Shown: positions 1 through 64,000 of the stretch, in pieces
Numbering within the stretch: position 1 is the stretch's first letter
Layout of the letters: each line of letters begins with the position of its first letter
NCBI GenBank assembly: GCA_031292525.1
Contig: JARLGY010000030.1
Span: 1 to 64,000 of the forward strand
Length of the DNA: 64,000 nucleotides
Direction of reading: 5' to 3'
Source: Flavipsychrobacter sp.
GTDB lineage: Bacteria; Bacteroidota; Bacteroidia; Chitinophagales; Chitinophagaceae
The notes under the pieces: generated by a model
What the model saw: the letters and a program-made list of their open reading frames with translations, nothing else
Database searches by the model: none
Told to the model about the DNA's origin: nothing
Translations under genes and position numbers: made by a program

Positions 1-976
1 AACCTGTGCCTGCAGCAGTAGTAGATGGTATAGTACCGGTAATAGTACCAGAACTCGTTGATGTAACACTGCCGATATTTACAGGACTCGAAAAACTACC
101 CGAAGAATTAGACAACTGAAGCGTAAAGGTGTTGGTACTACCAAAGAAGCCAGCTTTTGTATATGGTAAACTTAGACTGACACCAGCACACTTTAATGTA
201 TCGGTGAATGGTTGATTCACAGTGATTGCCGGAGGAACAGCATTTAAAACACCACAACTGTTGGCAATAGCAGAATCAGGCAAAGCACCACTCCATATTT
301 TCAAATCATCTAGGTCGCCATTAAACCTATAGGAGAAAGAAGAGCCACCAGATGGATAATAACCGATAACAAGTGTAGGGGTAGTACTTCCATAACTATA
401 TTGGTTGCCGTAATGGGCAGAATCAACTGCTATTCCATTCAGATATGTTTTTGCCCAATTGCCATCAAAAGTGGCGGTCATGCAATACCATGTATTTAAT
501 TGTATGTAGTTACCATCATGATATGTAATATTTGCAGTACCAGCAGCTGAAGTTAAGAATTCTGTATAATTAGGACTGTAAATAGCGCAACTGCCATCAT
601 GTGTGTTGTCATTAAAACCTACTTCTATAAGATCACCGGTAAAAGCCGTTCCTCTGTTTATTATATCTTCTTCCTGGCAAGTATTTGAATTAAAACTGTC
701 CACTTTTATAATCATTTGAATTGTCCAAGTGGTTAAATTTAGTAGTGAACTATAGGGCACATCAATATGAGAACTCATCCCATTAAAATGATATGCAGTA
801 TTCGCTGTTCCTGCCTGACCTGAAGTTAGTGTTGCATTGTATACAGTACCATTCAGGGCATTTCCAGAGCCATCATTAGCATTACCATTAAAGTTCCAGG
901 AACCAATAAGAGTTTGGGCAGATGTTAATAAGGGAAAATAAAAAATGATAGCGAATAGGATAGATAGTTTTTTCAT
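1..976 (-). CDS. LamG-domain secreted surface protein, partial (3' end beyond window)
   Basis: The reading frame opens at an ATG (complement of 974-976) and stays open to the window edge, giving about 325 codons without a stop. It begins with a signal peptide (MKKLSILFAIIFYFPLLTSAQ). A LamG/concanavalin-A-like lectin fold follows, roughly residues 25-225, with recognisable pieces such as GSWNFNGNANDGSG, AYHFNGMSSHIDVPYSS and the terminal DGDLDDLKIW-type motif (here NGDLDDLKIWSGAL). After it comes an Ig-like module of the FTLQLSNSSGSF kind seen in large Bacteroidota secreted proteins. LamG domains usually bind glycans or other ligands at the cell surface. The C-terminus, which would show a T9SS sorting domain, is missing, so T9SS export is only inferred. 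Confidence 0.8.
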   Translation of the reverse strand, partial: MKKLSILFAIIFYFPLLTSAQTLIGSWNFNGNANDGSGNALNGTVYNATLTSGQAGTANTAYHFNGMSSHIDVPYSSLLNLTTWTIQMIIKVDSFNSNTCQEEDIINRGTAFTGDLIEVGFNDNTHDGSCAIYSPNYTEFLTSAAGTANITYHDGNYIQLNTWYCMTATFDGNWAKTYLNGIAVDSAHYGNQYSYGSTTPTLVIGYYPSGGSSFSYRFNGDLDDLKIWSGALPDSAIANSCGVLNAVPPAITVNQPFTDTLKCAGVSLSLPYTKAGFFGSTNTFTLQLSNSSGSFSSPVNIGSVTSTSSGTITGTIPSTTAAGTG

Positions 977-1125
977 GGCTTATTATTTTCAATTAGAAGT
1001 ATTACTCAATTACAAATATTAAAATCACTGTTTCTGAAGTAGATATTTTCTACAAATAAACACCTGCTGACATTGCGGAAATGTATATTGGCATGTCAAA
1101 ATATTCACTTCTGACAGAAACGCTT

Positions 1126-1953
1126 TTACTTCTGTACAACATTTCGCATACAAAATATATTCAACTGAAGATCATAATCCGAATGTCTTTGAATTATCGA
1201 GAACGGCGCATCATAAACCTTCGCAGCCTCTTGTATATAAAAAATGAACCCATTTGAATTTATGATGGAGAGCAATTCTATTAATTCTTTGTTTTGATGA
1301 AATTTACCGTGGTATTCCACAAATAGCGACTCAACTAAGTGTAGTTTATCAGCGATATCAACTAAAACGTCATATTCTGCACCTTCTATATCTATTTTAA
1401 GAAAATCAATCTTTTTATCTATTATATCTCTAAGTCTTATTGCCTCTACCTCTACCGAATCGTTATTTTGATCGGATATCTTACTAGCTTGCGAACCGGC
1501 ATTATTGAAATGTAGGACTTCGTTTTTATTCCAAACGGCTTCTCTCCTTAATTCGACATTTGTCAAGCCAAAGGTTTTTACATTTTTCTGCAAAAGCTCA
1601 AAATTAATTGCGTCAGGTTCAAATGCTATAACCTTTGCATAGGGATGATTTTGTTTAAGATATAAAACACTTAACCCAATATTTGCACCACAGTCAATAA
1701 TAGTTGCATTTCCAGGTAATGATATTTTGTAAATTTCATCTGCAAATATTTCTACAAGGCCGTGCATAAGTTCACCGCCATTCTTGTAGGCCACTTGTTT
1801 CCCTAATAGGTTATGATATTTAATTTCATGACGGTTTGCATGCTTTAAATATTTTATACGCACCAAAGTTAATCCAGTCGATTTATATCTTTTTTTATAA
1901 GCATCATTTTTTTGCTTTTTGTGCAAAAAACCTTTGATTGCATTCAATAACAT
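1126..1953 (-). CDS. FkbM family methyltransferase
   Basis: A 275-residue SAM-dependent methyltransferase of the FkbM/Methyltransf_21 family. The SAM-binding motif I is IIDCGANIGLSV (about residues 85-96), followed by the acidic ribose-binding end of the next strand (VIAFEPDA, about 108-115). The family hallmark FLKIDIEGAEYDVL lies near residues 180-195. FkbM-type enzymes O-methylate sugars or polyketides. Beside glycosyltransferases the likely substrate is a surface glycan, but that is inferred from context. The gene is transcribed away from the plus-strand glycosyltransferases, across an AT-rich 220-bp intergenic region that probably carries both promoters. Confidence 0.85.
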   Translation of the reverse strand: MLLNAIKGFLHKKQKNDAYKKRYKSTGLTLVRIKYLKHANRHEIKYHNLLGKQVAYKNGGELMHGLVEIFADEIYKISLPGNATIIDCGANIGLSVLYLKQNHPYAKVIAFEPDAINFELLQKNVKTFGLTNVELRREAVWNKNEVLHFNNAGSQASKISDQNNDSVEVEAIRLRDIIDKKIDFLKIDIEGAEYDVLVDIADKLHLVESLFVEYHGKFHQNKELIELLSIINSNGFIFYIQEAAKVYDAPFSIIQRHSDYDLQLNIFCMRNVVQK

Positions 1954-2177
1954 AACCTTTTATTTAATAAATGTAACAATAATATAATTTATATTATAAA
2001 TAATGAATATTATTGCATTAACCTATTTAACGTTATCCCCTTAAGATTAATTAAAAAACGCTAATTCTAATAATTTCAAATGCCTGTAAATATAAAGCAA
2101 AAAGCATTTGTACACTATTTTCGTTCAATTGGTATAGCTGATATTGATTTATCTTGCAGCGCAGATTCTAAGTGCCA

Positions 2178-3395
2178 ATGCATACATTGTTCAAAATAAA
2201 ATTATTTAGATGCATTTTGTGGATTACATATCCTTTTGCCCTGTTTATTCTATACCCAATAGTATTTTTTAAAAAAAGGAAGAACACTCAGCATTTTTTC
2301 TTCTTTGACAGATACGAGCTAGGCGGCGCACAAAGAGTTCATATAGATATCTTACAAAGTATTAGCGACCAGAAAAAGCAGGTTTACTTTACACGTCTTT
2401 CTAAAAACATTCTCTTAAAAAATGAGTTTTACACTATAAAAAATACCAGTAATAAGGATATACATGTGTGGTGTGATAATCTGTTTTTAAGACTATTCAG
2501 CGTACACTATTTTGCTTTCTTTGTCAACAAACATAAGGGTGCCCAGATATTTAGCTCCAACAGTACCTTTTTTTATGATATGCTGCCTTTTTTAAGTAAA
2601 CACGTTACCAAAACAGATCTGCTCCATAACTTCACTTATGGTAAAAAGGGTATGGAATTTTTTGGACTAGGTAACTACAGCCGCCTGGATAACAGGCTAT
2701 GCGTAGATTTTTATACTGCGCAAAATATAGCAGCCCAATATAAAACCTATCATATTTTTGAAAAATATGTGATACGCATAAGGGTTATAGAGCCTGGTGT
2801 TGCTGTACCTGAAAGTAACGGGAAGGCAATAACACTACCACTTCATTTTTTTTACGCAGGCAGAGGGGGGGCACAAAAAAGAATATACTTATTAAATAAG
2901 GTAGCAGAACTTTGCATTGATGAGGCTTTGCCTGTAAAATTTTATTTTGCAGGCACTATTGAAGATGAGCTTTCTGATAAGGTAAAGAAACATGCTACAG
3001 TGTATGGACAGGTTGATAAAACACAAATGATAGCACTATACAAACAGGTCGATTCAATAATTATGACATCTGCATTTGAAGGGTTCCCAATGTTGGTAAA
3101 AGAAGGAATGGCATATGGTTGCATACCTCTTGTTACTGCGCTGGAAGGTAATAAAACGCACCTTGTCAATAATGAAAATGCACTTCTAATAACCGAAATA
3201 AACGATGAGGATAAACTTGTTACAGAATGCATGGAGCAGATAAAATATATGACAACTAACTTAAATGAAACCAAACGCCTGTCTGCCAATGCATACAACT
3301 ATGCAAAGGGGCATTTTGACAGGAATATTTTTTTGCAGACTTATCGCAATTTTTTACTGCACCTTACCACAACGTCAATAAATAAAGAGTATTAA
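2178..3395 (+). CDS. Glycosyltransferase family 4 (GT-B fold)
   Basis: A roughly 405-residue glycosyltransferase. A hydrophobic segment near the N-terminus (about residues 12-32) could anchor it to the inner membrane. Next comes the DRYELGGAQRVHIDIL stretch typical of the donor-independent N-terminal half of GT4 enzymes. The C-terminal half has FFYAGRGGAQKRIYLL and the nucleotide-sugar-binding loop EGFPMLVKEGMAYG, which matches the E-x7-E motif of GT4. The ATG at 2178 is preferred; an in-frame GTG lies at 2172. It overlaps the next glycosyltransferase by one base (TAATG), indicating translational coupling. It probably adds one sugar to a lipid-linked surface glycan; donor and acceptor cannot be told from sequence. 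Confidence 0.85.
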   Translation: MHTLFKIKLFRCILWITYPFALFILYPIVFFKKRKNTQHFFFFDRYELGGAQRVHIDILQSISDQKKQVYFTRLSKNILLKNEFYTIKNTSNKDIHVWCDNLFLRLFSVHYFAFFVNKHKGAQIFSSNSTFFYDMLPFLSKHVTKTDLLHNFTYGKKGMEFFGLGNYSRLDNRLCVDFYTAQNIAAQYKTYHIFEKYVIRIRVIEPGVAVPESNGKAITLPLHFFYAGRGGAQKRIYLLNKVAELCIDEALPVKFYFAGTIEDELSDKVKKHATVYGQVDKTQMIALYKQVDSIIMTSAFEGFPMLVKEGMAYGCIPLVTALEGNKTHLVNNENALLITEINDEDKLVTECMEQIKYMTTNLNETKRLSANAYNYAKGHFDRNIFLQTYRNFLLHLTTTSINKEY

Positions 3396-4336
3396 TGCCC
3401 AAACCTACCATATCCATATGCATACCTGCCTATAAACGAACTCGGTTCCTTACCCGTTTACTTGAGAGTATTGAAATGCAAACTTATAAGGATTTCGAAG
3501 TGGTGATAACTGACGATAGCAATGATGAACAAGTAGCGGACCTCTGCAAAATTTATGCAAACAAGTTCCCTTTACGTTATCAAAAAAATCCTGTGCAGCT
3601 TGGGGCTGCTGCCAACTGGAACAGGTGTATGCAATTGGGCGAAGGTACATGGCTAAAAATAATGCATGACGATGACTGGTTTGCAACAAAAGATGCTTTG
3701 AGCATGTTTGCAGCAGCAGCCAAAAAAAACATACAATTCATTTGGTGCAATTATTTTATAAAAAACGACAGCACTCAAAAAGTCAGAGAAAAAAAGAAAC
3801 CGGAAAGCACAATTAAAAGAAACATACAAAATCCCTTCCTACTATTTGGAGAAAATATAATAGGTCCTCCAAGCTGTGTTATGGTACACAGGTCTGTCCC
3901 GGTTAAGTACGATGTAAATATGACATGGCTTGTAGATGTTGACTACTACATAAATGTGCTACTACACGAAAAAAACGGGTATTATATCAGCAGTCCTATA
4001 GTTTACTTTAGCCATAACGAGGTACAGCTTACCAACCTACATTTCAACAATAAAGCCACCGAAATAAAAGAGTCGCTTATTTTATGGGAAAAGTACGGCG
4101 TAAGCATGATGCAGGGCATACTGAATTATGATACCTGGTGGAGGATGATCAGAAACTTAAATATCCGGTCAGCACAAGAGTTTGATCAATACACTGCAGG
4201 GTTAAGGGCACCTGGATTTATTTATGATATCATTTCTTTTCAAAGAAAAATCCCCTTTAAAACACTTCAAAACCCGATTGTTTCAAAACTATCTATGGCA
4301 TTTTGTTATCGTTTCATTTACTTAAAAAATCAATAA
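3395..4336 (+). CDS. Glycosyltransferase family 2 (GT-A fold)
   Basis: A 313-residue GT2 enzyme. The N-terminal strand PTISICIPAYKRTRFLTRLL is the classic GT2 opening, with VVITDDSND as the first nucleotide-binding acidic motif. IMHDDDWF (about residues 89-96) is the DXD metal/nucleotide motif. The C-terminal part ends in a hydrophobic helix. The start codon overlaps the stop of the preceding GT4 gene, and the flippase gene follows after 7 bp, so the three probably form one transcript. The role is sugar transfer during assembly of a surface polysaccharide or lipid-linked oligosaccharide (family knowledge plus context). Confidence 0.88.
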   Translation: MPKPTISICIPAYKRTRFLTRLLESIEMQTYKDFEVVITDDSNDEQVADLCKIYANKFPLRYQKNPVQLGAAANWNRCMQLGEGTWLKIMHDDDWFATKDALSMFAAAAKKNIQFIWCNYFIKNDSTQKVREKKKPESTIKRNIQNPFLLFGENIIGPPSCVMVHRSVPVKYDVNMTWLVDVDYYINVLLHEKNGYYISSPIVYFSHNEVQLTNLHFNNKATEIKESLILWEKYGVSMMQGILNYDTWWRMIRNLNIRSAQEFDQYTAGLRAPGFIYDIISFQRKIPFKTLQNPIVSKLSMAFCYRFIYLKNQ

Positions 4337-4343
4337 AGCCTGG

Positions 4344-5837
4344 ATGGGTATAGTATTTCGACAATCGGTAAAAACCACAATCGTAATTGCGCTTGGCGCT
4401 GTAATGGGGGCATGCATAAACATTGCTTACACGCATATGCTCGTCAATCGCGACTTTGGTTTTATAACGTATATTTTAGCAGTGTGCGCTATGCTGCAAA
4501 TGCTGGTGCAATTTGGTACGAGTACACTTTTGCAGACTTTTATTCAAAAATATAATGCTGCCGACGAACGCAGACCAGTGCTTTTTACCTTTGCATTATG
4601 TGTACCATTAATTACAGTGGGATTATTGTGTATCCCGTTTTTTTTATTCAAAACACAGATCATTAATTATCACAATCCCGCTGATAGAGGCAACCTGCTC
4701 ACTTTTTATAACCTGGTCCCTTTTACTGTTTTGCTATGGAGTTATATGACGGTCTTTGACCTGTTCTTTGTATCCCAATCCCGGCCCGCACTCTCTACTT
4801 TTATGCGAGAGGTTGTATTGCGGGTATGCAACATAACGCTTATGCTTTTGCTCTTCTTAAAGGTCATTACCTTCACCGTTTTTGTTACAGGATTACTGCT
4901 CATGTATGGCATACCTGTGTTAGTTCTTTTTCTGATAACAGCGCAATCTGAAGAAAAGGTTATTTCTTTTAACTGGCGTGCTTTTACAAAAAAAGAATAT
5001 GGCGAGATGCTTCACTTTTCATGGTACCACCTGTTGCTATTTGCCTCTGCCTACCTGATAGGCAGTATAGATGTTTTAATGCTAGGCGCAAAAGATAAGA
5101 TAGGAATGGAATCACTGCCGGTGTATAAAATAGCGCTCTACATTATATCCTTGATGCTGATACCCAGCACCGCAATGACAGCAGCCACCTACCCCATGCT
5201 TAACAAAGCATACCTCAATAATGCACACGACGAGCTGCAAAGCTTATTTAAAAGGTCGGCCATTAATATTTTGCTGGTAACCCTTGGTGTGGTCACAATA
5301 CTTTTTTGCAACCTGCACAACATAGATATGTTCCTCGGTAAGGGAATAAGGTACGAGCAATTGCTAAAAATATTTTCCATCCTAATGATAGGACGCCTCA
5401 TTGATGTAGCAACAGGCCTCAATAATGACCTTATAAGTATTTCCAGGTATTACAAGTTTAGCTTCCGCATTTCCATATTACTTGTAGGCCTTGTCTTTGT
5501 TTTCGATTACCTGCTTATCCCCCGTTATAGCGTGTATGGGGCAGCGTGGGGCACTACCCTTGCTTTTAGCATTTTTAATATATTAAAGATGGTATTCCTC
5601 TGGAAAAAACTAAAAATACAGCCCTTTACTTACCATACCTTAATGCTCTTTGCAGCCATATTACCTGCTCTGATAGCAGGGCTGTACCTACCGTTCGTTA
5701 TGAATAAATATATAGACCTGATGGCCCGCTCACTTACCATAGCATTTATTTATGCTGGAATGCTATTATGGCTAAAGCCTTCTCCCGACCTTACCACTTA
5801 CCTGGCCAGCGTAAAAAAAGATAAAAGATTGTTTTAA
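4344..5837 (+). CDS. Polysaccharide flippase, Wzx/MOP superfamily
   Basis: A 497-residue integral membrane protein with about 12-14 hydrophobic segments spread over its full length, the size and profile of MOP-superfamily oligosaccharide flippases (Wzx-like). It would move an undecaprenyl-linked glycan unit across the inner membrane. It directly follows two glycosyltransferases with a 7-bp gap. No polymerase (Wzy) or O-antigen ligase gene is next to it, so the cluster is either minimal or depends on genes elsewhere. Substrate specificity cannot be read from the sequence. Confidence 0.8.
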   Translation: MGIVFRQSVKTTIVIALGAVMGACINIAYTHMLVNRDFGFITYILAVCAMLQMLVQFGTSTLLQTFIQKYNAADERRPVLFTFALCVPLITVGLLCIPFFLFKTQIINYHNPADRGNLLTFYNLVPFTVLLWSYMTVFDLFFVSQSRPALSTFMREVVLRVCNITLMLLLFLKVITFTVFVTGLLLMYGIPVLVLFLITAQSEEKVISFNWRAFTKKEYGEMLHFSWYHLLLFASAYLIGSIDVLMLGAKDKIGMESLPVYKIALYIISLMLIPSTAMTAATYPMLNKAYLNNAHDELQSLFKRSAINILLVTLGVVTILFCNLHNIDMFLGKGIRYEQLLKIFSILMIGRLIDVATGLNNDLISISRYYKFSFRISILLVGLVFVFDYLLIPRYSVYGAAWGTTLAFSIFNILKMVFLWKKLKIQPFTYHTLMLFAAILPALIAGLYLPFVMNKYIDLMARSLTIAFIYAGMLLWLKPSPDLTTYLASVKKDKRLF

Positions 5838-5865
5838 TTGCATTTGCTGATTTTTATTATATTTG
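5838..5865 (+). promoter_or_regulatory. Bacteroidota-type promoter for the DUF4290-murA unit
   Basis: The -33 element TTG (5838-5840) lies 17 nt before the -7 element TATATTTG (5858-5865), matching the Bacteroidota consensus TAnnTTTG. It begins right after the flippase stop codon and would give a leader of about 155 nt before the DUF4290 start. Confidence 0.55.
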
Positions 5866-6027
5866 CTTACGCTGCTTTCCGGGGTATTTTCTTTACACCA
5901 ATGCAGTACGGCACACTTTGCCGCTCAAAACAAATCTTTGGCATACCTTTTACAAGTAAGTAGTAGTAATTAATTTATTACACAAACCGGGTGTTTTTTA
6001 TCTCCAACAAATTATTATATCAATATC

Positions 6028-6801
6028 ATGGAATTAGAATACAATACCAGCCGCAGCAGGATGCTGATGCCTGAATATGGGCGTAATGTGCAGAAAATGG
6101 TGGAATTTCTACTCACTGTTGAAGACCCAGAAAAGCGCCTGCGCAATGCAGAAACCGTAATAGAACTTATGGGTACGCTAAACCCACACCTGAAGGTTAT
6201 AGAAGACTATAAACACAAGCTTTGGGACCACCTGTACCAGATGACAGATTTTAAGCTGGATGTAGCATCTCCATACCCACCACCTACACCTGAATCTGTA
6301 TTTAAAAAACCTGAAGTATTACCTTATCCTCAGGAACAGGTCCCACACCGTCACCTTGGAAAAAACCTGGAGGCTCTGATACAGAAAGCTATTGCCGAAA
6401 AAGACCCTGAGAAAAAAAGAGGTTTTACACAAGCTGTAGGTTACTACATGAAGCTGGCATACACTAACTGGCACAAAGAACCGGTGCATGATGATATGAT
6501 CAAGAACGAACTGCGCGAACTTACGGGCGGCCAGCTCATCTATGAAACCGGAGGGTACCGTGTACATTTTGACAACAACAGGCCCAACAATTTTAAACAG
6601 CGTAATAACAACAATAATACCAACAGTAATAACCCCAACAACCGCAATTTTAAAGGCAACGATAACCGCAATCCCAACCAGCGCAATGCGCAGAGCGGGA
6701 ACAATGCCAACGCCCTCAATGCTTCTGGGGCAGGTACCGGATACGGTAATAATACTTTTAATAAAAACCGTAAATTCAACAAGAATAAACCGAAGTCATA
6801 A
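6028..6801 (+). CDS. DUF4290 domain-containing protein with Asn-rich basic tail
   Basis: A 257-residue protein. The first ~180 residues are a DUF4290 domain, recognisable from EYNTSRSRMLMPEYGRNVQ and LNPHLKVIEDYKHKLWDHLY, a mostly helical family restricted to Bacteroidota. The last ~75 residues are low-complexity and rich in Asn with scattered Arg/Lys, resembling RNA-binding or phase-separating tails. Family function is unknown. It lies 12 bp upstream of murA, an arrangement I recall from other Bacteroidota, which suggests a link to envelope growth. It is predicted soluble, with no signal peptide. Confidence 0.85.
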   Translation: MELEYNTSRSRMLMPEYGRNVQKMVEFLLTVEDPEKRLRNAETVIELMGTLNPHLKVIEDYKHKLWDHLYQMTDFKLDVASPYPPPTPESVFKKPEVLPYPQEQVPHRHLGKNLEALIQKAIAEKDPEKKRGFTQAVGYYMKLAYTNWHKEPVHDDMIKNELRELTGGQLIYETGGYRVHFDNNRPNNFKQRNNNNNTNSNNPNNRNFKGNDNRNPNQRNAQSGNNANALNASGAGTGYGNNTFNKNRKFNKNKPKS

Positions 6802-6813
6802 GCACACCTGCCA

Positions 6814-8127
6814 ATGAACAGTTTTGAAATACATGGCGGCAAGCCATTAAAGGGAGAGATAACCCCACAAGGCGCTAAAAATGAAGCGCTACAGGTTTTA
6901 TGTGCTGCACTGCTTACCAGCCAGCCTGTAACCCTGCATAACGTGCCGGACATTGTGGATGTAAACATGCTGATAGAGCTGTTTGAAGATATGGGGGTTA
7001 AAATAAAACGCCCCTCGCCTAATACAATAAAACTACAGGCAGATAATATAGACCCCGACTACTTCAGGGCACATAGCTATAAGAAAAAATCGGGCAGGCT
7101 GCGTGGCACTGTTATGCTGGCAGGACCTATGCTGGCACGCTACCATAAAGCTTATATACCACAACCTGGTGGCGATAAAATAGGCCGCCGCCGTTTGGAT
7201 ACCCATATACGTGGTTTTGAAAAACTTGGAGTACAGTTTATCTACGATCAGGATGAACAACAGTTTAGTCTTACAAGTCATAATCACGAAAGACTTAGGG
7301 GCGCGAGCATCATGCTGGATGAACCCTCTGTGACGGGCACAGCCAATATAATAATGGCTGCTGTTATGGCGGAAGGTACCACTACCATATATAATGCAGC
7401 ATGTGAACCTTATGTGCAACAGCTATGCCATATGCTCAATAGCATGGGCGCGCGTATAAGTGGTATCAGCTCTAACCTGCTGACAATAATAGGGGTAGAG
7501 CAATTGTATGGTTGTGAACACCGCTTGCTGGCAGACATGATAGAAGTAGGTTCTTTTATTGGCCTTGCTGCCATGACTCAGAGCGAGATAACTATTAAGA
7601 ATGCTAATGTGCAGTCATTGGGGATCATACCCGAAACTTTCGAGAAACTGGGCATCAACCTGGAAATTAAAGGTGATGACATTTACATACCGGCACAAGA
7701 TCATTACAAAATCAACAAATTTATAGATGGCTCTGTACTCACCATCTATGATCATCCCTGGCCTGGCTTTACACCAGATCTTTTAAGTATAATACTGGTA
7801 GTGGCTACACAAGCTAAGGGTACCATATTGGTACACCAGAAAATGTTTGAAAGCCGCCTCTTTTTTGTAGATAAACTTATAGAAATGGGTGCGCAGATAG
7901 TACTTTGCGATCCGCACCGTGCAGTAGTAATAGGGCTGGATAAACAGGTACCATTAAGAGGTATCAACATGGTATCTCCCGACATCAGGGCAGGGGTAGC
8001 TTTGCTTATTGCAGCGCTCTCTGCTACCGGCAAAAGCACTATCCAGAACATTATGCAGATAGATCGCGGATATGAACGTATTGATGAACGCCTGAATGCA
8101 CTTGGCGCCAGCATAAAACGAATATAG
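6814..8127 (+). CDS. murA: UDP-N-acetylglucosamine 1-carboxyvinyltransferase MurA (Asp-type active site)
   Basis: MurA transfers enolpyruvate from PEP to UDP-GlcNAc, the first committed cytoplasmic step of peptidoglycan synthesis. The 437-residue length is normal for the family. The N-terminal GAKNEALQVL contains the conserved substrate-binding Lys-Asn pair. The active-site loop reads PQPGGDKIGRRRLDTHI, so the residue equivalent to E. coli Cys115 is Asp121. Cys-to-Asp at this site is known to keep activity while giving intrinsic fosfomycin insensitivity (for example in Mycobacterium and Chlamydia). It follows the DUF4290 gene by 12 bp and is closed by a strong hairpin terminator. Confidence 0.96.
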   Translation: MNSFEIHGGKPLKGEITPQGAKNEALQVLCAALLTSQPVTLHNVPDIVDVNMLIELFEDMGVKIKRPSPNTIKLQADNIDPDYFRAHSYKKKSGRLRGTVMLAGPMLARYHKAYIPQPGGDKIGRRRLDTHIRGFEKLGVQFIYDQDEQQFSLTSHNHERLRGASIMLDEPSVTGTANIIMAAVMAEGTTTIYNAACEPYVQQLCHMLNSMGARISGISSNLLTIIGVEQLYGCEHRLLADMIEVGSFIGLAAMTQSEITIKNANVQSLGIIPETFEKLGINLEIKGDDIYIPAQDHYKINKFIDGSVLTIYDHPWPGFTPDLLSIILVVATQAKGTILVHQKMFESRLFFVDKLIEMGAQIVLCDPHRAVVIGLDKQVPLRGINMVSPDIRAGVALLIAALSATGKSTIQNIMQIDRGYERIDERLNALGASIKRI

Positions 8128-8133
8128 ATGACA

Positions 8134-8166
8134 AGTAAAAGGCCAGTAAGTTACTGGCCTTTTACT
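8134..8166. terminator. Bidirectional intrinsic terminator
   Basis: Perfect 16-bp inverted repeat around a single central base, arms starting AGTAAAAGGCCAGTAA. T-rich flanks on both sides suit the convergent murA (+) and metallo-hydrolase (-) genes. Confidence 0.85.
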
Positions 8167-8189
8167 TTATGATATACATTCATCAACAC

Positions 8190-9596
8190 CTATTGCAGCT
8201 TTACCTTATCAGGCATCACTATAGGTATTGTTTTTTGTTCTTTTATTTTACCAAAACCACCCAACACATTACGTAGGTTATGGTAGCCATGGCGCTTTAA
8301 TATAGATGCTGCTATTACCGACCTGTAGCCACCTGCACAATGTACATACAGGTTATTATCGCTGTCTATCATTGCCACATTTAGAGGATCCATCAGGGTA
8401 TCCAGTGGTACATTGGTAGCCCCTTTTACATGGCCGTTTTCAAACTCCGTTTCTTTGCGCACGTCTATCACTTCCAGGTTCTGGTCAAAAGGCATGTCCA
8501 TAGCCAATTCATCTGCTTCTATATCTATGATCAGATCCACAGTTTCTCCACTGTTCTGCCAAGCTTCAAAGCCACCTTCCAAGTATCCCTGCACATTGTC
8601 AATACCTACACGCGCCAACCTTGTTATACTTTCTTTTTCTTTACCGGGGTCTGTTACCAGTATTATAGACTCATTAAATGGTAACAAGCTCCCAGCCCAT
8701 TCTGCAAAGCGCCCATCGAGCCCTATGCTTATAGACTCAGGTACAAAACCAGATGTGAATACAGCAGAGTTGCGCGTATCCAGTACCAGTGCACCGTCTT
8801 TCATTTTTTGTTTAAAATCTGCAACACTCAATGCAGTCATACCTTTTTCCATCACTTCGTCCAAGGTATCATAACCTTTTTTATTAATGCCCGCATTAAG
8901 TGGAAAATATGCAGGTGCATCAGCTAATCCTGAGGTCACTTTTACGATAAAAGTTTCCCTGTTCATATCCTGCAATGCGTAGTTGGTCAACTTTTGGTTT
9001 CCTATGGTACTAAAAGTTTCTGGCCCCAGGTTTTTACCACAGGCAGATCCCGGCCCATGTGCAGGGTAAACTATCAGGTGATCAGGAAGCGTCTTTATCT
9101 TTTCTTGCAGGGTATCGTACATGATACCGGCAAGCTGTTCCTTACTCATATTGCCACTAAACAGATCGGGCCTGCCCACATCACCTACAAACAATGTATC
9201 ACCTGTAAATATGCAATAAGGTTCCCCTTGCTCATCGTTCAGCAAATAGCACGTGCTTTCCAACGTATGACCAGGTGTATGTATTGCTTTTAGTTTCAGC
9301 CCTCCGATATCGAATATCTCTCCGTCTGTTGCCAGGTGCGCTTTGAACCTGGGGTCGGCACCCGGTCCAAATACAATGGGGGCCCCGGTTTTTTTAGAAA
9401 GTTCTACATGCCCACTTACAAAATCGGCGTGAAAGTGCGTTTCAAAAATGTATTTGATCTTCATCCCTTCTTCCTCAGCCATTTTAATATAGCCATCTAC
9501 ATCCCTTATTGGATCTATGATCGCTGCCTCGCCATTGTTGGCTATGAAGTAAGCTGCCTCACTCAGGCAATTGGTGTATAACTGTTTTACTATCAT
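8190..9596 (-). CDS. Metallo-beta-lactamase fold hydrolase fused to two rhodanese domains (persulfide dioxygenase-like)
   Basis: A 468-residue protein counted from the ATG at 9596; a longer frame to 9683 lacks family support, since MIVKQLYTNCLSEAAYFI is the usual opening. Residues 1-~250 are an ETHE1/glyoxalase-II-like metallo-beta-lactamase fold with the metal motif THFHADFVSGH and later HTPGHTLES and TGDTLFVGDVGRPDL. Two rhodanese domains follow. The first has no Cys at the active loop (VTDPG), while the second has CAGGYRS with the catalytic Cys. The family oxidises glutathione or other persulfides and handles sulfane sulfur. It is the last gene of a minus-strand block, 133 bp after ppx. 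Confidence 0.88.
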   Translation of the reverse strand: MIVKQLYTNCLSEAAYFIANNGEAAIIDPIRDVDGYIKMAEEEGMKIKYIFETHFHADFVSGHVELSKKTGAPIVFGPGADPRFKAHLATDGEIFDIGGLKLKAIHTPGHTLESTCYLLNDEQGEPYCIFTGDTLFVGDVGRPDLFSGNMSKEQLAGIMYDTLQEKIKTLPDHLIVYPAHGPGSACGKNLGPETFSTIGNQKLTNYALQDMNRETFIVKVTSGLADAPAYFPLNAGINKKGYDTLDEVMEKGMTALSVADFKQKMKDGALVLDTRNSAVFTSGFVPESISIGLDGRFAEWAGSLLPFNESIILVTDPGKEKESITRLARVGIDNVQGYLEGGFEAWQNSGETVDLIIDIEADELAMDMPFDQNLEVIDVRKETEFENGHVKGATNVPLDTLMDPLNVAMIDSDNNLYVHCAGGYRSVIAASILKRHGYHNLRNVLGGFGKIKEQKTIPIVMPDKVKLQ

Positions 9597-9729
9597 CTGC
9601 TTGTTATAATCAACAAAATTCCTAATAAATAACGAGATAAGAAAATGACTTTCATCAGTTTTCTTTATAGCTGGGGCATGCAAAAAATGCTGGAAATATG
9701 TTAAACTTCAGACATCGTAAATTTCCAGC

Positions 9730-10617
9730 CTATTTTTTGGCTTGCCGCTCCTGGTACAACACCTTAATAAGGCCATCAGCAAGGCCTATTTTGGGTACAT
9801 ATATCTCATCAGCATTTGCCCACCGCATTACAGATATAAACACCTGCAAGGCAGGCACTATTACATCGGCCCGATCATCCCTGAACTGATATAGGTGCTT
9901 GCGATCTTCTATGCTGGTATAGCTAAGCTCTTTGTAATAGTCTTTAAGGAGCTCAAGCGGAAGAGGTTTACCTTCTTTACGCTTGCTGATAGAGAATATC
10001 TTGTTGATGTTGCCCCCGGTACCTATGGCTTCTATAGGCTGATAGTCGCGCACGTGGGTTTTAATATACCACTTCATATGGTCCCATTGCTCATCGGTCA
10101 CTTTATTACGCAGCATGCGTATAGTGCCTATGTTGAATGATTCTTTAAAAATAGTGTGGTTCTCTGAGTACAGGGTTACCTCTGTGCTTCCACCACCAAC
10201 ATCTATATATAGGTAGCTTTTATTGAGGCTTAGATTTTCGGCAATGTGGGTCTCATAAATAATATTGGCTTCTTCCTGGCCGCTTATTACCTGTATATCC
10301 AAGCCGGTAGCCTGCTTTACCTCGGCCAGTATTTGCGGGGCATTACTTGCATCGCGCATGGCCGATGTAGCACAAGCTTTTACAGCCTCAACCTTGTAGA
10401 TGTTCATCAGGTGCTTATAGGCCTTCAGTGTCTCTATAAGCTGTCGCTTTTTCTCGTCGGATATGAAGCCATTATCAAACACATCAAACCCAAGCCTCAG
10501 CGGTATGCGCAGCAGGTTGAGCTTGGTGTAATCCACAGTACCGTCTTTATAAACAGATGTTTCTGTTATCAGCAGGCGGGCTGCGTTACTACCTATATCA
10601 ATTGCGGCAAGTATCAA
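9730..10617 (-). CDS. ppx: Exopolyphosphatase, Ppx/GppA family
   Basis: A 295-residue member of the ASKHA-fold Ppx/GppA family, which hydrolyses polyphosphate or pppGpp. The first phosphate-binding loop is AAIDIGSNAARLLI at the very N-terminus and the second is YIDVGGGSTEVTLY. The length matches the short two-domain form without the C-terminal HD extension of E. coli Ppx. The start is a TTG at 10617 whose bases overlap the ppk1 stop (TTGA). No ATG precedes the essential DIGSN motif, so the non-ATG start looks genuine. Overlap with ppk1 indicates coupled control of polyphosphate synthesis and breakdown. Confidence 0.92.
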   Translation of the reverse strand: MILAAIDIGSNAARLLITETSVYKDGTVDYTKLNLLRIPLRLGFDVFDNGFISDEKKRQLIETLKAYKHLMNIYKVEAVKACATSAMRDASNAPQILAEVKQATGLDIQVISGQEEANIIYETHIAENLSLNKSYLYIDVGGGSTEVTLYSENHTIFKESFNIGTIRMLRNKVTDEQWDHMKWYIKTHVRDYQPIEAIGTGGNINKIFSISKRKEGKPLPLELLKDYYKELSYTSIEDRKHLYQFRDDRADVIVPALQVFISVMRWANADEIYVPKIGLADGLIKVLYQERQAKK

Positions 10618-12716
10618 TCTATTTTCTGTTTGTTTTGCAGATAGCTGTAAGTAGCCAACTGCGATCTGAGAATCGGTTCCCCTTCCTTACGTACTATGTA
10701 TTCGTTTTTCTGTTCGTTATCTAATTTACGCCCTTTCACGTTTTCCGCAAGCTGAATATTCAAAATATCTATCAGTTCCTGCTTTATCACGGGATCTAGA
10801 ATAGGACATGCAGCTTCTACCCTATGATCCAAGTTGCGTACCATCCAGTCAGCCGACGATATGAATACCTCCGGATTGCCGCCATTGTGAAATACAAATA
10901 CACGTGCATGCTCCAAATACTCATCTATAATGCTTATTGCATGCATGTGCCCTTTAAATACCTTTTGCTCGGTATAGGCACAACATATGCCGCGTATGAT
11001 CAGGTTTATCTCAACCCCAGCTGCAGCTGCCTCATACAACTTGTCAATCAATATCTCATCTACCAGGCTATTGAGCTTTATTATTGCGCTGGCTGGTTTC
11101 TTCTTTTTGGCTGCCCTTATCTCTTTATTTAACTGGTTAATAAAAGTACGCCTCATGTTGATGGGCGATACAGGTAATGTTTTGCAATTTTTCAGCAAAG
11201 GCAGCCTTTGAGCCGGATCTTCAAGGAAATCAAAGATCCTGTTCACATCGGCCATTATATTTCGGTTTGTGGTGAGCAGGCAATGATCACCATAGTAGCG
11301 GGCAGTATTCTCGTTCAGGTTGCCGGTAGATACAAAACCATATTGCTTAGTACGGTTAGCCTCTCTCTTCTTTATCACACACAATTTTGCATGTACTTTT
11401 AATGCCGGATGGCCTAACACCACTTTCACACCCTCTTCTTCCAGCCGCTCCTTCCACATCATGTTCGCTTCTTCATCAAAGCGGGCACGCAATTCTATAA
11501 CGGCTGTTACCTGTTTGCCATTGCGTACAGCATTAATAAGGGCATTTACAATTTTAGAATCTTTGGCCAACCTGTAGCAGGTGATGCGTATACTTTGTAC
11601 CAGCGGATCGATAGCGGCCTCGCGTAATAGATCTATTATAGAATCGAAAGAGTGATACGGAAAATGCAGCATCACATCCTGCTTTTCCAGCACGTTCATA
11701 ATACGTACAGGTTGTTTAAGCAGGGGATGCACAAAAGGTTGCTGACGAGGTTGCAGGTCTTTAAAAACCTTTGACGGGAAATTCATGAAATCCTTAAAAT
11801 TATGAATCCTCCCCCCAGCTATCAGATTATCTTTCTTGGTAAGCGACAATCTTTTGGTCAAGTACTTTAATAAAGTTTGATCTATCTCCCTGTCGAAGAT
11901 GAAACGTGTGGCTCTCCCCTTCTTCCTATTCTTTATTCCTCTTTCTAATTCGTGGATAATGTTGGTATTTACATCATTATCTATCTCCAGTTCAGCATCG
12001 CGTGTTACTTTTATTATGTAGCCTGCAAACTCACTGAAGCCAAAGGGGGCAAACAATGCATGCAAGTTGTAACGTATAATGTCTTCCAGCAGTATTATAT
12101 CAGTATGACCATGATCTGAAGGCAAAATCACGAAGCGCGACAATGTTTTGCCAGGAATCTCTATAAGTGCGTAACGCTGTAGTTTTTCTTTACCATTTTT
12201 GCCCCCAAGCACGCACGCCAGGTATATAGATTTGTCGCGTAGCAGTGGCATTACCGGTATCGATTCTATCATCAGCGGTACTATCTCAGTACGTACCTTT
12301 TCTTCGAAATATTGATTGACAAATATCTTTTGTTTTTCGGACAGCTGGGTCTCATTTTTCATGTGTACCCCATCGTGCTCCAACTCTTTTATAATGTTGG
12401 CATATACCTTGTCAAATTCAGTTTGCTGCACTACTACTGTCTGCTGTATTTTACGCAGTATCTTATCAGGATTAGCTTCCAGGTGCATCTTTGCAGCTTT
12501 ACCCAGAAGTACCATCTTGTTTAGCGCAGCAACACGCACGCGGAAGAACTCATCCTGGTTATTAGAGAATATACCGAGGAACTTAAAGCGGTCGAAAATA
12601 TGATTGGAGGGATCTTTTGCTTCCTGTAATACCCTGGCATTAAATGCCAGCCAGCTCAGGTCTCTTACTATGGTGTGTTTGGTAATGGTTTTCACAGTTT
12701 TTTTCTTAAAGTGCAA
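10614..12716 (-). CDS. ppk1: Polyphosphate kinase 1
   Basis: A roughly 700-residue PPK1, which reversibly transfers the ATP gamma-phosphate to polyphosphate. The N domain carries RDLSWLAFNARVLQEA and IFSNNQDEFFRVRVA. The catalytic C1 domain has the autophosphorylated histidine in LKVHAKLCVI and GFVSTGNLNENTARYYGDH, and the C2 domain has the second conserved region FHNGGNPEVFISSADWM. The frame opens at a TTG (12716), with a GTG 21 nt inside, so the exact start is uncertain. It is flanked upstream by the heptose adenylyltransferase gene (59 bp) and overlaps ppx downstream by 4 bp. Confidence 0.95.
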   Translation of the reverse strand: MHFKKKTVKTITKHTIVRDLSWLAFNARVLQEAKDPSNHIFDRFKFLGIFSNNQDEFFRVRVAALNKMVLLGKAAKMHLEANPDKILRKIQQTVVVQQTEFDKVYANIIKELEHDGVHMKNETQLSEKQKIFVNQYFEEKVRTEIVPLMIESIPVMPLLRDKSIYLACVLGGKNGKEKLQRYALIEIPGKTLSRFVILPSDHGHTDIILLEDIIRYNLHALFAPFGFSEFAGYIIKVTRDAELEIDNDVNTNIIHELERGIKNRKKGRATRFIFDREIDQTLLKYLTKRLSLTKKDNLIAGGRIHNFKDFMNFPSKVFKDLQPRQQPFVHPLLKQPVRIMNVLEKQDVMLHFPYHSFDSIIDLLREAAIDPLVQSIRITCYRLAKDSKIVNALINAVRNGKQVTAVIELRARFDEEANMMWKERLEEEGVKVVLGHPALKVHAKLCVIKKREANRTKQYGFVSTGNLNENTARYYGDHCLLTTNRNIMADVNRIFDFLEDPAQRLPLLKNCKTLPVSPINMRRTFINQLNKEIRAAKKKKPASAIIKLNSLVDEILIDKLYEAAAAGVEINLIIRGICCAYTEQKVFKGHMHAISIIDEYLEHARVFVFHNGGNPEVFISSADWMVRNLDHRVEAACPILDPVIKQELIDILNIQLAENVKGRKLDNEQKNEYIVRKEGEPILRSQLATYSYLQNKQKID

Positions 12717-12775
12717 ACAAATGTAAAGAAGGCCGGTGAGTGAGCTAACATTATAAGCTCTTACAGGTCAATTGT

Positions 12776-13267
12776 TTACAATTCCTTAATACGATTGATT
12801 AACGAAGTGGTGGAGTAGCCTGATACAAATGGTATGATCTCTACTTTGCCTCCGTTACCTATTACAACATCTGAGCCAACGATGCGATCTATGGTATAGT
12901 CTCCCCCTTTTACCAATACATCGGGTAATATTAGCTCTATAAGTTCTAACGGGGTAGGCTCATCAAAGAGGGTCACGGCATCAACACAAAGTAGCGATGC
13001 CAACTGAAATACCCTGTCATTTTCATGATTTATGGGTCGCTCAGGTCCTTTAAGTGCCCGCACCGAAGCATCTGTATTAGCACCTACCACCAGCATGTGT
13101 CCAAAACTTGCAGCCTTTGCCAGCAGATCGAGATGACCATAATGCAATATATCAAAGCACCCATTGGTAAACACAATGCCGCGCCCTCTGGCACGCCATG
13201 CATTGCATCTACATACCAGCGCTTCCCGGCTTAGTATCTTGTCTTGTATCCAGCGGGCTTTTTGCAT
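12776..13267 (-). CDS. rfaE2: D-glycero-beta-D-manno-heptose 1-phosphate adenylyltransferase (HldE C-domain type)
   Basis: A 163-residue stand-alone nucleotidyltransferase. The cytidylyltransferase-like motif FTNGCFDILHYGHLDLL is clear, followed by VVGANTDASVRALKGPERP and the terminal SGYSTTSLINRI. The family adenylylates heptose 1-phosphate to make ADP-heptose for lipopolysaccharide inner core. The N-terminal kinase half of E. coli HldE is absent, so a separate HldA-like kinase is expected elsewhere. The ATG at 13267 lies 59 nt inside the preceding membrane-protein gene; the resulting N-terminus (QDKILSREALV) matches the family, so the overlap seems real. Confidence 0.92.
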   Translation of the reverse strand: MQKARWIQDKILSREALVCRCNAWRARGRGIVFTNGCFDILHYGHLDLLAKAASFGHMLVVGANTDASVRALKGPERPINHENDRVFQLASLLCVDAVTLFDEPTPLELIELILPDVLVKGGDYTIDRIVGSDVVIGNGGKVEIIPFVSGYSTTSLINRIKEL

Positions 13268-14234
13268 AATTGTTCCTGTTGTAGATGGGTAAAAGTATGA
13301 AGGATAAAATACCCAGTATAATTATAATGCCTGTTTGTACTGCCCATGCTACCCAACCAAATGCCAGCCCTATGTTATGGTCTATATTGTATGCCAGTAA
13401 AATGCCGGCTACAGCTGCAGGATATGCACCTATGCCACCTTGGGTAGCTATCATACCAAAACTGCCAAATACAAGCACTACAAATGCGACTAGCATGCCT
13501 AGGTGATCTGTAGCTGGAAGACATTTAAAGCCAATATATATTTGCAGCATGTACATGAACCAGATGAGGAAGGTGTAGCCTATAAATTCCCATCTTTTTT
13601 TCATGTGCAGAATGGATCTTACGCCGTGCCCCATATTTTTGATGAAGCCGCCTACCTTATTCCCTTTGTTTTTCCTGTATATAACAACAGCAATGATGAT
13701 AAGTACAATAAGCCCCAGAACACCTATTAGGACCTCCTTCGTCTTACTGCTTGCATTAGCCAGGCGCTCGTTAATGAAGCCACCCAATACATGACCTTGC
13801 AATATAAAAGCCAGCGCAATAATGATACCCAGGCAAAGTACGTCAAAAGCCCTTTCGGCAAGTATGGTGCCTACCATTTTATCGGCAGGTACCTTTTCAT
13901 ACCTGGCTAGCACGGTACACTTCGCTACCTCGCCTGCACGGGGCAGTACCAGATTGGTTATATAGCCTATTAGTACAGCAAAGGTGATGTTTATAGTAGA
14001 AGGGAAAATACGCAGCGGTTCAAGCAGCAGCTTCCAGCGTAAAGCACGGAAGTAGTGAGAGAAGAAACCAACTACAAGTATGAGGAAAAGCAGCGGTATC
14101 CGAACACTTTTAATAGACGAAAACATTTCTGCTTTATCCTGGGCAGTCAATTCGTTAAACATATAAACGATAATGACAACTCCCAGCCCCAGGAAGATAA
14201 CATACTGTAAAAGAGTGAGCAGGATTTTTTTCAT
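13209..14234 (-). CDS. Flippase-like membrane protein, lysylphosphatidylglycerol synthase TM (UPF0104) family
   Basis: A 341-residue protein with about eight hydrophobic segments and the family pattern FSHYFRALRWKLLLEPL followed by LVLPRAGEVAKCTVLARYEK. The family corresponds to the membrane half of MprF and is often annotated as a flippase-like protein; its substrate here is unknown. It lies between panD (97 bp upstream) and rfaE2 (overlapping by 59 bp). A second member of the same family is encoded at 59974-60921. Confidence 0.8.
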   Translation of the reverse strand: MKKILLTLLQYVIFLGLGVVIIVYMFNELTAQDKAEMFSSIKSVRIPLLFLILVVGFFSHYFRALRWKLLLEPLRIFPSTINITFAVLIGYITNLVLPRAGEVAKCTVLARYEKVPADKMVGTILAERAFDVLCLGIIIALAFILQGHVLGGFINERLANASSKTKEVLIGVLGLIVLIIIAVVIYRKNKGNKVGGFIKNMGHGVRSILHMKKRWEFIGYTFLIWFMYMLQIYIGFKCLPATDHLGMLVAFVVLVFGSFGMIATQGGIGAYPAAVAGILLAYNIDHNIGLAFGWVAWAVQTGIIIILGILSFILLPIYNRNNYAKSPLDTRQDTKPGSAGM

Positions 14235-14331
14235 CTATAGATCATTTATTTTTCAATTGCAGGGCAAGTACCCAGCATCAAAAATCCTAATTCAAAGTTA
14301 ACCCTCACCTTCCATAATGGAAAGTTAACAC

Positions 14332-14676
14332 TTACAGGCTATTATCCTCTTTCGGGAATATTATGACCGGCTTATATTCTTTTGCCTTCTCAAAATCCAT
14401 GGCAGCGTACGATATTACAATTACAGTATCGCCAACAGATACACGCCTTGAGGCAGGCCCATTCATGCAGATCATACCCGAGCCACGGGTACCCTTTATT
14501 ATGTAAGTCTCCAGCCTTTCGCCATTGTCAATATTTAAAACCTGCACCTTTTCATTTTCTATCATATTTGCAGCCTCCATCAAATTTTCATCTATGGTGA
14601 TACTGCCAATATAATTGAGATTAGATTCCGTTATTTTAACGCGGTGAATCTTTGACTTTAGTACTTGTATTTCCAT
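14332..14676 (-). CDS. panD: Aspartate 1-decarboxylase proenzyme PanD
   Basis: A 114-residue pyruvoyl enzyme making beta-alanine from aspartate for pantothenate and CoA synthesis. The self-cleavage site is Gly24-Ser25 in NYIGSITID, where Ser25 becomes the pyruvoyl group. [13 protein letters not shown] and YKPVIIFP are family motifs. The ATG at 14676 is chosen over a frame opening 18 nt upstream because it puts Ser at position 25 exactly as in E. coli. It is the first gene of a long minus-strand block, and its -7 element is only 8 bp upstream, so the mRNA may be nearly leaderless. Confidence 0.96.
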
Positions 14677-14683
14677 AACGGCG

Positions 14684-14691
14684 CAAAGGTA
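14684..14691 (-). promoter_or_regulatory. -7 element of the panD promoter
   Basis: TACCTTTG on the minus strand matches the Bacteroidota TAnnTTTG -7 consensus exactly. No TTG is present at the expected -33 spacing. It ends 7 bp before the panD ATG, so transcription would start at or very near the start codon. Confidence 0.45.
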
Positions 14692-15248
14692 CAAAAAGAA
14701 ATGGGGGATGGAAGGATTGTAGAATTACACAGGTTAGTGTCCGGAATGTCCGGTACCGGATAGGGTAATTATAATGGGCATCAGCGCTAAAACTGTTTAC
14801 TGTAAAGGCTTCCAGCGGAAAACCATTTAGACCTATCAGGTCCTATTTAAAAATTGAAAACAGGCAAACTATCGTCTTATTATAATTTTTACCTTACCAA
14901 CCCGTTACCTTGCACCGGCAGGGAGCATTTTTGTATTTCTTTCTAACGTGGGATTTGTAATGAGCGATCTATGGGTTTTGGAAGGCAAAGATTTTGATTT
15001 TAATGTTTTCTGCAATTTCAATATATGGGATCACAATAGAGATACCTCTACTAATACAATCACCACAGCATACTTTTTTATTGGCCTGCACAATTTTATC
15101 AGAAAGTGTATTGCAATTTTAATTTTACAATTAAAAGAGGCTTAGGGATACTAGGAGACTATTAAATAAAAGCTATACAATATTATTGATAGCAAGAATG
15201 GTACGAACAAGATGTCGCACTTACTTTGCGTTAAGATAGTTACAAGGC
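14692..15248. other. 557-bp region without a recognisable gene
   Basis: AT-rich stretch between the upstream side of panD and the 3' end of the hybrid kinase gene. A 65-codon plus-strand frame at 14948-15145 has no recognisable motif and is not called. A 12-bp palindrome TCCGGTACCGGA lies at 14749-14760, preceded by another TCCGGA; its role, if any, is unknown. Confidence 0.5.
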
Positions 15249-17417
15249 TTACTGTGCTACCTGTACCAGGTCTAGTATTTTGTCGTAGAGATCGTTAGGT
15301 TCAAATGGTTTTGTAATATAACCATTCATGCCTACTTCAAAGCATTTGTCGCACTCCCCTTTTAAGGCATCTGCAGTCATAGCCACTATGGGGATGCGGC
15401 TTTTCATTACCTGGCGTATATATTGTGTGGTTTTATAACCATCCAGTTCTGGCATCTGCAGATCCATCAGCACAATATCAAATGTATTTGTCTTTAGCAT
15501 GTCTATAGCCAACTGGCCGTTTGCAGCTAATGCTACTGTTACATTTTGTTTTGCAAGTGTGTGCTGTACCACTTTCTGGTTAATAAGGTTGTCTTCTGCT
15601 ACAAGTACTTTTATACCCTGCATCAGTTCTTTGTATTCACGTTTCATGGTTTGTGTATTGTCTGTGTCACCTTCACCGGTCTGCGTTATGCCATAAGGTA
15701 TGTGTACAGTAAAAGTAGATCCTTTTCCGATTTCGCTTTTCACACTCACTGTACCATCCTGCAGTTCTGCTAACTGCTTTACTATAGCAAGACCCAAACC
15801 GGTGCCCCCATAGAGCCGTGATATATTTGTATCGCTCTGCGCATAACTTTCAAATACATCTTTCAGCTTTTCTTCAACTATACCTATACCGCTATCTATT
15901 ACATCAATGCCAAGCATAATAGTAGTATCGGTTTTAGATACCGCATATACCTTTACTTCAACAAGGCCATGGTGGGTAAACTTTATGGCATTGCCCACTA
16001 AATTAGTTATTACCTGATGGAGCCTTAGTGCATCGCCTTTTAGCAAGTTAGGCACTGTTGTATCTATATAACACTTCAGTGATATATTTTTCTCATTCGC
16101 TTTGAAATTGAGTGGGTATATAGCCTTTTTGATAGTACTATCCGGATTAAAATCGGCAACTTCAAGATGAAATTTACCTGATTTTATTTTTGAAAAATCT
16201 AGCAGGTCATTAATTATAGAAAGCAGGTTCTGCGCCGACTCCTGTATAGATTCCATGTAATCTCGTTGGTCTATACTAAGAGTGCTACTCATTACCAGGT
16301 TGGTAAGCCCTATAATACCATTCATGGGTGTCCTTATCTCGTGGCTCATATTTGCCAAAAAGAGTTCCTGGGCTTGTTTTGCTTGTTCTGCCTCTTTACG
16401 CGCCTGCACAATTATCTGTTCAGACTGTTTCATAACAGTTACATCTGTATAAAACCCACAGATATATTCCACATCACCGTTTTCATCGAAAATGGGGAGT
16501 TTCATCAGCCAGAAACTAGAAACCTTTCCATCAGCATGATAAAAATCTTCTTCTGATGTTACCACTTGCTTATCTTCAACTACGGCTCGTTCTTCAGCAA
16601 AAAACTTTTCTGCACGCTGCCCTGAATTGTATTCAGCCATAAATGATGTGACTTCTTCATCGGTCCGTGTCCCTGTCACTTCTTTCATTTTACTATTGGT
16701 CAATACATATTCGCCACCCGGCTTTTTTAAATACACTATGGCAGGTGACAGGTTGATAACAGTCTGCAGTAAACGCTGTTGATGACGATTTTCCATTTCT
16801 GCGCCATCCAACTGCAATTGCAATTTTTTCTCCTTATCTATATCCCATAACATCAATTGGAGTTCCTGAATATTGCCTGCACTGTCTTTTACCGGGTACA
16901 TACGGCACGATACCCACTTGCGCTGCTGTGCTTTTGTGATAATGAGCACCTGCATGCTGTCTTCATACTCAGCTGTGGTGCTCATATTGTTAATTATGTT
17001 TGTAATTGATTGGTGAAAATCGGCCGGGATACATTTTATTAGTGGAATTCCCAGCAGTTCATCAGCCTCAAAACCTGAAAGGCGACCTATGTTCTTGCTA
17101 ACAAATTTGATATTACCATTCTTATCTACCACAATGCTTGAGACACCTGAACCTTCTACGATATTTTTATAGGTTTGCTCGAGCAGCTCATCTCTATATC
17201 TTTCTTTTATCATTTGTCTTCCCCGTTTGCGGATGAGGAAAAGAGTGAATACACTACCCAAACCAAACAATGAGTAGATAAAGATTGAAAGAATAAGGTT
17301 AGGCAAACTGCCAGCAAATGAAGGATTGAAATAAAGAAAGAATGCATGTCCCGTAAACAGGCATACAGTGAAAGTAAGAAACACTAATGTAGATAAAATG
17401 TACCGCCTTAAACCCAT
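15249..17417 (-). CDS. Hybrid sensor histidine kinase with PAS domains and receiver
   Basis: A 722-residue membrane-bound signalling protein. Two N-terminal transmembrane segments (about residues 5-30 and 40-62) are followed by two PAS domains (about 85-200 and 215-335, the second with EYICGFYTDVT at its C-cap). The HisKA domain has the phosphorylated His359 in MSHEIRTPMNGIIG. The HATPase has its N box in VTNLVGNAIKFT, its G1 box in DSGIGIVEEKL and its G2 box in GGTGLGLAIVKQL. A C-terminal receiver has Asp652 in VLMDLQMPELDG and the conserved Lys in YITKPF. No DNA-binding output is present, so the signal must pass to another protein. The ligand is unknown and no partner gene is adjacent. Confidence 0.93.
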   Translation of the reverse strand: MGLRRYILSTLVFLTFTVCLFTGHAFFLYFNPSFAGSLPNLILSIFIYSLFGLGSVFTLFLIRKRGRQMIKERYRDELLEQTYKNIVEGSGVSSIVVDKNGNIKFVSKNIGRLSGFEADELLGIPLIKCIPADFHQSITNIINNMSTTAEYEDSMQVLIITKAQQRKWVSCRMYPVKDSAGNIQELQLMLWDIDKEKKLQLQLDGAEMENRHQQRLLQTVINLSPAIVYLKKPGGEYVLTNSKMKEVTGTRTDEEVTSFMAEYNSGQRAEKFFAEERAVVEDKQVVTSEEDFYHADGKVSSFWLMKLPIFDENGDVEYICGFYTDVTVMKQSEQIIVQARKEAEQAKQAQELFLANMSHEIRTPMNGIIGLTNLVMSSTLSIDQRDYMESIQESAQNLLSIINDLLDFSKIKSGKFHLEVADFNPDSTIKKAIYPLNFKANEKNISLKCYIDTTVPNLLKGDALRLHQVITNLVGNAIKFTHHGLVEVKVYAVSKTDTTIMLGIDVIDSGIGIVEEKLKDVFESYAQSDTNISRLYGGTGLGLAIVKQLAELQDGTVSVKSEIGKGSTFTVHIPYGITQTGEGDTDNTQTMKREYKELMQGIKVLVAEDNLINQKVVQHTLAKQNVTVALAANGQLAIDMLKTNTFDIVLMDLQMPELDGYKTTQYIRQVMKSRIPIVAMTADALKGECDKCFEVGMNGYITKPFEPNDLYDKILDLVQVAQ

Positions 17418-17619
17418 GCTATTTTAGTATATCTCATGCTGCACAAAGCCTAAAACACAGCTTATCCACAAAAATAATGTTATTAACTAATCAATTGCAA
17501 AAAAATTCACAGTGATCTGGAAATATCATTTATGATAAATCATTGATTATCTGGATATTACACTATCTGTAGCTGGCTAATACTTATTACACTACCTTAC
17601 CTAATATAGGGGCCTTGAG

Positions 17620-18201
17620 TTAGTCATCAAAACTATTGCCGGTGTCTTCCTCATGGCCAGAGTCTGTTAGATCGTCGCTACCATTGCCACCCTCACCTTC
17701 ATTACCAAACCCCTCTGCCATTTCATCGGCACCAAGATCATATTTCTCCTCTACTTCAAGCAGCTTATCAATATTTACGCCCTTTATGCCGTACTGCCCC
17801 GGTGCAACACCTTCTTTACGCACAACGAAAGGATAAGTGCGTTTAGGGTCAATATCTTTAGATACAGCTATAAGCTCTATCATAAAGGTCCAATGTTTTA
17901 TTCTATCATATACATAAACAAACTTCTGATCAGGCAGCGATACCAATGCAGATACAGGCGTTTTTAGCATAGAAAGTGCAGGCGCATCTTTCTTATTGAC
18001 GAGCACCTCCGAGGACAACTCGCGGTTTCTTTGCCAGCGATCGTTGCTTTCGTAGAAAGAAGCTTCATGCTTACCATCAAACTCAAAAGCTTTAAGGATA
18101 CCTTGATGGAAATCCAGAAAGGTCTGGCTGCCTTTTATTTCTATATCTCTATATATCTGGTCGTCGTCTTCCCAAAAAACTCTAAAACGGAGTAAGGCCA
18201 T
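17620..18201 (-). CDS. IS1096 TnpR-like / pRiA4b ORF-3-like family protein
   Basis: A 193-residue protein counted from the ATG at 18201 (MALLRFRVFWEDDDQIYRDI). A frame extending to 18258 would add a Cys-rich stretch without family support. The pattern ALLRFRVFWEDD, then ASFYESNDRWQR, resembles the plasmid pRiA4b ORF-3-like family (sometimes called IS1096 passenger TnpR). That name comes from a mobile element, but family members are widespread chromosomal genes of unknown function. The last ~40 residues are very acidic and Gly-rich (for example EGFGNEGEGGNGSDDLT). No transposase or terminal repeats are visible nearby. Confidence 0.6.
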   Translation of the reverse strand: MALLRFRVFWEDDDQIYRDIEIKGSQTFLDFHQGILKAFEFDGKHEASFYESNDRWQRNRELSSEVLVNKKDAPALSMLKTPVSALVSLPDQKFVYVYDRIKHWTFMIELIAVSKDIDPKRTYPFVVRKEGVAPGQYGIKGVNIDKLLEVEEKYDLGADEMAEGFGNEGEGGNGSDDLTDSGHEEDTGNSFDD

Positions 18202-18340
18202 ACTTGTATAAACGCAGTTGCAAGGTAAAAATAGTAATTTGCAGCTAGTTTTTATCATTAAGAGAGTGAGTATAATAAAATTGATATCCCCTACCCTGAA
18301 CGCCCCGAGCGAAAAGCACCTGAAAAATTAAAATAATAAT

Positions 18341-18370
18341 TTGGTTAATTTTGAAATAATGCTACCTTTG
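18341..18370 (+). promoter_or_regulatory. Promoter of rpmI-rplT
   Basis: TTG at 18341-18343, 19-nt spacer, TACCTTTG at 18363-18370, a full match to the Bacteroidota housekeeping promoter. Transcription would start about 13-15 nt before the rpmI ATG. Confidence 0.65.
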
Positions 18371-18389
18371 CCATCCCAAAATTGAGAAC

Positions 18390-18587
18390 ATGCCAAAGGT
18401 GAAGACTCACTCCCGTGCCAAAAAGACTTTTAGAATTACAGGTACAGGAAAGATACGCAGATATAAGGCTTTTAAAAGCCACTTGCTGACCAAGAAATCA
18501 AAAAGCCGTAAACGCCACTTGCGTATACACGGCTTGGTTCACCCTGCGAACCTTGATCTTGTGAAACGCATGCTTTGTCTGCGATAG
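18390..18587 (+). CDS. rpmI: 50S ribosomal protein L35
   Basis: A 65-residue, strongly basic protein with the L35 signature [20 protein letters not shown] and the His-Lys-Ser-rich middle ([16 protein letters not shown]). Length is normal for the family. It precedes rplT by 57 bp in the usual order. infC, which often opens this operon, is not next to it, and the gene has its own strong promoter immediately upstream. Confidence 0.97.
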
Positions 18588-18644
18588 AATAAAGTTCTTC
18601 CATATGGAAGAAAGATTTTTTAATAAACGATTATAATTTAAGAT

Positions 18645-18992
18645 ATGCCACGTTCAAAAAATGCGGTTGCGTCACGCGCGAGAAGGAAAGCAATACTAAA
18701 GCAAGCCAAAGGTTTTTACGGCAAACGTAAGAACGTATATACCGTTGCCAAAAACGTTTTAGAAAAAGGCCAGGGCTACATGTATGTGGGCCGCAAGCTG
18801 AAGAAACGCGATTACCGCAGCCTGTGGATCGTTCGTATCAACGCAGCAGTACGTGAAGAAGGCATGAGCTACTCACAGTTCATGGGCAAGTTGTCTGAAA
18901 AAGGCATTGAGCTGAACCGTAAAGTATTGGCTGACCTGGCTATGAACGAGCCTGAGTCTTTCAAGCTGCTTTGCGCGCAAGTAAAAGGATAA
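18645..18992 (+). CDS. rplT: 50S ribosomal protein L20
   Basis: A 115-residue basic protein with the L20 signature [20 protein letters not shown] and [15 protein letters not shown]. It binds 23S rRNA domain I early in large-subunit assembly. It is co-transcribed with rpmI and followed by a GC-rich hairpin terminator starting about 24 bp after the stop. Confidence 0.98.
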
Positions 18993-19015
18993 TAACTTCC
19001 TCAAAATATAGTTTG

Positions 19016-19041
19016 AATAGCCGGTATGCGTACCGGCTATT
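19016..19041 (+). terminator. Intrinsic terminator of rpmI-rplT
   Basis: 11-bp perfect stem AATAGCCGGTA with a TGCG loop, followed by TTGTATTTAT. Confidence 0.8.
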
Positions 19042-19235
19042 TGTATTTATGCATATTCAACGCAACATATTCTTATCTTAAGCGTTAAAACCAGCCTACT
19101 ACATTTGTACCGTTGAATTGAATTGTACAGAAGGCAAATACTGTTTAGCTAAAATGTACCATTGAGATTTTTCAGGCCGAAGAAGCACTTTTTCGTGATG
19201 ATTCTGCACTGGTTTATTTATATATTTTTAAAAAA

Positions 19236-19889
19236 ATGAAGCATATTCTACACTGTATCCTGATCACGTTTATCTTTTTGTTTAGTTCATGGAAGGTTGA
19301 AAAAATACAGGGCGAAAATCTTAGAATAATCAGAGAAATGTTAAGCAATAGTGCAAAACTGGACAAATCAAAGTTGCGTTTTGACGGCTATTATAACCCG
19401 TATGATACGACTAGAGGTTATATTGGCAATGCACCGATCGGTGAGCGAATCACAGATATGTATTACCTCACAAATTTTTTCTCTTTTTACAAAAATGGCT
19501 TATGTCTTGCTAAAATGGGAAGTTACAGGGATGGAGCAGAAGTAAATAGTTTGTGTATATATAATAGATTTACCGAAGAACAAAATAAAGGCTATAGTGA
19601 ATGGGGAGCATACAAAATAACCGATGACACACTTGAGATACTTTGCTATCGTCATTTTAGCAAAAGGGGCGATCTTCTTAAGTCTTACTTGACTCATTAT
19701 AGAGGCATACTAAAGGGTAGAGATAGTATTGTTGATTTTAAAATGATGCCCCCATATCCCCACGTGAATGCCAAAATAAATGACAATTTTGCGTATGAAA
19801 TTGGACCGCAAGTCTTAATTTTCAAACGTAATCCATGTAAAGCCTATATAGATTCAGATGCTGTATGGCTTAACAAATACAGACAATAA
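19236..19889 (+). CDS. Hypothetical exported protein
   Basis: A 217-residue protein that I do not recognise. The N-terminus (KHILHCILITFIFLFSSW) is a signal peptide or single anchor without a lipobox Cys. The rest is mixed alpha/beta in character with many aromatic residues (for example ITDMYYLTNFFSFYKNGLC and YSEWGAYKITDDTLEILCY). The stretch giving GAYKITDDTLEI resembles small extracytoplasmic proteins that report a value or message. It stands alone between rplT and the converging ispE. Base composition is more AT-rich than its neighbours. No promoter of the usual type is clear. Confidence 0.6.
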   Translation: MKHILHCILITFIFLFSSWKVEKIQGENLRIIREMLSNSAKLDKSKLRFDGYYNPYDTTRGYIGNAPIGERITDMYYLTNFFSFYKNGLCLAKMGSYRDGAEVNSLCIYNRFTEEQNKGYSEWGAYKITDDTLEILCYRHFSKRGDLLKSYLTHYRGILKGRDSIVDFKMMPPYPHVNAKINDNFAYEIGPQVLIFKRNPCKAYIDSDAVWLNKYRQ

Positions 19890-20034
19890 CGATTAAAAAT
19901 GTTGAAAAATTAGTACTCCTCGTTAAACTTCCCGGCTTTAACCTTCGTCTCGAGCACGACATGAGCAAAATCAAACTGCCGTAAGTCAAATTCTCATTTT
20001 CCAATCCTGAAATCTGGAAATTCCATAACTCTGT

Positions 20035-20853
20035 TTAAGAAAAATCAACCATAAACTCTTTTATACCAACAGTAGTAGTTATGACCGCTCTTTCTCCTTT
20101 TTCAAATATCCCGTATACCGCACTCCCACTGCCGCTCATGGCTGAGTATATTGCTCCGCCATTGTAGAGTTGCTGTTTAATATCAGCCAGTACGGGATGC
20201 TGTGCAAAAACGGGCGCTTCGAAATCATTGCTGATCTTGTTCTTCCATTCAGTTATGGGCAATGTTGCTAAATACTGCAATGCAAAAGGAGCAGGCTTAG
20301 GCACTATCATCTTAAATGCGGCGGCTGTGGACACATGTACTTGTGGACATATTAATTGTATGCTATACCCTTTAAGACTCAGCGATATTGGCTGTAAATG
20401 CTCACCGCGACCGGTGGCATACATGGATGTGTTATAAATAAAGAAGGGGCAATCACTGCCCAGTTGCAAGGCCATATCAGCCAATTTCTTTTTATCCAGC
20501 CCTAAGTTGCAATAATCATTTACCAGTTGCAGCATAAAGGCTCCATCGGCACTGCCACCACCCAGCCCGGCACCCATGGGGATGGTCTTATTCATATAGA
20601 TGTCCACGGGCGATACTTTACCAGGAAACGCATCGTGCAGCAATTGGTAAGCCTTCCATACCAGGTTGTCTTCCTTATTACCAGCCACTTCCAATCCAGT
20701 TACATGTAGGGCAGCAGTTTCGGCAGGCACTACTTCCAAAGTATCCTGCACCATTACGGGATAGAACACAGTTTCAAGATCATGATAACCATCGGCGCGG
20801 CGGTTGGTTACATATAAACCGAGGTTTATTTTACAGTTTGGGAAGCGGAGCAT
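20035..20853 (-). CDS. ispE: 4-diphosphocytidyl-2-C-methyl-D-erythritol kinase IspE
   Basis: A 272-residue GHMP kinase, fourth step of the MEP isoprenoid pathway, phosphorylating the 2-hydroxyl of CDP-methylerythritol. The opening FPNCKINLGLYVTNRRADGYHDLET carries the substrate-binding Lys and the family pattern, given here as shorter pieces FPNCKINLGL and RADGYHDLET. The ATP loop is PMGAGLGGGSADGAFML, and the C-terminal motif is AMSGSGSAVYGIF. The ATG at 20853 is chosen because a frame opening at 20907 adds 18 residues not found in the family. It is divergent from the ABC ATPase gene across 71 bp. Confidence 0.95.
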   Translation of the reverse strand: MLRFPNCKINLGLYVTNRRADGYHDLETVFYPVMVQDTLEVVPAETAALHVTGLEVAGNKEDNLVWKAYQLLHDAFPGKVSPVDIYMNKTIPMGAGLGGGSADGAFMLQLVNDYCNLGLDKKKLADMALQLGSDCPFFIYNTSMYATGRGEHLQPISLSLKGYSIQLICPQVHVSTAAAFKMIVPKPAPFALQYLATLPITEWKNKISNDFEAPVFAQHPVLADIKQQLYNGGAIYSAMSGSGSAVYGIFEKGERAVITTTVGIKEFMVDFS

Positions 20854-20924
20854 AAACAGATAAAAGTACTGCGTGAAATTATATGTATTTTTGAAAACGC
20901 ACGGCAATTATAAGTGCATACTGC

Positions 20925-21626
20925 ATGGACGAGGTTATAAGGCTCAACGACGTAAAAAAAAGTTATTACCTGGGCAAGCAGGAACTACCTGTATTGAAGG
21001 GCGTCAACCTGCTGATACATAAGAATGAATATGTGGCGTTGATGGGCCCTTCGGGCTCAGGCAAATCGACCATGATGAACATATTGGGTTGCCTGGACAG
21101 TGTGACCGGCGGACAATATATACTGAACGGCAAAGACGTGAGCCGCATGGGTGAGGATGAACTTGCCGATGTGCGCAATGTGGAGATCGGCTTTGTGTTT
21201 CAACAATTCAACCTGCTGCCCCGCCTGACCGCCTGGGAAAATGTAGCGCTCCCGCTGATATATGCAGGAGTGAATAAAAAAGACCGGGAAGAACGCGCAA
21301 GAGCCATGCTGGACAAGGTGGGACTGGGCGACCGCGGCCACCACAAACCCAATGAGCTGAGCGGTGGGCAAAGCCAGCGCGTAGCCATAGCACGGGCGCT
21401 CATCAACCACCCATCCATAATACTGGCTGATGAACCTACCGGTAACCTGGACTCCAAAACAAGTGTTGAAATAATGGAACTTTTTGGCCAGATACAAGAG
21501 CAGGGAAATACCGTAGTGCTGGTAACACACGAAGAGGATATTGCACTCTACACCCACAGGGTAGTACGTGTAAAAGATGGACTCATAGAAAGTGATAAGG
21601 CAAATGCGCAAATCAGTCATGCGTGA
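20925..21626 (+). CDS. ABC transporter ATP-binding protein, LolD/MacB type
   Basis: A 233-residue ATPase with Walker [16 protein letters not shown], the Q-loop in [17 protein letters not shown], the signature [15 protein letters not shown] and Walker [16 protein letters not shown], ending with the switch His in VTHEEDIA. The sequence type is that of LolD and MacB, which power lipoprotein release or export by FtsX-fold permeases. No permease gene is adjacent, so its partner must be encoded elsewhere. Its stop lies 56 bp before the favoured start of the next gene. Confidence 0.9.
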
Positions 21627-21682
21627 TAAATAACCGTTCTAATTATGGAATTGCCCAAGTGAAGCGTCTTTATAGAAAAAAG

Positions 21683-22360
21683 ATGGATACACCTTCCGAT
21701 ATTAAACTGTCCTTCGCTTGTCCCATGAAGTGGGACGATATGCAAAAAGTACCTGGTGGCGCATATTGCAACCAATGCAGTAACAAAGTGTTCGATTTTA
21801 CTAATTGCGATATAGAAACCTATACTAAGGCAATGCAGGAGAGCAATGGTAACGTTTGCGGTATGTTCCGTAATAACCAGTTGGCACCCAGTGCGTCGCG
21901 CAAACATTTTATCTTTCAAAAAACTATAGCAGTAGTGTTACTGTTTTTAGGGTTACAATCTTGTTCTGAAAATATGCCTGCAAAACAGAGGCCTGCTGAA
22001 CCAGACAGTAATGAATCGATGTCCCGAACCCTTGGAATGATAGAAGCACCGCCCCTTGAAGTAACCGACTCTACCTCGCCGACACCCACCTATGTTGGAA
22101 CAGATAATATTAACGCTTTTATTAAAAAAAATTTAAGCTCACCAACTACCTTACATAAAAAGGTATCTGTAAAAGTGCTGTATACCGTTGATAAAAATGG
22201 TGAAATAAAAAATATTTCCGTGAAAAATGGCGGTCGCAAAGAAATTAATAAAGAGGCGATAAGGGTAATAAAGCTTTTGAAATTTAACCCAGCAATAAAA
22301 GGAAATAATGCAGTAAGCTCTAGAATGGTTCAAGTGGTTACTTTTACCCCCAACAATTAA
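21683..22360 (+). CDS. TonB C-terminal domain protein with N-terminal Cys motif
   Basis: A 225-residue protein counted from the ATG at 21683; a GTG at 21623 overlapping the preceding stop is less likely because the family begins near DIKLSFACPMKWDDM. The N-terminal ~70 residues carry spaced cysteines in CPMKWDDM, YCNQCSNKVFDFTNC and NVCGMF, likely a zinc-binding cytoplasmic module. A hydrophobic segment (TIAVVLLFLGLQSC) and a Pro/Ser/Thr-rich linker follow. The C-terminal ~80 residues match the TonB/energy-transducer fold (VSVKVLYTVDKNGEIKNISV, then EINKEAIRVIKLL). TonB domains span the periplasm to drive outer-membrane receptors. No ExbB/ExbD is nearby. Confidence 0.7.
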   Translation: MDTPSDIKLSFACPMKWDDMQKVPGGAYCNQCSNKVFDFTNCDIETYTKAMQESNGNVCGMFRNNQLAPSASRKHFIFQKTIAVVLLFLGLQSCSENMPAKQRPAEPDSNESMSRTLGMIEAPPLEVTDSTSPTPTYVGTDNINAFIKKNLSSPTTLHKKVSVKVLYTVDKNGEIKNISVKNGGRKEINKEAIRVIKLLKFNPAIKGNNAVSSRMVQVVTFTPNN

Positions 22361-22369
22361 CAATAACTT

Positions 22370-22930
22370 ATGTCATTCAAAATATACACCAAAACAGGAG
22401 ACAAAGGCAGCACCAGCCTAATAGGTGGCGTGCGCGTACCTAAAAGCCATATACGCATAGAAAGCTATGGTACTGTAGATGAGCTGAATAGCTATGTAGG
22501 TATGGTAAGTGATATGTGCGCCAATGCAGAAATAACCGGTTGGCTACGGGAAATACAGGACCGTTTATTTACAGTGGGTGCTGTACTGGCGACCAACCCG
22601 GATAAAGAAGTGAAGATGAAACTACCCGACCTGCACGATGCTGATGTAGAATGGCTGGAACAAGGCATAGATAGGATGAATGAGGTATTGCCCGAGATGC
22701 GCTCCTTCATATTGCCCGGCGGCAACCTGGCTTCATCTACCTGCCATGTGGCACGTTGCGTATGTCGCCGTGCCGAAAGGCTGTGTGTGGGCATGCAGGA
22801 GCAGCAGGAGTACGTACCCGACCTGCTCATCAAGTACCTCAACCGCTTATCAGACTATTTGTTTGTGTTGTGCAGGTACATCAGCCATATAAACAATGCA
22901 GAAGAAGTGCCCTGGCGGGCAAGGTTATAG
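22370..22930 (+). CDS. Cob(I)alamin adenosyltransferase, PduO/MMAB type
   Basis: A 186-residue ATP:corrinoid adenosyltransferase, which makes adenosylcobalamin. The N-terminal motif KIYTKTGDKGSTSLIGG binds the ATP phosphates. YGTVDELNSYVGMV and the C-terminal helix RCVCRRAERL, with the substrate-contacting Arg residues, are family marks. Length is normal for the trimeric PduO family. It starts 9 bp after the preceding TonB-domain gene, so the two are probably co-transcribed. No other cobalamin genes and no B12 riboswitch are visible here. Confidence 0.93.
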   Translation: MSFKIYTKTGDKGSTSLIGGVRVPKSHIRIESYGTVDELNSYVGMVSDMCANAEITGWLREIQDRLFTVGAVLATNPDKEVKMKLPDLHDADVEWLEQGIDRMNEVLPEMRSFILPGGNLASSTCHVARCVCRRAERLCVGMQEQQEYVPDLLIKYLNRLSDYLFVLCRYISHINNAEEVPWRARL

Positions 22931-23034
22931 CCATTTTATAGGAAAATTAACAGCATTCTGCTTCTAAGATGCGGTTGAGCTGCAATAGTGTGTCTTGTTA
23001 TTTGTTATTTTGCCAACTTGCTTAAAGTATAACT

Positions 23035-23928
23035 ATGCGTCAATATTTTGTTATCCCGGCTTTATTCACTGTGTTACTTAGCGCATCGTGCCATAGCACT
23101 AAACATTCAGGAAAAAGTGCCGGTATGCCGGGCACATGGCAAGCCACGCCGATAGTTGTGGATGCCGACAGCAAGGATTGGCCTTCACCTTATCCTAATT
23201 ACGACAGTAAATCGTTTGTAGGCTATGCCACATCAAACGATAAACAATACTTGTATGTAACTATGGAGACTGGCGATGAGTATACTGAAATGAAAATATT
23301 AAAAGCTGGCATGACGATGTGGATAGATACAGCGGGTGGCAAAGGCCAATCGCTGGCCATACACTACCCATTGCCAGATGATAACGAGCCTTTTGAAATG
23401 GACCGTAGCAAAGAAAAACAAGGTGGCCAGACGGGTTATGACAACAAACTAAGAAGCCAGGATTTTACCCTGAAAGTAAAAAGGTCTGTGGGTAATGCAA
23501 CGCAACTGACAGTTGAAGGCCTTCCATATTGCTCTGGGGGCTTTGCAATTACCCAAACCAACCCTTGTGGCATACAGGTACGTATTGGCGTAGATGAATA
23601 CAAAGAGTTGATATGGGAAGCAGCCATACCTTTTAAAGCGCTGTATGGTAAGGATACATTAACACGTGCTGACGCGGGCAGACCCATCAGCGTTTGTTTT
23701 TCTATAAAAGGATTTAAGAAACCAAAATCCAGTGGCGATAGTGGGGCCGGTAACGGTATGAGCAATGGTGGCGGCGCAGGTGGTCATGGTGGTGGAATGG
23801 GAGGTGGTGGCCGTGGCATGGGCGGGAAAGGCGGCGGCCAGGGTCAACGCAATGGTACAGACCCGAAGGAACAGCTATATGAAACTACGAGAACCTATAA
23901 ATATTTTGGGTTAGCTTACCAGCAGTAA
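23035..23928 (+). CDS. Lipoprotein with CBM9-like domain and Gly-rich tail
   Basis: A 297-residue lipoprotein. The signal peptide ends in a lipobox (LLSASC, Cys about residue 19). Residues ~35-230 resemble the CBM9/DOMON-like beta-sandwich found in Bacteroidota proteins, seen in IVVDADSKDWPSPYPNYD, then DKQYLYVTMETGDEYTE and GMTMWIDTAGGKGQSLAI. The region ~235-285 is low-complexity Gly-rich with some Arg, Met and His, and the end has YKYFGLAYQQ. Ligand unknown. Its last 44 bp overlap a small converging gene on the other strand. Confidence 0.7.
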   Translation: MRQYFVIPALFTVLLSASCHSTKHSGKSAGMPGTWQATPIVVDADSKDWPSPYPNYDSKSFVGYATSNDKQYLYVTMETGDEYTEMKILKAGMTMWIDTAGGKGQSLAIHYPLPDDNEPFEMDRSKEKQGGQTGYDNKLRSQDFTLKVKRSVGNATQLTVEGLPYCSGGFAITQTNPCGIQVRIGVDEYKELIWEAAIPFKALYGKDTLTRADAGRPISVCFSIKGFKKPKSSGDSGAGNGMSNGGGAGGHGGGMGGGGRGMGGKGGGQGQRNGTDPKEQLYETTRTYKYFGLAYQQ

Positions 23929-24076
23929 CAGTATCAGGCGGGGTTTCGTAATTCTTAACGGCATTGAGCAACTCTTTAGCCGGAACACTAATAGGATTGC
24001 CATTCTCATCGCCCACAATAAGGCTTTCGTTATTTGCAGCACTTGTTTCAACCAGCTTTTTTATAGCTATTCTCAT
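23885..24076 (-). CDS. Small hypothetical protein
   Basis: A 63-residue frame from the ATG at 24076 (a TTG lies 9 nt upstream). It reads as a plausible small soluble protein, with the core SLIVGDENGNPISVPAKELL followed by a helical stretch. I recall similar short proteins in Bacteroidota with a GDxxGNPxxVPAKELL-like motif, function unknown. It overlaps the 3' end of the converging lipoprotein gene by 44 bp. It may be co-oriented with the MtfA-like gene upstream (gap about 125 bp). Confidence 0.45.
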   Translation of the reverse strand: MRIAIKKLVETSAANNESLIVGDENGNPISVPAKELLNAVKNYETPPDTVTAGKLTQNIYRFS

Positions 24077-24200
24077 GCCTAGCAATACCTTTTCAGATAT
24101 TTGCTCAGTTGAGGTGTTTTATTGTCCATAGGTACCTTGTTCTATAAAACTATTCCAAAGTTCGGGAGAAATTATCCAATATTTAACTACGCTGATATAA

Positions 24201-24983
24201 CTAAACGGCAGTATCCTCTTTAGTCGGATTGAACATTTCATCTAGCAAAGCGTATAGTTCAGGATGGCGTTTTTGAAGATCCTGTGGGCGTTCGAAAAAA
24301 TATTCTGACATCACAGCAAAAAACTCGGCCTCATTTGTAGCGCCATAGGGGTTAATATCTGAGTGCCTGCTTTTCCGGATCTCCTCAATATTCTGATGCA
24401 TGTATTTTAACCAGGGTTCTATATGCTCAGGTTTCAGCAAATACTCAGGTACACCATCTGTAGAGCCATCAGCTTTATCTATTAGGTGTGCAAATTCGTG
24501 AATAGCAGTGTTATTACCATCTACAGGATTGCTAAAGCCTGCCCTAAGGGCTGGAAGCGATAATATCATTTGGCCCTGCATAGCACCATTACCTACCATA
24601 CCCAGCACATTGCGTTCACCACCTTTAGTGTGATACTCCTTATCAAATGTGCCTTTGTATAGTAATACTTCCGAAATGTTATTATATCTCCAGTCTGGAA
24701 ATGAGAAAATAGGAATTATAGCACTTGCTGCTACCAGCACTTTATCGGTTTCGGTTATTTCTATTCCTATCCCGGTTACAGCAGTACGCGCCAGAAAATC
24801 GCGTACACGTTCATCAAACTGCAATCTTTTATCGTCGGTAAGCGCTTTATAAAAAGCTACATGCTCCAACAGGTAATCATGCGTAGTAGCAGGTAATTTA
24901 AAATTCTTTATCCGCCGCCGCCTGATGATACTACCACCTGTCACGGCTGCTATAGCCAATATCAACAAAGCAAGTGCCCACAT
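24201..24983 (-). CDS. Zinc-dependent peptidase, MtfA family
   Basis: A 260-residue protein. An N-terminal transmembrane segment (ALALLILAIAAVTGGSII) is followed by a basic patch, then the MtfA-like domain. The zinc motif is AIHEFAHLID (HExxH), and the third-ligand region is EFFAVMSEYFFERP. E. coli MtfA is a soluble aminopeptidase that binds the Mlc repressor; the Bacteroidota form is usually membrane-anchored as here, and its target is unknown. It stands apart from the ribosomal protein operon upstream and is separated from it by that operon's terminator. Confidence 0.85.
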   Translation of the reverse strand: MWALALLILAIAAVTGGSIIRRRRIKNFKLPATTHDYLLEHVAFYKALTDDKRLQFDERVRDFLARTAVTGIGIEITETDKVLVAASAIIPIFSFPDWRYNNISEVLLYKGTFDKEYHTKGGERNVLGMVGNGAMQGQMILSLPALRAGFSNPVDGNNTAIHEFAHLIDKADGSTDGVPEYLLKPEHIEPWLKYMHQNIEEIRKSRHSDINPYGATNEAEFFAVMSEYFFERPQDLQKRHPELYALLDEMFNPTKEDTAV

Positions 24984-25075
24984 AAAAACAGTATTTTAAA
25001 TTGTAATTCTAATTGTATAAAAACCGCACCTCCAGCCCAAATATCAGCTAAGATGTGCAAATCTGCTAAAACAAA

Positions 25076-25101
25076 AAGGCTGCCTCATAAGAGGCAGCCT
25101 T
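25076..25101 (-). terminator. Intrinsic terminator of rpsF-rpsR-rplI
   Basis: 11-bp perfect stem AAGGCTGCCTC with a 4-nt loop, followed on the minus strand by a T-run. Confidence 0.85.
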
Positions 25102-25123
25102 CCGTTCGATTTAAGTAATCAAG

Positions 25124-25570
25124 CTATTCGCCTACTACTTCAAATTCTATTTCCAGTATGTTTTCTTTACCAAAGTCAATACTTGCTTTGTGCGTACCTG
25201 CTTCCTTTACTTCATCAAGCAAAGTGATGCGACGGCGGTCAATTTCGTAACCTTTCTGTTCACGTATAGCACGTGAAAGCTGTATTGAAGTAACAGAACC
25301 GAATATTTTACCACTGGTACCGATCTTAGCACCTATTTTAATAGGTGATGCCTTCAGTACTTCGGTAACCTTATTTATTTCGGCCATCAGCTTGTCTTCC
25401 TTCTTCTGCTTTTGCTTGCGGCGCTCTTCCAGTATTTTGGTATTGGAATGACTTGCTTCAATTGCATATTTTTGCGGTATTAGGTAGTTGCGTGCATAGC
25501 CAGGACTTACCTCTACCATTTCGTGGGCTCCGCCCAGGTTATCAACGTCTTTTATGAGGATAATTTGCAT
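25124..25570 (-). CDS. rplI: 50S ribosomal protein L9
   Basis: A 148-residue protein with the L9 N-terminal domain MQIILIKDVDNLGGAHEMVE and SPGYARNYLIPQKYA, a long charged connecting helix (EERRKQKQKKEDKL), and a C-terminal rRNA-binding domain (KIFGSVTSIQLSRAI). It is the third gene of the S6-S18-L9 operon, 7 bp after rpsR. Length matches the family. Confidence 0.98.
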   Translation of the reverse strand: MQIILIKDVDNLGGAHEMVEVSPGYARNYLIPQKYAIEASHSNTKILEERRKQKQKKEDKLMAEINKVTEVLKASPIKIGAKIGTSGKIFGSVTSIQLSRAIREQKGYEIDRRRITLLDEVKEAGTHKASIDFGKENILEIEFEVVGE

Positions 25571-25577
25571 GATCGAT

Positions 25578-25844
25578 TTACTTTAAAAGGTCAACAAGAT
25601 AAGGCAATAGCGCCAACTGACGGGCTTTCTTGATAGCTACGGCTACCTTACGCTGATACTTCAGGGAGTTACCTGTAATACGGCGTGGAAGCATACGGCC
25701 TTGTTCGTTAATGAATTTTTTCAGGAATTCAGCGTCTTTATAATCGATATACTTAATCCCCATTTTCTTAAAACGACAGTATTTCTTCTGACGTTTTTCG
25801 ACGCGTGTTGAGGTTAAGAACTTTATTTCGTTTTGCTTAGCCAT
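25578..25844 (-). CDS. rpsR: 30S ribosomal protein S18
   Basis: An 88-residue basic protein with S18 hallmarks [18 protein letters not shown] and [20 protein letters not shown]. It forms a heterodimer with S6 on the small subunit, fitting its place 19 bp after rpsF. The single Cys-containing [13 protein letters not shown] strand is normal for the family. Confidence 0.98.
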
Positions 25845-25863
25845 TGTTGTTTAATTAAAAAAT

Positions 25864-26232
25864 TTAAGAAGCGGATGTTTCGGTACCTGCATGTTTGTTG
25901 CGTCTGCGTATGCTGTATTCTGCAGCATATTTGTCAAGACGGGTAACCATATGGCGCATAACGTTTTCGTCACGGTTCATCTGGATCTCCAGCTTGGCAT
26001 TAGCATCTGTAGGAGCCTTATACTCCATTAGCCAATAAAGACCTGTGGTCTTTTTTTCAATAGGGTAACTCAGCGAGCGGAGACCCCATACTTCTTGGTG
26101 AACGATTTCGCCACCATACTCTTTAACTAGGTCTGCGAACTTTTTTTGAGCGGCTTTATAATCTTCTTCAGCCAGTACAGGTGTGAAGATGACCATTAGC
26201 TCATAGCTCTGAAGCTTGTTTTCTGTTGCCAT
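25864..26232 (-). CDS. rpsF: 30S ribosomal protein S6
   Basis: A 122-residue protein with the S6 pattern YELMVIFTPVLAEEDYKAAQ, WGLRSLSYPIEKKTTGLYWL and MRHMVTRLDKY. It is the first gene of the S6-S18-L9 operon. No ssb or priB gene interrupts the operon, unlike some other phyla. It has a full Bacteroidota promoter about 100 bp upstream. Confidence 0.98.
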   Translation of the reverse strand: MATENKLQSYELMVIFTPVLAEEDYKAAQKKFADLVKEYGGEIVHQEVWGLRSLSYPIEKKTTGLYWLMEYKAPTDANAKLEIQMNRDENVMRHMVTRLDKYAAEYSIRRRNKHAGTETSAS

Positions 26233-26328
26233 AAAATGTTTAAAAATGATTAATTAATACCCCACTCATCCGGCAGCAACGCCTGGGTATTCCTTTTTAC
26301 TGGAATAGCCGGATACAATTTGGGACTG

Positions 26329-26358
26329 CAAAAGTAAGGGAAATAAAAATATCTGCAA
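26329..26358 (-). promoter_or_regulatory. Promoter of the rpsF-rpsR-rplI operon
   Basis: On the minus strand TTG (26358-26356), a 19-nt spacer, and TACTTTTG (26336-26329) match the Bacteroidota promoter consensus. The leader of about 90 nt could hold the S6/S18 autoregulatory site, but I did not identify one. Confidence 0.6.
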
Positions 26359-26504
26359 AAATAAAAAAATGGCATTTATTAAATTTAATATTCTGCGTAT
26401 TCATTCCCATCAGCTGCAGGAACTATATCTTTGAGGATTGACAATGTAATCCCGGCATGCCTGTAAATTACTATATTTCTATTGAAACACTAAAAACACA
26501 TTAA

Positions 26505-27575
26505 ATGCGCTTGTTGATTACAGGTATTTGCGGCTTTGTGGGCTCAACCTTAGCCAAACAATTTATTGAACATAATCCCGGTATAGAAATTTTAGGACTA
26601 GACAACTTTGTTCGGCCTGGCAGCTGGCTTAACAAGGCCTCCCTTGAACAAATAGGCGTTAAAATATTTCATGGCGATATACGGCAGGCCAGCGACCTGG
26701 AAGTAATACCCAAGGCAGACTGGGTGATAGATGCCGCAGCAAACCCCAGTGTACTAGCAGGTGTTGATGGTAAAACCAGCAGCCTGCAGCTGGTACAGAA
26801 CAATTTGTTAGGCACAGTAAACCTGCTGGAGTACTGTAAACACCACCAGGCAGGCTTTATATTGCTATCTACAAGCCGGGTATATAATATACCTGACCTT
26901 TGCAACCTAAAGATGGATGTTGCAAATGACGGGTATGTACCAGCTGTTGATCAGCAGTTCCCACATGGCTTAAGCCCTGCAGGAGTAGCAGAACACTACT
27001 CCACTGCCCCACCAATATCATTGTATGGCTGTACTAAGCTTAGCTCTGAACAACTGGCTCTGGAGTATGGTGTTACATTTAATTTCCCGGTTTGGGTCAA
27101 CCGCTGTGGTGTTATGGCAGGCCCAGGTCAGTTTGGACATCCAGGACAAGGCATCTTCGCCTATTGGATACATAGCTTTAAAGAAAAACAGCATTTAAAA
27201 TATATAGGATTTGGGGGCACCGGCTACCAGGTAAGGGATTGCCTGCATCCCAAAGACCTTATTGTGCTGCTCAATAAACAATTTAATGAACCGCTAAACA
27301 GTACCAAACCGCGAATTGTGAATATAAGCGGTGGTGTGGAAAACAGTATGTCGCTGGCGCAACTTACCAATTGGTGTACTAAACGCTATGGTCATTACGA
27401 AGTGGAGCCTACAAATACAGAGCGCCCGTTTGATATACCCTGGATGATACTAGACTATGCCCTGGCAGAAAAAACCTGGGACTGGAAGCCGCAAACAACA
27501 GTGTCAGATGTATGCGAGGAAATTGCGCAATTTGCAGATACCCAAAATGAATGGTGCAAGATATCAGCATCGTAA
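26505..27575 (+). CDS. NAD-dependent epimerase/dehydratase (CDP-paratose 2-epimerase-like)
   Basis: A 356-residue extended short-chain dehydrogenase. The NAD-binding GxxGxxG motif is GICGFVGSTLAKQF at the N-terminus. ANPSVLAGVDG and NNLLGTVNLLEYC fit the epimerase family, and the catalytic YxxxK is in SLYGCTKLSSEQL. The overall type matches CDP-paratose 2-epimerase or CDP-tyvelose-forming enzymes that epimerise nucleotide sugars for O-antigens. The precise substrate is uncertain. It stands alone, away from the glycosyltransferase cluster. A -7 element TATCTTTG (26426-26433) lies upstream without a clear -33. Confidence 0.8.
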   Translation: MRLLITGICGFVGSTLAKQFIEHNPGIEILGLDNFVRPGSWLNKASLEQIGVKIFHGDIRQASDLEVIPKADWVIDAAANPSVLAGVDGKTSSLQLVQNNLLGTVNLLEYCKHHQAGFILLSTSRVYNIPDLCNLKMDVANDGYVPAVDQQFPHGLSPAGVAEHYSTAPPISLYGCTKLSSEQLALEYGVTFNFPVWVNRCGVMAGPGQFGHPGQGIFAYWIHSFKEKQHLKYIGFGGTGYQVRDCLHPKDLIVLLNKQFNEPLNSTKPRIVNISGGVENSMSLAQLTNWCTKRYGHYEVEPTNTERPFDIPWMILDYALAEKTWDWKPQTTVSDVCEEIAQFADTQNEWCKISAS

Positions 27576-27667
27576 ATTAACAGGCTAGTGCATAATAATA
27601 GAATGGTGATATAGGCTCCAACTTATAGTAGGCAAAATCTATTAGAAACTTTTATTAAAAGGAGTTC

Positions 27668-27710
27668 AAAGAAGTTAATTGAAATCTGTTTTAATTAGCT
27701 TCTTTGGTTT
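27668..27710 (+). terminator. Probable intrinsic terminator after the epimerase gene
   Basis: 13-bp AT-rich stem with one G-T pair (arms AAAGAAGTTAATT and AATTAGCTTCTTT), 12-nt loop, then GGTTTTAT. Confidence 0.4.
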
Positions 27711-27840
27711 TATGGACTCTTCACAAAAAGTGTTGTTTATGGCCTAAGCTTTTACCCATATTTGCACCATCGAAACACAATCAAATCCAGTGCAAATAAA
27801 AAAGGTTTCAAACCTTAATCGGCTGAAACCCTTCTCTGTA

Positions 27841-27916
27841 TGGAGCGGAAGACGAGATTCGGACTCGCGACCCTCAGCTTGGGAAGCTGATGCTCTACCA
27901 GCTGAGCTACTTCCGC
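27841..27916 (-). tRNA. tRNA-Gly, anticodon CCC, CCA end encoded
   Basis: On the minus strand the 76-nt cloverleaf is complete. The acceptor stem is GCGGAAG/CTTCCGC, and the D arm is GCTC-loop-GAGC with the GG pair. The anticodon stem TCAGC/GCTGA encloses the loop TTCCCAA, giving anticodon CCC (glycine, GGG codons). The T stem GCGAG/CTCGT encloses the loop TCCGAAT. The discriminator base T is followed by an encoded CCA. Position 55 of the T loop is C rather than the near-universal T. A related 3'-half relic lies at 45648-45690. Confidence 0.92.
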
Positions 27917-28248
27917 TTTTGTTTTTTAGAGGGCTAAAGGTAATCAGATTCTTTAAATTTAAAGCTCGAAAAAGTCGTAATATTTTTGAAAAGAGGTGGT
28001 GCAAATATTTATTCGTAAAAATGTGCGTTATATAACAAACTCTAAAGATTGTGCATTGCTTCAAGCGATAATAATATCCAATTTACACTGTAATTTATTG
28101 GCTGGATATTATGCGTCCCCTTTATTCCTGAATATTAGTTAAATTACACAGCAGTTGTACTGCCATTAACGGATATGTGACCTGCAAGGGTGACAACATC
28201 TTCAACCAGTACTGTCTAGACCAATTATATAATTTAATTCAGATAACC
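27917..28248. other. 332-bp intergenic region, nothing recognised
   Basis: AT-rich spacer between the tRNA-Gly 5' end and the small His/Ala-rich protein gene. A 24-codon in-frame extension upstream of that gene (from 28177) is present but lacks family support. I see no RNA motif or convincing full promoter. Confidence 0.4.
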
Positions 28249-28542
28249 ATGGCAAACAAAAAGAAAGAAACATCTTCAAAGAAAGTGAAAAAGGCTATCC
28301 AGCCTGATGCTAATGCGGCATATCAGCAAACTATTGACAACCATAAACAAGCAGCGGCACACCATATAGAAGCAGCAAAGCATCACCTAGAAGCAGCTGA
28401 ACAATATGCAAAAGGCAATCATGAAAGGGCAGCCCATAACAGCGTCCTTGCTTACGGGCACCATACAATTGCAGGTGAGTTTATTAGCGATGACGCTAAA
28501 CACCATGCACAGACGTTGAAGCAAACCAACTACGGTTCTTAA
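28249..28542 (+). CDS. Small helical His/Ala-rich protein
   Basis: A 97-residue soluble protein. After a very basic N-terminus (ANKKKETSSKKVKKA) come two amphipathic helices rich in His and Ala, with phrases such as HHIEAAKHHLEAAEQYAKG and HERAAHNSVLAYGHHTIAGE. The pattern suggests a helical hairpin or four-helix bundle, perhaps metal-binding, but no function is known to me. I believe similar small proteins occur in other Bacteroidota. The ATG at 28249 is preferred. A clear bidirectional terminator follows. Confidence 0.75.
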   Translation: MANKKKETSSKKVKKAIQPDANAAYQQTIDNHKQAAAHHIEAAKHHLEAAEQYAKGNHERAAHNSVLAYGHHTIAGEFISDDAKHHAQTLKQTNYGS

Positions 28543-28560
28543 TATACTAAGTAAGAATTT

Positions 28561-28592
28561 AATGGCTAACTCAAAACTTTGAGTTAGCCATT
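28561..28592. terminator. Bidirectional intrinsic terminator
   Basis: 15-bp perfect inverted repeat (arm AATGGCTAACTCAAA) between converging genes, with a T-rich run on the plus side. Confidence 0.8.
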
Positions 28593-28597
28593 ATTGT

Positions 28598-29332
28598 TTA
28601 TTGCTTTACTGTTGTTTTTATAGCGTCTTTCTTTATGTAGTCGCGATAGTTATAGCGTATCCACATCTTCAGTTCCAGGTCTGTAGCTGCGCGGGCAAAT
28701 TTATAATCCATCGGGTAAGTATTCATGAAGATAGCAAGCGTATCGCCTATATACCCCGTGAGCGATGTTACCAGTTCAGGAGTGTATCGTAGGTCTATGT
28801 AACGACTCTCTTCAGACTGTTGGTATTCTTTCAGGAATTTCTTTCTTTTTTTCTCGCCTTTAGATGCTTTTTGCACCAGCGATCCAATAAGCCCATCTAC
28901 ACCCACACCGCTGCCTGTAGCTACAAATTTGGCCTTAACAGTTTTTTTGTCCAGTTCTTTGGCGTATTCTTTCCGCCTTTTTATAGAGTCTATCTGGTAG
29001 GGCGTATAGTCTGGATGTATGGTAAAGGAATCCAGCATGAAATTCTCGGGCAACATAGCTACTCGCATTTCGGCAAGCACCAGCGATGCAGGCGTAATAT
29101 TGGTAACGGTTTTATAACCCACAAAAGAAACCCGTATGGGGTCGCCACTTTTCGCAGGGATATGAAACGTTCCGTTTTGGTCGGTGTAGGTTGATATCAT
29201 TGTTGTCATATCTGTAACCCCGGCTGCAAACAGTGGCTTGCCGGTTATTTCATCTGTAACCACGCCTTCAAGATTTTGGCAGTGCGCAGTAAAGGAGATG
29301 GACAGCAAGGATATGAATAGTGAAAAACGCAA
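28598..29332 (-). CDS. Exported protein with carboxypeptidase-regulatory-like domain
   Basis: A 244-residue protein. The signal peptide (RFSLFISLLSISFTAHCQ) is followed by a CarboxypepD_reg-like beta-sandwich (about residues 20-105) with GVVTDEITGKPLFAAGVT, GTFHIPAKSGDPIRVSFVGY and the terminal strand. This is the domain that opens SusC-type receptors, but here no plug or barrel follows. The rest is charged and helical (KRRKEYAKELDKKTVKAKF), and the last part has YIDLRYTPELVTSLTGYIGD. The frame opens only at a TTG (29332) right after an in-frame stop, so a non-ATG start is likely. Function unknown. Confidence 0.75.
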   Translation of the reverse strand: MRFSLFISLLSISFTAHCQNLEGVVTDEITGKPLFAAGVTDMTTMISTYTDQNGTFHIPAKSGDPIRVSFVGYKTVTNITPASLVLAEMRVAMLPENFMLDSFTIHPDYTPYQIDSIKRRKEYAKELDKKTVKAKFVATGSGVGVDGLIGSLVQKASKGEKKRKKFLKEYQQSEESRYIDLRYTPELVTSLTGYIGDTLAIFMNTYPMDYKFARAATDLELKMWIRYNYRDYIKKDAIKTTVKQ

Positions 29333-29556
29333 GCGAAATATGTAGATTTAAAATCCATGCAAGTTAAGCAGGGATTTATAGTAAACGGCTATTCAGGGAA
29401 GAGTCTGAGCGATTAATGCTGTTAATATTGATATAATATTTATTCTGGTTGTGTCTGTTTGTATAACGAAACACTTGTGTAATATCCTAATTATGAGCTG
29501 AATGGTCGGGGAAGTTAATAAGAATTGTTTTTACTTTGCTGCAAAATATATAGCTA

Positions 29557-30747
29557 ATGTCAAGTGCTACATTCTACCAGCGCATACAAAAAGAACTGCA
29601 GGAAATAAAAGATGCGGGATTGTTCAAGCAGGAACGCATTATAGCTTCTCCACAGGGAGCTGAAATAACTGTAAATAGCCGCAAAGTGCTTAATTTTTGT
29701 GCTAATAATTACCTGGGATTATCATCACATCCCAAAGTTATAGAGGCTGCCCACAAAGCTATTGACGACCGTGGCTATGGTATGAGCAGCGTACGTTTTA
29801 TATGCGGTACGCAGGATATACACAAGGAACTGGAAGCGAAAATAGCCACCTTCCTTGGTACTGAAGATACTATACTGTACGTAGCTTGTTTTGATGCAAA
29901 TGGTGGCGTATTTGAGCCATTGCTCGGTGAAAACGATGCTATAATAAGCGACGAACTGAACCATGCTTCTATAATAGATGGTGTACGCCTTACCAAAAGC
30001 CGCCGTGCACGTTACAAGCACAACGATATGGCCGATCTGGAAGCGCAACTGATAGCCAATGCAGATGCCCGTACCCGTATTATTGTTACAGATTCGGTGT
30101 TCAGCATGGATGGTACCATTGCCCAGTTGGATAAAATATGCGACCTGGCCGATAAATATGAAGCGCTAGTAATGATAGATGAAAGCCATAGCAGCGGCTT
30201 TATGGGTAAAACCGGCCGTGGCGTGCATGAGCTGTGTGGGGTAATGGGACGTATCGACATCATTACCGGAACACTGGGTAAGGCACTAGGTGGTGCATCA
30301 GGTGGCTTCACAAGTGGTAAGAAGGAAATTATAGAAATGCTGCGCCAGCGCAGTCGTCCATATTTGTTTAGCAATACAGTAGCGCCGGCAGTGGTGGGTG
30401 CATCGATAGCTGTGCTGGACCTACTGAGCGAAACTACAGAGCTTCGCGACAGACTGGAAGAGAATACCACTTACTTCCGCAAACAAATGACCGATGCCGG
30501 TTTTGAAATAAAGCCCGGCACGCATGCTATTGCACCGCTCATGTTATATGATGCAGTAATAGCTCAGCAATTTGCAGCAAAACTATTGGATGAGGGTATT
30601 TATGTTATCGGGTTCTTCTACCCGGTAGTGCCCAAAGGGCAGGCGCGTATCCGTGTGCAAATATCGGCAGGTCACGATCGCCAGCAACTGGACAAGGCCA
30701 TTGCCGCATTCACTAAGGTGGGCAAGGAATTGGGAGTGATCAAGTAA
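29557..30747 (+). CDS. kbl: Glycine C-acetyltransferase (2-amino-3-ketobutyrate CoA ligase)
   Basis: A 396-residue fold-type I PLP enzyme of the alpha-oxoamine synthase family. It cleaves 2-amino-3-ketobutyrate with CoA to glycine and acetyl-CoA during threonine breakdown. The PLP lysine is K242 in [28 protein letters not shown] carries the PLP-binding Asp-His, and [14 protein letters not shown] is the N-terminal substrate region. The match to Kbl rather than KBL-like serine palmitoyltransferase rests on [13 protein letters not shown] and [12 protein letters not shown]. Threonine dehydrogenase (tdh) is not adjacent. Confidence 0.92.
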
Positions 30748-30769
30748 AATGACTATTATCGAATTCATT

Positions 30770-30798
30770 AATAGGGGCTGAAAATTTCAGCCCCTATT
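30770..30798. terminator. Bidirectional intrinsic terminator
   Basis: 11-bp perfect stem AATAGGGGCTG around a 7-nt AT loop, between the converging kbl and lipoprotein genes. The right arm overlaps the stop of the minus-strand gene. Confidence 0.75.
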
Positions 30799-31591
30799 GC
30801 TTTGCAAAAATGTAGCGGATGTCCTGATTATCATATTGAAACCCCAGGCTATCAAAAGAATGGCTGAATGGTGGTGATTGGTTACCATTACTGAATACGC
30901 CGATATGGTTATTGCCTAATGCAACATCACCATACAGTGTTTTGTCAGAACCATTATGGGTAAAAGCACAATAGTTATTTACACCCACGGTATCTGTAAA
31001 ATTCACCACGAAATTTTTGTTAAAGACCAGGGTCATGTTTTTTGCTGTAGCTGATATACTACCCCATGCAGATACCCACACCGAGCCGTTATTTTTATAG
31101 GCATTAACTAACTTCCATGTTGTTGATGGATGATTGCCATTGAGCAATATAAGTCGGTCGGTGCTTACATCGCTCATATCGGGGCGTAATGTATAGGCTT
31201 GCTCATTATTAGCTGCTGGTTCATACAACACGGACTGCGGTCTTGAAGTGCTAGTGAAATTGCTATAAAACCAATTAGTATAGTAATAAGAGCTACTGTA
31301 ACAATCCAGGTAAAACGTTCCAAAGGTTTTAATGGTACGTGGCAAACTTGCCCCATTATTCAGTTGCACACTCGTTATCTTATTGGTGCTTTTGGCATAG
31401 TCATCAGCCGATCCATATACGTCAATAGTTATAGCTGTGTCCGACTCGTTCACGAAGGTAGCCACAGTTAAGGTATCTAGCGGCGCGGGAGCAGGCGGAG
31501 GAGTATAGTTGCTACCACTCGTGCTCTTGGTGCAGCCCAAGCTGATAGAAACCGCAATAGCCGCAACAATAAATAAATGGATAGGTTTCAT
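30794..31591 (-). CDS. Hypothetical lipoprotein
   Basis: A 265-residue lipoprotein that I do not recognise. The signal peptide ends in a lipobox ISLGC (Cys about residue 20), followed by a Pro-rich linker (TPPPAPAPLDT). The remainder is beta-rich with many Tyr, Ser, Thr and Asn (for example YLDCYSSSYYYTNWFYSNF), as in surface-exposed beta-sandwich lipoproteins, which often have a DUF4397-like N-terminal start. It is convergent with kbl and divergent from mutL. Confidence 0.7.
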   Translation of the reverse strand: MKPIHLFIVAAIAVSISLGCTKSTSGSNYTPPPAPAPLDTLTVATFVNESDTAITIDVYGSADDYAKSTNKITSVQLNNGASLPRTIKTFGTFYLDCYSSSYYYTNWFYSNFTSTSRPQSVLYEPAANNEQAYTLRPDMSDVSTDRLILLNGNHPSTTWKLVNAYKNNGSVWVSAWGSISATAKNMTLVFNKNFVVNFTDTVGVNNYCAFTHNGSDKTLYGDVALGNNHIGVFSNGNQSPPFSHSFDSLGFQYDNQDIRYIFAKQ

Positions 31592-31722
31592 AGTTTATAA
31601 GGTGTTCATTAAAGTTAATAATTATACTAGTGATTATAAATATATTATAGGGTAAAGTTGGCTAATAGGATGCATAAAAACTTTATTGCTATGTGGCTAC
31701 CTATCGGGAAGCGGTATTGTGT

Positions 31723-31730
31723 TAACTTTG
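31723..31730 (+). promoter_or_regulatory. -7 element of the mutL promoter
   Basis: TAACTTTG matches TAnnTTTG and lies 19 bp before the mutL GTG. No TTG is found at -33 spacing. Confidence 0.4.
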
Positions 31731-31749
31731 CAGCAAATTTTTGAGATAA

Positions 31750-33597
31750 GTGGCCGATGTAATACAGCTTTTATCAGATCAGATAGCCAACCAGATAGCA
31801 GCTGGTGAGGTGGTGCAGCGCCCGGCATCAGCCGTTAAAGAATTGTTGGAAAATGCAGTGGATGCTGGCGCTACTGAGATACAACTGGTGATAAAGGACG
31901 CAGGTAAGGAATTGATGCAGGTGATAGACAATGGTGCGGGCATGAGTCCTACTGATGCCCGTATGAGCTTTGAACGTCATGCCACATCCAAGATCAGGAA
32001 TATAAACGACTTGTTTACTATACGCACCATGGGCTTCAGGGGTGAGGCCCTGGCCTCTATTGCAGCGGTGGCGCAGGTAGAAATGAAAACACGCCAGCCA
32101 GCTAGCGAAGTAGGTACCCGCATAGTAATAGAAGGAACAGAAGTGAAACTACAGGAAGCTTGCGCAGGTAGTGCAGGTACCAACATACAAGTAAAGAACC
32201 TCTTTTTTAATGTACCTGCTCGCCGTCATTTTTTAAAGAGTGCCACTACCGAGCTGCGCCATATATTGGATGAATTTACTCGTGTAGCGCTGGCACACCC
32301 GCATATAGGCTTCCGCCTTTGGAACAATGGTACAGAGCAATACCATCTGCAACAAGAGAACCTGAAGAGCCGCATAGTGGGGTTGCTGGGCAATGCGTAT
32401 GAAAAGAAGATGGTACCTGTAGATGAGAAAACTGATGTGCTGAATATAACAGGGTTTATAGGCAAGCCTGATAGCGCTACCCGTACGCGGGGTATGCAGT
32501 TCTTCTTTATCAATAATCGGTTTATACGCAATGCTTACCTGCATCATGCTGTAACGCAGGCATACGAAGGTTTGATAGAAAAGGATGCTTTTCCTTTCTA
32601 TGTTTTGTTTCTTGAAGTAGATGCTGCCCGCGTTGATGTGAACGTGCACCCTACCAAGCAAGAGGTGAAGTTTGAGGACGACCGCATGATGTACAGTTAT
32701 CTGAACGCCGCCGTGAAGCACGCACTGGCGCGGCATAACATGGCACCGTCGCTCGACTTTTCGTTGAATAATGATATACAGCAACTATCGTCTGTGCAGA
32801 AGCCCGCTACAGACAGGCAAAATGATGCTACCCGTAGCGGTTACCTCTATAATACATTTACTCAAAAAGACCAGGCGCACTTTATAGACAGTAAAGATAG
32901 TATGGCACGCTGGAAAGGCCTGTACGAGATAGCCAATACTACCGCGCATGTACCTAAGCCGGAGCAGGGTGAAACGGTAATACAATCGCAGGTAGGCAAG
33001 TTGCACACTGATACAGATACCCATATGGCTGGTAGCAGCCGCAATGCCATTGTGGTACAGGGCACTATGCTGCTCACCACTGTTAAATCGGGCCTGATGC
33101 TGGTACACATACGTCGTGCGCAGGAACGCATATGGTACGAGCGTTTACTTCAGGAATGGAATGCCGGCACCACGCCATCGCAGCGGTTGTTGTTCCCGTT
33201 ATCTTTTGACATTGCCCCGCAAGACGCGATATTGCTGAACATGGTGCTGGCAGATATGGCACGTATCGGGTTCGATATAGCTCCGTTTGGACAAAATACT
33301 TTTGTAGTGCAAGGCGTGCCAACTGGCTTGCCTGCAGGCGAGGAAAAAAATGTGCTGGATGATGTAATAGAACAATTGAAACATGAAAGCCCTGATGCTG
33401 TTGCCAACCGCAACGATAAACTACTGGCCAGTATGGCAAGGCGCTTATCGCGCAACAGACATGCCATACAACAGGAAGAAGGGCAGCAGGCACTGATAGA
33501 TGAGCTCTTTGCTTGCGCCCAACCAGAATATACACCAGATGGCAAAAAAGTATTCACCATGATACGAAAAGAGGAACTGGATGATATGTTGGGGTAA
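31750..33597 (+). CDS. mutL: DNA mismatch repair protein MutL (endonuclease motifs degraded)
   Basis: A 615-residue MutL that couples MutS mismatch recognition to downstream repair. The N-terminal GHKL ATPase is intact: LSDQIANQIAAGEVVQRPAS, ENAVDAGATEI (Asn), DNGAGM and FERHATSKI. The start is GTG at 31750, since no ATG precedes the conserved motif. In the C-terminal domain the usual DQHAxxExxxxE metal motif is replaced by HIRRAQERIWYE (residues 453-464), and the usual CPxGRP near the end is TPDGKK (595-600). Both changes remove metal ligands, so nicking activity is doubtful. The gene stands alone. Confidence 0.95.
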   Translation: MADVIQLLSDQIANQIAAGEVVQRPASAVKELLENAVDAGATEIQLVIKDAGKELMQVIDNGAGMSPTDARMSFERHATSKIRNINDLFTIRTMGFRGEALASIAAVAQVEMKTRQPASEVGTRIVIEGTEVKLQEACAGSAGTNIQVKNLFFNVPARRHFLKSATTELRHILDEFTRVALAHPHIGFRLWNNGTEQYHLQQENLKSRIVGLLGNAYEKKMVPVDEKTDVLNITGFIGKPDSATRTRGMQFFFINNRFIRNAYLHHAVTQAYEGLIEKDAFPFYVLFLEVDAARVDVNVHPTKQEVKFEDDRMMYSYLNAAVKHALARHNMAPSLDFSLNNDIQQLSSVQKPATDRQNDATRSGYLYNTFTQKDQAHFIDSKDSMARWKGLYEIANTTAHVPKPEQGETVIQSQVGKLHTDTDTHMAGSSRNAIVVQGTMLLTTVKSGLMLVHIRRAQERIWYERLLQEWNAGTTPSQRLLFPLSFDIAPQDAILLNMVLADMARIGFDIAPFGQNTFVVQGVPTGLPAGEEKNVLDDVIEQLKHESPDAVANRNDKLLASMARRLSRNRHAIQQEEGQQALIDELFACAQPEYTPDGKKVFTMIRKEELDDMLG

Positions 33598-33661
33598 AAG
33601 CTAATTTGAAATTACTACCTTTGCACTCCCAATTCTTAAGTTAGTATATATAGTTATTCAT

Positions 33662-34750
33662 ATGTCTGTATTGAAGTTCTACCCATTGACCGTAAAAGAC
33701 GTGCGGCCCGAAACGGCTGATTGTGTATCTGTAAGCCTGGCAGTGCCGGATGATCTGCATGCAACTTTCAGGTTTGCACCAGGTCAGTACCTTACCTTTC
33801 GCAAGCACGTGGCTGGCGCCGAAGTACGTCGTTCCTACAGTATATGTACCAGCCCGGCTGATAATGAGTTGAGGGTAGCTATTAAAAAAGTAGATGAAGG
33901 TAAATTTTCAAACTACGCTCACAGTGAGCTGAAAGCTGGCGATGTGCTGGATGTAATGCCTCCGATGGGTAAATTTAGTCCAAAAGGCGGTGATAAAAAG
34001 GAAAAGGAATATATAGCTTTTGCTGCAGGCAGTGGTATTACACCTATTATGAGCATCATGAAAACGGTGCTTGAAAATGAGCCGGATAGCAACTTTACAC
34101 TTGTGTATGGCAATCGCAATCGCAACACAATTATATTTCGCGAAGCTATAGAAGCCCTGAAGAATAAGTACATGCAGCGCATGCGTGTGTATCATATACT
34201 GAGTCGTGAAACGATGGAGATTCCATTATTCAATGGCCGCATAGATGCACAGAAATGTGCTGAGTTTTGTGAGACACTAATAGATGTACATAATGTGGAT
34301 GAAGCCTTTATTTGTGGCCCTGAGGAGATGATATTATCTGTAAAGGATAAATTGGTGAGCCTGGGTATGCCATCAGCAAACGTGCACATAGAGCTTTTTA
34401 CTTCACCTGATCAACCCAAAGCGTCACACGAAAAATGGGCTGCAAAGCATAAGGATGACAACACCCGTATGAGTAAGGTAAGTGTACGGTTGGATGGTAC
34501 CACATTTAATATGGACCTGGGATATGATGGTGATACAGTACTTGATGCGGCATTGAAGAATGGTGCAGACCTTCCCTATGCATGTAAAGGTGGTGTGTGC
34601 AGTACCTGCCGTGCCAAAGTAGTGGAAGGCGAAGTGGAAATGGAAGCCAATTATAGTCTTGAACCGGATGAGGTGGCAAAAGGATTTGTACTTACTTGTC
34701 AAAGCCATCCCCGTACCGAAAGAGTGGTGATAGATTTTGATGCCCGTTAA
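33662..34750 (+). CDS. PaaE-like flavin and 2Fe-2S oxidoreductase
   Basis: A 362-residue electron-transfer protein in FNR-ferredoxin order. The FAD domain (about residues 1-105) has RRSYSICTSP and the ring-binding loop region. The NAD(P)-binding domain (about 115-235) opens with AAGSGITPIMSIMK and ends with CGPEEM. A linker and a C-terminal plant-type 2Fe-2S ferredoxin domain follow with CKGGVCSTCRAKV and a final Cys in LTCQSHP. The type matches PaaE of phenylacetyl-CoA oxygenase and related reductases. No oxygenase genes are nearby, so its partner is unknown. A -7 element TACCTTTG lies at 33616-33623. It is translationally coupled to arfB by TAATG. Confidence 0.9.
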   Translation: MSVLKFYPLTVKDVRPETADCVSVSLAVPDDLHATFRFAPGQYLTFRKHVAGAEVRRSYSICTSPADNELRVAIKKVDEGKFSNYAHSELKAGDVLDVMPPMGKFSPKGGDKKEKEYIAFAAGSGITPIMSIMKTVLENEPDSNFTLVYGNRNRNTIIFREAIEALKNKYMQRMRVYHILSRETMEIPLFNGRIDAQKCAEFCETLIDVHNVDEAFICGPEEMILSVKDKLVSLGMPSANVHIELFTSPDQPKASHEKWAAKHKDDNTRMSKVSVRLDGTTFNMDLGYDGDTVLDAALKNGADLPYACKGGVCSTCRAKVVEGEVEMEANYSLEPDEVAKGFVLTCQSHPRTERVVIDFDAR

Positions 34751-35160
34751 TGATTACTGACATGCGCGACTTTTCTACAGAAATATTTTTCAAAACAGCG
34801 CGCAGCGGTGGTAAAGGTGGGCAAAATGTAAATAAGGTAGAAACCATGGTAGAAGCCTGGTGGGACTTGAATAATTCGCGCATTTTATTGCCAGAAGAAA
34901 AAGAGTGGCTGCACGACAAACTGAAGAACCGCATCACTAAAGACGGCTACCTGTTTGTAAAGAGCAGTGAAACGCGCTCACAGCTGGAAAATAAAGACCT
35001 TGCTCGTGCCAGGATCATAGACCTGGTGACCACTGCTCTTATCAAACCAAAAAAACGTAAAGCCAGCAAGCCATCAAAAGCAGCAATTGCAAAAAGGCTG
35101 GATAGCAAACACATCAACAGTCTCAAGAAAACGCAGCGACGGATAAAAGGTGATATTTAA
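34750..35160 (+). CDS. arfB: Alternative ribosome-rescue factor ArfB (YaeJ family)
   Basis: A 136-residue peptidyl-tRNA hydrolase that frees ribosomes stalled on broken mRNA. The catalytic GGQ is at residues 23-25 in TARSGGKGGQNVNKVE. The C-terminal tail is highly basic (KPKKRKASKPSKAAIAKRL), as expected for the part that enters the empty mRNA channel. Its ATG overlaps the stop of the preceding reductase by one base. The stop codon lies within a perfect AT-rich inverted repeat that may act as terminator. Confidence 0.93.
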   Translation: MITDMRDFSTEIFFKTARSGGKGGQNVNKVETMVEAWWDLNNSRILLPEEKEWLHDKLKNRITKDGYLFVKSSETRSQLENKDLARARIIDLVTTALIKPKKRKASKPSKAAIAKRLDSKHINSLKKTQRRIKGDI

Positions 35161-35196
35161 TGCATTATCCTCAAGGGATTTAATGCATTAAATATC
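35152..35196. terminator. Perfect 16-bp AT-rich inverted repeat, probable bidirectional terminator
   Basis: Arms GATATTTAATGCATTA (35152-35167) and its exact complement (35181-35196) with a 13-nt spacer. It includes the arfB stop codon and sits between arfB and a converging small gene. It is AT-rich for a terminator, so a regulatory role is possible. Confidence 0.5.
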
Positions 35197-35206
35197 ATGT
35201 TGTCTC

Positions 35207-35368
35207 TTAATCGTGGTCATGGTGATCATGATCCTCGTGATGATCGCGATGTTCATAGCGGTCATGATCATCATCGTGCCTGTGATAACCTCCCTCTCTT
35301 ACTATGCAAGAGCTAAATGAAGCCATCATAAAACATACGCCGCACATTATCAATATTGTCTTTCTCAT
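35207..35368 (-). CDS. Small His/Asp-rich lipoprotein
   Basis: A 53-residue frame found by hand. It has a signal peptide with a lipobox (ASFSSC, Cys21). After it come about 32 residues almost entirely of His, Asp, Arg, Glu and Tyr (for example HRHDDDHDRYEHRDHHEDHD), about one third of them His. It is probably a metal-binding or metal-buffering micro-lipoprotein; function unknown. A paralogous micro-lipoprotein with the same SFSSC lipobox follows upstream on the same strand at 35516-35635. Confidence 0.65.
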   Translation of the reverse strand: MRKTILIMCGVCFMMASFSSCIVREGGYHRHDDDHDRYEHRDHHEDHDHHDHD

Positions 35369-35463
35369 ATCAAACTTTTTAAAAGTTCATTCTCATTAGG
35401 CTCGTATGCAAAGATTATTCCCTTGGGTGTAATTGATCAGCACTGTATGGTCATTCATAAACA

Positions 35464-35492
35464 AACCCCGCCGTTTATGTACCAGCGGGCTT
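35464..35492 (-). terminator. Possible terminator after the upstream micro-lipoprotein
   Basis: Imperfect 8-bp stem (arms AAGCCCGC and GCGGGGTT on the minus strand, one mismatch) followed by TTGTTTAT. Confidence 0.3.
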
Positions 35493-35515
35493 GTTGAAAC
35501 TACTCACGGTCTTTA

Positions 35516-35635
35516 TTAATATGGGTGATGCCAATAGTGACGGTGGTAATGGTGCCGGGGTGTAACCACCACACAAGAGCTAAATGATATTACCAGGATG
35601 CACAACGCGCAGGCAGCCAATATTTTCCTTTTCAT
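35516..35635 (-). CDS. Micro-lipoprotein with His-rich tail
   Basis: A 39-residue frame from the ATG at 35635; a frame opening at 35704 adds a stretch without a signal-peptide pattern. It consists of a signal peptide with lipobox (ISFSSC) and a short exported tail CVVVTPRHHYHRHYWHHPY, seven of its 19 residues His. It is similar in design to the 53-residue lipoprotein 150 bp downstream. It may bind metal ions; the ferrous iron transporter gene lies next to it on the same strand. Confidence 0.55.
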   Translation of the reverse strand: MKRKILAACALCILVISFSSCVVVTPRHHYHRHYWHHPY

Positions 35636-35748
35636 TTGTTTGCTTTTTGAGGTTAAGATTTCTTTTAAGTAGTATTGCCAAGTGTATTTCAAACGAAGCT
35701 CCAAATTATCTTAAAGAAATCATAAAAGGAAATATTCGACCGAGCGAT

Positions 35749-37869
35749 TTATTTAAAGGCGATATACGTCAGGAATGCACATAAGTAAGCTATGCCCGAC
35801 ATGTATGCAAACTGGATGATGGGATACTTCCAGCTTTTGGTTTCACGTTTCACAATGGCCAGTGTACTCATGCACTGCATAGCAAATACGTAAAAGATAA
35901 GTAACGACAAACCGGTACCAAGCGTATACACTACTGTTCCGTCTTCATGACGGGCAGCCTTCATTTTGTCGTTCAGGGTGCGGCTGCCGGCGCTTTCATC
36001 GCCCACACTGTACAATGTAGCCATGGTTCCAACAAATGCCTCACGCGCTGCGAAGGATGTAATAAGTGCAATGCCAATTTTCCAGTCGTAACCCAGGGGC
36101 CTTATTACCGGTTCAATCGCGTGGCCCATCATACCTGCAAAAGAATGCTCCAGTTTTTCGCTGGCGGCGGCCCTTTCCAGTTCTTTTTGCTGGGTGGGGT
36201 GCTGTTGCACCAGTACTTCATACTTATCGCTCACAGCATGCATCTCTTTTGGTGGCCCAAACGTAGCCAGTCCCCATAGTATAAGGGAGATGATCACTAT
36301 TATTTTACCTGCATCGGTAACAAATATCTTTGCTTTTTCTATCATGGTGATGCCCACATTCTTCCAGCGCGGAGCACGGTACACCGGCAGCTCCATAAGA
36401 AAGAAAGTACGGTCTTTGGATTGTACAATAAAGCTCATCACTTTGGCTACGATCAGCGCCATAAAAAAGCCCATCAGGTACAGCCCCATCAGCACTATAC
36501 CCTGCAGGTTTATAAGACCAAAATATTGACGGGAGGGAATAACCAAGGCTATAAGTATAGTATATACAGGCAGACGGGCAGAGCAACTCATCAACGGGGT
36601 AATCATTATAGTAATGAGGCGCTCCTTGCGGTTTTGTATGGTGCGGGTAGCCATGATGGCGGGCACGGCACATGCCATACCACTTATCAGCGGCATCACA
36701 GATCGCCCATTAAGTCCTGCACTGCGCATCAGTCTATCTGTGAGAAAACTGATACGGGCCATATAACCGCTGTCTTCCAGTATGGTTATGAGCCCGAATA
36801 AGATCATGATCTGCGGTACAAATACAGCAACGCCACTAATACCTGCCAGCAATCCATTTACCAACAAGTCTTTTACAAAAGTGCCGGGCAGTATAAGGCT
36901 TAGCCAACCACCCAGGCTACTGAATGCATATTGTATCCAGTCCATAGGATACTTAGCCAGCCAGAAGATGCTTTGGAAGATGATGAACAGTACTGCCAGT
37001 AAAATAATATTGCCCCATATTGGGTGCAGCAATATCTTATCTATCCGGTCACTGATCACCATGCGTTTCAGAGGGCTGTCTTCCACCACACATTGCTGCA
37101 TTACCACACCTATTTTTTGGTAGCGCTGCATTATCTCTTCAGCCTGTATTTTGGCTTTGGGAAAGCTGTTGGCAGCAAGTATGCCTGCTATCTCGGCTTT
37201 GGTATTCACTGACAAATAACTTAGCTCGCTATAGTTGCAGGCTACATGCAGAGCTGCATAGTTGCTATTTAAGGCACAGAGGTCTTTTATATGTTCCAGC
37301 CAAGGACCCACCAACTTATTCATATCTATGAAATCGGTAGGCAAATTTGCTCGGCCGGTGCGGCTTACATCTCCAATTTTCTTTTTTAGCTGTGCAATGC
37401 CCCTGTTGCGCCTGGGGTTTATAGCTACTACAGGTACACCCATCATACGTTGCAAACCTGCGGTATCTATGGTTATACCCTTTTGCCGGGCTATATCCAT
37501 CATGCTCAGGGCTATGATCACGGGAATCTTAAGATCCATGATCTGCGAGCAGAACAGCAAATTACGTTTGAGGTTAGATGCATCGGCTATTACAACTATA
37601 AGGTCTGGCTTGTCTGCATTAGCCTGGTTCAGCAGCACCTCGTAAGTAACCTGTTCGTCAGCGCTTTTGGGATACAGGCTATAAGTACCCGGGAGATCTA
37701 TGATATGCGCTGTGATATCATCACTGATGCGTGATATACCGGTTTTCTTATCAACGGTAACACCTGGGAAATTACCAACTTTCTGGTTCAGGCCGGTTAG
37801 CGCGTTAAAGAGCGAACTTTTCCCACTATTGGGATTGCCTACAAGTGATATGGTAAAAGGCCGCTGCAT
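35749..37869 (-). CDS. feoB: Ferrous iron transport protein B
   Basis: A 706-residue FeoB, the inner-membrane ferrous iron transporter. The N-terminal GTPase has the G1 loop GNPNSGKSSLFNALTG, LPGTYSLYP (G3 region) and the G4-like motif LSMMDIA. The remaining two thirds form about ten transmembrane helices with the two Gate motifs, including VMPLISGMACAVPAIMATR and the conserved Cys. FeoA, often fused or adjacent in Bacteroidota, is absent here. The two His-rich micro-lipoproteins downstream on the same strand may be related in function, but this is inferred only from proximity. Confidence 0.96.
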   Translation of the reverse strand: MQRPFTISLVGNPNSGKSSLFNALTGLNQKVGNFPGVTVDKKTGISRISDDITAHIIDLPGTYSLYPKSADEQVTYEVLLNQANADKPDLIVVIADASNLKRNLLFCSQIMDLKIPVIIALSMMDIARQKGITIDTAGLQRMMGVPVVAINPRRNRGIAQLKKKIGDVSRTGRANLPTDFIDMNKLVGPWLEHIKDLCALNSNYAALHVACNYSELSYLSVNTKAEIAGILAANSFPKAKIQAEEIMQRYQKIGVVMQQCVVEDSPLKRMVISDRIDKILLHPIWGNIILLAVLFIIFQSIFWLAKYPMDWIQYAFSSLGGWLSLILPGTFVKDLLVNGLLAGISGVAVFVPQIMILFGLITILEDSGYMARISFLTDRLMRSAGLNGRSVMPLISGMACAVPAIMATRTIQNRKERLITIMITPLMSCSARLPVYTILIALVIPSRQYFGLINLQGIVLMGLYLMGFFMALIVAKVMSFIVQSKDRTFFLMELPVYRAPRWKNVGITMIEKAKIFVTDAGKIIVIISLILWGLATFGPPKEMHAVSDKYEVLVQQHPTQQKELERAAASEKLEHSFAGMMGHAIEPVIRPLGYDWKIGIALITSFAAREAFVGTMATLYSVGDESAGSRTLNDKMKAARHEDGTVVYTLGTGLSLLIFYVFAMQCMSTLAIVKRETKSWKYPIIQFAYMSGIAYLCAFLTYIAFK

Positions 37870-38015
37870 GAATATGGGTGCAAAGGTAACGGTTACAACA
37901 CCTTATATGTTTTCTTGCAGGTAATTGCACTATAAGTTTTCCCGATTTTGTAAGCGCAAATTAAAGATTTATTGATTTCAGGTCTTTCGTGATTGGTTGG
38001 GCTATTTAATAATAA

Positions 38016-38045
38016 AAAAGGCGCCTCTTTTCAGAAGCGCCTTTT
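38016..38045 (-). terminator. Intrinsic terminator of the 38065-40290 gene
   Basis: On the minus strand, a 13-bp stem (arm AAAAGGCGCTTCT, one T-G pair) with a GAAA tetraloop, followed by a T-run. Confidence 0.8.
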
Positions 38046-38064
38046 AAAAATTTACTGTCTTTTA

Positions 38065-40290
38065 TTATTTGCTGCTTTTTACTAGCTTTTCAATTTTGAT
38101 CATATTGCCATTTGCATCGGTAATGCGTAGCATGTATATGCCATCTGCAAGCTGTGCTATATTTATGTCTTTAGCAGCAGTTTGTTGTAATACCGTGCGG
38201 CCGTCAAGCGCTGTAACTATTGCATTTACAGTAATAGGGGCGTTGATACGAACAACTGCATTAGCAGGATTAGGATAAACGGAAATGCTTGCCGGGTTTA
38301 CATTGCTGATACCCGTTACTTTGCCGGGTGCATAAACTTGGCCACTTGTTGCTGTACAACCATTATCATCTGTTACAGCTACTGTATAGTAACCCGCAGA
38401 GTCTGCTTCCAGACTTGCATGTGTACCGGCTGGTGCTGCTAAAGGATTACCGTTGAGGTACCACTGATATGTGTGGAAAAATGGCGATACAGTGAGTGTG
38501 AGATTATCTGTACCCAAAGCTATTACCGGAACCGGTATTGGATTTATAGTTACAGTAATTGGGGTAGAACCTGCGGTACAGGTATTATTTGAGATAATAA
38601 CCACCGAGTAATTACCCGAATCAGTAGCTGTATAGTTAGTGCCGGTAGCTCCTGGTATATCAACACCGTTTTTCTGCCACTGGTAAGTAACGTCTGTAGA
38701 TGTAACATTTGAACTAAGCAATACCCTGCCGCTACCGCAGAAGGTTGTTGGGCCAGCTGCTATAACGCTTGGTGATGGGATGGTGTATAAAGTAATTGCA
38801 GCAGAAGTTACCGAGCAACCATTGTCACCTACAACAGAGTAGTTGCCGGCCTGGTATGCGTTGTACGTGCTACCTGTAGCGCCGGAAGCGGGTGTTATTG
38901 GTGAACCGTTGAACTGCCATCTGAATTTTTCACCTGTATCGCTGCTTGACGCAAGCAATGTAATATATCCGCCTGCACACAGATATGGAGAAGCAAGAGT
39001 GGATACGTTTACTGTAGCCGGCGTGTTTTCCTGGAAAGTACTTGCAGGAGATCTGGTAACGCAATGGTTACTGTCGTCTGTTACTACCAGCACATAGTAT
39101 CCGGTTGTGTTAGCTATTAAATAAGGTTGAGTAGCGCTTGGAATGTTTACATAAACGTTAGGCACGCCAGTATTTATCTGCCACTGATATGTCACCCCAG
39201 AGTTTGGAGTGGTTGTGAATGTATCTGTTTGATTCAGCGTAGCACATTTTTTGGTAAGCCCTGCAGGACTGATGGTAGGGATGAGGGTAGGGAAGTTTGT
39301 TATGTTAACGGCAGCAGCGGTATCCGGGCAGCCATTGAAGACAACGTATGAATATGCGCCGGGTAGAGAAACTGTATCAGTATGGGTAGTGTCTGACGTT
39401 GGAACGCCATTGTATAACCATTTGTAAGAATATCCTACAGCTGTATTACCTACCAGAGCTACCTTGCCTCCAGGGCAGAATGCCGTTGGGCCGGTTACAG
39501 TAACAGACACAGGTGGCGCCGGATGTATGGTAAGGTTAACAGTATCAGACGTAGCTATAGCGCATGGATTAGTAACTACAACATAGTAATAATCAGTGTC
39601 AGACGCCTGGAAGGAGCTTATGTTATAAGTAGGGCCAGTAGCGCCAACAATAGCAGTACTATCCTTAAACCATTGGTAAGTAACACTCAAGCCTGCGGTG
39701 CCAACGTGGAACGATACTGGATTATTTATACAACCATTTACTGAAACCGGTTGGGTAGTGATTTTTACGCTATCTAATACTTGTATTCTAAACTGAACAA
39801 AACTACCAAATACAGTTGTATTTGATGCACAAGAATCGTTACTTGTAAATTGAGAATTTACTGCGGTGTATATCACCATATTGTATGTACCACCATGGGT
39901 AGTAGGTAAAATATTTACTGGCACTGAATAGCTAGTAAGCGATGTATCTAAGTTAGCATACATGAATTCATTTCCCTCATAAATGCCATCTCTATTTGTA
40001 TCAACGAACACGCCTATGCCAAGCAAGCTATGGGCGGTAACACCAACAGTCATAGTATCTATAACGCCCAGGCATAGTTTTGCAGTATCCGTTAAATAAT
40101 TGGATACTGCACAAGTACCTGCAGTATAATTATAATTTAGAGTGGTTAATTTGGTACTTTGAATGGCATATACATCGAAACAGCCAGCAAAGGTCCCGCA
40201 AGTCTGTGAATTACTGTTGTGCCAGGTGATACATGATAGGGCTAACAGGAAGCATAGCCGTAGACGGCTTAACGTAAATTTTTTAGTCAT
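38065..40290 (-). CDS. T9SS type A cargo with GEVED-like and Ig-like domains
   Basis: A 741-residue secreted protein. The signal peptide is LCFLLALSCITWHNSNSQ. Then comes a GEVED-like domain (about residues 50-175; IGVFVDTNRDGIYEGNEFMY is its marker, with GGTYNMVIYTAV). About six Ig-like modules follow, with repeats of the VTYQWFKDST / YYYVVVTNPC kind. The C-terminal ~75 residues are a type A T9SS sorting domain: ISVYPNPANAVVRI, then VTALDGRTVLQQT and LADGIYMLRITDANG. It should be exported through T9SS and attached or released at the surface. It probably acts as an adhesin or matrix protein; no catalytic domain is visible. Confidence 0.88.
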   Translation of the reverse strand: MTKKFTLSRLRLCFLLALSCITWHNSNSQTCGTFAGCFDVYAIQSTKLTTLNYNYTAGTCAVSNYLTDTAKLCLGVIDTMTVGVTAHSLLGIGVFVDTNRDGIYEGNEFMYANLDTSLTSYSVPVNILPTTHGGTYNMVIYTAVNSQFTSNDSCASNTTVFGSFVQFRIQVLDSVKITTQPVSVNGCINNPVSFHVGTAGLSVTYQWFKDSTAIVGATGPTYNISSFQASDTDYYYVVVTNPCAIATSDTVNLTIHPAPPVSVTVTGPTAFCPGGKVALVGNTAVGYSYKWLYNGVPTSDTTHTDTVSLPGAYSYVVFNGCPDTAAAVNITNFPTLIPTISPAGLTKKCATLNQTDTFTTTPNSGVTYQWQINTGVPNVYVNIPSATQPYLIANTTGYYVLVVTDDSNHCVTRSPASTFQENTPATVNVSTLASPYLCAGGYITLLASSSDTGEKFRWQFNGSPITPASGATGSTYNAYQAGNYSVVGDNGCSVTSAAITLYTIPSPSVIAAGPTTFCGSGRVLLSSNVTSTDVTYQWQKNGVDIPGATGTNYTATDSGNYSVVIISNNTCTAGSTPITVTINPIPVPVIALGTDNLTLTVSPFFHTYQWYLNGNPLAAPAGTHASLEADSAGYYTVAVTDDNGCTATSGQVYAPGKVTGISNVNPASISVYPNPANAVVRINAPITVNAIVTALDGRTVLQQTAAKDINIAQLADGIYMLRITDANGNMIKIEKLVKSSK

Positions 40291-40535
40291 GATGCTTTAA
40301 TTTTAAAAAAAGTATAACAGTTTAGCAATTTAAGAACAATTTCACATTTGTGCAAGTATTAGTGTTTTTTAATTATTTTAAGCTATAAAGAATGTTGCTA
40401 ATGTAGGGTCCAAACATTAAGACGCTAAAGTTTTTTTATAGGTTGGATAAATGTGGAACTTTTTATTTTACAGTTTTATCAGGGTGGTTTTGTATTTTAG
40501 CGTCAATCTAGATTTTAGTTCAAACAGTTGCACGT

Positions 40536-40859
40536 ATGTATATTAAAAATGAGAAGTTCAGTGACGAAGAAACATTACTTGAAATGTTATTCGATTTCAG
40601 TCTTGGAACTATGTCTGCTTATACTAATGAACTGGTGGCTCAAATTGACAATGACCTTGCTATAAATGAGAAATATCAGGAATTTATTAAATCGATTCCC
40701 GATGCTGATGACCGTGCTGAAGTATATGAGGAAGAGCGCGATATGCGCTTGGCAGAAATATTGCTTGAGCAATTTGACAGCTTTGAGGTAAACGATGCCC
40801 ATCTATATGCTATTAAAGGCGATGCAAAAACATTGCTATTCGAAATTGACCTTTATTAG
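40536..40859 (+). CDS. Hypothetical acidic cytoplasmic protein
   Basis: A 107-residue, strongly acidic, all-helical-looking soluble protein (FSDEETLLEMLFDFSLGTM, DADDRAEVYEEERDMRLAEI). No signal peptide and no family that I recognise. It is divergent from the T9SS cargo gene across 245 bp and has no co-transcribed partner. It could be a small regulator or adaptor, but nothing in the sequence supports a specific role. Confidence 0.65.
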   Translation: MYIKNEKFSDEETLLEMLFDFSLGTMSAYTNELVAQIDNDLAINEKYQEFIKSIPDADDRAEVYEEERDMRLAEILLEQFDSFEVNDAHLYAIKGDAKTLLFEIDLY

Positions 40860-41058
40860 TTTACTACAAACAATGTTTCCATAGTCGTGTTCTGCCCAAT
40901 GTTATATGGGTGACTTGTTTTGTTAATGTATGGCATGCTAAAGTTTTCAGATAAATTCAGGATATTTTGGGTTAACTGACAAAATCTTTGTATTCCATTA
41001 CCTATCAGAACAAAAAATACTTAGATTTGAATTGTATTCTCAAATCTGTAGTTACTAT

Positions 41059-41781
41059 ATGAGGTCAATATTACTTACTGCTATTACTATTTTTACCCTT
41101 ACCGCAAGTGCATTTGCACAATCTTTCCCTCCGGATTACCGGTTTGAAGCGGGTGTGAACGTGGGCGCAAGCACCACCACATTGCCTCAAGGGCCTTTGG
41201 CTCTTTACAAGGGTACGGAAACAACATGGTCGCCTGAAGCTTCTATACGGTTCCATTATAATCTTACTCAAAACTGGCAGGTAGGTGGTGACCTGGGATA
41301 TACCAGTTGGAGCACTACTGGCAATTGGGCGCAAAACGATACATACGGCAAGGCTATACCCAGCCAGAAAGTGAAATTTGTTCTATCATCACCTACTATT
41401 TCGGTAGCAGCACAGGCCAATAGGGTAGTGCCTTTCTACAGCAAGTTCAAGGAATACAACAAAGCTAATTTCTACTATGGTGTAACACTTGGTATAGTAT
41501 ATACGGTTAATGATGGCACCAGCACACAAAGTACTTACGGTAGCGCCCCTGATCCTAAATTTATATATACTTCCAAGTACGATTATGGGTATGGTATAGG
41601 TTATGTTGCAGGTGTGCAGGTTGGTTATACCTACTTTATATCTGAAATGCTGGGCGTAAATGTAGAAGGCGCAGCAAGGTTTACAGAAGTGGGTACAACA
41701 GATACCCGTTACAACCATGCTAATTCTAACTACAACCTTTTTTACTTCCCCATTACGGTAGGTTTCAGGTTGCGTTTTTAA
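41059..41781 (+). CDS. Outer-membrane beta-barrel protein
   Basis: A 240-residue protein from the ATG at 41059 (a TTG at 41032 adds nine residues ahead of the signal peptide). The signal peptide (ILLTAITIFTLTASAFAQ) is followed by alternating beta strands with aromatic girdles (for example RFHYNLTQNWQVGGDLGYTS and YNLFYFPITVGFRLRF). The terminal Phe fits BAM recognition. It belongs broadly to the OmpW/PorT-like eight-strand barrel proteins common in Bacteroidota. Function unknown. It precedes two secreted proteins in the same orientation. Confidence 0.75.
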   Translation: MRSILLTAITIFTLTASAFAQSFPPDYRFEAGVNVGASTTTLPQGPLALYKGTETTWSPEASIRFHYNLTQNWQVGGDLGYTSWSTTGNWAQNDTYGKAIPSQKVKFVLSSPTISVAAQANRVVPFYSKFKEYNKANFYYGVTLGIVYTVNDGTSTQSTYGSAPDPKFIYTSKYDYGYGIGYVAGVQVGYTYFISEMLGVNVEGAARFTEVGTTDTRYNHANSNYNLFYFPITVGFRLRF

Positions 41782-41876
41782 AAAAGCACTGTTTTTTTAG
41801 AGATCAGGCCTTAAGTAACCGCGTTTTCTAAAAAATATTTTTATACTTTAGCTCATCAACAGGAAAGATATAGGTT

Positions 41877-43028
41877 ATGAATTATATAAAATTACTTTTT
41901 TTAACTGCGCTCATTGGCGGCATGCAAAGTGCCGATGCGCAGGTTACTATATCGCCCGGTAGCGCCGTATCTTTAATGACGGGCACAGTGGTAAATCTTT
42001 CCCAGGATCTGGCCATACAACCAGGTGGTACTTTAAATTCAGATGGTATTGTGCTGCTACAAGGTGGTAACCTGTACGACAGTGGTAGCGCGGTATTTAC
42101 TGCAAATGCACAGCTTATTTTTACAGGTACCACTACACAAACTTTGTATAGCGCTGCCCCACTCACAGTAGCCAATATTACGCTTAACAATGCTAACGGG
42201 TTAAAGCCTAATAATAGCATTACTGTTACAAATACATTGGTGCTTAATGATGGTAATTTTTATGCGGATACTGCACATCCGGTGTTTTTTGCAGATACGG
42301 CTACCAATCCTGCCGAAACTAATACTACCCGCATAATAGGCCGTGCTGTAATGAATCCACGTAGCATTGGTACAAGTGCACTTTCTTACCTGGGTTGCAA
42401 CATATCTTTTGGAGTAGATATAGGTGCGGTAAGCATAGCCCGTACCACAGGCGCTGCCGCGTCAAGAAATATTGGTCCTGGCTATTCAATAGCAGCCAAT
42501 TGGCTGGTACATAGTACCAATGATCAGCAAACGCCCAACAGGAATCTTAGCTTTAGCTGGCTGAGCGCTCTCGACAATGGAAGGGATGTTAATGCAATGT
42601 ATTTATATGGCGCTCAAGCTCCCTTTACAACATTTGATTTGATGAACGATACTGCCACCAATGTTTCGGCTACCGACCCACGTGTGTACTTCAGACCAAA
42701 CATCAGTCAGTTCGGTCGTTTATATACCTTGTCTGATAACAAGCCACTTGCAGTGAGCAATGTTATTGCTCCGGTAGTAAAAGTTGTAGGCTTTCCAAAT
42801 CCATTCAGTAATGTGTTGAATTTAAGTATTACAAAGAATGATAACGCACCGGTACAGATTCAGGTGATGGATATGGCAGGACATATTGTATTGAGCAATA
42901 CATACAGCGCAGGCAACAATGCAGTAATTGCAATCAATGGACTGTCGGCACTGGCTGCAGGTAACTACCTGTTGCATGTATATAACGACAACTTTGCAAA
43001 TACGCTTAAAATAGTAAAAACTAACTAA
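41877..43028 (+). CDS. T9SS type A sorting-domain protein
   Basis: A 383-residue secreted protein. The signal peptide (KLLFLTALIGGMQSADAQ) is followed by a beta-rich region resembling a short beta-helix (VVNLSQDLAIQPGGTLNSDG, then ILNAN-type strands), and a middle domain. The C-terminal type A sorting domain reads VVGFPNPFSNVLNLSI, VQVMDMAGHIVLSNT-like (here IQVMDMAGHIVLSN) and LAAGNYLLHVYNDN. It lies 33 bp upstream of the decapeptide-repeat protein, probably in one transcript. Role unknown; likely surface-attached. Confidence 0.85.
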   Translation: MNYIKLLFLTALIGGMQSADAQVTISPGSAVSLMTGTVVNLSQDLAIQPGGTLNSDGIVLLQGGNLYDSGSAVFTANAQLIFTGTTTQTLYSAAPLTVANITLNNANGLKPNNSITVTNTLVLNDGNFYADTAHPVFFADTATNPAETNTTRIIGRAVMNPRSIGTSALSYLGCNISFGVDIGAVSIARTTGAAASRNIGPGYSIAANWLVHSTNDQQTPNRNLSFSWLSALDNGRDVNAMYLYGAQAPFTTFDLMNDTATNVSATDPRVYFRPNISQFGRLYTLSDNKPLAVSNVIAPVVKVVGFPNPFSNVLNLSITKNDNAPVQIQVMDMAGHIVLSNTYSAGNNAVIAINGLSALAAGNYLLHVYNDNFANTLKIVKTN

Positions 43029-43061
43029 GGCACTAACAATAAAACCACATAACATATAAAT

Positions 43062-44618
43062 ATGAAAAGGCAATTTTTACTTCTCGTATCCTTTACAATG
43101 CTGTTAGCAGCAGGCGCCAACGCACAGGTGCAAGTGAGCAAGCAGATACAAATGACCGGTACTACTACTTTTGATAAAAGGATAACTGGCTTGGGTAGTG
43201 TACAGGATACTACAGACGCGGTAAGTGCTGGCGCTATACAAAAAAGTACCCTCACCTATGCTACTGCTTCAGGATTGCCAGGTGTATATGCTGTTTTTTT
43301 ACCAGTTGCCCCAGCAGTATATTCTGCAGGTATGACTGTTACCTTTAAAGCAAACGTTGCTAATACCGGTGCTACTACACTTAATGTGAACGGGCTGGGT
43401 ACGAGGCCAATATATAAAAATGGCAGTACTGCATTGGCTGCAAATGATATAGCAGCTGGTCAGATAGTAACTGTTATATGCGATGGTACAAATTTCCAGA
43501 TCGTTGGCCAGGTTGGTTTACTGTCTGGATTTAATGGCTCTTTGTCAGGCGATGTTAGTGGTACACAAAATGCTACTTTAATTGGCAACAGCACTATAAA
43601 CAGCGCTAAGCTGGTAGACCAGGCTGTAATAACAGCTAAAATTGCGGACAGCGCGGTAACTACTACTAAGCTGGGCACCCAATCTGTAACTACTGCTAAG
43701 CTAGGTACTCAATCTGTAACAAATGCCAAACTGGGCGATACCTCGGTAACTACTTCAAAACTGTATGATAGTTCAGTAACTACCGCGAAACTGGCAACAG
43801 CAGCAGTAACTACTGCAAAAATTACAGACCTGTCTGTAACTACTGGTAAACTTGCTGACCAATCTGTAACTACGGCTAAACTTATGGATAGCTCTGTCTC
43901 TACAGCAAAATTGATCAACAAGTCTGTAACTACTGCTAAATATGGAGATAGTTCTATTACAGATGTTAAGATAGTGGGTATGTCTTACTCTAAATTAATA
44001 GGATCCCCAGCATCTTTACCACCGAGCGGTGTAGCCGGTGGAGACCTTGCAGGTACTTATCCAAATCCTACATTCTCAACAAGCTCAATAGCTGGTGCAG
44101 ACGTTATTAATACGGTAAACGCAGCCACAACTGCTACCATCAATGCAGCAAGGTTAGATAGCAACGTAACCAAGAAGGGTAATACATTTAATGGTAACAA
44201 CCAGCTGGTGCAGACTAATGCTGCGGGTAAACTGCCAGCAATAGATGGTTCTTTACTCACAAATGTGAATTCTACTTTCCCTGTACAATACCTTGTGAGT
44301 AGCTCAACATCTGTTGATTTCAGTACTTACACTACTGCACGTACATTTATTATAGACAGGCAGGCTACAGCAGCACCAAGCTCTATAAATGTTACGCTTC
44401 CTTCTGCTGCTAACTTCCCTGCAGGTTCACACGTTGTTATCACTATTCTTAATAACAGCAGTACCAGCACTACAACGCTCAACCTGCTTGCTTCAGGTGT
44501 TACGCAGTGTATCACCTTTACAGGCAATTACAATGTAAGCACTAGCTTAACTTCAGTAGGTACTGGCCTTTCTTATGGCTTTATTACTAACGGCTCAAGC
44601 TGGTACAGGATATTCTAG
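43062..44618 (+). CDS. Secreted decapeptide-repeat protein with phage tail-fibre-like domain
   Basis: A 518-residue protein. Signal peptide: FLLLVSFTMLLAAGANAQ. Residues ~65-155 resemble a domain found in phage side tail fibres (ANTGATTLNVNGLGTRPIY, then ALAANDIAAGQIVTVICDGT). Residues ~181-305 are about twelve units of a ten-residue repeat with core SVTTAKL. After this come GGDLAGTYPNPTF and a beta-rich C-terminal part without a recognised T9SS sorting domain. Repeats of this kind are expected to form an elongated beta-helical or fibrous shaft. It follows a T9SS cargo by 33 bp. Codon use is like its neighbours, so recent transfer is not evident. Confidence 0.75.
   Translation: MKRQFLLLVSFTMLLAAGANAQVQVSKQIQMTGTTTFDKRITGLGSVQDTTDAVSAGAIQKSTLTYATASGLPGVYAVFLPVAPAVYSAGMTVTFKANVANTGATTLNVNGLGTRPIYKNGSTALAANDIAAGQIVTVICDGTNFQIVGQVGLLSGFNGSLSGDVSGTQNATLIGNSTINSAKLVDQAVITAKIADSAVTTTKLGTQSVTTAKLGTQSVTNAKLGDTSVTTSKLYDSSVTTAKLATAAVTTAKITDLSVTTGKLADQSVTTAKLMDSSVSTAKLINKSVTTAKYGDSSITDVKIVGMSYSKLIGSPASLPPSGVAGGDLAGTYPNPTFSTSSIAGADVINTVNAATTATINAARLDSNVTKKGNTFNGNNQLVQTNAAGKLPAIDGSLLTNVNSTFPVQYLVSSSTSVDFSTYTTARTFIIDRQATAAPSSINVTLPSAANFPAGSHVVITILNNSSTSTTTLNLLASGVTQCITFTGNYNVSTSLTSVGTGLSYGFITNGSSWYRIF
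43602..43976 (+). repeat. Coding 30-bp repeat array (decapeptide TxKLxDxSVT)
   Basis: About twelve imperfect 30-bp units inside the preceding gene, each encoding T-[AT]-K-[LI]-x-[DT]-x-[SA]-V-T. The third positions vary between units while the protein motif is conserved, so the array is under protein-level selection rather than freshly expanded. Confidence 0.85.
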
Positions 44619-44640
44619 TTCATTTGAAATATTAAAATAG

Positions 44641-44668
44641 AAAAAGCGGCGTTTGCCGCTTTTTCTAT
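44641..44668 (+). terminator. Intrinsic terminator
   Basis: 10-bp perfect stem AAAAAGCGGC with a GTTT loop, ending in a T-rich tail (TTTTTCTATTTT). Confidence 0.85.
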
Positions 44669-44777
44669 TTTATAAATGTCCCCTCAATGCCTTAGACGCC
44701 CTTATTTTCCTTGTTTGGTAACATTTTAACACTTTTTCCATTTTACAGAAGTTATATTTGCGCACTAATTTTCCTAT

Positions 44778-45485
44778 ATGCGTAAATGCTTTGCACTGCT
44801 GGCAATAATTACTTTTTTTTCAACATTAACTTTTGGACAGGATGTTGCTGGCAACAGTGATAATGTGGCCCCACCCATTAAAAAGCCATCACGCGATTTT
44901 GTGATGCTGCAGTTCAATTATAATAACTGGGCATCTAAGCCTGCAGAGGTAAGGCCTAAAGGTCTGGGATATGGCTTTAATGGCTTTCTATGCTATGATT
45001 TTCCTATAAAGAAGACCAATCTGAGCTTTGCTACAGGCTTGGGAGTAAAAGTATCTGTGATATACATGGATCAGCAATACCTGAAGAATACGGATACAGC
45101 TGCTGCCGCAATAGCTACTTTTGCTGATACAAATGCATATAAACGTTACAAGTTTGTAACTACATATCTCACAGCCCCTTTCGAGCTCAGGTACTTTAGC
45201 AATAAGCTAAACAGGAACAAGGGCTTTAAAGCTGCCATAGGGGTACAGGTGGGTACACTTCTGGGGTCGCATACCAAGGGCGTGCGCACTGTAAATGGTA
45301 GCACTGTAAAGGATAAAGAAAATACCAATCGCTATGTAAGCCAGTGGGATTTTGCCGCTACTGCGCGTGTAGGTTATGGCAACTTCTCATTATTTGGTTC
45401 GTATAACCTCACTAATGTATTTAAGGATAACGTAGGGCCTACACTTACGCCTTATTCTATAGGGCTTTGCCTTACTGGATTATAA
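44778..45485 (+). CDS. Outer-membrane beta-barrel protein, PorT-like
   Basis: A 235-residue protein with a signal peptide (CFALLAIITFFSTLTFGQ) and repeated beta strands (FVMLQFNYNNWASKP, TYLTAPFELRYFSN, AAIGVQVGTLLGSH and a terminal SIGLCLTGL). TAPFELRYFS followed by a strand pair is typical of PorT-family barrels of Bacteroidota. Function unknown. It has its own -7 element TATATTTG (44753-44760) and a strong hairpin terminator, so it is probably monocistronic. Confidence 0.75.
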   Translation: MRKCFALLAIITFFSTLTFGQDVAGNSDNVAPPIKKPSRDFVMLQFNYNNWASKPAEVRPKGLGYGFNGFLCYDFPIKKTNLSFATGLGVKVSVIYMDQQYLKNTDTAAAAIATFADTNAYKRYKFVTTYLTAPFELRYFSNKLNRNKGFKAAIGVQVGTLLGSHTKGVRTVNGSTVKDKENTNRYVSQWDFAATARVGYGNFSLFGSYNLTNVFKDNVGPTLTPYSIGLCLTGL

Positions 45486-45516
45486 TAGTCTAGTCTAAAC
45501 ATACAAGACCAATAAT

Positions 45517-45556
45517 AAAAATGGTGGGCATCTTAGATGCCCACCATTTTTATTAT
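45517..45556 (+). terminator. Intrinsic terminator
   Basis: 16-bp perfect stem (arm AAAAATGGTGGGCATC) with a TTA loop and T-run, after the barrel-protein gene. Confidence 0.85.
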
Positions 45557-45647
45557 GCAGTAGTCTGTGATCTAACACCAGTTCGGAGGTTAATCCTGGC
45601 AATACTATCCTTGTCAAAAGATATAATTTCAGGAAACTATTCATCCC

Positions 45648-45690
45648 CAGCTTCCCAAGCTGGGGTTCGCGAGTCCAGGTCTCACCCTCC
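45648..45690 (+). pseudogene. tRNA-Gly(CCC) 3'-half relic
   Basis: Forty-three nt match the anticodon arm, variable loop, T arm and acceptor 3' strand of the tRNA-Gly at 27841-27916 at 35 of 43 positions without gaps. Identity covers CAGCTTCCCAAGCTG (whole anticodon loop) and TCGCGAGTCC. No matching 5' half precedes it, and the T stem and acceptor pairs are broken, so it cannot be a tRNA. It lies in a 332-bp stretch (45486-45817) that otherwise holds only the preceding terminator and the kinase promoter region. Confidence 0.5.
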
Positions 45691-45817
45691 TTTCTCAGTT
45701 TTTTAAGCTATTATATTTACGCTATCTACACTTCATGACACACATTCTTCGCTTCACCCGAATTGCCTTGTATAGGTTATGCTTTCCTATAAACTTTGTG
45801 TCTATAAAACAACCATC

Positions 45818-46864
45818 ATGCAACAGCCTAATAGCATATTATCAAAATTAAATAAACACTTTCGTGTCATGGCCATCGCTTACCCTGTGGTGCTAGCTAT
45901 CAATCTTACCAACAACTGGGGTTACTATGCAAGTGGCGGCGACTGGCGGCCAAGTATATTCTTCACACTATCGGCAACAACATTGAGCTGGCTCACATAT
46001 GTTCTATTCAATGAACTGTTCCTCGTAAAGCTGCTTAAGTACAAGGGCTGGGAATACTGGAAGCAACATCCTTTTTATTTATTCTTGTTCATCGTTTGTA
46101 TCTCTATTGCGTTTGGCAGTGTACTGATGACAGGTATGATGGGTTTTATGGCCGTGTTTTTTCACTGGAACAGTTCCCCCAGCGACTACCTGATGAATAG
46201 TACATTTATGGTGCTGTTCACACTCATTTTCACCCTGATGGCCTACGGGGCCGAGTTTATAAAACAATGGAAAATAAGCACTGACGACAATGCAAGAATG
46301 CGTGAGGAAATGGTACGTGGCCAATATGAATTACTTAAAACCCAGGTAAATCCACATTTCCTGTTCAACTCATTAAATACACTCAGTTCCATAATACCAT
46401 CTAAACCCGATGTGGCAGTACTTTTTGTGCAGCAAATGGCGCGTGTTTTCCGTTATTCTTTAAATCATATTTCTGAAAACACGGTTTCGTTAGCTATTGA
46501 AATGAAGATCGTCGAATCGTATATCTTCATCAATAAACAACGATACGGCGAGAAGCTCATTGTAAACATCAATATCACCGAGGCAGCACTGGAATCGCAG
46601 ATCGTTACGCAGTCTTTACTTATGCTTGTTGAAAATGCGATAAAACATAACGAACTTTCTGAAGAGCATCCGCTAACCATGGACATTTATAATGAAGGGA
46701 GTATACTGGTAACCATGAACACATTGCAACCTAAAAAGATAATGGAAGAATCGACGGGCATAGGTTTGGCAAATGTTGTAAGCAGGTATAAAAGTGTAAG
46801 TAATATACCTGTTGTTATTGACAAGCAACATGATCTCTTTATTGTAAAGATGCCACTACTATAG
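45818..46864 (+). CDS. Sensor histidine kinase, LytS/YehU type
   Basis: A 348-residue kinase from the ATG at 45818. Four transmembrane segments fill the N-terminal half. A short coiled helix leads to the His_kinase domain with the phosphorylated His180 in LKTQVNPHFLFNSLNTLSS. The C-terminal ATPase has LLMLVENAIKHNELS (N box) and STGIGLANVVSRY (G box). It is 2 bp upstream of a LytTR-type response regulator, its obvious partner. Ligand unknown. A near-consensus promoter (TTG at 45768-45770, 20 nt, AAACTTTG) lies upstream. Confidence 0.92.
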   Translation: MQQPNSILSKLNKHFRVMAIAYPVVLAINLTNNWGYYASGGDWRPSIFFTLSATTLSWLTYVLFNELFLVKLLKYKGWEYWKQHPFYLFLFIVCISIAFGSVLMTGMMGFMAVFFHWNSSPSDYLMNSTFMVLFTLIFTLMAYGAEFIKQWKISTDDNARMREEMVRGQYELLKTQVNPHFLFNSLNTLSSIIPSKPDVAVLFVQQMARVFRYSLNHISENTVSLAIEMKIVESYIFINKQRYGEKLIVNINITEAALESQIVTQSLLMLVENAIKHNELSEEHPLTMDIYNEGSILVTMNTLQPKKIMEESTGIGLANVVSRYKSVSNIPVVIDKQHDLFIVKMPLL

Positions 46865-46866
46865 CT

Positions 46867-47622
46867 ATGAACATCCTGATGCTCGAAGACGAACGCGAAG
46901 CCGCTGCACAGTTGGTACAGATGGTAAAACGGATAGACCCAACGGCAAATATCATTGCTGTAATGGAGACCGTACGCAAAACATGCGATTGGTTGTCTGT
47001 TCACCCGCATCCCGATCTGATACTGGCAGATGTACAACTTGCAGATGGAATCAGTCTTGATGTTTTTGCAAAGGTAAAAGTGAATGTGCCTGTTATCTTT
47101 ATCACTGCTTACGATGAATATACCCTGAAGGCATTTAAGTTGAACAGCATTGATTATATTTTAAAACCTGTTGATGAGACTGAATTAAAGGCAGCGTTTA
47201 CCAAGTATCATGCGCTTAAAAGCAATGCAGCCATTTCAAATGAACACCTGTATAAATTGCTGGAACACGTGAATAACAGGTACCTGTCCCGTTTTATAGT
47301 AAAGTACAGGGATGAGTTGCGCATTATTGCCATAGAGCAGGTATGTTACCTGCATGCCATAGACCGCATTGTATTTCTTCATACCCTAAGTGGAGAAAGG
47401 TATATTGTAGACAACTCGCTGGATGAGCTAGAAAAAGAACTGGATCCGCACCTGTTTTTCAGGCTCAATCGCCAATACATCTCACCATTCAATTCTATAC
47501 AAAAGATCAGTAATCATTTTAATGGCAAACTAAAACTGGATTTAAAAAACTGTGCCGATGATAAAATATTTATAAGTCGGGAGAAAGCACAAGCTTTCAG
47601 GAAATGGATCGCAGGTAATTAA
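46867..47622 (+). CDS. LytTR-family response regulator
   Basis: A 251-residue DNA-binding regulator. The receiver domain has the phosphorylatable Asp55 in LILADVQLADG, the Thr/Ser region FITAYDEYTLKAF and Lys in YILKPVDE. The C-terminal LytTR domain reads FIVKYRDELRIIAIEQVCYL, ERYIVDNSLDELEKEL and FRLNRQYI. It forms a two-component pair with the preceding LytS-like kinase. LytTR regulators often control surface and extracellular functions. The 1734-residue secreted protein starts 273 bp downstream and could be a target, though this is only inferred. Confidence 0.92.
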   Translation: MNILMLEDEREAAAQLVQMVKRIDPTANIIAVMETVRKTCDWLSVHPHPDLILADVQLADGISLDVFAKVKVNVPVIFITAYDEYTLKAFKLNSIDYILKPVDETELKAAFTKYHALKSNAAISNEHLYKLLEHVNNRYLSRFIVKYRDELRIIAIEQVCYLHAIDRIVFLHTLSGERYIVDNSLDELEKELDPHLFFRLNRQYISPFNSIQKISNHFNGKLKLDLKNCADDKIFISREKAQAFRKWIAGN

Positions 47623-47792
47623 TATTTGCTGGCATAGATTATAGCCAATACTTCAAATTCTCTCAATGAAATGTGAATATAAAAAATGAATGAGTTACCT
47701 TAGTAGTACATAGCTCTATCATAATAATGTAAAAACATGTGACATTGTATGCTTTACCCATCAGATCAAGAAAAATATCAAATCTGATCGTG

Positions 47793-47800
47793 TACTTTTG
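47793..47800 (+). promoter_or_regulatory. -7 element upstream of the giant PKD protein
   Basis: TACTTTTG matches TAnnTTTG, 95 bp before the ATG; no TTG at -33 spacing. Confidence 0.3.
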
Positions 47801-47895
47801 TTGCATATTATAGGATAAAGCGCCTCCTTTACCCTTTGGCAAAGGAAGATATTAAGCCCCAAACTTTTTAAAGAGAGAAAATCAATTATCAGTGT

Positions 47896-50800
47896 ATGAA
47901 TAGAATTCTATACGCCTTACTGTGTATAGTTGTATATGGAGCTATGCCTTGTTTGCTAAAAGCGCAACCCATAGCAAACTTTACTGCTAGTAATACTAGT
48001 GGTTGTGCACCTGTTGTAGTGCAATTCACAGACCAAAGTACCGGTAGCCCTACCGGCTGGTCCTGGAGCCTGGGCAACAGTACTACCTCCACACTCCAAA
48101 ACCCTTCAACCACCTACACTACCGCTGGCACTTATACTGTAACATTAACTGTAACAAATGCTTCAGGCAGCAACACCAAAACCATTTCCAATATCATAAC
48201 AGTATCGGCCCAGCCTTTTGCAAATTTTGTTGCTGATGATTCAGGATCTGTCTGTCTTCCAAAAACCATTAATTTTCAAAACACCTCTGTTTCTAACAGC
48301 ACCGGTACTTACCTGTGGGATTTTGGCGATGGCACAACGAGTACTTCCAGCAACCCATCGCACACCTATACCACCTCTGGCAACTACAATGTAACACTGG
48401 TTGTAACCAATGCCGCTGGCTGCACCAAAACAATTATAAAAACTGCATACATACAAGCATTACCTTCTCCTATTGTCAACTTTTCATCATCCAACAATAT
48501 AGCATGCAATGCCCCTACAACTGTAAACTTTACCAGCACATCTGCCACTACAGCCACCTATAGCTGGAGCTTCGGTGATGGGGGAACATCTACGTCAACA
48601 AATCCAGCACACAGTTATAGCGCAACAGGCACCTACAACGTTACACTTATTGCTACAGGATCTAATGGCTGTGTAGATACTGCTATAAAAAATGCTTTTG
48701 TGGTTATAGCACACCCTACAGCTGCTTTTAGTTCAAGTGCCAGCTCTGCATGCATGGGTACACCATTTGTTTTTACCAACCAGTCTTTACCTGCATCTGT
48801 AAATTCTCTTTGGTCATTTGGCGATGGCAATACCAGCCTGGCTACCAGCCCTACACATAATTACACTGCATCCGGCACCTATACCGTAAAACTCGTAAGC
48901 AGTGCAGGCTCGTGTGCTGACTCTGCAACCCAAACAGTAACCGTACTTACAAAACCTACAGTAAACTTTACATCCAATACTACATGGGGTTGCACTACCC
49001 CATTCACAGTACAATTTCAAGATAATACAGTAAATGGCAACACTTGGGCGTGGCGCTTTGGCGACGGGGGAACATCCACATCCCAAAGCCCTTCTCATGT
49101 TTATTCTTCAACAGGCAATTACTCTGTTACCCTGGTAGTTACAAATAGTAATGGCTGTACCGACTCTTTAACAAAACCCAACAATATCACTGTAGGCACA
49201 CCGTCTGCCAGCCTTACAGCAGCTGCCCCAGGCGGCACCTGCACACCAGCAACATTCAATTTCAATATCGTCATATCGCCCAACATTACCCCAACCTCTT
49301 TCAGTTACAATTATGGTGATGGTACATCAGGCTCCAGCCCTTCTCATACCTACTCTACTGCAGGCACTTACACCGTTACCTATACTTATACACTAGCTGC
49401 AGGCTGCACTTATACTGCCACTACAACGGTTACAGCCGGTACAAAGCCTACAGCATCCTTTAACGCGGCTCCGCTTACTACTTGCCCAGCAACAAATATC
49501 ACTTTCACCAACAACTCCACGGGTGCACTTTACTACCAATGGCTTTATGGCGATGGGCTTTCGGGTACGGCAACTAATCCCATTCACAGCTACGAAATAA
49601 CCGGGACTGCTACCGTAACGCTAATCGCCTTTGGTGTGGGTGGCTGCGCGGATACTATGATCCGTCCAAACTATGTAACCGTACTTTTGCCTCATGCCCA
49701 GTTTACACCAAGCTATACTTGCAGTAACAGTCTGCAGGTAAATTTTACAGACAACTCAAATGGTGCCAATACATGGCTGTGGCATTTTGGAGATGGGACT
49801 ACATCATCTACACAAAATCCATCTCATACCTATGCAAGCGGTGGTTTGGATACCGTATCACTCACAGTACACAACAATATCACGGGCTGTAACGATACTT
49901 ATATCTTAACCATCAATCTGTCATCTGCAACTGTTCCATTCCTGCATGCCACTGATTCTACCACTTGTAAGAATACACCCGTTGTTTTTAATACTGCATC
50001 TTCATTTGTATCGTACTTGTGGAGTTTTGGCGATGGCACTGTAAACTTTGCCGGTTCAAGCACCAGCCATACTTATAGCACAGCAGGAGTGTACACTGTA
50101 AAAGTTATTTTATTAGACGCGCGCGGGTGCGCTGATACAATAACTAAAACTAATTATGTGAGCGTAGGTGGCCCCACCGCTGCATTTTCAGCATCAGCAT
50201 TTTCTGGTTGCTTGCCACTAAACATACAGTTTACAGACCAGAGCAGCGCTATAGCCACAGCACCAATAGCTAACCGCATATGGAAGTATGGTGATGGCAG
50301 TATCACTACTGGTAATTCCGTCGGTTCTTCGCACACATATACTACCACGGGCAGCTTTCCTGTATCCCTTGTAGTAACAGATGTAAACGGTTGCACAGAT
50401 TCTGTTGTTAAACCAAATTACATACAGACCACAAAACCACATGCACAATTTACCACAAACGACACCACGGTGTGCATCAATACAAACGTCAATTTCTTTA
50501 ATTCTTCTACCGGCAATAATCTTACTTATCTGTGGAGCTTTGGCGATGGCATTACCTCTTTTGCAGTGACGCCTTTTCATGCGTACATCACAGCAGGCGC
50601 TTATACAGTAAGCCTTATAGTTACAGATGCAACAGGTTGTAAAGACACCATGACACGCACTGCTTATGTACACATAGGCACTTTATATGCAAGCTTTAAT
50701 ATCAACGACAGCTTTGCGACCTGTCCTCCACTTACCGTAAATGCAACCAATACCACTCCCGGCACAAATACCTACACTTGGGCCTTTGGCAACGGCAGCC

Positions 50801-53100
50801 AGTCTGTGCTTACAAATCCCAGCACTGTATATACTTATCCTGGTGTTTATCACATAAAACTTACAGTTCACAATGCATCCGGCTGCGCAGATTCTACGGT
50901 ACGGAATGTTGCAGTATTAGGCCCTACAGGCACTTTCAACGTAAACACATTTGCGGGTTGTTCTCCACTAACAGTATTGCTCAGTGTTACCAATACAAGT
51001 GGGGCTACATCTTACACCTGGGACCTCAATAATGGTTATACCCAATCTACTACTGCCACCTCGTTTAACTATACCTACACCCAAACTGGTAAGTATGTGC
51101 CGTTGGTGGTCATCAGCAATGGTACCTGCCAGGTACCTGTGGTGGGCGATACTGTTTATTCAGATCACCTGAATGCAGATTTCACCTTCCCCTCTGCAAA
51201 TTATTGTACACCTGCACCCGTCAATTTCACAGACACTTCTTCCACCTCTTTATCGCCTATAGCCAGCCGCACCTGGAGCTTTGGCGACGGTACTACAGGC
51301 ACAGGGCATAACCCTGTACACACCTATACAAGCGGAGGCACTTACCAGGTTCGGCTTATTACCAGTAATTTATCCGGCTGCACCGACACCATTGTCAAAA
51401 CAATAACCATCAATCAGAAACCGACAATCACTATAACCGGCAATCAGTCCATATGTCCGGGACAGACTGCGCAAGTTACCCTGGCAGCTACAGGTGCGGC
51501 TACTTATTCCTGGACACCCGGCACGGGCCTTGCCTGCAGCACTTGTAGCAGCACAACAGTACTGCCAGCAGCCACAACAACCTACACATTAGTGGGCACC
51601 AGCACAAACGGATGCAAGGATACGGTTACAACTACTGTTGTGGTCAATACATTGCCAACGGTAAGCACTGGTACTAACCAAACCATTTGCGCCAACCACT
51701 CAGCTACATTGGGAGCAAGTGGTGCATCTACTTATTTATGGTCCCCTGCCACAGGACTATCATGCACTGCATGTGCAAATCCCATTGCCAACCCCGCTAT
51801 CACTACCGTCTATACCGTAAAGGGCACCAGTACAAATGGATGTTCTGCTACAGGTAGTGTTACTGTGTTTGTAAATGCGGTGCCTGTATCACAGCTCGAT
51901 TCCAGCAAAAATATTTGTATTGGCAAGTCTGTTCTATTGCCAGGCACTGCCACCGGCGCTGTCAGCTACCTGTGGTATCCGGCTGCTGGTTTGTCTTGCA
52001 CTACATGTGCTATTCCTTTTGCCAACCCAACAGTTACAACCACTTATTCAGAGGTAACACAGGCGGGTAACGGCTGCAACGACACGGCACATATTGTAGT
52101 GATAGTAAACCCGTTGCCAGTTGTAACGGTAGGGTCACAAAATGTGTGTGCACATGTTCCCACACAGGTCACAGCAACCGGTGCTCAAACGTATGTATGG
52201 TCTCCTGCTGCCGGCTTATCATGCAGTACATGTAACGCGCCTTATGTTAACATCGGCAGTAATACTGCATATACCATCACCGGTACCGACGCCCATGGTT
52301 GTATAGATTCAACATCTGTACTATTCACAGTCATCAATCGCGTACCTACTTCAGTTGGCAATGGCGATAGCATATGCCAGGGCATCACTGTGCAGTTGAG
52401 TGCGTCTGGAGGTGTCAGCTATTCATGGATCCCCGCCAATGGCGTCAGCGATCCAACCAGCGCTACGCCCACTGCTACACCTAATGGCAGCATCAATTAT
52501 ATCGTTTACATAAAAGAGAATCAATGTTTCACAGATACGGGCATCGTTACCGTTATTGTTTATCCTATGCCTACTGTAAGTGCCGGCGCTAACCAAACTA
52601 TACTAGATGGACAAACCGTACACCTGGATGTAAAAAACAGTCCGGATGTGGTGAGCTTCTCATGGTCGCCAACACAATGGCTGAGTTGTACAGATTGCCA
52701 AATCCCGTCTGCAACACCACAGAAAAGCACAACCTATACGGTCACTGTAACAGGCCAGGGTGGTTGCAAAGACAGCGCACAAACTACGGTGTTCCTCAAA
52801 TGCCAAAACGGCCAGGTATTCATACCCAATATATTTACACCCAATGGCGATGGTGCCAACGATAAGTTTTATATAAGCGGCAAGGGGATCGTAAATGTAA
52901 AACGGATCAGTGTTTATAACCGCTGGGGCGAAGAAGTATATAGTGCGGCCAATGTTCCTGTAAATGACCCCAACAGTGGTTGGGATGGTAAATACAAAGG
53001 GCAGTTGCTGAAGCCCGATGTTTTTGTGTACGCTATTACTGTTGTATGTGAGACAGGCGAGCTACTGGAATATAAAGGAGATGTGTCATTGATACAATAA
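47896..53100 (+). CDS. Giant PKD/Ig-like T9SS type B cargo (gliding-motility-type C-terminus)
   Basis: A 1734-residue secreted adhesin-like protein. A signal peptide (YALLCIVVYGAMPCLLKAQ) precedes about 14 PKD-like domains (to about residue 1175), each with a W-x-FGDG-type turn, for example TYLWDFGDGTTSTSSNPSH and TWAWRFGDGGTSTSQSPSH, ending in an NGC-type disulfide strand. Six Ig-like repeats follow (about 1176-1640) with QTICANHSATL / TYLWSPATGLSC patterns, each with a CxxC. The C-terminal ~95 residues are a type B T9SS sorting domain: IFTPNGDGANDKFYI, VYNRWGEEVY and LKPDVFVYAITV. The PorP/SprF gene begins 74 bp downstream, the typical partner of type B cargo. Confidence 0.95.
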   Translation: MNRILYALLCIVVYGAMPCLLKAQPIANFTASNTSGCAPVVVQFTDQSTGSPTGWSWSLGNSTTSTLQNPSTTYTTAGTYTVTLTVTNASGSNTKTISNIITVSAQPFANFVADDSGSVCLPKTINFQNTSVSNSTGTYLWDFGDGTTSTSSNPSHTYTTSGNYNVTLVVTNAAGCTKTIIKTAYIQALPSPIVNFSSSNNIACNAPTTVNFTSTSATTATYSWSFGDGGTSTSTNPAHSYSATGTYNVTLIATGSNGCVDTAIKNAFVVIAHPTAAFSSSASSACMGTPFVFTNQSLPASVNSLWSFGDGNTSLATSPTHNYTASGTYTVKLVSSAGSCADSATQTVTVLTKPTVNFTSNTTWGCTTPFTVQFQDNTVNGNTWAWRFGDGGTSTSQSPSHVYSSTGNYSVTLVVTNSNGCTDSLTKPNNITVGTPSASLTAAAPGGTCTPATFNFNIVISPNITPTSFSYNYGDGTSGSSPSHTYSTAGTYTVTYTYTLAAGCTYTATTTVTAGTKPTASFNAAPLTTCPATNITFTNNSTGALYYQWLYGDGLSGTATNPIHSYEITGTATVTLIAFGVGGCADTMIRPNYVTVLLPHAQFTPSYTCSNSLQVNFTDNSNGANTWLWHFGDGTTSSTQNPSHTYASGGLDTVSLTVHNNITGCNDTYILTINLSSATVPFLHATDSTTCKNTPVVFNTASSFVSYLWSFGDGTVNFAGSSTSHTYSTAGVYTVKVILLDARGCADTITKTNYVSVGGPTAAFSASAFSGCLPLNIQFTDQSSAIATAPIANRIWKYGDGSITTGNSVGSSHTYTTTGSFPVSLVVTDVNGCTDSVVKPNYIQTTKPHAQFTTNDTTVCINTNVNFFNSSTGNNLTYLWSFGDGITSFAVTPFHAYITAGAYTVSLIVTDATGCKDTMTRTAYVHIGTLYASFNINDSFATCPPLTVNATNTTPGTNTYTWAFGNGSQSVLTNPSTVYTYPGVYHIKLTVHNASGCADSTVRNVAVLGPTGTFNVNTFAGCSPLTVLLSVTNTSGATSYTWDLNNGYTQSTTATSFNYTYTQTGKYVPLVVISNGTCQVPVVGDTVYSDHLNADFTFPSANYCTPAPVNFTDTSSTSLSPIASRTWSFGDGTTGTGHNPVHTYTSGGTYQVRLITSNLSGCTDTIVKTITINQKPTITITGNQSICPGQTAQVTLAATGAATYSWTPGTGLACSTCSSTTVLPAATTTYTLVGTSTNGCKDTVTTTVVVNTLPTVSTGTNQTICANHSATLGASGASTYLWSPATGLSCTACANPIANPAITTVYTVKGTSTNGCSATGSVTVFVNAVPVSQLDSSKNICIGKSVLLPGTATGAVSYLWYPAAGLSCTTCAIPFANPTVTTTYSEVTQAGNGCNDTAHIVVIVNPLPVVTVGSQNVCAHVPTQVTATGAQTYVWSPAAGLSCSTCNAPYVNIGSNTAYTITGTDAHGCIDSTSVLFTVINRVPTSVGNGDSICQGITVQLSASGGVSYSWIPANGVSDPTSATPTATPNGSINYIVYIKENQCFTDTGIVTVIVYPMPTVSAGANQTILDGQTVHLDVKNSPDVVSFSWSPTQWLSCTDCQIPSATPQKSTTYTVTVTGQGGCKDSAQTTVFLKCQNGQVFIPNIFTPNGDGANDKFYISGKGIVNVKRISVYNRWGEEVYSAANVPVNDPNSGWDGKYKGQLLKPDVFVYAITVVCETGELLEYKGDVSLIQ

Positions 53101-53174
53101 CATAAGAGGAACAGGCAACTTTAAGTAAACTAGAAAAAGTCTTTACGACCAACGATACTTTTAAAACAGATGTC

Positions 53175-54233
53175 ATGAAGAAATATTTTACCTTGTTAAT
53201 GGTGATGATGGTGGGGGGAGTTATGGACAAGGCAGTAGCCCAGGACATACATTTTTCGCAGTTTTACGATAACCCAATCCTGCGCAACCCTGCGCTTACA
53301 GGCATCTTTAGCGGCGACTATAAAGCGGGGGTCGATTACCGCTCGCAGTGGGCCAATATATCTGTACCCTATCAGACAGTGCTAGCCGACTTTGAAACAC
53401 GCATACCTATAGGTAAAGAGGTAAAAGACTTTCTAAGCCTGGGCCTGGTAGCTACTTATGATCATGCCGGAACTATTAGCTTCAATACGGTGCAGGTTTA
53501 TCCCGCCATCAACTACAATAAGAGTATGGAAGATGAGCATAACACTTTTTTCTCAGCAGGTTTTACCGGGGGATACATACAACGTTCCATAGACGTCAGC
53601 AAGGCTCAGTTCAGCAGCCAGTATATAAATGGCAGCTATTCATCTTACAACCCTACAGGCGAGAATACCAGCTTTAAAAACATACAGAGTTACGATCTTG
53701 GTGCAGGCATCAGCCTCAATGGTTCGTTAGGTACATACAACCACGCTAATTATTACATAGGTGTATCTGCTTACCATGTATTGCAGCCCAATCAAGCATT
53801 TCTGGCTACGGATGACCAGGTAAGGGTCACACCAAAGTTCGATGGTCAGTTTGGATTCAAATGTCGCCTGGATGATCAGTTTGCCATTACCGCCCATTTC
53901 AATTATACCATCCAATATCCTTACCAGGAAATAATAGGTGGTGGCCTGCTCAGCTGGCGCAATATAAACACATTAGAGCCCCACAATACGTTCACCATAT
54001 ACGCAGGTGCATTTTATCGCGTGGGAGATGCAATTATCCCTACATTCAAACTCGATCATAAAAACTATTCAGTCAACCTTTCTTATGATGTTACTTTATC
54101 TACCCTCCACACTGTTAACACAGGTGCAGGTGGTTTCGAAATATCCCTGTTCACCCGTGGCGTATTCTCAAAAGAGCGCACAGCTGCAGACGCTGTAAAG
54201 TGCCCTCACTTCGAGGTGCTGGACCAGGATTAG
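53175..54233 (+). CDS. T9SS membrane protein, PorP/SprF family
   Basis: A 352-residue outer-membrane barrel protein of the PorP/SprF family, needed for export or anchoring of type B cargo. The signal peptide ends in DKAVAQ, followed by the family motif DIHFSQFYDNPILRNPALTG and repeated strands (KAGVDYRSQWANIS, LSLGLVATYDHAG). Its first 74 bp of upstream spacing places it directly after the giant type B cargo, and the two are probably co-transcribed. No other core T9SS gene is visible in the window. Confidence 0.93.
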   Translation: MKKYFTLLMVMMVGGVMDKAVAQDIHFSQFYDNPILRNPALTGIFSGDYKAGVDYRSQWANISVPYQTVLADFETRIPIGKEVKDFLSLGLVATYDHAGTISFNTVQVYPAINYNKSMEDEHNTFFSAGFTGGYIQRSIDVSKAQFSSQYINGSYSSYNPTGENTSFKNIQSYDLGAGISLNGSLGTYNHANYYIGVSAYHVLQPNQAFLATDDQVRVTPKFDGQFGFKCRLDDQFAITAHFNYTIQYPYQEIIGGGLLSWRNINTLEPHNTFTIYAGAFYRVGDAIIPTFKLDHKNYSVNLSYDVTLSTLHTVNTGAGGFEISLFTRGVFSKERTAADAVKCPHFEVLDQD

Positions 54234-54283
54234 CCATTCTTCATTTAAATTGTCTATGAGAATTTATTTATGCCCTAAACTTG

Positions 54284-54308
54284 GTTAATGCAATTATGTT
54301 GCATTAAC
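54284..54308. promoter_or_regulatory. Perfect 10-bp palindromic operator, Zur/Fur-like
   Basis: Arms GTTAATGCAA and TTGCATTAAC with a 5-nt spacer (TTATG), perfectly symmetric. It sits 5 nt before the -7 element TATCTTTG (54313-54320) and covers the -33 region. The ATGCAA...TTGCAT type resembles recognition sites of zinc-sensing Fur-family repressors. The regulator is not encoded nearby, and no DNA-binding data exist here. Confidence 0.5.
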
Positions 54309-54312
54309 TACT

Positions 54313-54320
54313 TATCTTTG
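54313..54320 (+). promoter_or_regulatory. -7 element of the His-rich protein/TonB receptor operon
   Basis: TATCTTTG matches TAnnTTTG. Transcription would begin near 54326, about 40 nt before the first gene. The palindrome just upstream would block polymerase when occupied. Confidence 0.5.
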
Positions 54321-54364
54321 TTACATAAAAAATTTGAAGCAGTTATATCCTCCAGCTTCATACA

Positions 54365-54700
54365 ATGAAACAACGGGCTATAAAAATATTAAGCACTTTC
54401 ATGTTTGCGGTATTCCTATATGGTACCGTACCACATGAGTATTTGCACGATGTTTTTGCCCACCATCATGATACCACTGAAGGCCGGTATAAAAAGGGTG
54501 AGTTTCACCTGAGTAAAGCGCATGTACATTGTGCATTCCTGGGTATTACTTTTGGCAGTTTCCTGTTTTCAGAATATATCTTTTATAAACCAGCCATACT
54601 ATTCCACATCTCTAAGTGGGTAATGCCTGGCTATCATTTTCATTCATTATCCAGTTACTATTCTTATTCTTTAAGGGGGCCTCCGTCTTTCATTTCTTAA
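54365..54700 (+). CDS. His-rich small membrane or exported protein
   Basis: A 111-residue protein. The N-terminal segment (IKILSTFMFAVFLYGTV) is a signal peptide or membrane anchor. Several His clusters follow: HEYLHDVFAHHHD, HLSKAHVHC and YHFHSLSS. A second hydrophobic stretch is near residues 58-80, and the end reads YSLRGPPSFIS. I recall similar short proteins upstream of TonB-dependent receptors in Bacteroidota, where a metal role is suspected. It is first in an operon behind a perfect palindrome, 66 bp before the receptor gene. Metal binding is inferred from the His content. Confidence 0.65.
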   Translation: MKQRAIKILSTFMFAVFLYGTVPHEYLHDVFAHHHDTTEGRYKKGEFHLSKAHVHCAFLGITFGSFLFSEYIFYKPAILFHISKWVMPGYHFHSLSSYYSYSLRGPPSFIS

Positions 54701-54766
54701 CGGCTCTTGTACTGGTGTATCCATATGCCGGTAACAATTTTATTGTCTAAAATTAAATGAACAGAA

Positions 54767-57085
54767 ATGGCGCGTTTTTATACCGCCACCTTACTGTTGT
54801 TTGTTCTTGCATTACCTGCACAGGTATGTAGGGGACAAAACTGTACCTCCAGGGTAAGCGGCTATGTAGCAGATGGACATAAAAACTCTGTAACAGGGGC
54901 TTTTGTAACCTTGCTCCATACTTCGCTGGGCGCAGCAACAGATACGGGTGGCTATTTTTCTATTAGCAACGTTTGCCTTGGTACAGATACACTTTTGTGT
55001 CAGTCAATAGGACACAAGGCACTACTGGTACCGGTAAATGTGACGGGTGATATATTGGTGAGGATTGCGTTTGCGCAAGATGCTAACGAACTGCAAGAGG
55101 TTATAGTAAATGGTATAAAGCAGCAAGATCTGCGTACGGTAACTACTGCCGCGCTTACCGGGCTAGCCTTATTACAGACGAGGGGTTCTTCACTGGGCGA
55201 TGCATTAAAAGACATGCCAGGACTCAATGCTATACAAACCGGCCCAAGCCTTTCTAAACCCGTTATTCACGGCCTGCACAGCAATCGTGTGCTCATCATA
55301 AACGATGGTGTACGGCAGGAAGGCCAGCAGTGGGGCTCAGAGCATGCACCGGAAATAGACCCATTCGCAGCCAACAAGATAACCATAGTAAAAGGCGCTG
55401 CCAGTGTACGTTATGGTTCAGATGCAATAGGCGGGGTAGTACTGGTGAACCCTGATGATATGCCGGTACAAAAAGGAATAACCGGCGATGTATACCTGGT
55501 TGGGGCAACCAATGGACAAATGGCTGCAACATCTGCATCTTTGCAAGGTGCTTTTGGTAAAGGACTTACAGGCTTATCATGGCGGGTACAAGGCACTTTA
55601 AAAGATGCAGGCAATTTCCATACCCCGCACTACTACCTCACAAACAGTGGCCTTAGAGAAGGTGATTTTTCAGCCGACCTGGCTTATAAATGGAAGGGGT
55701 TTGATTTCAGTATTCATTACAGCCTGTACAATACTGAAGTGGGTATATTTTTCGGTGCAGAAAATGGTAACCTGCAAGAACTGCAGCAAAAGTTTGCAAT
55801 GACTACACCCGGCATACCCTCCTACTTCATCTATACCATCGACCGCCCTTACCAGGCGGTTTCTCACGAATTAGTGAAGGCCGTATCCTCCTACTCGTTT
55901 AGTGACAAAGGTAAACTGGAACTGATATTTGGCAGGCAAAACGACATCAGGCAAGAGTATGATGAACTTACTACTACCAACGCTGCAGCCGAAAACTCAC
56001 CTCAACTAAGGTTCCAGCTTATCACCCATACGCTCGATCTTGTTTACACACAACATGCCAGTAAAGGTTTCTCTGGCAGTTTCGGCATCACCGGCAAAAC
56101 ATCGGGTAATACGTTTGAAGGCGTAAGATCTCTGATACCCAACTACAGGGACTATAACGGTGGTGCTTTCGCAATAGAACGTTACACAGCCGGTAAGTTC
56201 ACTTTTGAGGCCGGCCTGAGGTTTGACTACAGGTGGTTGCGCGTGTATGAACGCAACCCTACCAATCTTGCACTCTACAATGTCACCTACCAATACCAGA
56301 ATGCAAGTGGTACAATAGGCAGTAGTTATCATTATAACGATCACTTGTCTGCAAGCTTAAATGCAGGCACAGGCTGGCGGCCACCCAGCATCAATGAAAT
56401 GTATATTAACGGGGTGCATTTTAGCGATGCTAGTTATGATATAGGCGACTCAACGCTCAAATCCGAGCGGTCTGTCAATACCGGTCTTTCTGTCAACTAT
56501 ACTACAGATAAGTTCAGGGCTGTAGTAGATGCTTACTACAATAGTATCCACAACTTCATTTACAACAAACCCGCACTAACATACCGCGAACTGGCAAGCG
56601 GTACATTCCCGGTATTTGACTACACACAAGCCAATGTAAATATACGTGGGCTGGATGCCGTATTTCAGTATGACGTAACCCCTCATGTAACAGTGCAGTC
56701 AAAAACCACCATCGTCCGTGGGTACAACCGATCTATTCATAACTGGCAGATAGGCATGCCTTGCGATCGCTTTCAAAATAGTGTAGAGTATCACTTAACC
56801 AATATCAGGAAGCTGCAACATCCTTATGTTTCGCTTGATAACGTAAGTGTTGCAAAACAAATAAGAGTACCACCCAACAGCGACTATGTGCCGCCGCCTT
56901 CTTGTTACTCACTCTTTAACACAAATGTGGGTTTTACAATACCAGCAGGCAAAAAAACACTGGATGTCAGCTTCACTGTAAACAACATCACCAATGTCGC
57001 CTATCGCGACTACCTGGATCATTTCAGGTATTATGCTGATGAACTGGGCATCAATTACATTTTACGATTCAAGTATTCATTTTAA
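54767..57085 (+). CDS. TonB-dependent outer-membrane receptor, probably for a metal or metal complex
   Basis: A 772-residue receptor. The signal peptide ends near RGQ. A CarboxypepD_reg-like domain (about residues 27-105) is followed by the plug (about 115-230), with RGSSLGDALKDMPGLNA, GLHSNRVLIINDGVRQEGQQ and KITIVKGAASVRYGSDAIGG. A 22-strand barrel follows and ends in an aromatic residue (ILRFKYSF). The receptor subtype resembles zinc/copper-type receptors with EHAPEIDPFAA in the plug, rather than SusC-type (about 1000 residues, with SusD partner), and no SusD gene is present. Substrate is inferred from the His-rich neighbour and the operator. Confidence 0.85.
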   Translation: MARFYTATLLLFVLALPAQVCRGQNCTSRVSGYVADGHKNSVTGAFVTLLHTSLGAATDTGGYFSISNVCLGTDTLLCQSIGHKALLVPVNVTGDILVRIAFAQDANELQEVIVNGIKQQDLRTVTTAALTGLALLQTRGSSLGDALKDMPGLNAIQTGPSLSKPVIHGLHSNRVLIINDGVRQEGQQWGSEHAPEIDPFAANKITIVKGAASVRYGSDAIGGVVLVNPDDMPVQKGITGDVYLVGATNGQMAATSASLQGAFGKGLTGLSWRVQGTLKDAGNFHTPHYYLTNSGLREGDFSADLAYKWKGFDFSIHYSLYNTEVGIFFGAENGNLQELQQKFAMTTPGIPSYFIYTIDRPYQAVSHELVKAVSSYSFSDKGKLELIFGRQNDIRQEYDELTTTNAAAENSPQLRFQLITHTLDLVYTQHASKGFSGSFGITGKTSGNTFEGVRSLIPNYRDYNGGAFAIERYTAGKFTFEAGLRFDYRWLRVYERNPTNLALYNVTYQYQNASGTIGSSYHYNDHLSASLNAGTGWRPPSINEMYINGVHFSDASYDIGDSTLKSERSVNTGLSVNYTTDKFRAVVDAYYNSIHNFIYNKPALTYRELASGTFPVFDYTQANVNIRGLDAVFQYDVTPHVTVQSKTTIVRGYNRSIHNWQIGMPCDRFQNSVEYHLTNIRKLQHPYVSLDNVSVAKQIRVPPNSDYVPPPSCYSLFNTNVGFTIPAGKKTLDVSFTVNNITNVAYRDYLDHFRYYADELGINYILRFKYSF

Positions 57086-57102
57086 ACAACTAAAACAAAG
57101 CA

Positions 57103-57660
57103 ATGAAAAAGAATAAGATCATATTAATGACCACAGTCTGCGCACTGCTCATATTCTGGAGTGCATGCAATAAGAAGGAACAGGCAGTAGCCCCTCCATT
57201 GCCGGGCAATGAACCATTGACCACAATGTTATTAAAGGCTACAAATACCACAGACCCTACTGACACTCCTTCTGCAAGTTGGATAGAGCTGGACCCTACG
57301 GGCGCTTTGCCACCCGATACTACACATGCCACACTTAATTTAAAAAAGGGAGCTGTCTATAATGTAGCAATAAAACTATTGGACACCCTTACCGATATAA
57401 CCCCAGAAATACAGGCACGTGAAAATTATCATCTCTTTTGTTTCGATGTTGCCACTGGCCTCAACCTTACTTGTGTACAAACAGATAAGGATACCAATAC
57501 CCCTGCTCTGCCAATAGGCCTTACTGATCTCTTTACAGCAGGAAATATAAGCAGCGGAGGACTGGAGGTAACACTGCACCATCAGCCAAATGTAAAGAAT
57601 GGCACCTGTGCACCCGGCTCTATAGACTTAGAGGCTTTTTTTACGGTACGTATTCACTAG
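57103..57660 (+). CDS. Lipoprotein of the metal-uptake-like operon
   Basis: A 185-residue lipoprotein with a clear lipobox (IFWSAC, Cys about residue 24) and a Pro/Ala/Glu linker. The body is a beta-rich domain with a run of Asp/Thr/Pro-rich loops, and the terminal part reads YHLFCFDVATGLNLTC, LEVTLHHQPNVKNGTC and EAFFTVRIH. I recall this family next to TonB receptors in several Bacteroidota but not a proven function. It starts 17 bp after the receptor stop, so it is clearly co-transcribed. It may act as a surface partner of the receptor. Confidence 0.65.
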   Translation: MKKNKIILMTTVCALLIFWSACNKKEQAVAPPLPGNEPLTTMLLKATNTTDPTDTPSASWIELDPTGALPPDTTHATLNLKKGAVYNVAIKLLDTLTDITPEIQARENYHLFCFDVATGLNLTCVQTDKDTNTPALPIGLTDLFTAGNISSGGLEVTLHHQPNVKNGTCAPGSIDLEAFFTVRIH

Positions 57661-57696
57661 TTCTATTAATCACTCTTTAAAAACAACACACAGATC

Positions 57697-58452
57697 ATGA
57701 AGAAAATATCGGCAGGTTTGCTCGCAATAACAATCATAATAGTTACCTCCAATCTGGCAAAAGCACAGGATACTAAGTCTGCCGACAGTCCCACAAAATG
57801 GGTAATTGGCATTACCGGTGGCATATCTTCTCCATCGGGCAACTTTACCAAAACAGATTATGATAACGGTTTATCGGGCTTTGCAGGTTCAGGATACAAT
57901 ATGGGTATTACAAGCACCTGGTTCATAAAAAAGCGTTTTGGCATTACGGTGTTGGCTTCGTATCACCATTACAGTTACCAGGGCATACAAAATATAGCCA
58001 ATGGCTTTCACGAGGCTTTCGATGTAGATAGCGCCTCTGCTACTACAAGGAGCAGCAATCACTCTATCAACATCCTAGTAGGCCCTGCTTATTCGTTACC
58101 CGTAAGCACGAAGTTTTCTTTCGATTTCAGGGTACTTGCAGGTATTGTTGATGCAACACTGGCTGGCTGGGATGTGGTACTTACTGATGCGAATATTACC
58201 CATCCGGCACTTACTCAAAATGCATCTCATGCAACAACATTTGGCATGCAGGCAGGCGCAGCTATAAAGTACAACATCACAAAGCAGTGGGCAGTATTGC
58301 TCAACGGAGATTATTTCTATTCTAAACCCAATTTCAGTATTGTGAATATAGACAGGAACGCAAATGCAGGCAGGGAAATAACAAATTACAACCAGAGTAT
58401 AGCCGGTATAAATGGCAATCTTACTCTTGCTTACTATTTTAAAAGAAAATAA
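57697..58452 (+). CDS. Outer-membrane beta-barrel protein
   Basis: A 251-residue barrel protein. A signal peptide (ISAGLLAITIIIVTSNLAKAQ) precedes alternating strands such as WVIGITGGISSPSGNFTKT, GITVLASYHHYSYQG, FDFRVLAGIVDATLAG and GNLTLAYYFKRK. It begins 36 bp after the lipoprotein gene and is followed by a strong terminator, so it is the last gene of the TonB-receptor operon. Function unknown; OmpA-like or PorT-like small barrels of this kind are common. Confidence 0.75.
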   Translation: MKKISAGLLAITIIIVTSNLAKAQDTKSADSPTKWVIGITGGISSPSGNFTKTDYDNGLSGFAGSGYNMGITSTWFIKKRFGITVLASYHHYSYQGIQNIANGFHEAFDVDSASATTRSSNHSINILVGPAYSLPVSTKFSFDFRVLAGIVDATLAGWDVVLTDANITHPALTQNASHATTFGMQAGAAIKYNITKQWAVLLNGDYFYSKPNFSIVNIDRNANAGREITNYNQSIAGINGNLTLAYYFKRK

Positions 58453-58466
58453 ACACTAACCTCGGA

Positions 58467-58520
58467 TAATTTAAAAAGATAAGCCCCAGCTGATTGGCTG
58501 GGGCTTATCTTTTTAAATTA
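58467..58520. terminator. Bidirectional terminator, 24-bp perfect stem
   Basis: Two exactly complementary 24-nt arms (58467-58490 and 58497-58520) with a 6-nt loop, GC core AAGCCCCAGC and A/T tracts at both ends, between the converging barrel-protein and regulator genes. Confidence 0.9.
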
Positions 58521-58534
58521 TCTTGTACTATAAA

Positions 58535-59239
58535 CTACGCAGTGGGCTGTGTGTAAGCAAATTTAAAACCTATACCATGTATAGTTTGCAATTCGGCACC
58601 TACCTGGTCCTTAAGGTATTTGCGCACTTTAGTTATGAACACGTCCATACTGCGCCCCAGGAAGTAATCATCCTTTCCCCATACGTTCATCAGTATCTCA
58701 TCGCGCTTCAATACCCTGTTGGCATTTAGACACAGGTAGCGTATCAAGTCAGCTTCACGTTGGGTAAGTTGATGCTCTACTTCGCTATTTTTCAGCTGCA
58801 GGTTGGTATAGTCAAAGTCCATATTACCTATCTTAAAGGTAGTAGGCGTATTGTCTTCCTTTTTCTTGCTGCGTTTCAGGAAAACCTCCAGGCGCAGCAT
58901 AAGCTCCTGCATGTTGAACGGTTTGGTGATGTAATCATCAGCGCCGCTTTTAAAACCTGCAATTTTATCATCATCCAGGCTCTTTGATGTGAGCATGATG
59001 ATAGGTATCGCTTCATTTTTTGTTCTTATCTGGTTCGCTAGCATCATCCCGTCCTTTTTAGGCAGCATCACATCCAGCAGGCATATATCAAAATTGTGCT
59101 TCATAAATTGCTGCCAGGCACTTTCGCCGTCAGGGCAATGCACAACCTCATAGTTGTTCTTTTGTAAACTATCCCTTATTATGTAACTCAGCGTAGGATC
59201 ATCTTCAACCAGCAATATTTTTGCTTTGTAATCAGCCAT
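58535..59239 (-). CDS. OmpR/PhoB-family response regulator
   Basis: A 234-residue transcription regulator. The receiver domain has ILLVEDDPTLSYI, the phosphorylated Asp56 in CLLDVMLPKKDG, TSKSLDDDKIAG and the Lys in ITKPFNMQEL. The C-terminal winged-helix DNA-binding domain has HQLTQREADLIRYLCLNANR and DYFLGRSMDVFITKVRKYL. It is close to the RprY type of Bacteroides (from memory). No histidine kinase gene is adjacent, so it is an orphan in this window. Confidence 0.93.
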   Translation of the reverse strand: MADYKAKILLVEDDPTLSYIIRDSLQKNNYEVVHCPDGESAWQQFMKHNFDICLLDVMLPKKDGMMLANQIRTKNEAIPIIMLTSKSLDDDKIAGFKSGADDYITKPFNMQELMLRLEVFLKRSKKKEDNTPTTFKIGNMDFDYTNLQLKNSEVEHQLTQREADLIRYLCLNANRVLKRDEILMNVWGKDDYFLGRSMDVFITKVRKYLKDQVGAELQTIHGIGFKFAYTQPTA

Positions 59240-59367
59240 AGAAAATTATACTTTATACAAGGTTATGTTCTCCCGTCTTCAATGGGATGGGCTCATTAGT
59301 AATGAACCTTTATTAAATCGTGCCTTAAAAATAATTATTTTATTCTTATAAAGCTATTATTCCTTTT

Positions 59368-59958
59368 TTATCTTACCCTATCGGGGTTTGACGTTATAAA
59401 GGCTTCCCAGCCGTTGCTCTTTTTGCCCTTCGCCACCCCTGTTGCAATACCTGCTTTTTGGCTGACGATAGGTAATCCTCCCTGGTAGTGATGACAGAGT
59501 GCTACAGCAAGTGCGTCCGTTGCATCTGTAAACCTCACATCTTCCTCAAATTTAAGGGTGTATTGCAACATTTTCCACACCTGTTCTTTTGTAGCACTAC
59601 CCTTACCCGTTATGCTTTGCTTTATTTTCTTGGGGGCATACTCCACAGCATGTATGCCGCTTACCATTGCCGCAGCAATGGCCACCCCCTGTGCGCGCCC
59701 TAGTTTCAGCATACTTTGCACATTCTTTCCGTAAAAAGGTGCTTCTATAGCTACAGCAGAGGGGTGGTGTATTTTTATCAGGCTTTCCATTTTTTTAAAA
59801 ATCAACTCCAGGCGCTCCGCATGATCTTTATATTTGGCTAAATGCAAAACCCCCATTTCAACAAGTGAAACGTTACTTTTGTTTACTGCCAGCAACCCGT
59901 AACCCATTATAAGTGTGCCCGGATCTATACCTAAAATGATGTGGGGCTTGTCTGTCAA
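59368..59958 (-). CDS. ruvC: Crossover junction endodeoxyribonuclease RuvC
   Basis: A 196-residue Holliday-junction resolvase. The first catalytic Asp is D12 in ILGIDPGTLIMGYG; the second and third acidic residues lie in AIEAPFYGKNVQSM and the terminal Asp pair in FTDATDALAVALCHHY. The DNA-binding helix KKIKQSITGKGSATKEQV is clear. The start is TTG at 59958, since no ATG precedes the conserved strand. It is divergent from the flippase-like gene with only 15 bp between start codons, so promoters must lie inside one another's coding regions. Confidence 0.95.
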   Translation of the reverse strand: MTDKPHIILGIDPGTLIMGYGLLAVNKSNVSLVEMGVLHLAKYKDHAERLELIFKKMESLIKIHHPSAVAIEAPFYGKNVQSMLKLGRAQGVAIAAAMVSGIHAVEYAPKKIKQSITGKGSATKEQVWKMLQYTLKFEEDVRFTDATDALAVALCHHYQGGLPIVSQKAGIATGVAKGKKSNGWEAFITSNPDRVR

Positions 59959-59973
59959 AAAAAATAGGAAATA

Positions 59974-60921
59974 ATGATACTCAGCAAAAGTACCAAAATA
60001 TGGCTCAATTACACGATAGGCGCTATTATTTCGGTAGTGTTGTTATACAGCATATGGTTGCAGGTTACAAAACAGCTCAACCACATGGGCACCAAAGTGC
60101 TATGGCAATTGGGGCCAAACTTTTTTCTATACATCTGTCTTTGCCTCATGCCCGTAAACGTGGCACTTGAGGCTAAAAAATGGCAAATGCTTGCAGGGTC
60201 GGCACAACCCTTATCTTTCCGCACTGCCCTTGCTGGTGTATTGGCGGGTATTGCGTTCTCAATAGTTACCCCAAATCGTATTGGGGAATATCCCGGTCGT
60301 ATTCTTTACCTGAAAAGAAAAAATACATTCCGTCTCATTAGTGTTTCCATCCTGGGTGCTGTAGCTCAAATGTTCACCTTGTTTTTGTACGGCCTTTTAG
60401 GACTCGTTTATTACAACCTGGCCTTCCCCGGTAAATTTGAAAAAGCTGCTTTGGTTACATGTTTTCTTGTTACAGCTGGCATTGGGCTCGTATATTGGCG
60501 ATTTGAGAATTGGCTGCCATTATTGCACAAAATAAAATGGTTCCGCAAATTCAGAATTTTTGGGCAACTGCTCAAACGCTTCACAAACAGGCAACAATTC
60601 AACATACTTGGTATCTCCATATTACGTTTTGGGGTCTTTACGGCACAATATTTGTTTTTATCCAGGTGGATGAATGTAGATATGCCATTGGGAACTGGTT
60701 TTTGTATGGCGGCGCTCTTCTTTTGGGTTATCGCAATAGTGCCCTCTATAGCACTCGCCGAACTTGGTGAAAGAGGGCAGGTAAGCCTTTATCTCTTTCA
60801 CCACTTATCGCCCAACACGGTAGGTATTCTGGGGGCTACAATAGGCATATGGATGCTTAACCTCATTATACCATCTGTTATAGGCAGCATACTACTGGTG
60901 CGGATGAAGTTGTTACGTTGA
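59974..60921 (+). CDS. Flippase-like membrane protein, UPF0104 family (second copy)
   Basis: A 315-residue protein with about eight transmembrane segments and the family arrangement ALEAKKWQMLAG, then GIAFSIVTPNRIGEYPGRIL and ALAELGERGQVSLY. It is a paralogue of the 13209-14234 protein. Its substrate is unknown. It is translationally close to the following DUF3108 gene (gap of about 18 bp to the preferred start), which suggests a joint envelope role. Confidence 0.8.
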   Translation: MILSKSTKIWLNYTIGAIISVVLLYSIWLQVTKQLNHMGTKVLWQLGPNFFLYICLCLMPVNVALEAKKWQMLAGSAQPLSFRTALAGVLAGIAFSIVTPNRIGEYPGRILYLKRKNTFRLISVSILGAVAQMFTLFLYGLLGLVYYNLAFPGKFEKAALVTCFLVTAGIGLVYWRFENWLPLLHKIKWFRKFRIFGQLLKRFTNRQQFNILGISILRFGVFTAQYLFLSRWMNVDMPLGTGFCMAALFFWVIAIVPSIALAELGERGQVSLYLFHHLSPNTVGILGATIGIWMLNLIIPSVIGSILLVRMKLLR

Positions 60922-60939
60922 ATGGATAAAGATTATTGT

Positions 60940-61740
60940 ATGAGATTTATAAAAAGAATTGGATTAATTATTTTGGTCTTCCTGGCACAAGGTGTAAGTG
61001 CACAAGATGAATTTTGTGGCGGTCGCAATACCAGCTTTGTTAAAGGGGAAAAAGTTTTTTACAAGGTCTATTATAATGTAAGCCTGCTTTGGGTAAATGC
61101 AGGGGAAGCTGATTTTAATGTAACCCAGCAGATGTATAACGGCCGCAGCACCTACCATGTGGTGGCCGACGGACGTACCGTAAAATCTTACGAATGGTTC
61201 TTCAAAGTGCGGGATCGCTACGAAACTTACCTGGATGAGCAGACCATGCTGCCCATGAAATTCTTACGTAACGTAAATGAAGGCGGCACAAAAATACTGA
61301 ACGATGTTACCTTCTATCACGATAAAGGTCAGGCTGTATCTACAAATGGAGTATTCACCATCCCTCGTTGCACACAGGATATTCTTTCAGCAATATATTA
61401 CGCTCGCAATATTGATTACAACAAACACAAACCCGGCGATAAGATACCCTTCAACCTATTCCTTGACGATAAACTTTACCCCTTGTACATAAAGTACATG
61501 GGTAAGGAACAAGTAACCACCAAGTATGGCACCTTCAATGCCGTTAAGCTGGCACCACTACTTATAGAGGGTACCATTTTTAAAGGTGGCGATAAAATGC
61601 GCATTTGGGTGAGCGACGATGCTAACCACATACCATTGCGGGTTGAAAGTCCCATACTTATTGGCAGCATTAAGGTAGATCTCATGGGTTATGAAAACCT
61701 ACGCAGTCCCTTCACCAGTCTTGTAAGTAAAGATGAGTAG
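60940..61740 (+). CDS. DUF3108 family exported protein
   Basis: A 266-residue protein from the ATG at 60940 (an alternative ATG at 60922 adds six residues before the signal peptide). The signal peptide is RIGLIILVFLAQGVSAQ. The body matches DUF3108: GEKVFYKVYYNVSLLWVNAG, YHVVADGRTVKSYEWFFKVRD and IRYETYLDE-type strands (here DRYETYLDEQTMLPMKFL), ending with MRIWVSDDANHIPLRVES. The family is periplasmic, beta-rich and of unknown function. Adjacent to a UPF0104 membrane protein. Confidence 0.85.
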   Translation: MRFIKRIGLIILVFLAQGVSAQDEFCGGRNTSFVKGEKVFYKVYYNVSLLWVNAGEADFNVTQQMYNGRSTYHVVADGRTVKSYEWFFKVRDRYETYLDEQTMLPMKFLRNVNEGGTKILNDVTFYHDKGQAVSTNGVFTIPRCTQDILSAIYYARNIDYNKHKPGDKIPFNLFLDDKLYPLYIKYMGKEQVTTKYGTFNAVKLAPLLIEGTIFKGGDKMRIWVSDDANHIPLRVESPILIGSIKVDLMGYENLRSPFTSLVSKDE

Positions 61741-61776
61741 GTGGATATTGTTCATTTCCACCTCTATTTCGTTCTA

Positions 61777-62157
61777 TCATTCATCATTGGGTTCCCATAA
61801 TTCAATTTTATTGCCTTCAGGATCCAGTATATGGATAAACTTGCCGTAATCATACGTTTCCATTTCGTCAAGTATGGTTACCCCTGCATTTTTTAGCTCT
61901 TCTACTAACTGCTCCAAATTAACAACACGGTAATTGACCATGAACTCTTTTACAGATGGCTGGAAGTAGGTGGTGCTATCTGCCATGGGACTCCAAGTAG
62001 TAGATCCTTTTTTTTCTGGTTCATCGGCATACAGCCATTCAAATGTAGTGCCGTACTTGCCTGCGTTTAATCCCAGGTTGGTATTATACCATTCTTTCAT
62101 TTTGTCAGGGTCGCTACACTTAAAGAAAACCCCTCCTATACCTGTTACCTTTTTCAT
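61777..62157 (-). CDS. VOC family (glyoxalase-like) protein
   Basis: A 126-residue protein of the vicinal oxygen chelate fold. The N-terminal strand GIGGVFFKCSDPDKMKEWYN and the C-terminal FIHILDPEGNKIELWEPNDE carry the conserved metal-binding His/Glu region of the family. Members include glyoxalase I and antibiotic-resistance proteins, and substrate cannot be told. It converges with the DUF3108 gene 36 bp away. Confidence 0.85.
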   Translation of the reverse strand: MKKVTGIGGVFFKCSDPDKMKEWYNTNLGLNAGKYGTTFEWLYADEPEKKGSTTWSPMADSTTYFQPSVKEFMVNYRVVNLEQLVEELKNAGVTILDEMETYDYGKFIHILDPEGNKIELWEPNDE

Positions 62158-62378
62158 AGAAAATAAGTTCGTAGTTGTAAATTAAAGATAAGATAACCGC
62201 TAGATAGATAACTTTCCTCTTCTTCCATGCCTATATATAAGCAAACAAAAAATTAAAATTATAGATTTTTTTACGCTTATATCTTTTAACTTGTTTTATC
62301 ATTAAAACTAAAATGATAAAGGCGGTAGCCGAAAAGCCTGTTATAGAGTAGGTAATACCACAAACAGAAAAAGAATTT

Positions 62379-62993
62379 ATGGGCCAGCAGTATTCAATTA
62401 CGTTTACAAACAATTCCCAAATGATGGGCACAGGTTGTGTTTTCCAACAAGACAATAACATACAAGGATATGATGTATTTCCGTTGGCATGGATGACAAG
62501 AATATGTGCACCAAATATGCGGGCATCTTTCTCATGGACACTAGATTACTGTTTTGTATGGGCTGAAACAGGTCGCCTGATGCCTGGCGTAGTGTTTAAT
62601 TCTTCACAAATACTCCAGGCAGATCTAAATAACCAAAACCAGGTAACATTTGATTACAGGAACGGTACATACACATTCTCTAACCTTCACCAAGGTGGAC
62701 AAAGTGGTACTCTTACAATACAAGAAGCTTCCGGTATACCAATGAGTGGATCTGCATCAATAGGCATAGGCATGTCTGGTACCGCTACATTTGCAGCGCA
62801 GGCAATGCCCAATATGAACCAGCAATTCAGGCCCGCACCAACTTATTGGATGGCGTTTGGTCAATTCACTACTGGCCAGGTCTTAGACATACATTCAATG
62901 GGAAACATTGTGGGGATCTCTTTTCCGGCAGGTGTTTATTCTATGAATGTAACATTGAACCCCGACAATACTTGGACCATTTCGCGTCAATAA
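62379..62993 (+). CDS. RhiA-like hypothetical protein
   Basis: A 204-residue protein without a signal peptide. It has repeated beta-strand patterns (YSITFTNNSQMMGTGCVFQQ, FSWTLDYCFVWAETGRLMPG, GTYTFSNLHQGGQSGTLTI, GIGMSGTATFAAQAMPN). By memory this resembles the RhiA protein of Rhizobium (rhizosphere-expressed), whose function is unclear. I am moderately sure of the similarity and have no search to confirm it. It stands alone, divergent from the VOC gene across 221 bp, with a strong terminator after it. Confidence 0.55.
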   Translation: MGQQYSITFTNNSQMMGTGCVFQQDNNIQGYDVFPLAWMTRICAPNMRASFSWTLDYCFVWAETGRLMPGVVFNSSQILQADLNNQNQVTFDYRNGTYTFSNLHQGGQSGTLTIQEASGIPMSGSASIGIGMSGTATFAAQAMPNMNQQFRPAPTYWMAFGQFTTGQVLDIHSMGNIVGISFPAGVYSMNVTLNPDNTWTISRQ

Positions 62994-63040
62994 GCCAATA
63001 AAGAATTCGGCATATATACTGTGCATAAACTACACATCAA

Positions 63041-63082
63041 GCAAAAAGGCTCGGTAATTTGCTGACCTTTTTGCTTTTTTTT
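63041..63082 (+). terminator. Intrinsic terminator
   Basis: 9-bp stem (arm GCAAAAAGG) around a 16-nt loop, followed by a long T-run of about ten. Confidence 0.7.
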
Positions 63083-63160
63083 TTATTTTTGCAACTCACT
63101 ACATTTCCAATTTATCCCTCCCGATACTTAATATTACACTGTATTTAGTAGTTTGTATAA

Positions 63161-64000
63161 ATGGAGGTACGTCCAACCGACAGCAATATTTATAAACTTT
63201 TAAGGATCTCGGCTATCAGGCAGGAGACTCAAGATGTAAAGACATTCATTTTTGAACCTCTTGATATTAAGATCCCATACTCCCCTGGCCAGTTTCTCAC
63301 TTTTATTTTCAACCATCACCACAAAGAAGAGCGAAGATCATTTTCCATTTCCTCCTCACCCGCCCTTGCTGAGCCTTTGTCCATCACCCTCAAGAGAATA
63401 GAGAATGGCGCTTACTCTCGGTTGCTTATAGATCGCACACAGGTGGGTGACATACTATATACTACTGGTGCAGCAGGGTTGTTCACTCTTCCTGCCGATA
63501 TTGCCAACCGGAAACAATTGTTCTTTTTAGCAGCGGGCATTGGCATTACCCCGGTTTTCTCGTTATTAAAAACCGCACTGCATGAGTACCATCATTTACA
63601 GGTAGTACTCATCTACAGCAACCGCCATAACAAAGAGACCGTTTTCTACAATGACCTGGTTGCACTGGAAAAAAAATTTGCGGGCAGACTGCGTATTGAA
63701 TTCCTGTTCAGCAATTCTTTTGATCTTTCCCGGGCGCGACTCAGCAAATGGTTGCTACCAACGCTTATAAGTGAGTATGCAACTGTTGCCAAAGAAGATA
63801 TACTATATTATATCTGTGGCCCATTCACGTATATGCGAATGGCCATTATCAGTCTCCAGGAACAAGGTGTGCCCGATGCAAACATCAGGAAAGAAAATTT
63901 TGATACTGTAACTGCAATTCCACATATACTGCCTCCCGATACAGAACCCCACAATGTAGTTTTGAATGTGCAGGGACAACAATACAACTTTACCGTGCAA
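63161..64000 (+). CDS. Flavin/2Fe-2S oxidoreductase, PaaE-like, partial (3' end beyond window)
   Basis: The frame opens at ATG 63161 and runs to the window edge (280 codons without stop). The FAD-binding domain has SPGQFLTFIFNHH and RRSFSISSSPA, and the NAD(P) domain has LAAGIGITPVFSLLKTAL, VLIYSNRHNKETVFYNDL and YYICGPFTYMRMAI. The last residues (VLNVQGQQYNFTVQ) look like the first strand of a 2Fe-2S ferredoxin domain, so the protein is a paralogue of the 33662-34750 reductase. Partner and substrate unknown. Confidence 0.85.
   Translation, partial: MEVRPTDSNIYKLLRISAIRQETQDVKTFIFEPLDIKIPYSPGQFLTFIFNHHHKEERRSFSISSSPALAEPLSITLKRIENGAYSRLLIDRTQVGDILYTTGAAGLFTLPADIANRKQLFFLAAGIGITPVFSLLKTALHEYHHLQVVLIYSNRHNKETVFYNDLVALEKKFAGRLRIEFLFSNSFDLSRARLSKWLLPTLISEYATVAKEDILYYICGPFTYMRMAIISLQEQGVPDANIRKENFDTVTAIPHILPPDTEPHNVVLNVQGQQYNFTVQ

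Follow-up and report, generated by a model that had tools for sequence, protein, structure and literature searches.

A predicted Zur-type operator upstream of a ZnuD-like receptor operon in Flavipsychrobacter sp.

Introduction

What is the role of a perfect palindrome that overlaps a promoter in front of a TonB-dependent receptor operon in a member of the Bacteroidota? The locus lies within a 64,000-nucleotide stretch of Flavipsychrobacter sp. DNA (called the window here, at its full length). A sequence-only reading had proposed a metal-responsive, Zur-like site of the Fur family. Comparison with the rest of the genome and with related genomes indicates that the palindrome is very probably the operator of the single Fur-family regulator detected in the genome, a Zur-like protein predicted to repress a zinc-uptake operon.

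The palindrome and its promoter

The features at the start of the operon are as follows.

54284-54308, no strand assigned: perfect inverted repeat with arms of 10/10 and a 5-bp spacer (predicted extended operator), read from the sequence
54288-54304, no strand assigned: core Zur-type box ATGCAATTATGTTGCAT, fitting WTGCAAYnnnRTTGCAW, by exact match and the top matrix score in the window
54313-54320, plus strand: -7 promoter element TATCTTTG, read from the sequence

On the plus strand the repeat reads GTTAATGCAA-TTATG-TTGCATTAAC, and the 10-bp arms pair without a mismatch, just as first described. The element TATCTTTG downstream is a TAnnTTTG-type -7 element, the kind used in Bacteroidota. It was said to begin 5 nt after the palindrome, but counting from 54308 to 54313 gives 4 nt, and the distance from the core is 8 nt. 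The claim that the -33 region is covered stands as far as position goes: the place expected for the -33 element falls under the palindrome, with TTG at 54281 and 54299, but a clean TTTG is absent there. A sigma-70 promoter was also considered at the palindrome and set aside; the scan listed none, and that promoter type is ill-suited to Bacteroidota.

Symmetry by itself is poor evidence for the palindrome. A script that collected perfect inverted repeats with arms of at least 10 and spacers of at most 12 found 10 in the window. Each of 12 copies made by Markov resampling had 0-3, and several of the window's other repeats are long hairpins. Long perfect hairpins lie at 8133-8167, 28560-28593, 30770-30798, 44633-44672, and 45512-45556, and these five are probably terminators or other structured RNA. 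The palindrome stands above chance because of its motif, as indicated by the lack of another copy of the 25-bp form, by arms that are identical within the genus, and by the matrix result given below. Allowing up to 3 mismatches, a second copy of the 25-bp form is absent from both window and genome. In the sole same-genus genome of the sample (69% complete) the arms are identical, the spacer differs by one change, the symmetry extends two more bases on each side, and the surrounding sequence has further changes. The outer arms, GTTA and TAAC (54284-54287 and 54305-54308), form a perfect pair kept in that same-genus genome and absent from the boxes at the regulator and merC genes described below.

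The operon and its products

The promoter is followed by four open reading frames (ORFs) and a hairpin.

54365-54700, plus strand: His-rich small protein of 111 aa (ORF; relatives aligned)
54767-57085, plus strand: TonB-dependent receptor, ZnuD-like (Pfam plug and barrel)
57103-57660, plus strand: lipoprotein-like ORF of 185 aa, kept beside the receptor, with a beta-rich model
57697-58452, plus strand: outer-membrane beta-barrel protein of 251 aa (PF13505)
58471-58516, plus strand: terminator-like hairpin 3' of the last gene (terminator scan)

The first two ORFs agree with the operon of a His-rich protein and a TonB receptor that the palindrome had been said to precede. The small protein has no match in Pfam or NCBIfam, and an alignment of 14 of the 15 sequences found shows H28, H34, D36, C56, and a C-terminal RGPP to be invariant. 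Other small His/Cys ORFs, with GPP, APP, or QPP endings, adjoin boxes in relatives (loci L086, L093, L095, and L082), which suggests a wider class of small zinc-linked proteins in these genomes.

The nearest solved relative of the receptor is ZnuD (PDB 4rdr, E 5.3e-19). Histidines in the receptor motifs SEHAPEID and NGVHFSD align with positions 114 and 513 of the 4rdr chain, which fit H100 and H499 of ZnuD at a constant offset of 14, a likeness to Neisseria ZnuD that falls on residues named as ligands in PMC4557270. The receptor differs from ZnuD in carrying an N-terminal carboxypeptidase-regulatory-like domain and in its family scores: it reaches 117.8 bits against the NCBIfam ZnuD model (NF038289), below the cut-off of 950 and below the 169 bits that it scores against the NCBIfam heme/hemoglobin receptor model, a value that is also under that model's own cut-off. 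Because it misses the ZnuD family cut-off, it is named ZnuD-like only.

The lipoprotein-like ORF has no match in Pfam. Its predicted structure is confident (pLDDT 84), and a comparison of the model with PDB folds returned none under E 0.001, the best being E 0.008. A relative of this protein adjoins the receptor in 31 fetched loci (including the window's own and one duplicate, with E values up to 0.01), and in one of them, L029, it lies on the upstream side of the receptor. The beta-barrel gene comes after the lipoprotein gene in near relatives too and probably closes the operon; the hairpin that follows this last gene was also picked up by the inverted-repeat script, as a 26-bp perfect arm at 58465-58522. 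From gene context it might be guessed that the small protein and the lipoprotein have a putative part in zinc delivery. On the other side of the promoter, the region 47896-54233 encodes two proteins, one repeat-rich and 1734 aa long, the other 352 aa long; by their appearance the first is presumably a secreted adhesin and the second of PorP/SprF type.

Recurrence at the regulator gene

The candidate regulator and its neighbor lie on another contig of the same assembly.

C61:247710-248117, minus strand: Fur-family regulator ORF, on a contig other than that of the window
C61:248226-248549, divergent from the regulator gene: MerC-family gene (PF03203), above the Pfam cut-off and the only match in the genome

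A single Fur-family match was found in the assembly (4.44 Mb, 98.8% complete), at C61:247806-248090 on the minus strand, and the protein passes PF01475, the Fur-family domain, with 37.2 bits against a cut-off of 23.1. The gap between the regulator gene and merC holds two boxes, ATGCAACAGTGTTGCTT with one mismatch and TTGCAACTCTGTTGCAT as an exact match. The box on the regulator (zur) side sits 10 nt ahead of TATCTTTG, the same -7 element as in the window, and the box on the merC side overlaps TACATTTG. From this placement, a dimer bound at the window, zur-side, and merC-side boxes would plausibly block each promoter. The neighboring gene resembles the MerC mercury transporter family in passing the PF03203 cut-off, but it differs in lying beside a zinc-type regulator and under that regulator's predicted box.

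Across the whole assembly, exact matches to the core WTGCAAYnnnRTTGCAW are confined to the window site and the site in the regulator/merC gap. The expectation that the same palindrome would be found elsewhere in the genome therefore holds for the 17-bp core, which recurs at zur/merC, and fails for the full form, which is unique; the 25-bp palindrome was accordingly abandoned as a regulon motif in favor of the core. Allowing one mismatch gives 29 sites, one of which is the other zur/merC box. The remaining 28 comprise 26 inside mechanically called ORFs (at least 60 aa), one over an ORF start, and one before yjdM. This last box, CTGCAACGCAATTGCAT (L159 1571-1587; G000:C24:65570-65586), has TATCTTTG downstream and is separated by 47 nt from the YjdM/PhnA zinc-ribbon gene that it precedes; a reverse ORF of 111 aa, itself probably spurious, also covers it. 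A possible further Zur target is yjdM.

Conservation across the family

The exact core occurs 128 times in 98 family genomes, and the reversed pattern 13 times. The reversed-pattern control, which contains ACGT, is probably too lenient, so genomes lacking a Fur-family match were taken as the background: 106 sites fall in the 72 Fur-positive genomes and 22 in the 26 genomes without a match; a separate count gives 9 sites in 7 genomes that also lack a match. Because genomes without a Fur-family match carry the core too, a core match by itself is not specific, and raw counts were dropped as proof. Among 75 sites listed of the 128, 35 are at most 1.5 kb from a Fur-family gene; the random expectation is about 0.05. 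That the box exists, that it recurs at the promoter of the regulator gene, and that it co-occurs with the regulator are observations made directly on the genomes.

MerC lies within the stretch fetched around the Fur-family gene in 60 of the 72 Fur-positive genomes, and SCO1 is found near it in 66 of 87 Fur loci (87 of 88 places were fetched, one overlapping another). Outside the genus, 55 of 59 Fur-linked MerC loci have, close to the start of MerC, a site that agrees at 12 or more of 14 positions. The symmetric consensus of these 55 boxes is TTGCAACnnnGTTGCAA, in which G and C reach 97% and the inner C 94%; in one half of the window box this inner C is replaced by T. The GCAAC and GTTGC of the consensus take the RNNNY form, which is the form given for E. 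coli Zur in a Zur review (PMC6103462).

A matrix was built from the 55 MerC-promoter sites of other genomes, none of them from the receptor operon or from the window's genus; these sites were picked by a consensus (at least 12/14) that had been partly read off receptor loci, the sites themselves coming from other loci. The matrix puts the window site first in the 64 kb, at 20.0 bits with a runner-up of 8.3, and gives the two zur/merC boxes 19.8 and 24.3 bits. Intragenic candidate sites of the same genome (at the fetched places only) score up to 18.8 bits, near the 20.0 of the window, so the matrix score alone does not prove function.

Upstream of receptor genes, the 99% shuffle level (12.3 bits) is exceeded in 14 of 20 loci from genomes with a Zur-type gene and in 0 of 14 without one (Fisher 3e-5, with kinship ignored among genomes that are phylogenetically non-independent), and conservation upstream of orthologous operons, one of the checks first proposed for the site, is borne out to that extent. 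At the 95% level the counts are 16/20 and 1/14, the single negative that passes being L009. Counting consensus positions (at least 12/14) gives 16/20 against 0/14; 6.9% of shuffled sequences score as high, and the measure is partly circular, since the consensus derives in part from the same receptor loci. The Zur-type positives below the 99% level are L006, L015, L017, L025, L027, and L032. Fifteen family genomes were classed as Zur-type by any PF01475 match, a class assigned from the match and not from every protein read. The 14 negatives combine 8 loci without a Fur-family match (L005, L023, L024, and L036-L040; for L024 the upstream sequence is 372 bp only) and 6 order-level genomes with canonical Fur only; duplicates (L001, L033, L035) and loci having no upstream sequence (L020, L034, L041) were left out of the 20-versus-14 count.

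Among genomes of unstated completeness, that of Flavipsychrobacter stenotrophus gave no Fur-family match. In two genomes, G078 and G029, a Fur-family gene adjoins a receptor gene, and the probable starts of the two flank the box. A box also lies 37 nt upstream of a COG0523 GTPase gene in G007 and 170 nt upstream of the gene for a similar protein in G135. COG0523 proteins are common Zur targets according to the review (PMC6103462). Four loci with no Fur-family match (L036, L038, L039, and L040) share a different element, approximately CGGCATGGTTATTG, near the promoter and just upstream of the small-protein ORF, and in those genomes a different regulator may control this operon.

The regulator and its metal

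The CxxC pairs C95/C98 and C131/C134 of the regulator, which make up a Cys4 site, are invariant in an alignment of 9 sequences. C77 aligns with C88 of 4mtd (EcZur) and C76 of 2o03 (MtZur, FurB/Zur), numbered by counting along the alignments. The cysteines aligned with C77 presumably bind metal in the sensory site. The Fur and PerR chains compared have T, R, or V at this position, and none of 11 canonical Fur proteins of relatives has a cysteine there. The context of C77 is FALC in the regulator and YALC in most of the relatives read.

Whole-sequence scores are less clear-cut. Against NCBIfam the regulator scores 42.6 bits with Fur (cut-off 146) and 23.1 with Zur (cut-off 167), both far below, and its top phmmer matches are Fur; the cut-off of the Zur equivalog model is tuned to lineage and is not a defining trait. 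For the regulator of one relative, the best NCBIfam model is Zur, at 35.0 bits. The proposed Zur-like Fur-family site is supported, as far as sequence comparison goes, by the box at zur/merC, by the co-occurrence, and by the Zur-type ligands, with overall scores that are nearer Fur.

The system resembles known Zur systems in the two CxxC pairs and sensory-position cysteine of the regulator, in a palindromic box over the upstream promoter element and a box at the regulator's own gene, and in predicted TonB receptor and COG0523 targets like those in the Zur review (PMC6103462). It differs in its core, TTGCAACnnnGTTGCAA, in a linkage mainly to MerC and SCO1, in a genome with no match for ZnuA or ZIP, and in the low score of the regulator against the curated Zur model.

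We infer that the regulator binds the box, that binding represses the operon, and that zinc is the metal sensed. In this scheme a dimer charged with zinc would sit on GCAAY-nnn-RTTGC, across the -33 region and immediately 5' of the -7 element. The bound repressor would shut out RNA polymerase and keep the operon silent when zinc is plentiful. When zinc runs short, the repressor would release the site, and all four operon products, from the His-rich protein to the beta-barrel protein, would be made.

Alternative explanations

The same Fur-family protein could bind the box in response to another metal (iron, manganese, or copper), with a receptor that may carry a heme, iron, or copper source. 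The whole-sequence scores of the regulator lean this way, as does the lead of the heme-receptor model over ZnuD for the receptor, and the presence of SCO1, a copper-protein family, in 66/87 loci with the Fur-family gene could suggest copper. This explanation is nonetheless unlikely: the sensory cysteine and CxxC pairs match Zur, among solved structures the receptor is closest to ZnuD, the COG0523 gene of a relative has a box, and the six genomes with canonical Fur only lack a box at the 99% level.

An unrelated dimeric regulator might own the site, sharing the TGCAA-TTGCA core by coincidence; such cores do exist in genomes without a Fur-family match, and the zur/merC boxes lack the outer GTTA/TAAC arms. 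Such a coincidence is very improbable given the co-occurrence of the box with a Zur-type gene across 34 operon loci and the two genomes in which box, regulator, and receptor are adjacent. The palindrome could instead be read as the terminator of the upstream gene, whose stop is at 54233, as its RNA fold is stable (-13.7 kcal/mol, z -4.7) and a terminator scan flags 54282-54310 under a loose rule. Only 3 of the 13 pairs are G-C, though, the tail CTTATCTTTG lacks a continuous stretch of Ts, and the sequence fits the box of the MerC/zur promoters and occurs together with the regulator gene, all of which leaves a terminator the least credible of these explanations, with hardly any probability. An operator for a Zur-like repressor remains the best account of the palindrome.

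Zinc import and outlook

Searches of the window's genome returned no match for either ZnuA or ZIP. MerC proteins are known as importers of mercury, and because of the missing ZnuA and ZIP matches the MerC protein here becomes a candidate zinc importer. A tentative scheme, somewhat more doubtful than probable, is a Zur-run import route in which the ZnuD-like receptor, the RGPP His/Cys small protein, and the lipoprotein would work with MerC as an inner-membrane importer that replaces ZnuABC/ZIP. Among genomes with a Fur-linked MerC, 45 of 60 have neither ZnuA nor ZIP, compared with 4 of 12 lacking a linked MerC (one-sided Fisher 0.008, kinship ignored, with MerC away from the Fur gene counted in the window's genome only). 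ZIP is commoner in the Fur-less genomes (14/26 versus 16/72).

The word stem "bacteroid" is absent from two Zur reviews (PMC6103462, PMC8000910), and a search of titles and the starts of abstracts found no Bacteroidota Zur regulon; RegPrecise and most subscription journals lay outside that search, and a published box is possible. R. anatipestifer ZntR is treated in PMC11960050, PgFur of P. gingivalis is placed in a separate Fur subfamily (PMC6613475), and the literature consulted also included PMC10957091 and PMC12574912. The predicted operator is of a familiar type, in bacteria for which little description of it was found. The predicted regulon is very small, consisting of zur, merC, the receptor operon, and perhaps yjdM. 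Protein families that had no function attached to them are flagged as possible parts of zinc uptake, and the box sequence, with so small a predicted regulon, makes the response to zinc starvation directly testable in this group of Bacteroidota.
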